Source: Ignavibacteriales bacterium
Lineage (GTDB): Bacteria; Bacteroidota; Ignavibacteria; UBA10030
Reading direction: 5' to 3'
Assembly: GCA_026390585.1 (NCBI GenBank)
Contig: JAPLFP010000184.1
Span: forward strand, 1 to 33,087
Length of the DNA: 33,087 nt
The notes under the pieces were generated by a model that was not told the DNA's origin, searched no databases, and worked only from the letters and a program-made list of their open reading frames with translations. Position 1 is the stretch's first letter, and each line of letters begins with the position of its first letter. The position numbers and the translations under genes were made by a program. Below, piece after piece: positions 1-33,087 of the stretch.

Positions 1-138
1 AATTGGTAATGAAGCTTCTGCGACTTGGCGCAAGTGTCGTCTCGTCGTCTTCATCGAAAGAACCGTGACACAGATCTTCAGCCGATTGTACTGCGTTTCA
101 TTGCCACCACTGTCTCTTTCTTCAAGGAGGTTCCTATC

Positions 139-2454
139 ATGGGCAAAATGATCCGACCCCTCATCCTGTGCCTGGTCTTTATCCCGGCCGCACTCTTTGC
201 CAGCGATCCCACATATTACTTCAAGAAAGCAACCTGGCACGAAACCATCCGATGGTCTCGGGAAGCCCTGTTGAACCAGCGAGGCAGCGATCTCGAATTC
301 CGCCAAAACATTCTTGGTCCATGGTATGCGATTGGTCCCTTCAAAGCCAGTGGGGCGATCGCTTTCTTTGAGGCCTTTGAACCGGAACGCGAAATCGATC
401 TTTCGAAATCGTATCGCGGTCTCAAATGGCAGAAGAAAACCGACTGGTCAGATGGAAGAGTGATCGATCTCGGAAATGAGTCCAAATCTGCCACGTACAT
501 GATGAGAATAATCACCGTCCCGAACGATACCATCCTCCCGGCGTCTCTGGGGAGTGACGACGGGATCAAAGTCTGGGTCAATGGCACAGAGATATTCAGA
601 AACGATGTGTCGCGTGGTTGTGAGCCTGACCAGGAGAAGATTGATCTTGTCCTCAAGAAGGGAGAGAACTGGTTCCTCATGAAGGTCAATAACGGTGACG
701 GTGCGTACGCGTTCTATTTCCGTCTCGAAGATGCGGGAACCAACTCCATTTGGAGACTTCTGAAGCGCGATTTCACAGACAAGAAGAGTATCCAGGAGAT
801 GGAATGGGAAGTCGAAGATAGCATCTGGGTCGATGACTGGAAGGCTGGCGATCTCGCCGAGCTGGCCCGGCGATACGTCGCTGCTTCGATGTTTGATACT
901 CCCAAGGAGATGCAGGGGGCAAAGCAAACCGCGGCCAAGGTCAAGTCGACAGATGAGCTCAACGAGGTGCGAGCTGCATATCTTCGTACGCATGAGGTCA
1001 ACGTAACGCCAGTCATCTTGACTCCCAAGTCTTCGCTCCGCCCAAGAATCAACGGGCCTAAGGTTTTTGGAGTCCGACCAGGTAATCCCTTCCTCTTCGC
1101 GATTGCCGCGACAGGGAATCGGCCGATGGAGTTCTCCGCCGAGGGCCTTCCAAGAGGACTAAACCTCGATAGGAACACAGGACAAATAACGGGAACGGTC
1201 AAGGAAAAAGGAATCCACACTGTCACTTTGAAAGCGCAGAACAGTCTGGGATCGACGACAAGACAACTCAAGATCGTCGTTGGTGACCAAATTGCCCTCA
1301 CTCCTGCACTCGGTTGGAACAGCTGGAATTGTTTTGCCAATGCGGTCGACGATGCCAGAGTCCGCTCGGCTGCGGATGCTATGGTGAAAAGCGGTCTGAT
1401 CGATCATGGGTGGAGCTACATCAACATCGACGACTGCTGGGAGATCAAACCCCAAACGGACGATCCAATGCTGAAAGGGGAGCTTCGAAACGAGAAGGGA
1501 ATGATCAACACGAACAAGAAATTCCCCGACATGAAGGCATTGAGCGACTACATTCACTCCAAAGGACTAAAGATGGGGATATACTCGTCGCCCGGTCCAC
1601 TGACCTGCGCTGGGTTCACAGCGAGCTATCAGTATGAAGAACAAGACGCCCGACAGTATGCAGCATGGGGTATAGACTATCTGAAGTATGACTGGTGCTC
1701 TTACGGACGCATCGCTAAGGATCATAGCTTGCCTGAGTTGAAGAAGCCTTACTCCGTGATGCGTGGGGCGCTTGACAAGGTTAACCGAGACATCGTCTAC
1801 AGTCTATGTCAATATGGAATGGGAGATGTGTGGAAATGGGGAGGTGAAGTTGGCGGCAATAGCTGGCGCACGACCGGTGACATCACAGATACATGGGAGA
1901 GCATGACAGACATCGGATTCTCCCAAGCAGGACACGAAGTGTACGCGAAGCCGGGGAACTGGAACGATCCTGACATGCTTGTTGTCGGAAAAGTTGGGTG
2001 GGGACCGCAGCTTCATCCCACAAAGTTGTCGCCGAATGAGCAGTACACGCACATTAGCCTTTGGTGTCTGCTATCATCTCCGCTCCTCATCGGCTGCGAC
2101 ATGACGCAGATGGATGATTTCACTCTGAACCTGCTCACGAATGATGAAGTGCTTGAGGTCAGTCAGGATCCCTTGGGCAAGCAGGCAGGACGGATTTTCA
2201 ATGATGGCGATCTCGAAGTCTGGGCGAAGAACTTGGAGGATGGATCGAAAGCGGTCGGCTTGTTCAATCGGGGGACATGGAAATCCGAAATCAAAGCTCG
2301 CTGGAGCGATCTCGGAATCAGCGGGACACAGTTGGTTCGTGATCTCTGGCGTCAGAAAGATCTTGGCACTTTCAGCGATGAGTTCAAGGTTTCCGTTCCG
2401 CGGCACGGGGTTGTTCTGGTGAAGGTTGCGCGTTCAAAAGGGCAAAGCAACTAA
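139..2454 (+). CDS. Secreted GH27 alpha-galactosidase with N-terminal beta-sandwich and Ig-like domain
   Basis: Predicted to hydrolyse terminal alpha-galactosides outside the cytoplasm. The reading frame is open from position 25, but ATG 139 is chosen because AAGGAGG (124-130) lies 8 nt upstream and the product (771 aa) then begins with a signal peptide (MGKMIRPLILCLVFIPAALFA). Residues about 50-200 form a PA14/carbohydrate-binding-like region (starting WYAIGPF, with GSDDGIKVWVNG). Residues about 305-382 look like a putative Ig (He_PIG) domain (LPRGLNLDRNTGQITGT). The GH27 barrel starts near 387 with LGWNSWNCF. The expected nucleophile is the Asp of YLKYDWC (about D518) and the acid/base is the second Asp of NWNDPDML (about D612), as in human alpha-galactosidase A. 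The GH27 assignment is very secure; the exact substrate is inferred. Confidence 0.95.
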   Translation: MGKMIRPLILCLVFIPAALFASDPTYYFKKATWHETIRWSREALLNQRGSDLEFRQNILGPWYAIGPFKASGAIAFFEAFEPEREIDLSKSYRGLKWQKKTDWSDGRVIDLGNESKSATYMMRIITVPNDTILPASLGSDDGIKVWVNGTEIFRNDVSRGCEPDQEKIDLVLKKGENWFLMKVNNGDGAYAFYFRLEDAGTNSIWRLLKRDFTDKKSIQEMEWEVEDSIWVDDWKAGDLAELARRYVAASMFDTPKEMQGAKQTAAKVKSTDELNEVRAAYLRTHEVNVTPVILTPKSSLRPRINGPKVFGVRPGNPFLFAIAATGNRPMEFSAEGLPRGLNLDRNTGQITGTVKEKGIHTVTLKAQNSLGSTTRQLKIVVGDQIALTPALGWNSWNCFANAVDDARVRSAADAMVKSGLIDHGWSYINIDDCWEIKPQTDDPMLKGELRNEKGMINTNKKFPDMKALSDYIHSKGLKMGIYSSPGPLTCAGFTASYQYEEQDARQYAAWGIDYLKYDWCSYGRIAKDHSLPELKKPYSVMRGALDKVNRDIVYSLCQYGMGDVWKWGGEVGGNSWRTTGDITDTWESMTDIGFSQAGHEVYAKPGNWNDPDMLVVGKVGWGPQLHPTKLSPNEQYTHISLWCLLSSPLLIGCDMTQMDDFTLNLLTNDEVLEVSQDPLGKQAGRIFNDGDLEVWAKNLEDGSKAVGLFNRGTWKSEIKARWSDLGISGTQLVRDLWRQKDLGTFSDEFKVSVPRHGVVLVKVARSKGQSN

Positions 2455-2485
2455 GAATGCTTCTTTGAAGAAACCTCAGTAGTCT

Positions 2486-2514
2486 TTTGGCGACAGGCGG
2501 TCTCATTACTATTG
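2486..2514 (+). promoter_or_regulatory. Possible Bacteroidota-type promoter for the ORF6N gene
   Basis: TTTG (2486-2489), a 17-nt spacer and TACTATTG (2507-2514) resemble -33/-7 elements, with one mismatch to TAnnTTTG. The spacer is shorter than the 19-20 nt seen elsewhere in this window, so confidence is low. Confidence 0.3.
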
Positions 2515-2527
2515 TGCGAGGTTTCTC

Positions 2528-3121
2528 ATGCCCGGAAAGCGTAGAATCAATTCGGTAGCAGCTCGTGTGGACGCGCTCATTCTTCTTGTCAGAGGCGAGC
2601 GCGTTATCATCGATTCAGACCTTGCTTCCATCTACGGTGTCCCCACAAAACGGCTGAATGAACAAGTGAGACGCAACGTACAACGATTCCCGGAGGATTT
2701 TTGTTTCCGGTTGACGCGACGAGAATTTCGTGAGTTCCTCTCTCAAATGATATCTCGATCACCGGAGTCCTCTACTATGCGGTCGCAAATTGCGTCCGCA
2801 TCGAGAAGGAACGTCCGGTTCCTCCCCTACGCATTCACTGAGCATGGCGCAATAATGGCAGCCAATGTCCTTAATAGCCCCCGCGCAGTGAAAATGAGCG
2901 TTTTTGTGGTGCGAGCATTCATCAAGATGCGCCGGGCGCTGACGGCAACCAGAGAAATGACAGAGAAGCTGCAGGAGTTAGAGAACAAACTCACGGAACG
3001 GCTGGATACTCACGAGAGGGGGATTCTTTATCTCCTCGAGGAGATCCGGAAGCTCATGAACCCTCCGTTGTTACCGGAGCCGAAGAAGCGTCCCATTGGA
3101 TTTGGCAGAGATGATACATAG
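2528..3121 (+). CDS. ORF6N-domain (phage antirepressor-like) DNA-binding protein
   Basis: A 197-aa cytoplasmic protein. Residues about 10-65 match the ORF6N domain: VDALILLVRGERVIIDSDLA, then YGVPTKRLNEQVRRN and RFPEDFCFRLTRREF. The domain occurs in phage and prophage antirepressors and in many stand-alone chromosomal genes of the FCB group. Residues about 130-170 are charged and heptad-like (MTEKLQELENKLTERL), suggesting a coiled-coil dimerisation region. A GAGG site lies 7 nt before the ATG. No other phage gene is nearby, so this is either a solitary prophage relic or a domesticated regulator. Its target is unknown. Confidence 0.85.
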   Translation: MPGKRRINSVAARVDALILLVRGERVIIDSDLASIYGVPTKRLNEQVRRNVQRFPEDFCFRLTRREFREFLSQMISRSPESSTMRSQIASASRRNVRFLPYAFTEHGAIMAANVLNSPRAVKMSVFVVRAFIKMRRALTATREMTEKLQELENKLTERLDTHERGILYLLEEIRKLMNPPLLPEPKKRPIGFGRDDT

Positions 3122-3131
3122 TTGCACAGAA

Positions 3132-3146
3132 TGATCTTAGAGATCA
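3132..3146. promoter_or_regulatory. 15-bp palindrome upstream of the M1 peptidase gene
   Basis: TGATCT-TAG-AGATCA is a perfect 6-bp inverted repeat with a 3-nt centre, ending 22 nt before the M1 start codon. It could be an operator or a small hairpin in the leader. No regulator is identified. Confidence 0.35.
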
Positions 3147-3168
3147 CTTATCGCCAAAAGGAGCACTC

Positions 3169-4878
3169 ATGCAAAAGATGCTTTCGATGTTGACACTTGG
3201 AATAATGTTGTCGGCTTCATGGGCGCTTGCCCAGCCAAAGGCTCCCACATTCACGCGCGCCGATACGCTGAGAGGAATGCTTTCGACCGAACGAACCTGC
3301 TATGATCTTACGTACTACCATCTTGATGTGAAGATCAATCCCGCTGACCAGTCGGTTCATGGATCGAATGATATTCATTTCAAAGTTGTGACATTATTCA
3401 ACCGAATGCAGATCGACCTCTTCAAGAACATGGAGATCGAGAAAATCGTTCTTGATGACGGCCCGACCGTACCTTTCACTCGAGAATTCAATGCCGTCTT
3501 CGTCAATCTTCCGAAGACCCTTGACAAGGGCTCTTCGCATCACATCAAGGTTTTCTACGGCGGAATTCCAACAGTGGCGAAGAATCCCCCGTGGGATGGA
3601 GGTCCGACGTGGACAAAGGACTCCTCAGGCAACCCGTGGGTTGTCGTCACGTGTCAGGGGACGGGAGCCAGCCTCTGGTGGCCGAACAAAGACCACCAAG
3701 CCGATGAGCCTGACAGTATGCTCATGAGCATCACTGTGCCGAAGGGCCTCACGGATATTTCGAATGGGCGCCTTCGGTCGACGACTGAGCTTCCAGGCGG
3801 CTGGACTCGCTGCGACTGGTTCATCAGCTATCCGATCAACAACTACTGCGTGACGATCAATGTTGGCAAGTATGCGCATTTCAGCGATACGTACGGAAAG
3901 GACAAACTCACCCTTGACTACTATGTTCTTCCGCAAGACCTCGAACGCGCAAAGAAGACCTTTGGTCAGGTCAAGACAATGATGGAAGCCTTCGAGAAGT
4001 ATTTCGGACCGTATCCGTTCTATCGCGACGGATACAAGTTGGTCGAATGCCCGCACACGGGAATGGAACACCAGAGCGCCGTTGCCTACGGGAATCGTTA
4101 CTTGGGTGGCTATCGGGGGAGAGCCCCTTCAGAAATCGGCTTGAAGTTCGACTTCATCATTATCCACGAAAGCGCGCACGAGTGGTGGGGGAACAGCGTG
4201 ACTGCGAAGGATGTGGCCGACATGTGGATCCATGAAAGCTTCGGAGCATACGCAGAAGCTCTCTATGTGGAGCACGTGTGGGGATACCCGGAAGCGTTGA
4301 GATATATTAACGGGAAGAAACCAAACGTTCGCAACACGGAGCCGATCATCGGAATCTACAACGTCCAGCATGAGGGATCTGGCGACATGTACGACAAAGG
4401 GCAACTCGTTCTGAATACTCTGAGAAGTGTGATGAACAATGACTCGCTCTGGTTCTCCATCGTGAAAGGACTTCAGGAACAATTCCGCTATCAGGCGATC
4501 ACGGCAGAGGATGTTTTCGGTTTTGTGAACCACAAGACGGGCAAAGACTACAACTACTTCTTCAACCAGTACCTGAAGTCAACGAAAATACCCCAGCTGG
4601 ATGTCCGGCTGTCGTTCAAGGCGGATTCAACATACGCTATGTATCGTTGGAATGCAGATGTAGAGGATTTCCGCATGCCGGTAAGAGTGACAACATCTCG
4701 GAACAAGTACGAATTCATCTATCCGACGACGACCTGGCAACGGATGAGCATCGGCAAGATGAAGCCCGAGGAATTCAAGGTTGAAGAGGAGAGATTCTAC
4801 GTCACGCTACGACTTGGTTGGTCGTACATAGACCCGAAACTGCAGATTGAGGGGGGCGGTCGCGGTTCATGGTTTTGA
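3169..4878 (+). CDS. Secreted M1-family zinc metallopeptidase
   Basis: A 569-aa exported aminopeptidase-type gluzincin. An N-terminal signal peptide (MQKMLSMLTLGIMLSASWALA) is followed by an N-terminal beta-domain (about 40-240) and a thermolysin-like catalytic domain. The zinc site is complete: HESAH (H333, H337) and E356 in WIHESFG, which is the HExxH-x18-E spacing. The exopeptidase motif is GMEHQ (298-302), a variant of GAMEN. The transition-state tyrosine is probably Y408 in YDKGQ. The long alpha-helical C-terminal domain of PepN is absent, giving the compact architecture common in environmental bacteria. AAGGAG precedes the ATG. The SET-domain gene starts 15 nt downstream, so co-transcription is likely. 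The peptide substrate is unknown. Confidence 0.93.
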   Translation: MQKMLSMLTLGIMLSASWALAQPKAPTFTRADTLRGMLSTERTCYDLTYYHLDVKINPADQSVHGSNDIHFKVVTLFNRMQIDLFKNMEIEKIVLDDGPTVPFTREFNAVFVNLPKTLDKGSSHHIKVFYGGIPTVAKNPPWDGGPTWTKDSSGNPWVVVTCQGTGASLWWPNKDHQADEPDSMLMSITVPKGLTDISNGRLRSTTELPGGWTRCDWFISYPINNYCVTINVGKYAHFSDTYGKDKLTLDYYVLPQDLERAKKTFGQVKTMMEAFEKYFGPYPFYRDGYKLVECPHTGMEHQSAVAYGNRYLGGYRGRAPSEIGLKFDFIIIHESAHEWWGNSVTAKDVADMWIHESFGAYAEALYVEHVWGYPEALRYINGKKPNVRNTEPIIGIYNVQHEGSGDMYDKGQLVLNTLRSVMNNDSLWFSIVKGLQEQFRYQAITAEDVFGFVNHKTGKDYNYFFNQYLKSTKIPQLDVRLSFKADSTYAMYRWNADVEDFRMPVRVTTSRNKYEFIYPTTTWQRMSIGKMKPEEFKVEEERFYVTLRLGWSYIDPKLQIEGGGRGSWF

Positions 4879-4893
4879 ACAAACGGAGTGTGA

Positions 4894-5445
4894 GTGGATA
4901 TCGGGCAAGTCCAAAGTTCCGCTGAGCGGTCTGTCGATGTAAAAGCCTCCGGCATTGAGGGGTTGGGCATTTTCGCTCTCCGCTCATTCCAAACGGGTGA
5001 GCGAATCAGACGAATCAATGTTATTCGAGAGATTACACCGGAGTCCCCGCTTCGCACTGAGCTCGGGGAAAGGGCGGACCATTGTGACTACCCTGACGGA
5101 AAGGTCGTCCTGATCGGATTTCCCGATCGCCACGTCAACCACAGCTGCGATCCGAACGCATATCAAATGTACGAAGGAGGGGCATCGTTTCTGGTGGCTC
5201 GCCGTGCGATCGCACCCGGTGAAGAGATTACGGTAGACTACAACATTAACATCACTGCTGGGACGGCGTGGCCGTGCAATTGCGGCGCGACGCGATGCAG
5301 GGGGTTGGTTGAAGGCGACTTCTTCCTTCTCCCAAAGGAACGGCAAAGCGAATATCGTCCCCTCCTCGCGGATTGGTTCGTTTGTCGCAACCACGATCGA
5401 ATTGATCTGCTTGATCTTGAACTACGCGCTCCCTTGCGGGGTTGA
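4894..5445 (+). CDS. Stand-alone SET-domain protein with post-SET cysteine cluster
   Basis: A 183-aa protein beginning at a GTG, with a purine-rich CGGAG shortly upstream. It carries the diagnostic SET motifs: GLGIFA (near 24-29), NHSCDPN (82-88) and GEEITVDYN (119-127). A post-SET-like cluster CNC-x4-C (C138, C140, C145) could bind zinc together with C85 of the NHSC motif, as in eukaryotic SET lysine methyltransferases. It is predicted to transfer methyl groups from S-adenosylmethionine to a protein lysine; the bacterial target is unknown. It sits 15 nt after the M1 gene and 59 nt before a small membrane-protein gene, probably in one transcript. The family call is strong; the function is inferred. 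Confidence 0.88.
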   Translation: MDIGQVQSSAERSVDVKASGIEGLGIFALRSFQTGERIRRINVIREITPESPLRTELGERADHCDYPDGKVVLIGFPDRHVNHSCDPNAYQMYEGGASFLVARRAIAPGEEITVDYNINITAGTAWPCNCGATRCRGLVEGDFFLLPKERQSEYRPLLADWFVCRNHDRIDLLDLELRAPLRG

Positions 5446-5504
5446 TTGGAAGTGTGCCCGAGAGCAACCTGACACGATTGTCATTTCGGATTGGAGGATT
5501 GATC

Positions 5505-5978
5505 ATGGATACATGGAAAATTGATAGCAGTCCGGGCAAGCAAGCATTGATTGCCTGGATTATCCTGGTGGTTGGCTTGATCCTGGTAATCGGCTTCCGC
5601 AATTTTGACGGTTCGGGTGTGACGAACAGCCTTGTGGGATTTCTTCTGGGACTGCTGCTCCTGCTCATCGGCTTTGCAGGCCTGCTGATGGGTGGAAAGC
5701 GATCAATTACCGTGGATGCTCAGGCACACCGCATTCTGATCGAAGACGAGAACCGCTTTGGGCAGAAAAAACGCTCCATATCTTTCGATGAAGTCGGCAA
5801 AGTGTATGTCGGTAGGCTGGGGAACAGGGAGGGAGGGAGCATCTCCTATGACGTTGTCCTCAAACTCAAAGTGGGAGATACCGTTTCGCTTTTTCGACCG
5901 GCTTACTTCGAAGGCACCTGGAACAGATCCGTCATGGAACATCGGTGCCGACGCCTTCAGGAATACATTCAACCGTAG
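5505..5978 (+). CDS. Small two-helix membrane protein with PH-like C-terminal domain
   Basis: The frame is open from 5442, but ATG 5505 is preferred because TTGGAGG (5491-5497) lies 7 nt upstream, giving 157 aa. Two hydrophobic segments are visible: about residues 12-29 (IAWIILVVGLILVIGF) and 39-60 (SLVGFLLGLLLLLIGFAGLL). The remaining 95 residues are soluble and beta-rich, ending in a probable helix (MEHRCRRLQEYI). This resembles bacterial membrane-anchored PH/DUF domains, but I do not recognise a named family with certainty. It may be co-transcribed with the SET gene. Function unknown. Confidence 0.8.
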   Translation: MDTWKIDSSPGKQALIAWIILVVGLILVIGFRNFDGSGVTNSLVGFLLGLLLLLIGFAGLLMGGKRSITVDAQAHRILIEDENRFGQKKRSISFDEVGKVYVGRLGNREGGSISYDVVLKLKVGDTVSLFRPAYFEGTWNRSVMEHRCRRLQEYIQP

Positions 5979-6021
5979 GAGAAAACCAAGTCATCCCGTT
6001 CGATCAGACACTCCTAGAAAA

Positions 6022-7314
6022 TCATTCCCAAGGTTTCGCCCCGATCGCTCGCTGCAGTTCATACTTGCTCATCACGTATTTATAGAGAGCCTGGAGATTT
6101 CCAAGTCTCGCAGTCGACTCGGCAGCCTGAGCGTCCAACAAGTCAAGGTTTGTCACCGTCCCGGTCTCGTAACGCGACTGTGCGATCGAGACGGCCTCTT
6201 TGGCTTGCTGCACCTGCAATTCAGAAATCGTAATCTTCGAAACCGCAGCCTGAACATCTGCCGAAGCCTGTTCCACATCGGAGCTGACCTGTCGTTCGAC
6301 GTCACGGCGACGCGCCTGTTCAGCGAGCATCACTGCTTCCGCCTCTTCCTTCTGGTGGTCGGTGCGCCAGCCATTGAAAATCGGCACTTCTGCCTTCACA
6401 CCTGCCACCCAATTTCCACGAAGCGCATCGAGGTTTGGCATCAATCCGTTCTTGAGCCCGTAGACGAGATTAGCCTTGAGCGAAGGTTTGTCGCCCAGTG
6501 TAACGAGGTCGCGTTGAAGTTCAGCAGACTGCTCGGCGTCCTTGGCAAGTCTGATTTCCATCCTCCGTTGCGAAGCCGTCTGGAAGAGTGATTCACCGGG
6601 TATCGTGAGTGCGGTTATTTCAAAGTCACCCCGAATTGGAACTTGGACCCCCGGCGCAAGTCCAAGCAATTGACCAAGCACCACTCGCTGCTTTTGAAGA
6701 CCATTCTCCAGGTCAATTTTCTGACTTTGCGCAGCAGCAACCCTCACCTGTGTTGTTAGCACGTCGAAATTCGTGGCTGTTCCTGCATCGACTCGCCTAT
6801 TCGTTGAGAGCGTATGCTGACGGAGTGCTTCGATTTGCTCGTCCTGGACCCGGATGCTTCTCTCGAGGTAAAGGATGGAATAGAAAACGCGAATCGTCTG
6901 ATAAGCAAGATTGCTCTTCGTCAACTCAACATCATCTCGGCCGGACTGAACGCGTGATTTCGTCACATTGACGGTCGCGTCGGTTCTTCCGAAATCGTAC
7001 ACTGTATAGCGACCAGCGATGTGAGCATCATAGTTATCGGCTGGGTACAGTCTGAATTCTCCAAATCCTGGGAAGGCGAGCTTCGCGATCGGTCCGAGGA
7101 AAACGTAACCGGCCTCGCCTGAGACCTCAGGATATGTCGCACTTGTGCTTTGTCGCACCCGTGCCTCCGATGCACGAACATTGTGGGTCGCCTGATCGAT
7201 TGCAGGATGCCGCTCCAGCACACGCTGAACCGCCTGCCTGACTGTCAGTGTGTCCTGAGCAAATGCGCTGTTCAACATAAGAAATGCCAGGGCAAAGATG
7301 CAGAGGTGTCTCAT
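6022..7314 (-). CDS. TolC-family outer-membrane efflux channel
   Basis: A 430-aa outer-membrane channel component with a signal peptide (MRHLCIFALAFLMLNSAFAQ). The family architecture is seen as two repeated helical halves: one begins TVRQAVQRVLERHPAIDQA, the second lies around ASQRRMEIRLAKDAEQ. The long heptad-rich helices end in SRYETGTVTNLDLLDAQAAE, the typical C-terminal OEP signature. It is the last gene of the minus-strand efflux operon, 91 nt after the pump gene, and should complete a trans-envelope conduit with the EmrA- and EmrB-like proteins. No terminator is obvious in the 43 nt separating it from the convergent gene that ends at 5978. Confidence 0.94.
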   Translation of the reverse strand: MRHLCIFALAFLMLNSAFAQDTLTVRQAVQRVLERHPAIDQATHNVRASEARVRQSTSATYPEVSGEAGYVFLGPIAKLAFPGFGEFRLYPADNYDAHIAGRYTVYDFGRTDATVNVTKSRVQSGRDDVELTKSNLAYQTIRVFYSILYLERSIRVQDEQIEALRQHTLSTNRRVDAGTATNFDVLTTQVRVAAAQSQKIDLENGLQKQRVVLGQLLGLAPGVQVPIRGDFEITALTIPGESLFQTASQRRMEIRLAKDAEQSAELQRDLVTLGDKPSLKANLVYGLKNGLMPNLDALRGNWVAGVKAEVPIFNGWRTDHQKEEAEAVMLAEQARRRDVERQVSSDVEQASADVQAAVSKITISELQVQQAKEAVSIAQSRYETGTVTNLDLLDAQAAESTARLGNLQALYKYVMSKYELQRAIGAKPWE

Positions 7315-7380
7315 TTGAGATCCGCTTTCTCGGTTTGAAGTTTCAATAGAGCAATATCCATCACTCAGTAGTCCGTCATT

Positions 7381-7392
7381 CCCCCGAAGGGG
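7381..7392 (-). other. UUCG-capped hairpin between pump and TolC genes
   Basis: On the minus strand this reads CCCC-TTCG-GGGG, a 4-bp GC stem with a UUCG loop in the 91-nt spacer between the EmrB-like stop and the TolC start. It may stabilise or attenuate the distal message. There is no T-run, so it is not a classical terminator. Confidence 0.35.
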
Positions 7393-7405
7393 TCACGTCG
7401 CAACA

Positions 7406-9031
7406 CTATTCCATTGCAGTGAGTTGTTCTTTTTTCTTTGCTTTCCGCTTATGCGTCCTCAGAAGGAAGACCGGAATCAGGGTAAGGGCCGTAATTCCGC
7501 CCGCGACGAGGAAGTCATCGTTGATAGCCCGCACGAATGCTTGTTGCACGATGTTAGTGGCCACTAACGCATTGGCCCTCATGGCTGATAGTCCGACTGT
7601 TCCCCCGATCGCGTGTTGACTAAAATGCGCCAGGTTGGTCGTCACCTGCTTAAATGCCGGAGAATGCGGATCAACCATCTGTCCGTACATTGCGGTATGA
7701 TAAATGATGCGTCGGGTAAGGAGGGCTCCCATGAGTGCCACGCCAAAGCTGCCGCCGAGTTGGCGGAGGACATTGAAAAGACCCGAGGCCTGTGCGATCT
7801 TGTGACGCGGGATTTCGGACAATGCGAGCGTGGAGAGTGGGGTGAAGACCATCCCCATTGCAAAGCCGCGTATATACAAAGGTAGCATGATCTGGTAATG
7901 TTCAGAGAAGAGAGAGAGCGATGCATTCAAGAACAAGCTCAAAGCAAGCAGGAACAATCCGATGGCCGCCGGTATCTTTGGGTTTACTTTGTCGGACAAG
8001 AAACCGGCCATTGGCGCCGTAAAAGCCTGCAATATTCCGACGGGAAGAAACACGGCTCCGGCTTGCAACGCTGTGTAGCCGAGCGAGTTCTGGAGATACA
8101 GCGGGAGCAGAAACGTGCTGCCGAACATCCCAAGGCCGAAAATAAAGAGGATAGCGTTTGTCACACCGAAGTTGAAGTTTTTCAGCAGCTTCAGCTCGAT
8201 GAGCGGATGTTCTATCGTCAGCTCCGTGAACAGAAATACTACAAGGGCAAAAGCGGATATCAAGAAACAGGAAACAATAAACGACGAGGTCCAGCCCCCC
8301 GTGTTCCAGGAGGCGTTGCCGTCTGAAAGAGCGAGAAGCAGAGAGCCAAGAAAAACCGAGCCGGATATGAACCCGACCAAATCAAAGGACCGGGCCCGTT
8401 CAGTTTTGTACTCACGCTGAATGACCAGCGTCGCAAAAAGCCCGACAATGCCAACAGGCACATTGACATCGAAGATGGCGCCCCAGCTGATATTGTCGAC
8501 CAGGTAGCCTCCGATGAGAGGTCCGAGGGAAACCGAGGCCGCAGCTGCGATGGACCAGAAACCCAGTGCAATGCCGCGTTGCTTAGGGGGAAATTCTCGT
8601 GTGACGATCGCCATCCCAACGGGCATCAAGAACCCGGCGCCAGCAGCCTGAACGACTCGGAATATGATGAGAACATCTTCGTCCCATGCCAATCCGCACA
8701 GAAATGAACCAAGCGTAAAGAGAAACAGCGCGCCGAAATACGTTCGCTTGTAACCAAGATGATCCGCCACCCAGCCGGATGTCGGTAGCATCACCGCAAA
8801 GACCAGGAGATATGCTGTCAAAACCCATTCGGCTTTCTCAACGTCAACGCCAAAGGTCGCCATGATCTTCGGAAGGGCGACATTGACGATTGTGGCGTCG
8901 AGAACGGCCATGAACGTCCCAATCATCACGTTCAACAGTACCCACCAACGATAGGAACTGTGCTCATGATGCAGGGACGGAAGACGTTGAATAAACGAAC
9001 TCTTGATGTTGTGAGTCGAGAACAGCGCCAT
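7406..9031 (-). CDS. emrB: DHA2-family (EmrB/QacA) MFS multidrug exporter
   Basis: A 541-aa inner-membrane drug:proton antiporter predicted to have 14 transmembrane helices. The first helix carries the DHA2 signature FMAVLDATIVNVALPKI. Motif A follows (WVADHLGYKRTY), and the helix-5 motif C region is ALGFWSIAAAASVSLGPLIGG. A soluble His-rich stretch before helix 1 (LPSLHHEHSSYRW) and a Lys-rich tail (HKRKAKKKEQ) are visible. It starts 2 nt after the stop of the HlyD-like gene, so translation is probably coupled. It should work with that adaptor and the downstream TolC as a tripartite pump. The substrate cannot be read from sequence. Confidence 0.95.
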   Translation of the reverse strand: MALFSTHNIKSSFIQRLPSLHHEHSSYRWWVLLNVMIGTFMAVLDATIVNVALPKIMATFGVDVEKAEWVLTAYLLVFAVMLPTSGWVADHLGYKRTYFGALFLFTLGSFLCGLAWDEDVLIIFRVVQAAGAGFLMPVGMAIVTREFPPKQRGIALGFWSIAAAASVSLGPLIGGYLVDNISWGAIFDVNVPVGIVGLFATLVIQREYKTERARSFDLVGFISGSVFLGSLLLALSDGNASWNTGGWTSSFIVSCFLISAFALVVFLFTELTIEHPLIELKLLKNFNFGVTNAILFIFGLGMFGSTFLLPLYLQNSLGYTALQAGAVFLPVGILQAFTAPMAGFLSDKVNPKIPAAIGLFLLALSLFLNASLSLFSEHYQIMLPLYIRGFAMGMVFTPLSTLALSEIPRHKIAQASGLFNVLRQLGGSFGVALMGALLTRRIIYHTAMYGQMVDPHSPAFKQVTTNLAHFSQHAIGGTVGLSAMRANALVATNIVQQAFVRAINDDFLVAGGITALTLIPVFLLRTHKRKAKKKEQLTAME

Positions 9032-9033
9032 CG

Positions 9034-10065
9034 CTACTTTGCCTTCAGTTTCACTTTGACCTCAACGGACATGCCGGGAAGCAGTTGGGCCGATGTCTTC
9101 TCCGTCGGTCCGGTAGCCGGCTGGATCGATATCTTCACCGGGATACGTTGTGTGATCTTCGTGAAATTGCCCGAGGCATTGTTCGGCGGTATCAAAGAGA
9201 ATTGGGAGGCCGTGTTCGATCCAATCTGAAAAACCTTGCCCGAAAACTTCATGTCCGGATATGCATCGACGCTGACCTCAACATTGTCACCGACGCGAAG
9301 GGCGCTGATGCTTGTCTCTTCCATGTTAGCAGTCACCCAGAGATTTTTGAGATCGTACACAGTGAAGATCGGCTGTCCCGGCGACACGACATCCCCCGCG
9401 AGAACCCACCGCTTGGAAATGACGCCGCTCATGGGTGACAGAATGACCGTGTTCTTGAGCTGGGTGTCGATGACGTTCAACTGGGCTTTCGCCGAGTTTG
9501 CCTGAGCGTTGGCAATGCCGATGCGAGCCTTCGCAGATTCAAACTCACTTTGTGCATGGTCGAATTGTTCTTTGGTAATGATATTGTCTTTGATCTGAGC
9601 CATCGCTCGCCTGTAATCCGTCTGGGCTTTCTCGAGGCTCACGTTGGTAAGCACGATGTTCTCCTGTGAGAGAGCCATCGCAGTGCGAGCTTGCGCCTGC
9701 TGTGAACGCAAATCGCTGTCATCAAGCCTGACAAGGATCTGGCCAGACTGGACGTTGTCACCTTCGTTTGCCGTCAAACTGTCAATTCGACCCAGGATCT
9801 TAGCGCTGATAGCCACCCGATTGGCGTCGACATATGCATCATCGGTGCTGGCGTACTCTCGTGACCCGATGTACCAATAGTACGCCAGGATCGCCATCCC
9901 GATAATGACGACGAAAAGGGGAATGACGAGCTTGAAGTTCTTGTACAAGGGAACAGATTCGATTGGCTCTTCGTCATTTCCACCATCGGGTGGGGGTGGC
10001 TGATGTTCGGCTCGGACGTTTTGACCTTGTGGTCGCTGCTGATCTTGGCGTGGGGCTTGTTCCAT
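9034..10065 (-). CDS. emrA: HlyD/EmrA-family membrane-fusion adaptor
   Basis: A 343-aa periplasmic adaptor anchored by one N-terminal transmembrane helix (about residues 45-67, VIPLFVVIIGMAILAYYWYI) after a short cytoplasmic Pro/Gln-rich leader. The biotinyl/lipoyl half-motifs are visible at YVDANRVAISAKILGRIDSL and near TVILSPMSGVISKRWVLAGD, separated by a helical hairpin (about 115-190). The beta-barrel follows (LWVTANMEETSISALRVGD). It lies between the TetR regulator (16 nt upstream) and the EmrB-like pump (2 nt downstream), which is the standard emrAB layout. It bridges the pump and the TolC channel. Confidence 0.94.
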   Translation of the reverse strand: MEQAPRQDQQRPQGQNVRAEHQPPPPDGGNDEEPIESVPLYKNFKLVIPLFVVIIGMAILAYYWYIGSREYASTDDAYVDANRVAISAKILGRIDSLTANEGDNVQSGQILVRLDDSDLRSQQAQARTAMALSQENIVLTNVSLEKAQTDYRRAMAQIKDNIITKEQFDHAQSEFESAKARIGIANAQANSAKAQLNVIDTQLKNTVILSPMSGVISKRWVLAGDVVSPGQPIFTVYDLKNLWVTANMEETSISALRVGDNVEVSVDAYPDMKFSGKVFQIGSNTASQFSLIPPNNASGNFTKITQRIPVKISIQPATGPTEKTSAQLLPGMSVEVKVKLKAK

Positions 10066-10081
10066 GTTCGTTGAACCCTTT

Positions 10082-10705
10082 CTAAAGTGAGCTTCTTTTC
10101 ACGATGCCTTGCAACAGAGTATCAATAAGAAAATCTACTTGCTGTTCGAAATTTTCAATTTGTTCGCGAGTTTCTCCATGGGCTTGTGTAGCCTGGAGAA
10201 ATCGCAGACGAAGTCCTAGGAGAACATGCAGGATGAGCTCTGCCGTCTTCTCCGGAGAAGCCACCTCGAACTCATTATTCTGCTTCCCCTCGCTGACAAT
10301 GGTCGTAATCATGTCCATTTCCTGGCGAGAGAAGGTGACAAAAAGATCTTTGAATCCGGGTTTGGACTCCTGCCAGAACGTCGAATTAAGTGCGCTGAAG
10401 TTGAGCAGTTGATTCCCGAGTGCGATTCGCTGTCGAACGTAGGCTTTAAGCTTTTCTCTCGCCGGATCGGGATGCTGCAGGATGCCCTTCGTATTTTGCA
10501 GGAACTTGTCCTGCTTGCGAGCGATCACGGCCCGAAAAATATTTTCCTTGGTCGGATAGTAGTAGTACAGTGAAGCCTTGGCCAGACCGATGTCTTGTGC
10601 GATTTCATCCATCGTGACCTTGGAGAATCCAAAGCGTGCGAATCTGTTCTCCGCGGCATCGAGGATGTGCTTTTCTTTTTCGTGTGCGAGGTTGGGGAGA
10701 GCCAT
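10082..10705 (-). CDS. TetR/AcrR-family repressor of the efflux operon
   Basis: A 207-aa transcription factor. The N-terminal helix-turn-helix (about residues 28-50) reads FSKVTMDEIAQDIGLAKASL followed by YYYYPTKENIF, typical of TetR proteins. The C-terminal part should be the ligand-binding and dimerisation domain. It is the first gene of the efflux operon, 16 nt ahead of the adaptor gene, so it probably represses itself and the pump and is released by a pump substrate. A 10-bp perfect inverted repeat starting 11 nt upstream of its ATG is the likely operator. Its ligand is unknown. Confidence 0.93.
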   Translation of the reverse strand: MALPNLAHEKEKHILDAAENRFARFGFSKVTMDEIAQDIGLAKASLYYYYPTKENIFRAVIARKQDKFLQNTKGILQHPDPAREKLKAYVRQRIALGNQLLNFSALNSTFWQESKPGFKDLFVTFSRQEMDMITTIVSEGKQNNEFEVASPEKTAELILHVLLGLRLRFLQATQAHGETREQIENFEQQVDFLIDTLLQGIVKRSSL

Positions 10706-10715
10706 GCTTTCTTCG

Positions 10716-10750
10716 ACCTTTCGACTAATAACGTTGAATCGTCGAAAGGT
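10716..10750. promoter_or_regulatory. Candidate TetR operator (10-bp inverted repeat)
   Basis: ACCTTTCGAC (10716-10725) and GTCGAAAGGT (10741-10750) are perfect reverse complements separated by 15 nt, beginning 11 nt before the repressor start codon. On the minus strand the distal arm overlaps TACCTTTC (10744-10751), which resembles a -7 element, so a bound repressor could block transcription. The operator role is inferred from position. Confidence 0.7.
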
Positions 10751-11065
10751 ACTCGCGATTTTTCATATTTTGTGCAGAGTTATGAAAAATGTACATGAGT
10801 GGCATTCAGTAGTCGCAGTTTTCGCCTGTTTTCATCAAATCTAGGGCGGTCAAGCGGGTTTGTGTTTCTTTTGAGCGAATCATCGTGTAGATTGTCGGCG
10901 GAAAAACCGCTATGGAATCTGTTTTCTCATTGACATTTGGCTTTTCGATCACCGCAGATCTCTCCGAATCACGGGAGAATGAGGGCGGAGATAGTTGCAG
11001 CTTCCCCCATCTGACCCCACTCTGCAATACTTCGATCTAGACCACCTCAGGTTCTGTACCCAACC
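10751..11065. other. Intergenic region between efflux operon and APC permease
   Basis: About 315 nt between divergent genes, upstream of the candidate TetR operator. I see only a short hairpin (GCGG-AAAAA-CCGC, 10898-10910) and a TTGACA at 10930 without a convincing partner element. No gene, tRNA or clear promoter for the permease was found. Confidence 0.4.
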
Positions 11066-13090
11066 ATGAAGCAGCAATATATCTCTGTACCCGAACCGTC
11101 TGGTTCTTCAAGCGCCAAGAAAATCAAGGTTGTTATCATTACGACGGTGATGCTTTCGTTTATCTCCTTCTGGAGGGCATCAGCGATCGTTTTGTGTGAT
11201 CTGGCTTCGAGCGCGTATTATGCGGTGGGTATCGCAGAAAAAGCCGTAGGGCCATCAGCGCCGTGGTTCATTCTCTTTGTCATGCTCTTTGCTTACGGGA
11301 TTCGTGCAGTGTACATCGAATCCTCCAGCATGTTCGTCCGCGGCGGAGTCTACAAGGTTGTGCGTGAAGCGCTCGGAGAAAAGATGGCCACATTCTCCGT
11401 TTCAGCGCTGATTTTCGACTATCTGATCACCGCTCCCATCAGCGCCGTCTCCGCGGGCCAATATCTCTCCGGCCTTCTTAATTCGCTTCTCGCTGCAATC
11501 GGTTCTCACATTGTTCTCAACGAGAATGTTGTTTCAGTTGCGACAGCTCTTCTGATACAGGGATACTTCTGGCGCAAGAACATCATCGGAATTGAGGAGT
11601 CGAGCCAAAAAGCGCTTCGGATTTTCCAGGTTACTTCTGTTCTGGCCGTCGTCCTCTTCGTCTGGTCGATTGTGACTATCTCGGTGCGGGGAGTTCATCT
11701 CCCGCCGTTTTCGATCCAACTCTCGGACGAATCACTGGGTTGGCTAAAGCACATCGATTGGTTGAAGACAATAGGGGCCGTGGGTGTACTGGTCGGAATG
11801 GGCCATGCTATTCTTGCTGTGAGTGGTGAGGAGACACTTGCCCAGGTCTACCGTGAAATCGAGGCTCCAAAGCTCAAAAACCTGAAGCGAACCGGAATGG
11901 TGATTTTTCTCTTCGCGTTTGTGTTTACCGGTCTGAATGCCTTGTTTGCAGCGATGATCGTCCCGCAGGAAGAACTCGTGGGGGTCTACAATGAAAATGC
12001 CTTGAGCGGACTGGCGATGCACTTTGTCGGACCGCACTCGGCGCTCCTCGTTCTGCAAGGTTTCGTCGTCTTTACCGGCTTTCTCATCTTGTCCGGCGCG
12101 GTTAACACATCGCTCATCGGCGCCAACAGTGTTCTCAATCGGGTCGCAGAAGACGGAGTGTTGCATGCCTGGTTCAGAAAGCCCCACGAGAGATTTGGCA
12201 CATCGTACCGAATCGTCAACACGCTCGCAATTCTTCAAACACTCATTATTCTGGCGAGCCGCGGGGATGTCTTTCTACTCGGTGAAGCGTACGCCTTCGG
12301 GGTCGTCTGGAGTTTCGTGATGATGGCGGTTTCGATGATCGTGTTGAGATACAAGGATCGGTCGGTCAGGGAATGGAGGGTTCCGCCGAACATAACGATT
12401 GCCGGCGTTGAGATTCCCATCGGCCTCGGATTCGTGTTCATCGTCTTGTTTGCCCTGGGTGTTGTCAATCTTCTGACAAAACCAATCGCCACGCAGGGGG
12501 GGATTGCCTTCACTGCTGTTCTTTATGTTGTGTTCGCCATATCAAAACATATGAATGAAAGAAAGGCAGCCGACAAAGCTCATGATCTGGAACGGTTCAA
12601 CATTTTTGCGCAGGACAAACTGACGGCAGAATCGATTGGTTGTGAATTCACAAGACGAAAACTGGTTGCCGTTCGGTCGCTGAATCGTCTTCAACACCTG
12701 AAGAAGTGCCTCGATGAGACCGATCCTGATTCGACAGACGTTATTGTGATGAAGGCAAAGGTTCTGACCGGCATAGGCAACACTCAGATCGACGTTTCGA
12801 TCGACACGGATGCGGAGGAGCTGTTTTCACAGGTGATCAAGCTTGCGGAGAAGGAAGGGAAAACAGTTATCCCGATTGTTGTTCCGACGAATAACGTCGC
12901 CTACGCGATTGCCCACACAGCTGCGCAACTTGGTGCGGAGGAAGTGATCATTGGGACGTCCGACAAGTACCCCGCCGAATACCAGCTGCAACAATTCGCG
13001 CTCCATTGGGGGATGGTCGAAGCGGATGAGCGACACAAACTCCTTTTACGCTCAATCGGAACGAATAGCGAATTGAGGGTGGACTTGTAG
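11066..13090 (+). CDS. APC-superfamily amino-acid permease fused to a universal-stress-like domain
   Basis: A 674-aa inner-membrane permease. About 12 hydrophobic segments occupy residues 25-490, starting with a helix containing SFISFWRASAIVLCDLASSA and a second containing SAPWFILFVMLFAYGIRAVY. AVSGEETLAQVYREIEAPK is a conserved cytoplasmic-loop feature of APC transporters. After about residue 500 the chain is soluble and ends in a USP-like alpha/beta domain (VIVMKAKVLTG, VIPIVVPTNN, GAEEVIIGTSDKYPAEYQLQ). Permeases of this build occur in several bacteria and the domain may regulate transport by nucleotide sensing. The Shine-Dalgarno site is weak (CAGG). The substrate, amino acid or amine, is not identifiable. 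Confidence 0.85.
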   Translation: MKQQYISVPEPSGSSSAKKIKVVIITTVMLSFISFWRASAIVLCDLASSAYYAVGIAEKAVGPSAPWFILFVMLFAYGIRAVYIESSSMFVRGGVYKVVREALGEKMATFSVSALIFDYLITAPISAVSAGQYLSGLLNSLLAAIGSHIVLNENVVSVATALLIQGYFWRKNIIGIEESSQKALRIFQVTSVLAVVLFVWSIVTISVRGVHLPPFSIQLSDESLGWLKHIDWLKTIGAVGVLVGMGHAILAVSGEETLAQVYREIEAPKLKNLKRTGMVIFLFAFVFTGLNALFAAMIVPQEELVGVYNENALSGLAMHFVGPHSALLVLQGFVVFTGFLILSGAVNTSLIGANSVLNRVAEDGVLHAWFRKPHERFGTSYRIVNTLAILQTLIILASRGDVFLLGEAYAFGVVWSFVMMAVSMIVLRYKDRSVREWRVPPNITIAGVEIPIGLGFVFIVLFALGVVNLLTKPIATQGGIAFTAVLYVVFAISKHMNERKAADKAHDLERFNIFAQDKLTAESIGCEFTRRKLVAVRSLNRLQHLKKCLDETDPDSTDVIVMKAKVLTGIGNTQIDVSIDTDAEELFSQVIKLAEKEGKTVIPIVVPTNNVAYAIAHTAAQLGAEEVIIGTSDKYPAEYQLQQFALHWGMVEADERHKLLLRSIGTNSELRVDL

Positions 13091-13173
13091 CCAACGCACG
13101 TCCTTGGAATTAGCACTCGCATCCGGTATTGTCAGAATCCACCTGCCTATCGAAGGTGCAGAAGTCTCCTCCC

Positions 13174-15885
13174 CTAAAGACTCTCAAATGTGTAATCTCC
13201 CGACCCAACCTCGAAGACCGCGCAGCCATCCTCGGTTTTTAAATATTTGATGCCTTCGACCAATTTCGCTGACTTGCCACCCTCAAGGACTTTGTCGGGA
13301 TCTGAGGCTGGCACATAGACCAGACTGGTTGTGTTTGCGGGCACTTTCACTTTGATCGTGAATTTTCCTTCTTGCCGTGTCCATTCCACCTTAAGCGCGC
13401 CGTGAATCGATAGGTACTCAGCCTTCGCGTATTTCAGTCTTTCGTTTGGACGTGGGTGTACAACGAAGCGCTTGTAGCCTGCCACGTCGGGGTCAAGGTC
13501 GATTCCAGCGACAAACCGGTAGAGCCATTCACCCACTGAGCCCATGGAGTAATGGTTGAAGGAGTTCATCCCGGGATCCTGAAAACCTTTCTCCGTTGTC
13601 CATCCGTCCCACCGTTCCCAAATTGTTGTCGCACCCTGCGTGATGGGATATCCCCATGACGGAAACGTTGTATTAAAGAGCAGCCGATAGGCGAGGTCAA
13701 GGTTGCCGCTCTCCGTTAGGACTGGATTCAAATACTTCACTCCGATGAAACCGGTCGAAAGGTGATTTTCCCTATCCTGGATGTCTTTCACCAGAAGTTC
13801 TGCTGCCCGGCTTCGCAGGTTCTGAGGCATCAGGTTGAACGCCAATGCGAGGACATACCCGGTTTGCGTTTTGCCCTCGATCTGTCCATCGGAGGCAACG
13901 TAAGTCTTCTGGAAGGCTGCTCTCACTGAATCGAAGAGTGACTTGTAGTATCGTTCCTCCGATGTCTTTCCGATGGCTTTCGCCATATCCGCCATCAGCC
14001 ATGCATCATGAGCCCAAAAGGCAGTGGCAAGAAGATCCTTGGGAGTTTCGGCGTTGATGGAGAGCCAGTCACCGTAATTATTGTTGAGGCGGTTCTTCCG
14101 TATGTGGTCTGGATTCCCTTCTTCCAGATATCGCATCCATCTGGTCATCGCATCAAAGTGCTGTTCGATAATACTCTTGTCACCATAGGTTCGATAGATG
14201 TACCATGGAACAATGACTCCGGCATCCCCCCAACCAGGTGCGCCGTCGGTACCAAGTCCGTCGATGTAGGGGTTGGTATCTTTGAATGCCCCTTGCGGGG
14301 ATTGAGAATCCTCGACGTCAACCATCCATTTCGTCATGAATGAAGCCACGTCCATGTTGAACGAAGCCGTCCGCACAAAGATCTGTGCATCGCCCATCCA
14401 TCCAAGCCGCTCATCGCGCTGTGGACAGTCTGTCGGTATGCTGATGAAATTCCCGCGCTGACTCCAGAGAATGTTGCTGACGAGTTGATTGACCATTGGA
14501 TCCGAACATGCAAACGTGCTACTGATAGGTAGATCCGTGTTGACTGCGCATCCAAGGATTGCATCGCGCTGGGGCTTCTTCGTAAGACCCGTGACCTCCA
14601 CGTATCGGAAGCCATGGAATGTGAAGTGCGGCTGAAGAACTTCTTCATGACCTCCCTGGAGGATATACGTTTCCGTCGCCTTTGCTCTCCTCAGGTTTGC
14701 AGTGTAGATTGTTCCGTCGGGATTCAGTACCTCCGCATGTCGAAGCGTTACCGTCATCCCAGCTTGTCCGCGAACTTTGAGTCGACAGAATCCGGCGAAG
14801 TTCTGACCGAAATCAATTACGAAGGTCCCATTCACTGGTTCTGTCACCTTCTTCGGCTTCAGAACTTGCGTAATGCGAACAGGTTCTGTCCGAAGAGGAA
14901 CGAGGCGAACTTCAGGTGCGGGAAAAATGTCCACCGGTTGCCATTGTGCATCATCGAATCCCGGTTTGTCCCAGCCCCTCATCTCTCTGCGGGCGTCGTA
15001 ACTCTCTCCCATCAGCATGTCGGAATAGAGAATGGGTCCGTACCAACCTTTCCAGGTTGCATCTGTGCCGACGATCTCCTCCGTTCCGTCGTTGTACTCG
15101 ATGTGGAGCTGGAGAAGAGCGCTGGTCTGGTCGCCATAGTTGTTTGGTTTCAGTGCGAAACCGACATATCCCTTGTACCATCCATCACCAATGATGATCC
15201 CCAGGCAGTTGGCCCCTTTCCTAATCTGACTTGTCACGTCGTAGGTGAAGTACTGAAACCGTTTTTTGTAGTCGGACCATTCAGGCGAAAGGAATTCCTT
15301 CCCGACTCGATTCCCATTGATATTGGCGATGAACATTCCGCGTGCGGTGACGTAGGCAAAGGCACGGCGAACAGTCTTGGTCAAGACAAATTCTTTCCTG
15401 ACGTATGGTGCGGGGCGTAGATCGGCTGACGGGTCAGCTTTCAATCCGATCCATTGCGACTTCCAATCGCCTTTGGTCAGCAAGCCCATTCTCCACATCG
15501 CTGGCTTGGAGAAATTCGACGCGTGGTCATGATTGTCCCACACCCGGACTTTCCAGAAACAGGTTGCTCGGGATCCCAAAGGAACGCCCGCGTAGAGGAC
15601 TTGATTTGATTGATCGGTCGTCACTTTTCCGCTCTCCCACAGATCTCCGTGGTTTTGATCAAGGAGCCTCTGTGTGCTGGCTGCAAGAATTTCGTACGCG
15701 GTTTGCATCGTACCGCGTTCTTGTGATTCGATGATCCAACTCAATCGCGGTGTGGCAACATCCACGCTGAGTGGATTGACGAGATACTCGCACCGAAGGG
15801 CGGTTGGCTTGGACTGCGCTGAGGATGTGTTTTGAGAGCCGATGGATGCCATGAGGATCACCAGGATGAAGGTTGTTGCTTTCAT
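13174..15885 (-). CDS. Secreted GH78 alpha-L-rhamnosidase
   Basis: Predicted to release terminal alpha-L-rhamnose from plant or bacterial polysaccharides and glycosides. The frame is open to 15918, but ATG 15885 is chosen because a GAGG lies 8 nt upstream and the product (903 aa) then begins with a signal peptide (MKATTFILVILMASIGSQN). Domain order follows GH78: N-terminal Ig-like and Bac_rhamnosid_N domains (RCEYLVNPLSVDVATPRLSW; MLMGESYDARRE), a concanavalin-like domain (FVIDFGQNFAGF), the alpha6 barrel, and a C-terminal beta-sandwich. The catalytic acid should be the Glu of DCPQRDERLGWMGD (about E492) and the base the Glu of TTIWERWDG (about E757). It ends convergently 83 nt from the permease gene. 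Confidence 0.95.
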   Translation of the reverse strand: MKATTFILVILMASIGSQNTSSAQSKPTALRCEYLVNPLSVDVATPRLSWIIESQERGTMQTAYEILAASTQRLLDQNHGDLWESGKVTTDQSNQVLYAGVPLGSRATCFWKVRVWDNHDHASNFSKPAMWRMGLLTKGDWKSQWIGLKADPSADLRPAPYVRKEFVLTKTVRRAFAYVTARGMFIANINGNRVGKEFLSPEWSDYKKRFQYFTYDVTSQIRKGANCLGIIIGDGWYKGYVGFALKPNNYGDQTSALLQLHIEYNDGTEEIVGTDATWKGWYGPILYSDMLMGESYDARREMRGWDKPGFDDAQWQPVDIFPAPEVRLVPLRTEPVRITQVLKPKKVTEPVNGTFVIDFGQNFAGFCRLKVRGQAGMTVTLRHAEVLNPDGTIYTANLRRAKATETYILQGGHEEVLQPHFTFHGFRYVEVTGLTKKPQRDAILGCAVNTDLPISSTFACSDPMVNQLVSNILWSQRGNFISIPTDCPQRDERLGWMGDAQIFVRTASFNMDVASFMTKWMVDVEDSQSPQGAFKDTNPYIDGLGTDGAPGWGDAGVIVPWYIYRTYGDKSIIEQHFDAMTRWMRYLEEGNPDHIRKNRLNNNYGDWLSINAETPKDLLATAFWAHDAWLMADMAKAIGKTSEERYYKSLFDSVRAAFQKTYVASDGQIEGKTQTGYVLALAFNLMPQNLRSRAAELLVKDIQDRENHLSTGFIGVKYLNPVLTESGNLDLAYRLLFNTTFPSWGYPITQGATTIWERWDGWTTEKGFQDPGMNSFNHYSMGSVGEWLYRFVAGIDLDPDVAGYKRFVVHPRPNERLKYAKAEYLSIHGALKVEWTRQEGKFTIKVKVPANTTSLVYVPASDPDKVLEGGKSAKLVEGIKYLKTEDGCAVFEVGSGDYTFESL

Positions 15886-16139
15886 GTGAAAGCCTCGTTT
15901 CATACGTGACTCCGACACTCCGCCAACCAGGGGAGGGAAATGTCGGAATGCTCAGAAGGAAGGGATGGGATTTGAAGTCCGAACCCATTATACTCAAAGA
16001 AGAAGTCAATGACAATGGCGCGGATGCTGACCATGTCGCTCTCAGTCAGTTGCATTTCAGTAGGTGATGGAATAGATTGAATTCGTGTGTCCCCAAGGAA
16101 TTGACGAGAACAAACTCAGTTTCCGCTTCGGAGGTTCTT
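15886..16139. other. Divergent intergenic region between GH78 and DUF2891 genes
   Basis: About 250 nt containing the GH78 Shine-Dalgarno site and, at 16130-16134, the GGAGG of the DUF2891 gene. No convincing promoter pair, repeat or small gene was found. Confidence 0.35.
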
Positions 16140-17088
16140 ATGGATCATGCTTCTTTCCACAGAATGACTCGGCTGGCTGCTTGGATTTTCTCAGTTCTCG
16201 CGTTTTGGATTGTACCGCAAGCAAGGACAGCCGAGAGCGACACGAGCGCTTCCCGGCAGGAATGGAAACTCACCCCAGCCGTTGCTTCGAACTTTGCTCG
16301 AATAGCACTCCGTTGCGTCTCCAGAGAGTATCCCAACAAGCCCGATCACGTTTTCAATGACGAGAATGATCTTTTGAGCCCAAAGGCGATGCATCCATCT
16401 TTCTACGGATGTTTCGACTGGCATTCCTCGGTTCATGGGCATTGGATGCTGGTCAAAATTCTCCAGCTCTTCCCGGATCTGCCGGAATCAGGTCAAATCA
16501 GGGCTGCACTCGGAGCCAACCTGACCGCCGACAACATCCGGAGAGAAGTCCAATATCTCGATCAACCCGGCCGAAAGTCATTCGAGCGAACATATGGTTG
16601 GGCGTGGCTCCTCAAACTTGCGGAGGAACTGCAAGGCTGGGACGACAATCAAGGTTGGGAGTGGTCCAGGAATCTGGATCCTCTCGTTCAGGCAATCATG
16701 GGACGTTACATGGATTTTCTTCCGAAGCAAACATATCCTATCCGGACGGGCGTGCATCCCAATACGGCCTTCGGGATATCGTTCGCATTGGACTACGCGA
16801 GAGCGGCAAAGAACCAAAAACTGGAACAGGTACTTGTGGAGCGCAGCACGACGTACTATGCTGCCGACAAAGATGCGCCTCTGTCATGGGAACCGGGGGG
16901 TGAAGATTTCTTCTCGCCGAGTCTCATAGAAGCTGATCTGATGAGGATCAATACTTCTGTCATCAGCAAAAAAACACGCTGGTGATGCACTCGCTCATGT
17001 CGCCAGTGGAAACTACGAGGGGGAACACTGGCTCGCATCCTTTGCCGTTTTCATGCTCTCGCAATCCTTTGAATCCGGAAACCGATGA
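16140..17088 (+). pseudogene. DUF2891-family gene with internal deletion and frameshift
   Basis: The start ATG 16140 has GGAGG 5 nt upstream, then a signal-anchor-like segment (AAWIFSVLAFWIVPQARTAE). The first 280 or so residues match DUF2891: HPSFYGCFDWHSSVHGHWML, YGWAWLLKLAEELQGW, RTGVHPNTAFGISFALDYAR, WEPGGEDFFSPSLIEADLMR. The family should continue with about 60-70 more residues before its conserved C-terminus. Here the original frame ends at 16985, while the C-terminal block (GDALAHVASGNYEGEHWLAS, then FAVFMLSQ) appears in the next frame and stops at 17088. An internal deletion not divisible by three therefore joins the two parts. DUF2891 function is unknown. The final TGA overlaps an ATG at 17085, suggesting former coupling to the M55 gene. 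A sequencing error could explain the frameshift but not the missing block. Confidence 0.82.
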
Positions 17089-17126
17089 CTCGCGAACTCA
17101 GTCCAATAGCTCAGGGAGGTACGGCC

Positions 17127-18026
17127 ATGCATCGAATGACTTGTGGAAGTCTTCTTATCCTCTTGATTGTTCTGTTACTTGCATCAAGTGTCACGAACGC
17201 TCAGAAGCTCAAGGTCTATATCTCTGCCGACATGGAGGGAATCACCGGCGTCGTCAGTGCAGATCAGACTGGCGCTGGACCCGACTATGGAATGGCGAGA
17301 AAGTGGATGACGGATGATGTCAATGCAGCAATCGTGGGCGCCTTGGAGGCCGGGGCCACCGAAGTCGTGGTGAATGATTCTCACGGCGATATGAGGAACA
17401 TTCTCCCTGGTGAGCTTAACCCCAATGCTGCGCTCATTTCAGGTTCACCGAAGCCGTTTGGAATGATGCAGGGAATCGATGCGTCATTTGATGCTGTGAT
17501 GTTTGTTGGTTATCACGCTCGAGCAGGGACTGTTGACGCGGTGCTCGACCATACGATCTCCAGCGCTGTTGTGTACTCAATCAGGATAAACGGAATTGAG
17601 ATGCCGGAGCTCGGGATCAACGCACTTGTGGCGGGTTACTACAATGTCCCCGTTGTGATGCTCTCGGGGGACAGGTCGGCATGCGAACAGGCGAAGGAAG
17701 TGCTTGGAGAGAAGACAGTTGTTGCCCAGGTGAAGGAAGCGATTGGGCGCACTGCCGCGAAGAATCTATCGTTTGAAGGCGCACGCAAGCTGATTCGTCA
17801 GCAGGCGAAGTCGGCAATCGAAAAACGCAAAGAGCTCAAACCGTACAAACTGAACGCGCCGTACCGGTTCGAGCTGGCCTACTTTCGTAGTTCGCAGACG
17901 GACAATGCCCTATCTGTTCGGGGGGTCAAGCGAATAAGTCCGAGGGCGGTTCAATTCGAATCAGAAGACTTCATTGTGGGATGCAAACTCCTCCGGGCAT
18001 TGATCTCTTTGGGTCGAGACAATTGA
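17127..18026 (+). CDS. Secreted M55-family D-aminopeptidase (DppA-like)
   Basis: The frame is open from 17085, but ATG 17127 follows AGGGAGGT (17113-17120) by 6 nt and yields a signal peptide (MHRMTCGSLLILLIVLLLAS), total 299 aa. Zinc and catalytic residues of Bacillus DppA are all recognisable: SADMEG (D35, E37), NDSHG (H86), GYHA (H130), DHT (H142, catalytic) and PELGINA (E161), with nearly the same spacing as DppA. M55 enzymes cleave peptides with N-terminal D-amino acids, such as D-Ala-D-Ala from peptidoglycan turnover. DppA itself is cytoplasmic, so an exported form suggests scavenging of external cell-wall peptides. A bidirectional terminator lies 31 nt downstream. Confidence 0.92.
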   Translation: MHRMTCGSLLILLIVLLLASSVTNAQKLKVYISADMEGITGVVSADQTGAGPDYGMARKWMTDDVNAAIVGALEAGATEVVVNDSHGDMRNILPGELNPNAALISGSPKPFGMMQGIDASFDAVMFVGYHARAGTVDAVLDHTISSAVVYSIRINGIEMPELGINALVAGYYNVPVVMLSGDRSACEQAKEVLGEKTVVAQVKEAIGRTAAKNLSFEGARKLIRQQAKSAIEKRKELKPYKLNAPYRFELAYFRSSQTDNALSVRGVKRISPRAVQFESEDFIVGCKLLRALISLGRDN

Positions 18027-18057
18027 TGTCTTCCTGCGTCGGGACCCGGTTTCAAAG

Positions 18058-18087
18058 AAAACGCCCAGCCATTCGGCCGGGCGTTTT
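18058..18087. terminator. Bidirectional rho-independent terminator between M55 and M28 genes
   Basis: AAAACGCCC (18058-18066) pairs perfectly with GGGCGTTTT (18079-18087), with an inner GCC/GGC pair around ATTC. A-runs and T-runs flank the stem on both strands, so it can end both convergent transcripts. Confidence 0.9.
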
Positions 18088-18112
18088 TCGTTTCGGAATT
18101 CCGCAGACGTGA

Positions 18113-19711
18113 CTACTTCTTCAAACCTCCTGTACGTTCTGCATCGACCGGTTCGGGCCAGGTCTGCTGCTTGCCAGTCCGTCGATCGTTGGGCAACACT
18201 CGGTGCTCGCGGGCAACAAACGTGGGATCTTCGCAAGCCTGATAGACCAGGCACGCCGTGAGCGCTACGTTGGTCTCGAGATCATCGAAGACCAGTTTGT
18301 CGTAAGTGTCCCTGTTGGTATGCCACGTGTAGGAGAAATACTCCCACGCGTTTGAGTTAAGTCCGAAGGATGGCGCTCCTCCTGCGACAAAAGAGGCGTG
18401 GTCAGTTCCACCGCGTCCTGGCATTCCGGGGAGGCCGAGGGTAATGCCGCGGGTAAGGTTGTCGGGCGATCTCGCAATCCATCGCGCGAGATGCTCACTG
18501 CCCACAAGAAACCCGGAAGCACTGATGCTGGTAATACGGCCTGTCCCATTGTCCTGATTGAACAGCGCTTGGATCTTTTCGATGATCTCGGGATGGTCTT
18601 TCACGAACGCCTTCGATCCGTTCAATCCCTGCTCCTCGCTGTCCCAATGTCCTACGATGATCGTGCGTTTCGGATTGGGATAAAACTTCTTGAGGATGCG
18701 CATCGTCTCCATCATGATGAGCGTGCCGGTTCCGTTGTCTGTTGCTCCCGAACCCGCTTCCCAAGAATCGAGGTGTGCTGAAAGAACCACATACTCGTCC
18801 GGTTTCTCCGTTCCTTTGATCATGCCGATCGTGTTGAACGCCGGAGATGCTCCAAGGAACTTGCCTTCGGTCTCCACTCTGATGATCGGATTATCTCCAT
18901 ACTCCACCAATCTATAGAGCAAATTGTAGTCCTCCAGGCTGAGCGCAACCACAGGGATCTTGTCGTTCTTCGTGTCGAAGACGCGGTACACGCCCCAGCC
19001 GGATGACCAACTAGAGCTCACGACGCCAACTGCCCCTGCGTTCTCGAGAATATTCGCCAGCGTGTCTGATCGAAATCCGGTTCTTCTGATACGCTTTTGC
19101 CACTCGTCGTTGATCCTTGTGCGGAGCGCTTTCAGACTGTCGAACGATTCTTTCGTGCCGAACTCCTCCCACACCTTGTCGGGTCTTCCTGTCGGCGATG
19201 GAGCAGAGACAAGAACGAATTTGCCCTTCACAGTCGGAAGCCACTTCTGAAATGCCACAGAGTCCGGGACGTCAGCGAGGATGATCAGCCCTGCTGTTGT
19301 GCCCCCCTTTTTTGTTGCGGGGCTCCATGAGAGCATGGTGCCTTCGAGTGTCCTGACACGGGGTTGAAGCAGGTCGATATGCGCCGTACCGCGTTCCCAG
19401 CCTCTCCACTCGCCATATTTTTCATTCTTCGCTTCGATTCCCCACGATGTGTATTTTGCGACTGCCCAATCATTGGCCTTGAGAATGCTCGGGGATCCGA
19501 CGAGCCGGGGTCCGATGACGTCGAGGAGCTCGTGGGCGAGCTTCGGGAGCTGTGAAGACTCCATGGCCTCTTTGTAAATGCCCTTGACGATGGGATCGTC
19601 GGTTGGGAATGTCGGACCCATGTTCTGGAATCCGAACGGCTGGCTCAGAGCGGGAATGCTCAGGAGCGCCACCAGCGAACAGAGGAGCAATGTTCGGAGA
19701 ACGTTGTGCAT
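18113..19711 (-). CDS. Secreted M28-family zinc peptidase
   Basis: A 532-aa exported peptidase. The signal peptide (MHNVLRTLLLCSLVALLSIP) is followed by a PA-like insert (about 110-290) and the M28 catalytic domain. Di-zinc ligands are visible: H313 in SAHLDSW, D325 in GATDNGTG, E360 in DSEEQG (E359 catalytic), D387 in FNQDNGTG and H464 in YTWHTNRDTYDK. This set is that of co-catalytic aminopeptidases and carboxypeptidases such as PGCP. GGAGG sits 4 nt before the ATG. Probable promoter elements lie at 19782-19811. It is divergent from the TlpA-like gene, with two identical palindromes between the two promoters. Probable role: digestion of extracellular peptides. Confidence 0.94.
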   Translation of the reverse strand: MHNVLRTLLLCSLVALLSIPALSQPFGFQNMGPTFPTDDPIVKGIYKEAMESSQLPKLAHELLDVIGPRLVGSPSILKANDWAVAKYTSWGIEAKNEKYGEWRGWERGTAHIDLLQPRVRTLEGTMLSWSPATKKGGTTAGLIILADVPDSVAFQKWLPTVKGKFVLVSAPSPTGRPDKVWEEFGTKESFDSLKALRTRINDEWQKRIRRTGFRSDTLANILENAGAVGVVSSSWSSGWGVYRVFDTKNDKIPVVALSLEDYNLLYRLVEYGDNPIIRVETEGKFLGASPAFNTIGMIKGTEKPDEYVVLSAHLDSWEAGSGATDNGTGTLIMMETMRILKKFYPNPKRTIIVGHWDSEEQGLNGSKAFVKDHPEIIEKIQALFNQDNGTGRITSISASGFLVGSEHLARWIARSPDNLTRGITLGLPGMPGRGGTDHASFVAGGAPSFGLNSNAWEYFSYTWHTNRDTYDKLVFDDLETNVALTACLVYQACEDPTFVAREHRVLPNDRRTGKQQTWPEPVDAERTGGLKK

Positions 19712-19781
19712 TATGCCTCCATTGGTGTTATTGATGAGAGAGCGCAGTGATAACGGAATTTCGGTCGGAGAAATGACGTGT

Positions 19782-19811
19782 CAAAGTATCGGAAAAAAAA
19801 GGATGCATCAA
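19782..19811 (-). promoter_or_regulatory. Putative promoter of the M28 peptidase gene
   Basis: On the minus strand: TTG (complement of 19809-19811), a 20-nt spacer, then TACTTTG (complement of 19782-19788), close to the Bacteroidota TTTG/TAnnTTTG pattern. It lies 71 nt upstream of the start codon. Confidence 0.55.
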
Positions 19812-19840
19812 GTGAAAAATGCAGAAAACAGCGAGCGCTT

Positions 19841-19891
19841 AGATGAAGGTCACCTTCGACCGAGTATTGTTCGGAGATGAAGGTGACCTTC
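19841..19891. promoter_or_regulatory. Twin 13-bp palindromes between divergent M28 and TlpA promoters
   Basis: AGATGAAGGTCACCTTC (19841-19857) and AGATGAAGGTGACCTTC (19875-19891) differ only in the central base. Each contains a palindrome GAAGGT-N-ACCTTC, and the two 13-mers are exact reverse complements of each other. Centres are 34 nt apart, about three helical turns. They are bracketed by the two predicted promoters, which suggests a dimeric regulator controlling both genes. Confidence 0.7.
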
Positions 19892-19908
19892 ACGCGCATA
19901 AATATGCC

Positions 19909-19938
19909 TTGAAAGCTCGCCTTGTTGTATGTACCTTG
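19909..19938 (+). promoter_or_regulatory. Putative promoter of the TlpA-like gene
   Basis: TTG (19909-19911), a 20-nt spacer and TACCTTG (19932-19938) fit the -33/-7 pattern found elsewhere in the window. The leader to ATG 20031 would be about 85 nt. Confidence 0.55.
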
Positions 19939-20030
19939 ACCATCCACGCGGGCGCCGTGGCCCCAAAGCTCGGGAACATGTCAAGGAGCCGAGGTCGGAA
20001 GTTTCTTCACTATTGCAGGAGATGGTTTGT

Positions 20031-21923
20031 ATGCGGAAGGTCGATATGGTTCTGATCGTTGCCGGGTGGTTTCTTCTTGTGAGTTCCATTGAGCAGGTGT
20101 GTGGCCAGGTGGCAACGTTCTCGCCTCAGAATCCGAAGATCGGTGATGTTGTCACTGCGGTCTACAATCCAGTGGCACAAAGGGCGACGATTCTCAGACC
20201 TTCGACGCTCACTCTCCAGGCACTTATTCTCCCCGCAACCGGTGTGACCCCCGTGCTCGTAGAAATACAAATGGAAAAATCGGGGAAGGTGTGGAAAGGG
20301 AATTTCACCCTCGACCGCAAGGACGCGAGGTTTCTCCTGTACCAATTCGTTGCGGGAGATCTCAAGGATGATAACGTTGAGAAGGGCTGGAGCGGAATGG
20401 TCCTTGGACCAGACGGAAAAGAACTTGAAGGAGCCCGGTACTGGCGGGGCGTTGTGTTTGCTTTCGGGGGTCAACAGGGATTCAAACACCGCAAGGATGT
20501 TGTTATAGCAAAAGCAGATATCGCAAAAGAGCGCCGATCATTTCCCGACAATTTCTCCGCCGTCAACCTCGCCTGGTATCTCGAGACGAACCCGACTCCA
20601 ACAGATGCAGCAATTGGGAGAGTCAAGAGGGAACTCAATGGTGCGCTGGAACATTTCCGAAAGAACGAAGAAGCTCTTCCGATGATCCTGGTATGGTACG
20701 AACAGACTGGACTCAAATCTAAGGCCGACTCTCTGAGAACGATTCTCGTTGCCGAGAACTCGAAAGGAAGGGTCGCTTTCGCCGCCCACACCTCAGCGAT
20801 CTCAAAAGAAAAGGACCCGCTTACCAGGACAAAGCTGCTTGAGCAATTCCTCGTTGACTTCCCGATGAAAGGGGAAGAACTCCTTGCCTTTCAACGTCAG
20901 CTTCTGATGGGATTTGTCCAGACGGCGCAATACGAAAAGGGATATTCGCTTCTCAAGTCTTCGCCAAAGATGGATCCAGCACTGTATCAGACCCTGACAT
21001 CCGCCATGATTGAAACCGGGGTGAAGGTGGAAAAAGCTGTGGACTGGCTCGCCGAGGGAGTGGAGATCGCACGCCAACTGCAAGAGGATGCAAAACCTCC
21101 CTTCATCACTAGCGCCGACTGGAAGAAGAACCAAGCAAACACACTTGCCGGACTTCTCAGGATGAGAGGCGTCGGTCTCGTGAAACTGGGGAGGAACAAC
21201 GATGCTGAACCTGTTCTTGTCGAGGCCTATGGAATGAAGCATGGTGAAGATCTCATCGTCAATGAGAACCTCATCAATGCCTACGTTGCCGATGAGAAGT
21301 TCAAAGAAGCTGAGAAACTGGGGCGTGATTGCGTTCGGAGGGAAAAGTCAAACCTGAAAGTCGTGGAGAAATTTAAAATCGCCTACAAGAATGTGCACGG
21401 TTCACTGAGCGGTTATGACAAGACAGTGAAGGATGCCAAGTTGGAAGAGGAAACCGCGCTTCTGAAAAGGGGAATCAATAAGCCTGTGCCCGACTTTTCC
21501 CTGAAGGATACGAGCGGCACGATTGTGAAGCTGAGCGATCTCCGTGGCAGGGTTGTCGTCCTCGATTGCTGGTCGACCTGGTCCGTGCCGTGCAACGTGT
21601 CCCTCTCACAATTTCAGAAGGTTTTCGAGCGCTATGAGTCGTACAAGACGGTGGCATTCGTAGCGTTGAACACCTCCGAAAATATCACTGGACCAAAACG
21701 CGAAGCCGCGGTGAAGAAGTTCATGGCGGACTCCAAGCTCACCTTCCCGGTTGTCTACGATAATGGTCTTGAGACTGCTCAGAAGTTCGGAATTGAGGGA
21801 ATTCCCACGACGATCGTCATTGACAGGAACGGCAACATCCAATTCGTGAGCTCTGGATCAAAGGATGGTAATGAACCGGTGAATGATTTGATCAATCAGA
21901 TAGAGGTGCTCCTAAAACACTGA
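20031..21923 (+). CDS. TlpA-like thioredoxin-fold protein with TPR-like N-terminus and incomplete CXXC
   Basis: The frame is open from 19929, but ATG 20031 has GCAGGAG (20015-20021) 9 nt upstream and yields a signal peptide (MRKVDMVLIVAGWFLLVSSI), total 630 aa. After a beta-rich segment (about 30-150), residues about 160-470 are helical and resemble tetratricopeptide repeats. The C-terminal thioredoxin/AhpC-TSA domain starts near PDFSLKDTSGTIVKLSDLRG and contains the cis-proline GIPTTIVIDRNG. The active-site stretch is LDCWSTWSVPCN: the usual WCxxC first cysteine is Ser (about S518) and only C521 remains, with another Cys (C513) on the preceding strand. Periplasmic or outer-membrane location is inferred. 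Normal disulfide reduction by this site is doubtful. Confidence 0.88.
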   Translation: MRKVDMVLIVAGWFLLVSSIEQVCGQVATFSPQNPKIGDVVTAVYNPVAQRATILRPSTLTLQALILPATGVTPVLVEIQMEKSGKVWKGNFTLDRKDARFLLYQFVAGDLKDDNVEKGWSGMVLGPDGKELEGARYWRGVVFAFGGQQGFKHRKDVVIAKADIAKERRSFPDNFSAVNLAWYLETNPTPTDAAIGRVKRELNGALEHFRKNEEALPMILVWYEQTGLKSKADSLRTILVAENSKGRVAFAAHTSAISKEKDPLTRTKLLEQFLVDFPMKGEELLAFQRQLLMGFVQTAQYEKGYSLLKSSPKMDPALYQTLTSAMIETGVKVEKAVDWLAEGVEIARQLQEDAKPPFITSADWKKNQANTLAGLLRMRGVGLVKLGRNNDAEPVLVEAYGMKHGEDLIVNENLINAYVADEKFKEAEKLGRDCVRREKSNLKVVEKFKIAYKNVHGSLSGYDKTVKDAKLEEETALLKRGINKPVPDFSLKDTSGTIVKLSDLRGRVVVLDCWSTWSVPCNVSLSQFQKVFERYESYKTVAFVALNTSENITGPKREAAVKKFMADSKLTFPVVYDNGLETAQKFGIEGIPTTIVIDRNGNIQFVSSGSKDGNEPVNDLINQIEVLLKH

Positions 21924-21934
21924 TGCGAATTGTT

Positions 21935-21973
21935 TCATCGGCTCATTGGCCCGTTGACTCAATGAACCGATGA
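21935..21973. repeat. Imperfect hairpin between TlpA-like and SSS genes
   Basis: TCATCGGCTCATTG (21935-21948) pairs with CAATGAACCGATGA (21960-21973) over 14 bp with one mismatch and an 11-nt loop. No T-run follows. The adjacent ATTCAATGATTCAATC is a short direct repeat. It may act as an attenuator or RNA-stability hairpin between genes 93 nt apart. Confidence 0.45.
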
Positions 21974-22016
21974 TTCAATGATTCAATCACCCAATCTATA
22001 TTATGGCTGAGGTTTT

Positions 22017-23810
22017 ATGCAGCTAACCTTTCTCGACTGGATCATCATCTTCGCATACTTTGCATTCAATCTGGCGATCGGATTCTACTATCGTAAGAAG
22101 GCTACCGGCAGTGTGAACGACTATTTTATCTCGGGAAGAAATGTTTCCTGGTGGCTCGCCGGCACTTCCATGGTCGCCACGACGTTCGCTGCGGACACTC
22201 CGCTGGCCGTCACCGGACTGGTTGCCCGGAACGGGATCGCCGGCAACTGGATCTGGTGGAGCATGGTGTTCAGCGGAATGTTGACAGTGTTCTTCTACGC
22301 CAAACTCTGGCGACGATCCGGTGTCCTAACCGATGTGGAGTTCGCCGAGATCCGGTATTCCGGAAAACCTGCTGCATTCCTTCGGGGATTTCGCGCACTC
22401 TATCTCGGACTGCCGATCAATCTTATCATCATGGGCTGGGTCAACCTTGCGATGATCAAGATTCTGACTCACATCCTCGCTATTGACAAGCTGCCTGCCA
22501 CGGCAATCCTTATTGCAATCATGATCCTTACGGCCTCAATCTCGACGCTTTCGGGATTGTGGGGCGTGCTCGTCATGGATCTCTTCCAATTCGTACTCAA
22601 AATGGGAATGGTGATCGCTCTTGCAGTATTTGCCGTTGAGGCCGTGGGAGGAATGAGCGGTCTGAAGGAAGGATTGATGCACATCGACCAGGTTAGAAAC
22701 GCGGGCACAGGCTCAACCGGTTCGGTGATGTCTTTCACTCCGGATTTGAATTCGCTCTGGATGCCGATGATCACATTCTTTGTCTACATTGCCGTGAACT
22801 GGTGGGCGACATGGTATCCGGGGGCGGAACCTGGAGGTGGGGGATATGTTGCGCAAAGAATCTTCTCCGCGAAAAATGAGAAGCACTCGATTCTCGCGAC
22901 ACTCTGGTTTAACATTGCCCACTATGCACTGCGTCCCTGGCCGTGGATCCTGGTTGCGTTGGTGGCGATGGTGCAGTTCCAAAACGATCCCGCATTTGCT
23001 CAAGATCCCGAATCAGGATATATCCGCATCATGATGATGCACCTTCCTGTGTCTCTGCGCGGACTGATGATCGCGGCGTTCGCCGCGGCCTACATGTCGA
23101 CCATCGGAACACAGTTGAACTGGGGCGCTTCGCTTCTTGTCAATGATGTCTACCGAAGGTTTATGAAGAAAAGTGAGACGGAAAAACACTACGTCAGCGC
23201 TTCCCAATTCGCGACGATTATCCTCATGATCTGCTCCGCCATCGTCTCATTCTATATGGAGTCCATTGCGCAGGCGTGGAAGTTTCTCATGGCACTTGGT
23301 GCAGGGACAGGAATGGTTTACATCCTTCGCTGGTTCTGGTGGCGGATCAACGCCTGGAGTGAGGTATCAGCGATGTTGTCGGCGTTCGTGATCTCTCTGA
23401 CGCTGGAGTTCGGATTCGGGATGAGCAGCGATGATGCGTTCGACTTTGCTCACCTGGTGCTCATCACAACCGCTGTGACGTCTGCCGTATGGCTCATCGT
23501 TACGTTTCTCACAAAACCGGAACCTGACGAAATCCTCATACCGTTCTACCGCAAGGTGAGACCTTCCGCAAGGATGTGGGGGCCGATCGCCGCAAAAGTG
23601 AAGGATGTCGTTCCGCAGAAGGACGACCTCCTCAACCTCTCCAACTGGGCCTTCGGGTGTTTAATGATCTACATGACGCTTTTTGGATTCGGGAAGATCA
23701 TTTTCGGTGAGACTTTGCTGGGAGTGGGCTTCCTCGCGATCGCCGCGATCTCGTTCTCATTCATCTATCGCAGTCTATCGAAGAGAGGATGGGAGTCGCT
23801 GGGAGGCTAG
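22017..23810 (+). CDS. SSS-family sodium:solute symporter
   Basis: A 597-aa inner-membrane Na+-coupled importer with about 13-14 predicted helices. The start region is typical of sugar-type SSS proteins: DWIIIFAYFAFNLAIGFYYR, then NDYFISGRNVSWWLAGTSMV. Conserved features include ISTLSGLWGVLVMDLFQF in the middle and FAAAYMSTIGTQLNWGASLL at the Na+-binding helix. TGAGGT lies about 5 nt upstream of the ATG. The gene follows the TlpA-like gene on the same strand and faces the sugar-porter gene. Given the surrounding glycosidases, galactose, rhamnose, fucose or another sugar is the likely substrate, but this is inference. Confidence 0.93.
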   Translation: MQLTFLDWIIIFAYFAFNLAIGFYYRKKATGSVNDYFISGRNVSWWLAGTSMVATTFAADTPLAVTGLVARNGIAGNWIWWSMVFSGMLTVFFYAKLWRRSGVLTDVEFAEIRYSGKPAAFLRGFRALYLGLPINLIIMGWVNLAMIKILTHILAIDKLPATAILIAIMILTASISTLSGLWGVLVMDLFQFVLKMGMVIALAVFAVEAVGGMSGLKEGLMHIDQVRNAGTGSTGSVMSFTPDLNSLWMPMITFFVYIAVNWWATWYPGAEPGGGGYVAQRIFSAKNEKHSILATLWFNIAHYALRPWPWILVALVAMVQFQNDPAFAQDPESGYIRIMMMHLPVSLRGLMIAAFAAAYMSTIGTQLNWGASLLVNDVYRRFMKKSETEKHYVSASQFATIILMICSAIVSFYMESIAQAWKFLMALGAGTGMVYILRWFWWRINAWSEVSAMLSAFVISLTLEFGFGMSSDDAFDFAHLVLITTAVTSAVWLIVTFLTKPEPDEILIPFYRKVRPSARMWGPIAAKVKDVVPQKDDLLNLSNWAFGCLMIYMTLFGFGKIIFGETLLGVGFLAIAAISFSFIYRSLSKRGWESLGG

Positions 23811-23818
23811 ATTTTTGC

Positions 23819-23862
23819 GATGGCCGTCACCTGTCTTTGACTTACCGAGGGTGATGGTCATC
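23819..23862. repeat. 13-bp inverted repeat downstream of the SSS gene
   Basis: GATGGCCGTCACC (23819-23831) pairs with GGTGATGGTCATC (23850-23862), 13 bp including two G-U pairs, with an 18-nt loop. It begins 9 nt after the symporter stop codon. It could be a 3-prime hairpin, but no T-run follows. Confidence 0.4.
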
Positions 23863-24031
23863 TGCATGAGAGTCAGGATTGCATGTGTAACTACTGATTG
23901 ATCAGCCCTACTTCCTCGCTCTGTCCATTGCTGCAACACCGCAGTACCATGACCCCGTCACTTCTTAGCTGTCTCACCCCTCCGTCTTGAAGCTCTTGAT
24001 CCAGGAGCGATGACGAAAGAACTCATCGGGG

Positions 24032-25438
24032 TCAGCCTTTTGAGTCAGAAGAAGGAATATCCCAGAATCGTTCGATCTCTTCAAGTGAACGTCCTTTTGT
24101 CTCCGGAAAGAACTTCCAGACTGTCAGCACGAGAACAACGCAGAACGCTGCGTACACGTAGAAGGGAAACCCGTGATTGAACTGTGCGATCAATGCGGGG
24201 TTTTCATCCATCATGGGGAATGTTTGGGATACAACGAAGTTCGCGCTCCAAAGGAAAAACGTCGCAACCGACAATGCTCTGCCGCGAATCCGTGTGGGGT
24301 ATATTTCGGAAAGAATGACCCACGTGACCGGTCCAACGGACAGCGCAAAACAGGCAATGTATGCGAGGATGCAAAGAAGAACCCAAAGGGAAATCACCTG
24401 GAACTGTGCCGCCAGTCCCATGGCAATCAGAGATACAAACATGCCGGCAGAGCCAATCATCATGAGAGGCTTCCGTCCAAGTCGGTCCACTGTCCTTATG
24501 GCAACGACGGTAAAAGAGAGATTGACGACTCCCACCACAATGGTCTCCAGAAGGGCGGTATTAGCGCCCGATCCGAGTTTCTTGAAAATCTCCGGAGCGT
24601 AGTACATAAACACGTTGATTCCAGTGACTTGCTGCAGGATCGCGAGAGCAATGCCAAGGAACATCACCCGTCGCCAACCTGTCTTGAACAGCTGGCCGAG
24701 TGATTCAACCTCCTGAGCAAGCGACGCCTCGATCGAACGTAGTTCGCTCTCCGCATATGACACCCCGCCAACCTTGGCGAGTATGTCCTTTGCTTTCGCG
24801 TTGTGTCCTTTTTCAACAAGCCAGCGGGGGCTTTCAGGGACGAAGATGAGGAGGATGAGGAAGATCCCCGATGGTATTGCGCCTGAGGCAAACATCCAGC
24901 GCCAGCCCGTGGCGACATTCCATGCCTCGTCACCACCAAGAGAAATGAAGTAGTTGACAAAATAGATGATGAGTATACCCGTGACGATGGCGAACTGATT
25001 CACGGAGACCATTCTGCCCCTCACACCGGCAGGAGCTATTTCTGCGATATACATCGGCGAAGCCATCGACGCGACACCAACGCCGATTCCTCCAAGCATC
25101 CGGAAGAGAACGAAAAGAGAGAATTCGTTTGGGAGAGCGGTACCCACAGCAGAAACAAGAAAGAGCAGCCCGGACAACACGAGTGTGGTCTTTCGTCCCA
25201 GTCGATCGCTGAAGATGCCCGCGAAGGAAACTCCGACCACGCAACCCAAGAGAGCGCTTGCAGCTGCCCAGCCTTTCATCACCGGGTCGAGTTGGAAATG
25301 CGACTGGAGAAACCCGATCGCTCCGGCAATAACAGCCGTATCATAGCCGAACAGAAGTCCACCAAGCGCTGCGATGATCGTGACAAGGGCGATGTACCTT
25401 GGACTTCCTTTTTCGTTCCGAGTTTCTTCGCTTTTCAT
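24032..25438 (-). CDS. Sugar-porter (SP) family MFS transporter
   Basis: A 468-aa, 12-helix proton-coupled or facilitative sugar transporter. It has the full SP signature set: GGLLFGYDTAVIAGAIGFL in helix 1, DRLGRKTT, RMLGGIGVGVASMASPMYIA, PESPRWLVEKG, QQVTGINVFMYYAPEIF, DRLGRKPLM and the C-terminal PETKGRSLEEIE. It starts 10 nt after the stop of the GH97 gene, with GGGAG just before its ATG, so the two form one operon. It probably imports the monosaccharide released by GH97, glucose or galactose. XylE- and GalP-like proteins are the closest described types. Confidence 0.95.
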   Translation of the reverse strand: MKSEETRNEKGSPRYIALVTIIAALGGLLFGYDTAVIAGAIGFLQSHFQLDPVMKGWAAASALLGCVVGVSFAGIFSDRLGRKTTLVLSGLLFLVSAVGTALPNEFSLFVLFRMLGGIGVGVASMASPMYIAEIAPAGVRGRMVSVNQFAIVTGILIIYFVNYFISLGGDEAWNVATGWRWMFASGAIPSGIFLILLIFVPESPRWLVEKGHNAKAKDILAKVGGVSYAESELRSIEASLAQEVESLGQLFKTGWRRVMFLGIALAILQQVTGINVFMYYAPEIFKKLGSGANTALLETIVVGVVNLSFTVVAIRTVDRLGRKPLMMIGSAGMFVSLIAMGLAAQFQVISLWVLLCILAYIACFALSVGPVTWVILSEIYPTRIRGRALSVATFFLWSANFVVSQTFPMMDENPALIAQFNHGFPFYVYAAFCVVLVLTVWKFFPETKGRSLEEIERFWDIPSSDSKG

Positions 25439-25448
25439 AGATCTCCCG

Positions 25449-27431
25449 CTAATCGATTTTTTTGATGTAAGCCGCCCAACCGCCGCCAGGTGCGAGATGG
25501 AGAGCGACTTGGCTGGAACGGTCTACTTGATTTGTTTCCTTCCGGTAATCGCTTGCATTGCGGTCCGCGTTGATGCCATCGCAATAGAAAATCATTTGGT
25601 ACTTTCCGCCATCGAGGAAATCGAGGCTGAGACGAAGATCCCGCGGCGTCCAATTGGTCATGGATCCGATGAACCAGTCGTTTCCTTTCTTCCGTGCAAC
25701 GGTCAGATACTCTCCGATGCGAGCGTTGAGAGTTCTCGTCTGATCCCATGTTGTCGGTACGACCGAGAGAAACTCCATCGCGTCCGGTTGTCGATCATAG
25801 TTCGTTGGGCTGTCACACAGCATCTGGAGTGGACTTTCGTAGACGACATACATCGCGAGCTGATGACAGCGGGTTCCCTGGCTCATCGGTTGAGTGAAGA
25901 TTGGTCGGAAACTCTCCTTCGTTGCATTGATCATCGCCCCTGGAGTAAAGTCCATCGGGCCGGCGAACATGCGTGTGAATGGAAGTGTGACATCATGCTT
26001 TGGTGTGATGTCTGCTGACCATTTGCTGTGTTCCAGTCCCTGAACCCCCTCACGAGTCAGCACATGCGGATAGGTCCGACTGAAACCTGTGGGTTTGTAG
26101 GCACCATGAAAGTCAACAAGGAGGTGGCGCTTCGCCGCCTCGATGGCGACTTTCTCGTACCAGTTCACCATCTTTTGATCGTCACGCTGCATGAAGTCGA
26201 CCTTCACTCCCTTGGATCCCCATTTCTCAAACCGATCGAGCGCTTCGGTCATTCGATCGTCAAGGGCCTTGGATGTCACCCAAAGAATGATCCCAACCTT
26301 TTTCTGTGCCGCGAATGTGAACAACTCATCCATGTTCATGTCAGGATTGATCTGGAAAAGGTCCGAGGGCTTTGACCAGCCCTCATCGAAGATCACGTAC
26401 TCAAGGCCGTACCTCGAAGCGAATTCGATGTAGTGTTTGTAGGTCTCTGTGTTGATGCCGGCTTTGAATGGCACGCCGATCAGGTTGTTAGCATTCCACC
26501 AATCCCAGGCGACCTTCCCCGGCTTTATCCATGAAGTCTCTTTGAGCTTGAGGGGGCTCCCGAGGCGGTAGACGATGTCGTTCTCAATGAGGTCGCCGTC
26601 TTTGTTGGCAATCGCGAACACACGCCATGGGAATTCGCGCACTCCATTCGTTTTGGCAATGTAGTTGGCTGCCTTCGAGACCTTCATCGTTCTGTCCCCG
26701 ACCAGTTGCTCTTCGAGCGGGAAAGGAGGGAACTTCGATCTCAGAACGGGCCGACCCGCTCCGCTTCCGCGCAAATACAGACCTGGATAGTCAAGCAAGT
26801 CCGCTTCAGTGAATGCCACTTTCGGACCGTTTGATTTGACGATCACCGCAGGGATGCAACACATCTGAGTGTCTGCAAGGTCCTTTACTGCAAGAAGTCT
26901 GTAGAGTCGTTCCGAATGGGAGAGGAAGCTTGTTTCTTCAGGAAACCATATCGAATCGGAGGAAGCCAGGATGATGTTGAGCTCCTCACCAAATACTGTG
27001 ATCTCCCCTTTCATTGTTGTGAAGAAACGATATGCCACGCCGTCGTCGTAAGCGCGGAGTCTCAAGCCATAATCACCCTTGAAAGTGATGGTGAGCTCAT
27101 TGTAGATGTCCGGGATCAAGTTCCTTTTTTCCGGAATGATGGGAACAATGCTACTCTCGACGGATTTGGGAGATGCGCTCAAGACCACTGGCCAATCGTC
27201 GAACATATGCTTTTCATCAATGTGCATTTCGATCAGAGATGGAGAGATGATCTCCTGACGGTTGTGGAAAACGGAGATGGCAAGCTTGTTGGCGACAGTT
27301 AACCTCAGCTCGGACTTTCCATCGGGGGACTTGACTTGATAAATTTTGTCTTGAGCGACACCAGCGACGCTGGCCGAGAAGATGAAGATTGCGAATAAGA
27401 ACGAGTTAGCGCGGGATTTCACATGGGCCAT
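25449..27431 (-). CDS. Secreted GH97 alpha-glycosidase, probably retaining clade
   Basis: A 660-aa exported exo-alpha-glycosidase. AAAGGAGG lies 7 nt before the ATG, followed by a signal peptide (FLFAIFIFSASVAGVAQ). The N-terminal beta-super-sandwich (QVKSPDGKSELRLTVANKLA) leads into the catalytic barrel (KVAWDWWNANNLIGVPFKAG; YVIFDEGWSK) and a C-terminal beta-domain. GVKVDFMQRDDQ carries an Asp (D412) at the place expected for the nucleophile of retaining GH97 enzymes such as BtGH97b alpha-galactosidase; E461 in LTREGVQG could be the acid/base. Inverting SusB-type alpha-glucosidases use Glu residues instead. The clade assignment is inferred from memory of the family. It is in an operon with the sugar porter. 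Confidence 0.93.
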   Translation of the reverse strand: MAHVKSRANSFLFAIFIFSASVAGVAQDKIYQVKSPDGKSELRLTVANKLAISVFHNRQEIISPSLIEMHIDEKHMFDDWPVVLSASPKSVESSIVPIIPEKRNLIPDIYNELTITFKGDYGLRLRAYDDGVAYRFFTTMKGEITVFGEELNIILASSDSIWFPEETSFLSHSERLYRLLAVKDLADTQMCCIPAVIVKSNGPKVAFTEADLLDYPGLYLRGSGAGRPVLRSKFPPFPLEEQLVGDRTMKVSKAANYIAKTNGVREFPWRVFAIANKDGDLIENDIVYRLGSPLKLKETSWIKPGKVAWDWWNANNLIGVPFKAGINTETYKHYIEFASRYGLEYVIFDEGWSKPSDLFQINPDMNMDELFTFAAQKKVGIILWVTSKALDDRMTEALDRFEKWGSKGVKVDFMQRDDQKMVNWYEKVAIEAAKRHLLVDFHGAYKPTGFSRTYPHVLTREGVQGLEHSKWSADITPKHDVTLPFTRMFAGPMDFTPGAMINATKESFRPIFTQPMSQGTRCHQLAMYVVYESPLQMLCDSPTNYDRQPDAMEFLSVVPTTWDQTRTLNARIGEYLTVARKKGNDWFIGSMTNWTPRDLRLSLDFLDGGKYQMIFYCDGINADRNASDYRKETNQVDRSSQVALHLAPGGGWAAYIKKID

Positions 27432-27455
27432 GAGAGGGCCTCCTTTAGGCTTGTG

Positions 27456-27468
27456 ACCGATGATCGGT
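27456..27468. promoter_or_regulatory. 13-bp palindrome upstream of GH97
   Basis: ACCGAT-G-ATCGGT is a perfect 6-bp inverted repeat about one base, starting 25 nt before the GH97 start codon. Its position suits an operator for the GH97-transporter operon; the regulator is unknown. Confidence 0.4.
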
Positions 27469-27541
27469 ATTGACCCTGTTCTCTAAGACGAGTTTTGGGA
27501 AAACCACCTTCCTATTTCACGATGATAGTGCTGGAGAGGTC

Positions 27542-27571
27542 TTTGGATTTTGTCCAGTATTCTGTACCTTG
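27542..27571 (+). promoter_or_regulatory. Putative promoter of the GH29 fucosidase gene
   Basis: TTTG (27542-27545), a 19-nt spacer and TACCTTG (27565-27571) fit the Bacteroidota -33/-7 consensus closely. The leader to ATG 27723 would be about 145 nt. On the opposite strand TACGTTTG (complement of 27632-27639) is a perfect -7 candidate for GH97, but its upstream partner is poor. Confidence 0.6.
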
Positions 27572-27722
27572 CGACGTGGCCATTGGAGTTGTGCTGGTAC
27601 CTTTGAGTGTTCAGGTGCAAACGGCGCAACTCAAACGTACGAACTAAACGAGACATGCGAAAGAGATTTTGTCTGTTTTCACCCCATGAAGAACATCGGG
27701 AAGCACCACCGGAGAACGTTTC

Positions 27723-29168
27723 ATGAAACGAATCCTTTTCCAAGTACTGACATGCATTCTCCTCGCGATTCCTCTGGCGGCACAGGAGCGGGAAGAGAAC
27801 TACGTTCCGGAAACTGATCCCCTCGTTCTTGCGAGACTCGCACACTGGCAGGACTGCAAGCTGGGTTTGCTCATGACATGGGGGACGTATAGTCAATGGG
27901 GAATTGTCGAGTCATGGTCGCTGTGCGGGGAGGACGAAGGGTGGTGTCAGCGTAGGGGTCCCTATGCGGATGACTATGACAAGTACAAAAGAGCCTATGA
28001 AGGACTTAAGAGATCTTTCAATCCTGCCAAGTTCAATCCGGATCTCTGGGCAGATGCAGCCAGTGAGGCCGGAATGAAGTATGTAATCTTCACGATGAAG
28101 CACCACGACGGCTTCTGCATGTTCGACACGAAGACCACAGACTACAAGATTACATCTGCTGAGTGTGCGTTCGGGATCAATCCGAGAGCAAATGTCGCGA
28201 AGGAGATCTTCGCATCGTTCAGAAAGAAAGGGATGATGATTGGAGCCTATTATTCAAAGCCGGACTGGCATTCTCCTGACTACTGGTGGCCGTATTTCCC
28301 GACACCTGATCGCCACGTCAACTACGATCCGGCGAAATACCCGGCCCGATGGCAGGCATTCAAAGACTATACGGACAACCAGATAGAAGAGATCATGACG
28401 AACTACGGCTCGATCGATTTGCTCTGGCTGGACGGGGCTTGGGTCCGACCGCTGAACAACATGCCGAAGGAGTTCGAATCGTGGGGGAAGAAGAACAACT
28501 TCAATCAGGATGTTGATATGGCGCGGATTTCAACCATGGCACGTCAGCATCAACCGGGACTTCTGGTCGTAGATCGTTGGGTAAATGGACGATACGAGAA
28601 CTACCTCACGCCTGAGAACAAGGTCCCCGAGAAGGCCCTCAGCGTTCCATGGGAGTCTTGCATCACAATGGCGACGAGCTGGTCTTACGTCAAAACTGAC
28701 CGGTACAAATCTGTCCGTGAGCTCGTCCACCTCCTTGTCGACGTTGTCGCAAAAGGCGGAAACTTGTTGCTGAACATTGGTCCATCGCCTGAGGGAGAGT
28801 GGGCGCCTGACGCCTATGACCGCTTGCGGGGAATGGCTGCGTGGATGGAAGTGAATAGCGAGGCGATCTACGAGACTCGTGCAATCGCGCCGTACAAAGA
28901 GGGGAAAGTCTGTCTCACAAAGAAAAAAGCGGGCGGAGCTGTCTATGCAGTTTATCTTCCGGCAAAGGACGAGAATCGACCGCCTCAAAGCATCTCGCTC
29001 AAGAGCCTTCAACCTGCTGCAGGCGCAAAGGTGACCATGCTTGGTGTGGGTCAAGAGTTGTCATGGAAGACAGATGGATCTGGAGTTGTGATTGACGTAC
29101 CGGAAGGCGTGAGGCAGAACCCGCCATGCGAGCATGCGTGGGTGGTGAAGATATCCAAGGTCAAGTGA
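27723..29168 (+). CDS. Secreted GH29 alpha-L-fucosidase family protein
   Basis: A 481-aa exported glycosidase predicted to release alpha-L-fucose. The signal peptide (MKRILFQVLTCILLAIPLAA) is followed by the GH29 catalytic barrel: FTMKHHDGFCMF (about 123-134), GAYYSKPDWHSPDYWWP, and the nucleophile Asp in IDLLWLDGAW (D237). The conserved GGNLLLNIGPSPEGEWAPDA closes the barrel, and a C-terminal beta-domain follows. The usual xHWG element near the N-terminus reads LLMTWGTYSQWG, with Thr at residue 52 in place of the fucose-contacting His, so specificity may differ. The upstream promoter is well defined. The downstream UroD-like gene is 134 nt away. Confidence 0.92.
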   Translation: MKRILFQVLTCILLAIPLAAQEREENYVPETDPLVLARLAHWQDCKLGLLMTWGTYSQWGIVESWSLCGEDEGWCQRRGPYADDYDKYKRAYEGLKRSFNPAKFNPDLWADAASEAGMKYVIFTMKHHDGFCMFDTKTTDYKITSAECAFGINPRANVAKEIFASFRKKGMMIGAYYSKPDWHSPDYWWPYFPTPDRHVNYDPAKYPARWQAFKDYTDNQIEEIMTNYGSIDLLWLDGAWVRPLNNMPKEFESWGKKNNFNQDVDMARISTMARQHQPGLLVVDRWVNGRYENYLTPENKVPEKALSVPWESCITMATSWSYVKTDRYKSVRELVHLLVDVVAKGGNLLLNIGPSPEGEWAPDAYDRLRGMAAWMEVNSEAIYETRAIAPYKEGKVCLTKKKAGGAVYAVYLPAKDENRPPQSISLKSLQPAAGAKVTMLGVGQELSWKTDGSGVVIDVPEGVRQNPPCEHAWVVKISKVK

Positions 29169-29229
29169 GCGCTGCGCCGCTTGCGCTTCAGTCCATTGTA
29201 GAATATCTTCTTTGGAAAGAAATGAATAC

Positions 29230-29257
29230 GTAGGGTCGATTCATGAATCGACCCTAC
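29230..29257. repeat. 28-bp perfect palindrome with GTAG ends (REP-like)
   Basis: The left half GTAGGGTCGATTCA is followed immediately by its exact reverse complement TGAATCGACCCTAC, so the whole is a gapless 28-bp palindrome. The GTAG tetranucleotide at the 5-prime end is a hallmark of bacterial REP elements mobilised by RAYT transposases. No RAYT gene is in the window. Confidence 0.75.
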
Positions 29258-29302
29258 TACAAGAACAATTGGCAAACGAAAGATGAACACTGCGAAGGAT
29301 CT

Positions 29303-30562
29303 ATGACAAGCAAAGAACGAATTGTCGCCGCCCTCAAACACCAACAGCCCGATCGCATTCCCATCGATTTCGGTGGGACAGCGGTCACCGGCATCCACGT
29401 GAAGATTGTCGCCGGGTTGCGCGACCACTACGGTCTTGCCAGGCGGCCTGTGAAGGTCCACGAGCCGTATCAGATGCTTGGATATATCGAAGAAGATCTC
29501 AAGCAGGCGCTCAGTATCGACGTCGAAGGAGTGTATCCTGAAGAAACAATGTTCGGTTTTCCCAATGAACGCTGGAAACAGTGGCAGCTGAATGATGGCC
29601 TGGAGGTTCTCGTCTCTGAGCAGCTTACGACGACAAAAGACGCGAACGGCGACACGCTCATCTATCCAAAAGGAGATCTCTCAGCGCCAGCATCGGGCCG
29701 AATGCCGAAAGGGGGCTTCTTCTTTGACAGCATCATCAGGCAGGATCCGATCGACGAAGAGACCTTGGATCCGCGGGACAATATGGAAGAGTTTTCGGCG
29801 ATCAGCGATCGCACCCTGGACTACTTCGAGCGGGAAGCGATTGAGAAGGCCGGTACAGGTCGGGCTGTCATCGCGACGTTTGGAGGATTGGCGTTTGGAG
29901 ATATCGCTCTCGTGCCGGCCCCATTTCTTAAACACCCTAAAGGAATTCGGGATATCGAAGAATGGTACGTTTCAACCTTGACCAGGCAGCCTTACATACA
30001 CGAAGTATTCGAAAAACAGTGTTCTGTCGCGATTGAGAATCTGGCAAACATCAAGGCGCGGGTTGGTGATCTGGTCGATGCTGCTTTTGTGTGCGGAACG
30101 GACTTCGGGACGCAATGGTCAACGTTCTGTTCCGTCGATACGTACAAATCCCTTTATCAGCCCTACTACAAGCGGATCAATGACTGGATCCATCTGAACA
30201 CGACGTGGAAAACTTTCAAGCACTCGTGTGGATCGGTCATCACGTTGATTCCGTCATTCATTGACTCCGGTTTTGATATCCTCAATCCGGTTCAGTGTTC
30301 AGCTGCCGGCATGGAGCCTGAGCAGCTGAAACGGGAATTTGGGCGGGACATTGTGTTCTGGGGTGGCGGTGTCGATACGCAGAAAACGCTGATGTTCGGA
30401 TCGGTCGATGATGTTCGCACCGAAGTCATGCGCCGTTGCGATATTTTTGGAAAGCGTGGAGGATTCGTGTTTAATGCTGTTCACAATATCCAGGGCAATG
30501 TTCCGTTGAAGAACGTCGTTGCGATGTTTGAAGCGCTGAAAGAGGAGAATGGGGTAAAGTAG
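29303..30562 (+). CDS. UroD-superfamily protein, methyltransferase-like (HxC motif)
   Basis: The frame is open from 29243, inside the palindrome, but ATG 29303 is chosen because GAAGGAT lies just upstream and the family start (MTSKERIVAALKHQQPDRIP) begins there; 419 aa. The UROD fold is clear: FGGLAFGD, GTDFGTQWSTFCSVDTYKSL, SGFDILNPVQ, REFGRDIVFWGGGVDTQ. It carries FKHSCGS (H307-S-C309), the HxC zinc motif of corrinoid methyltransferases such as MtaA and MtbA, absent from true HemE. A role in methyl transfer rather than haem synthesis is therefore more likely. The substrate is unknown. It is on the same strand as the fucosidase, 134 nt downstream. Confidence 0.85.
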   Translation: MTSKERIVAALKHQQPDRIPIDFGGTAVTGIHVKIVAGLRDHYGLARRPVKVHEPYQMLGYIEEDLKQALSIDVEGVYPEETMFGFPNERWKQWQLNDGLEVLVSEQLTTTKDANGDTLIYPKGDLSAPASGRMPKGGFFFDSIIRQDPIDEETLDPRDNMEEFSAISDRTLDYFEREAIEKAGTGRAVIATFGGLAFGDIALVPAPFLKHPKGIRDIEEWYVSTLTRQPYIHEVFEKQCSVAIENLANIKARVGDLVDAAFVCGTDFGTQWSTFCSVDTYKSLYQPYYKRINDWIHLNTTWKTFKHSCGSVITLIPSFIDSGFDILNPVQCSAAGMEPEQLKREFGRDIVFWGGGVDTQKTLMFGSVDDVRTEVMRRCDIFGKRGGFVFNAVHNIQGNVPLKNVVAMFEALKEENGVK

Positions 30563-30607
30563 ACAGCAAGCAGAATGCAGTCGGCAGACCATAAGGAAAA
30601 TCACTCG

Positions 30608-30629
30608 GGCCCCGACGATAGTCGGGGCC
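30608..30629. terminator. GC-rich hairpin after the UroD-like gene (repeat module 1, part a)
   Basis: GGCCCCGAC-GATA-GTCGGGGCC is a perfect 9-bp stem with a 4-nt loop, 46 nt after the stop codon. It could terminate transcription although only TTG follows. A near copy occurs at 31557-31582. Confidence 0.6.
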
Positions 30630-30643
30630 TTGTCATGCGGAAG

Positions 30644-30733
30644 AAGTGCCACGCACTTACATGGTAGAATCCCGATTTCTTCCCCCCCGTTTCCAGGTAG
30701 AAATCGGGATTCTCAATCGGGTGCGTGGCACTT
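30644..30733. repeat. 90-bp nested inverted repeat (repeat module 1, part b)
   Basis: The outer arms AAGTGCCACGCAC (30644-30656) and GTGCGTGGCACTT (30721-30733) are perfect reverse complements. Inside them, AGAATCCCGATTTCT (30666-30680) and AGAAATCGGGATTCT (30699-30713) form a second perfect 15-bp inverted repeat. One palindromic element therefore sits within another. A shorter version without the inner repeat is at 31593-31625. Confidence 0.8.
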
Positions 30734-30825
30734 ATATCATTTAAAATCCAACATGTGCTGTGAGTGGTTGGGAAGTGAGTCCTGACTGCCGTGACCGCAA
30801 GAAACTTCTGCCAAAGGATTCATCT

Positions 30826-30866
30826 TGACATCCGCTTCGGGGTTGCGTATCTTCATTGTAGATACA
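30826..30866 (+). promoter_or_regulatory. mazEF promoter with overlapping palindrome
   Basis: TTGACA (30826-30831) and TATCTT (30849-30854) fit both a sigma70-like 17-nt spacing and the local TTG-N20-TAnnTT pattern. GTATCT (30848-30853) and AGATAC (30861-30866) form an inverted repeat overlapping the downstream element, a plausible operator for MazE autoregulation. Confidence 0.6.
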
Positions 30867-30879
30867 GAAAGGAACTACG

Positions 30880-31122
30880 ATGGAGACCAAGGTGCAAAAA
30901 TGGGGCAACAGTCTTGCAGTCCGGCTCTCAAAACATGTCGTTGAGGAATCGAAGATTAAAGCGGGATCACGTGTGGGTATAGAAGTTGATGATGGCAAGA
31001 TCGTACTTGAGGTCAGGGGAAGGAAGCAATACTCTCTTCGAAAGCTGCTGGCAAAAGTCACAAGGAAGAATGCCCATGGTGAGTTCGACCTTGGAAGCGC
31101 CACGGGAAAGGAGATCTGGTGA
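30880..31122 (+). CDS. mazE: MazE/AbrB-type antitoxin
   Basis: An 80-aa antitoxin. The N-terminal AbrB/SpoVT fold is recognisable from VQKWGNSLAVRLSKHVVEES, KAGSRVGIEVDDGKIVLEVR, the sequence pattern shared by MazE and PemI. The C-terminal tail (about 50-80) is expected to wrap around the toxin. It should bind its own promoter and neutralise MazF. AAGGA precedes the ATG, and the stop codon overlaps the MazF start as TGATG. The pair lies between two related hairpin-repeat modules. Confidence 0.93.
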   Translation: METKVQKWGNSLAVRLSKHVVEESKIKAGSRVGIEVDDGKIVLEVRGRKQYSLRKLLAKVTRKNAHGEFDLGSATGKEIW

Positions 31123-31457
31123 TGTCAGCCTATTGTCCCGCGCGGGGTGATATCGTTTGGATCGATTTCACGCCACGGGTTGGCCACGAGCAATCCGGAA
31201 AAAGGCCCGGAATTGTTCTCTCACCTCTCGCATACAACAAGGCGGTGGGACTCATGCTCTGTTGTCCGATTACGAGCAAGGAGAAGGGATATCCCTTCGA
31301 AGTGAGAATTCCTGAAGGGCATCAAATCTCTGGTGTCGTACTCTCCGATCATGTGCGTTCTCTCGACTGGAAAACTCGGCACGCCACTTTCATCTCAAGA
31401 GCACCGCGGGAATTGACCGAAGATGTGCTCGACAAACTGCAAGCGCTTCTCGTTTAG
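31122..31457 (+). CDS. mazF: MazF/PemK-family endoribonuclease toxin
   Basis: A 111-aa toxin that should cleave mRNA at short sequence motifs. MazF signatures are complete: RGDIVWIDFTPRVGHEQSGK with RPGIVLSP following, CCPITSKEKGYPFEV, VLSDHVRSLDWKTR. The catalytic Arg and Thr regions of MazF correspond to KRPGIVLS and CPITS. ATG 31122 is used; it overlaps the MazE stop (TGATG), with AAGGAG (31108-31113) 8 nt upstream, although an in-frame GTG at 31119 is possible. The full length argues for an active toxin. Confidence 0.94.
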   Translation: MSAYCPARGDIVWIDFTPRVGHEQSGKRPGIVLSPLAYNKAVGLMLCCPITSKEKGYPFEVRIPEGHQISGVVLSDHVRSLDWKTRHATFISRAPRELTEDVLDKLQALLV

Positions 31458-31556
31458 GATCCCGCTCACTTGCACATTGTCAGACTCGATTGACCCTAAC
31501 CGCTTTCACGCAATCGCTCCGGCAGCGGCTCTCGATCTCAGCGTCACGAAACGAAA

Positions 31557-31582
31557 CAGGCCTCGACGACAGTCGGGGCCTG
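31557..31582. terminator. GC-rich hairpin after mazEF (repeat module 2, part a)
   Basis: CAGGCCTCGAC-GACA-GTCGGGGCCTG is an 11-bp stem with a single T-G pair and a 4-nt loop. It nearly copies the hairpin at 30608-30629 in sequence and orientation. It may end mazEF transcription. Confidence 0.55.
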
Positions 31583-31592
31583 GCCATATTAG

Positions 31593-31625
31593 AAGTGCCG
31601 CGCACCTGCGAGGTTCGTGGCACTT
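31593..31625. repeat. Short inverted repeat related to 30644-30733 (repeat module 2, part b)
   Basis: AAGTGCC (31593-31599) and GGCACTT (31619-31625) are perfect outer arms. The interior GCGCACCT-GCG-AGGTTCGT continues the pairing with two imperfect positions. The arms match the outer arms of the module upstream of mazEF, in the same order after the GTCGGGGCC hairpin. Confidence 0.7.
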
Positions 31626-31691
31626 GTGTCGCTCTCAATGCAGTATGCGATGTGACCGGTCGGGTAATGGCTCCCGGCCGCCGGGGTCAAA

Positions 31692-32621
31692 CTACTTCTT
31701 CCCGTACACCGGATGACACCACTGTCGGTACTTCGGAACCTTCCCTCTGACGACACTGAAATACAAATCTCGCAACTTCTGTGTAACAGGTCCCATGCTG
31801 CCGCTTCCGAGTTTGCGATGGTCAATCCTTGTGATCGCGACGATCTGCGCTCCTGTAGCAACCATAAATACTTCTTCAGCGAGGTACACTTCGGATTTAT
31901 CAATCGGTCGTTCCACAACCTCCATCCCCAGTTCATCGCGCAGGAGGGTCATCATGGTGTTTCGGGTGATGCCTTCGAGGATATTGTCCGTAACCGGTGG
32001 GGTCAGGGTCTTTCCTTTCCGGAGGATGAAGACGTTTTCGGCGGATCCTTCCGCAATGTGCCCGTCCTGATTGAGCATGATCGCTTCATCGAATCCCGCC
32101 AGGTTTGCATCAGTCTTCGCCAACGCCGAATTGACATACGCCCCGCAGATCTTCCCGCGGGCCGGAATCATGTTGTCATCAATCCGCCTCCACGACGAAA
32201 ACATTACGTGGGCTCCCTCTTCTTTGTCGAGGTACCGGCCGAAAGGGAGGACCGAAATTGTCATGATTGGTGTGACATTGTGGAGTCGCACGCCGATGAT
32301 CTCATCGGTGTAGAAAGCGAGCGGTCGGACGTAGATATCTTCGTGCAAGTCTTCCTTATGGATGAGCTCGATGAGGATCTTGACCGCCTCTTCGCGGGTT
32401 TGCGGGAGTTCCATACGCAGCAATCGCGTTGACTCCAGGAAGCGTTGGAAATGATCGATTGGTCTGAAAACAAAAAGCTCTTTCTCCTCTTCATTCCAGT
32501 AGCCCCGAATTCCTCCAAAAACTCCCGTCCCATAGTTCAACCCGTGTGTCAGCACTCCGACCTTCGCTTCGGAATAAGGGATGATCTTGTCTCCAAAGTA
32601 CGCGTATTTCGGTAGTGGCAT
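31692..32621 (-). CDS. ilvE: Branched-chain amino-acid aminotransferase (class IV)
   Basis: A 309-aa PLP enzyme that interconverts valine, leucine or isoleucine with their 2-oxo acids using glutamate/2-oxoglutarate. Fold-type IV signatures are complete: HGLNYGTGVFGGIRGYW, DIYVRPLAFY, PARGKICGAYVNSALAK with the Schiff-base Lys at K157, GHIAEGSAENVFILR (the PLP phosphate/Glu motif) and TPPVTDNILEGITRNTMM. The C-terminal ADEVF-type motif reads LAEEVFMVATGAQIVAI. Length is that of bacterial IlvE. GAGGA lies about 8 nt before the ATG. A promoter of the local type is at 32701-32730. D-amino-acid or aminodeoxychorismate relatives are less likely given the strong IlvE match. Confidence 0.94.
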   Translation of the reverse strand: MPLPKYAYFGDKIIPYSEAKVGVLTHGLNYGTGVFGGIRGYWNEEEKELFVFRPIDHFQRFLESTRLLRMELPQTREEAVKILIELIHKEDLHEDIYVRPLAFYTDEIIGVRLHNVTPIMTISVLPFGRYLDKEEGAHVMFSSWRRIDDNMIPARGKICGAYVNSALAKTDANLAGFDEAIMLNQDGHIAEGSAENVFILRKGKTLTPPVTDNILEGITRNTMMTLLRDELGMEVVERPIDKSEVYLAEEVFMVATGAQIVAITRIDHRKLGSGSMGPVTQKLRDLYFSVVRGKVPKYRQWCHPVYGKK

Positions 32622-32700
32622 AGAGGGTTCCTCGTCTGATCTTCAAATCAAGAGTTCGTTCAGTCTGCCAGAAATCTGACAGCAGAACCAATAGGTGCGT

Positions 32701-32730
32701 CAATCTATACGAAATATTGTTCATGAGCAA
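32701..32730 (-). promoter_or_regulatory. Putative ilvE promoter
   Basis: On the minus strand: TTG (complement of 32728-32730), a 20-nt spacer, then TAGATTG (complement of 32701-32707). The leader to the start codon would be about 75 nt. Confidence 0.55.
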
Positions 32731-32809
32731 GAACCCCGTCGAACGAGCAAAAAAGGGGAAACATGGCGCTAAGGGCATTCCGCGGAAATCTCCAGCCATC
32801 TCGAGAGAA

Positions 32810-32839
32810 TTGATTCTACGCAACATTCGACGTATTTTG
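32810..32839 (+). promoter_or_regulatory. Putative promoter of the glycyl-radical activase gene
   Basis: TTG (32810-32812), a 20-nt spacer and TATTTTG (32833-32839), about 43 nt before the ATG. The spacing is identical to the ilvE, TlpA and M28 candidates. Confidence 0.55.
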
Positions 32840-32881
32840 TAAACACTCTAGGATTTTCCACATTTTCCTGCAATCGTCGGA

Positions 32882-33087
32882 ATGAAGGGACTCATCTTCA
32901 ACATACAGCGATTCTCCGTGAATGACGGTCCCGGAATCCGTACGACCGTCTTCCTGAAGGGATGTCCGCTCCATTGCAAATGGTGCCATAATCCGGAATC
33001 GATTTCGCCTGATCAACAATTGCTTCTTCGCGATGACCGGTGCATTCGATGCGGAGATTGCTTCTCCTTGTGCAAGAACCATGCAGT
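32882..33087 (+). CDS. Glycyl-radical-enzyme activating protein (radical SAM), 5-prime part
   Basis: The gene starts at ATG 32882 and runs off the right edge; 68 codons are visible. The start [20 protein letters not shown] and [20 protein letters not shown] carry the radical-SAM cluster motif in the spacing used by activases (C-x3-C-x2-C, in GCPLHCKWC). A second cluster, [11 protein letters not shown], is the start of a ferredoxin-like insert found in activases of glycerol/diol dehydratase and benzylsuccinate-synthase type but absent from short PFL activase. It should generate the glycyl radical on a partner enzyme that would be encoded beyond the window. The Shine-Dalgarno site is weak. Family call strong; partner unknown. 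Confidence 0.92.

Follow-up and report, generated by a model that had tools for sequence, protein, structure and literature searches.

The Campylobacter jejuni protein CJ0554 (Protein Data Bank entries: 8ieu, 8iev) belongs to the same family, DUF2891 (PF11199), as the gene described here, which could be matched to this family over profile positions 2-220 and 294-324. CJ0554 is matched by the structural model of an intact Pyrinomonadaceae homologue at 40% identity with a TM of 0.87-0.95. In C. jejuni, DUF2891 is encoded together with DUF969 and DUF979, the suggested 5-oxoproline transporters (PMC12795558). In other bacteria, the 5-oxoprolinase operon pxpABC (PF03746, PF02682, PF02626) is a recurrent, co-occurring neighbour of DUF2891. 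Pseudogenes arising from gene decay are known from prokaryotes, and those surveyed in PMC522871 resemble the gene described below in being disabled and partly deleted, with a recognisable homologue and a patchy distribution.

The DNA analysed (the window, 33,087 nucleotides) constitutes the entire contig C160 of a draft Ignavibacteriales genome of 4.7 Mb in 379 contigs (G000). It carries a broken DUF2891 gene whose surroundings are given in Table 1. Judged from the draft assembly of one genome, this gene is probably a recent pseudogene produced by one internal deletion (probability about 0.78). Elsewhere in the window, an ORF6N-domain protein (PF10543; 2528-3121, + strand) is encoded between unrelated long open reading frames (25-2454 and 3169-4878), and a type II toxin-antitoxin pair is formed by overlapping genes for a MazE-like antitoxin (PF04014; 30880-31122) and a MazF/PemK-like toxin (PF02452; 31119-31457), both on the + strand. 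The ORF6N domain is known from phages.

Table 1. Features at the broken DUF2891 locus (window coordinates)
Feature	Position	Strand	Remarks
Alpha-L-rhamnosidase gene (anchors the syntenic locus on the left)	13174..15918	-	
5' part of the broken DUF2891 gene	16140..16985	+	ATG 16140, GGAGG just upstream
Deletion junction	16945..16954	+	Exact base uncertain within ~10 nt; ~206 nt fewer than in G001, G004 and G015
DUF2891 C-terminal block, orphaned, +1 frame (LLSSAKKHAGDALAHVASGNYEGEHWLASFAVFMLSQ)	16954..17088	+	No usable start codon
Likely M55 ribosome-binding site (AGGGAGG)	17113..17119	+	SD-ATG layout kept in G005
M55 D-aminopeptidase gene, intact	17127..18026	+	PF04951, E 3.2e-100; likely start 17127, not 17085
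M28 peptidase gene (anchors the syntenic locus on the right)	18113..19711	-	

Two frames and a missing central block

The first frame encodes 281 residues between ATG 16140 and the TGA at 16983-16985, and its N-terminus is signal-peptide-like. Residues 51-269 corresponded to positions 2-220 of the 325 positions of PF11199 (E 7.4e-97, Pfam profile search). This agreed with the initial annotation, which had described the frame as the DUF2891 core, ending at 16985 with unrelated residues past EADLMR; these 12 residues, INTSVISKKTRW, directly precede the TGA. In the +1 frame, the sequence from 16954 matched positions 294-324 (E 3.8e-8), and a genome-wide profile search gave this C-terminal match as positions 291-324 from 16951 (E 4.9e-7). 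The N-terminal and C-terminal parts scored 324.7 and 33.2 bits, respectively, both above the curated cut-off of 25. Alignment to the Pfam profile thus resulted in two matches in two frames and in no full-length DUF2891 (positions 1-325 in a single frame), positions 221 to ~290 being gone and the C-terminus lying in the +1 frame. The +1 frame is open only from 16945, with a stop just upstream of the junction, and ends with the TGA at 17086-17088, which overlaps an ATG at 17085. From 16945 onward it contains no start codon before 17053. Because of the upstream stop and the lack of a start, the C-terminal piece cannot be made alone. The frame and the end at 17088 had been assigned correctly before, but not the beginning of the block at about 16945, since homology resumes at about 16951-16954.

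In the three intact close relatives G001, G004 and G015, EADLMR is separated from the C-terminal LxxSA block by 71 residues (3/3). At the junction of the broken gene 7 nt are left, so that 71 codons minus 7 nt give a net loss of ~206 nt. As this number is not divisible by 3, the C-terminus of the gene is out of frame. The earlier estimate that about 60-70 family residues are absent was consistent with this spacing and with the alignment of 83 intact members from many phyla, all of which (83/83) possess a central block of 65-71 residues. Members naturally without the block were looked for, and none occurred among the 83; a natural short subfamily was rejected on this basis. The left flank shares an AGGA-like match with the right end that the block has in relatives, which is at best a suggestive sign of microhomology at the two ends of the deletion.

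The same locus in congeners

Six genomes of the genus, including G000, were compared. In G001 an intact DUF2891 gene lies alone between the rhamnosidase and M28 genes, and in G004 an intact gene lies beside the same rhamnosidase gene, followed by the contig end. G000 carries the broken gene and the M55 gene between these flanks. In G005 a DUF2891 remnant (L008:6323-6607, contig C270) and M55 occupy the same locus; the remnant, broken by two deletions that differ from the one in G000, lacks the start-codon end and ~750 bp of the middle. G002 and G003, the latter the nearest relative, have neither DUF2891 nor M55 between the flanking genes, and their flanks are clean. Of the loci compared, L009 and L010 hold an intact DUF2891 gene, and L106 and L107 hold none. 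The alignment gap of G003 begins a little beyond the rhamnosidase promoter-like site and reaches the M28 end (window positions 16017 to 18114). Farther along, the sister genome G003, which is collinear apart from these gaps, also lacks a GH97 glycosidase gene (window 25449-27431, - strand); its alignment (L106) jumps there from window position 25465 to 27536.

The intact orthologues of G001 and G004 thus stand at the same locus, and the disabling change is absent from functional members, which all retain the block (83/83). Intact copies in congeners and a different wreck in another bear out the original reading of a deletion plus frameshift. The rhamnosidase tree groups G000 with G003, and G004 with G005, so that the broken and the lost states fall on separate branches; both wrecks and both absences are therefore best explained by separate losses, the gene being dispensable. 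The starting state would have been an intact gene for a secreted DUF2891 protein between the rhamnosidase and M28 peptidase genes, from which one internal deletion of ~206 bp, as the alignment shows, would have shifted the frame as well. Comparison of the assemblies suggests that DUF2891 is dispensable in this genus and has been lost repeatedly, with two species intact, two differently broken and two lacking the gene.

In codon comparisons of DUF2891, with synonymous sites near saturation, dN was 0.147 for G000-G004 versus 0.151 for G001-G004. The dN of the G005 remnant was 0.017-0.026 as compared to 0.042 for the neighbouring rhamnosidase. There is hence no sign of drift in the codons of either wreck, which indicates that the breaks are recent or, less likely, assembly artefacts. 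According to the latter explanation, the population would carry an intact gene, and the assembly would have misjoined two reads or picked a minority deletion variant from a strain mixture. The genome is indeed a draft, the only assembly for its species, both the N-terminal and the C-terminal part of the broken gene look freshly constrained, and the single-base breaks in two other genomes may be such errors. However, neither a second DUF2891 match nor the missing block was found elsewhere in the assembly (4.7 Mb, 379 contigs searched), and a gap of ~206 bp is no homopolymer slip. Moreover, an independently assembled sister species shows different deletions in its DUF2891 gene, and two further species with clean flanks are wholly without it. 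We therefore consider an assembly error or strain mixture unlikely and a recent pseudogene the better explanation.

In the phylum sample, split DUF2891 matches were otherwise observed only in G105 and G114, where nearly all residues are kept and single frameshifts occur (L141:1459-2560 and L142:4529-5526, reverse strand; in G105 around WEPGG). These may be real breaks or sequencing errors. A break rate of DUF2891 above that of PxpA plus M55 was not significant (2/35 versus 0/94, p 0.07).

The M55 gene downstream

The initial annotation suggested that the intact DUF2891 gene was coupled to the M55 gene; the two would then have formed a functional, translationally coupled pair that was uncoupled by the break. 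In G000 and G005 the two genes are neighbours with a common orientation, and the sequence of G000 confirms that the TGA overlaps, as ATGA, an ATG at 17085 in the M55 frame. The distribution of the two families speaks against such a pair. M55 was found near none of 80 other DUF2891 loci, and among 395 genomes of the phylum, with DUF2891 in 36 and M55 over the cut-off in 21, only G000 has both, versus 1.9 expected. Within the genus, M55 is present in 2/6 genomes, both of them with a broken DUF2891 gene. In G001 the intact DUF2891 gene is directly followed by the M28 gene and M55 is absent from the genome; G004 is uninformative on the adjacency, its contig ending at the DUF2891 gene. The intact pair expected in relatives was thus not encountered. 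Furthermore, the M55 start is most likely the ATG at 17127 behind its own, strong ribosome-binding site, as judged from the sequence: a signal-peptide-like stretch follows this ATG, and by frame arithmetic the ATG beside the stop of the G005 remnant is out of the M55 frame. On distribution (0/80 loci; 1/36 genomes) and start site the coupling was rejected, and we regard it as highly improbable.

Content of the lost block and role of the family

In an alignment of 38 sequences, 8 of 45 invariant residues fall in the lost block, some of them in the SDRxD and HLDG motifs, and the deletion removes the invariant segment VSDRxDPKxVHLDGLNLSRAW. The AlphaFold2 model of the intact Pyrinomonadaceae homologue is all helical (pLDDT 89.7), and the block covers its helices 250-260, 270-273 and 284-306 as well as the adjoining ends of 236-247 and 312-329. 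Unsaturated glucuronyl hydrolases, enzymes with an (alpha/alpha)6 barrel, showed weak structural similarity to the model. Along with the invariant segment, the all-helical (alpha/alpha) domain would have lost two to three of its helices, and what remains, a frame of 281 residues, should be unable to form a working protein; on this model, folding and function are both very unlikely for a DUF2891 protein without its central block. A shortened yet working protein, either the first frame itself, which is otherwise stop-free and under normal constraint, or a product joined by recoding, is hardly credible. All of the 83 aligned members have the block, the lost helices and the 8 invariant residues are internal to the fold, the C-terminal piece is without a start codon, and the 68-69 absent residues could not be brought back by recoding.

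As to the intact family, 7 of 80 DUF2891 loci include PxpA (LamB/YcsF) and a carboxyltransferase-like PxpC, and 9 of 80 an Nramp-type transporter. DUF2891 lies within 5-oxoprolinase (pxp) clusters with an Nramp-type transporter at L015, L016, L078, L082, L084, L085 and L091. In the phylum sample, PxpA occurs in 15 of 36 DUF2891 genomes versus 6.7 expected (p 0.001, ignoring shared descent), and in six genomes the coordinates place PxpA and DUF2891 within ~3 kb of each other. In the six genomes of the genus, PxpA is found in all four with an intact or broken DUF2891 gene and in neither of the two without it; G000 has an intact-looking pxpB-pxpC-MFS-pxpA cluster. Neighbourhood and co-occurrence indicate that the intact family most likely acts together with the catabolism of 5-oxoproline (pyroglutamate). 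The correlation within the genus is a small one from six genomes, and a role of DUF2891 in 5-oxoproline use may be taken from these sequences as a reasonable lead. Tentatively, DUF2891 could be an accessory enzyme or a binding protein, so far unnamed, in the use of 5-oxoproline, whose repeated loss is seen in this genus, where the species without the gene also dropped 5-oxoprolinase and those with a broken copy keep it. For this family of unknown function, the association is a hint that can be tested, and it is the sole part that might merit follow-up. The pseudogene matters little beyond correct annotation: automatic gene calling would report a DUF2891 protein of 281 or 302 residues, which is very probably dead.

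In comparison with CJ0554 and the PF11199 profile, the broken copy lacks positions 221 to ~290 and has its C-terminus out of frame, and the version of this genus has a signal-peptide-like N-terminus. In contrast to the pxpABC neighbourhood of other bacteria, the pxp cluster of G000 is located on another contig (C89) and not beside the broken gene. Finally, nothing essential distinguishes the gene from the surveyed pseudogenes (PMC522871), and the sister species provide a small and clean case in which different stages in the loss of one gene can be seen at one locus.
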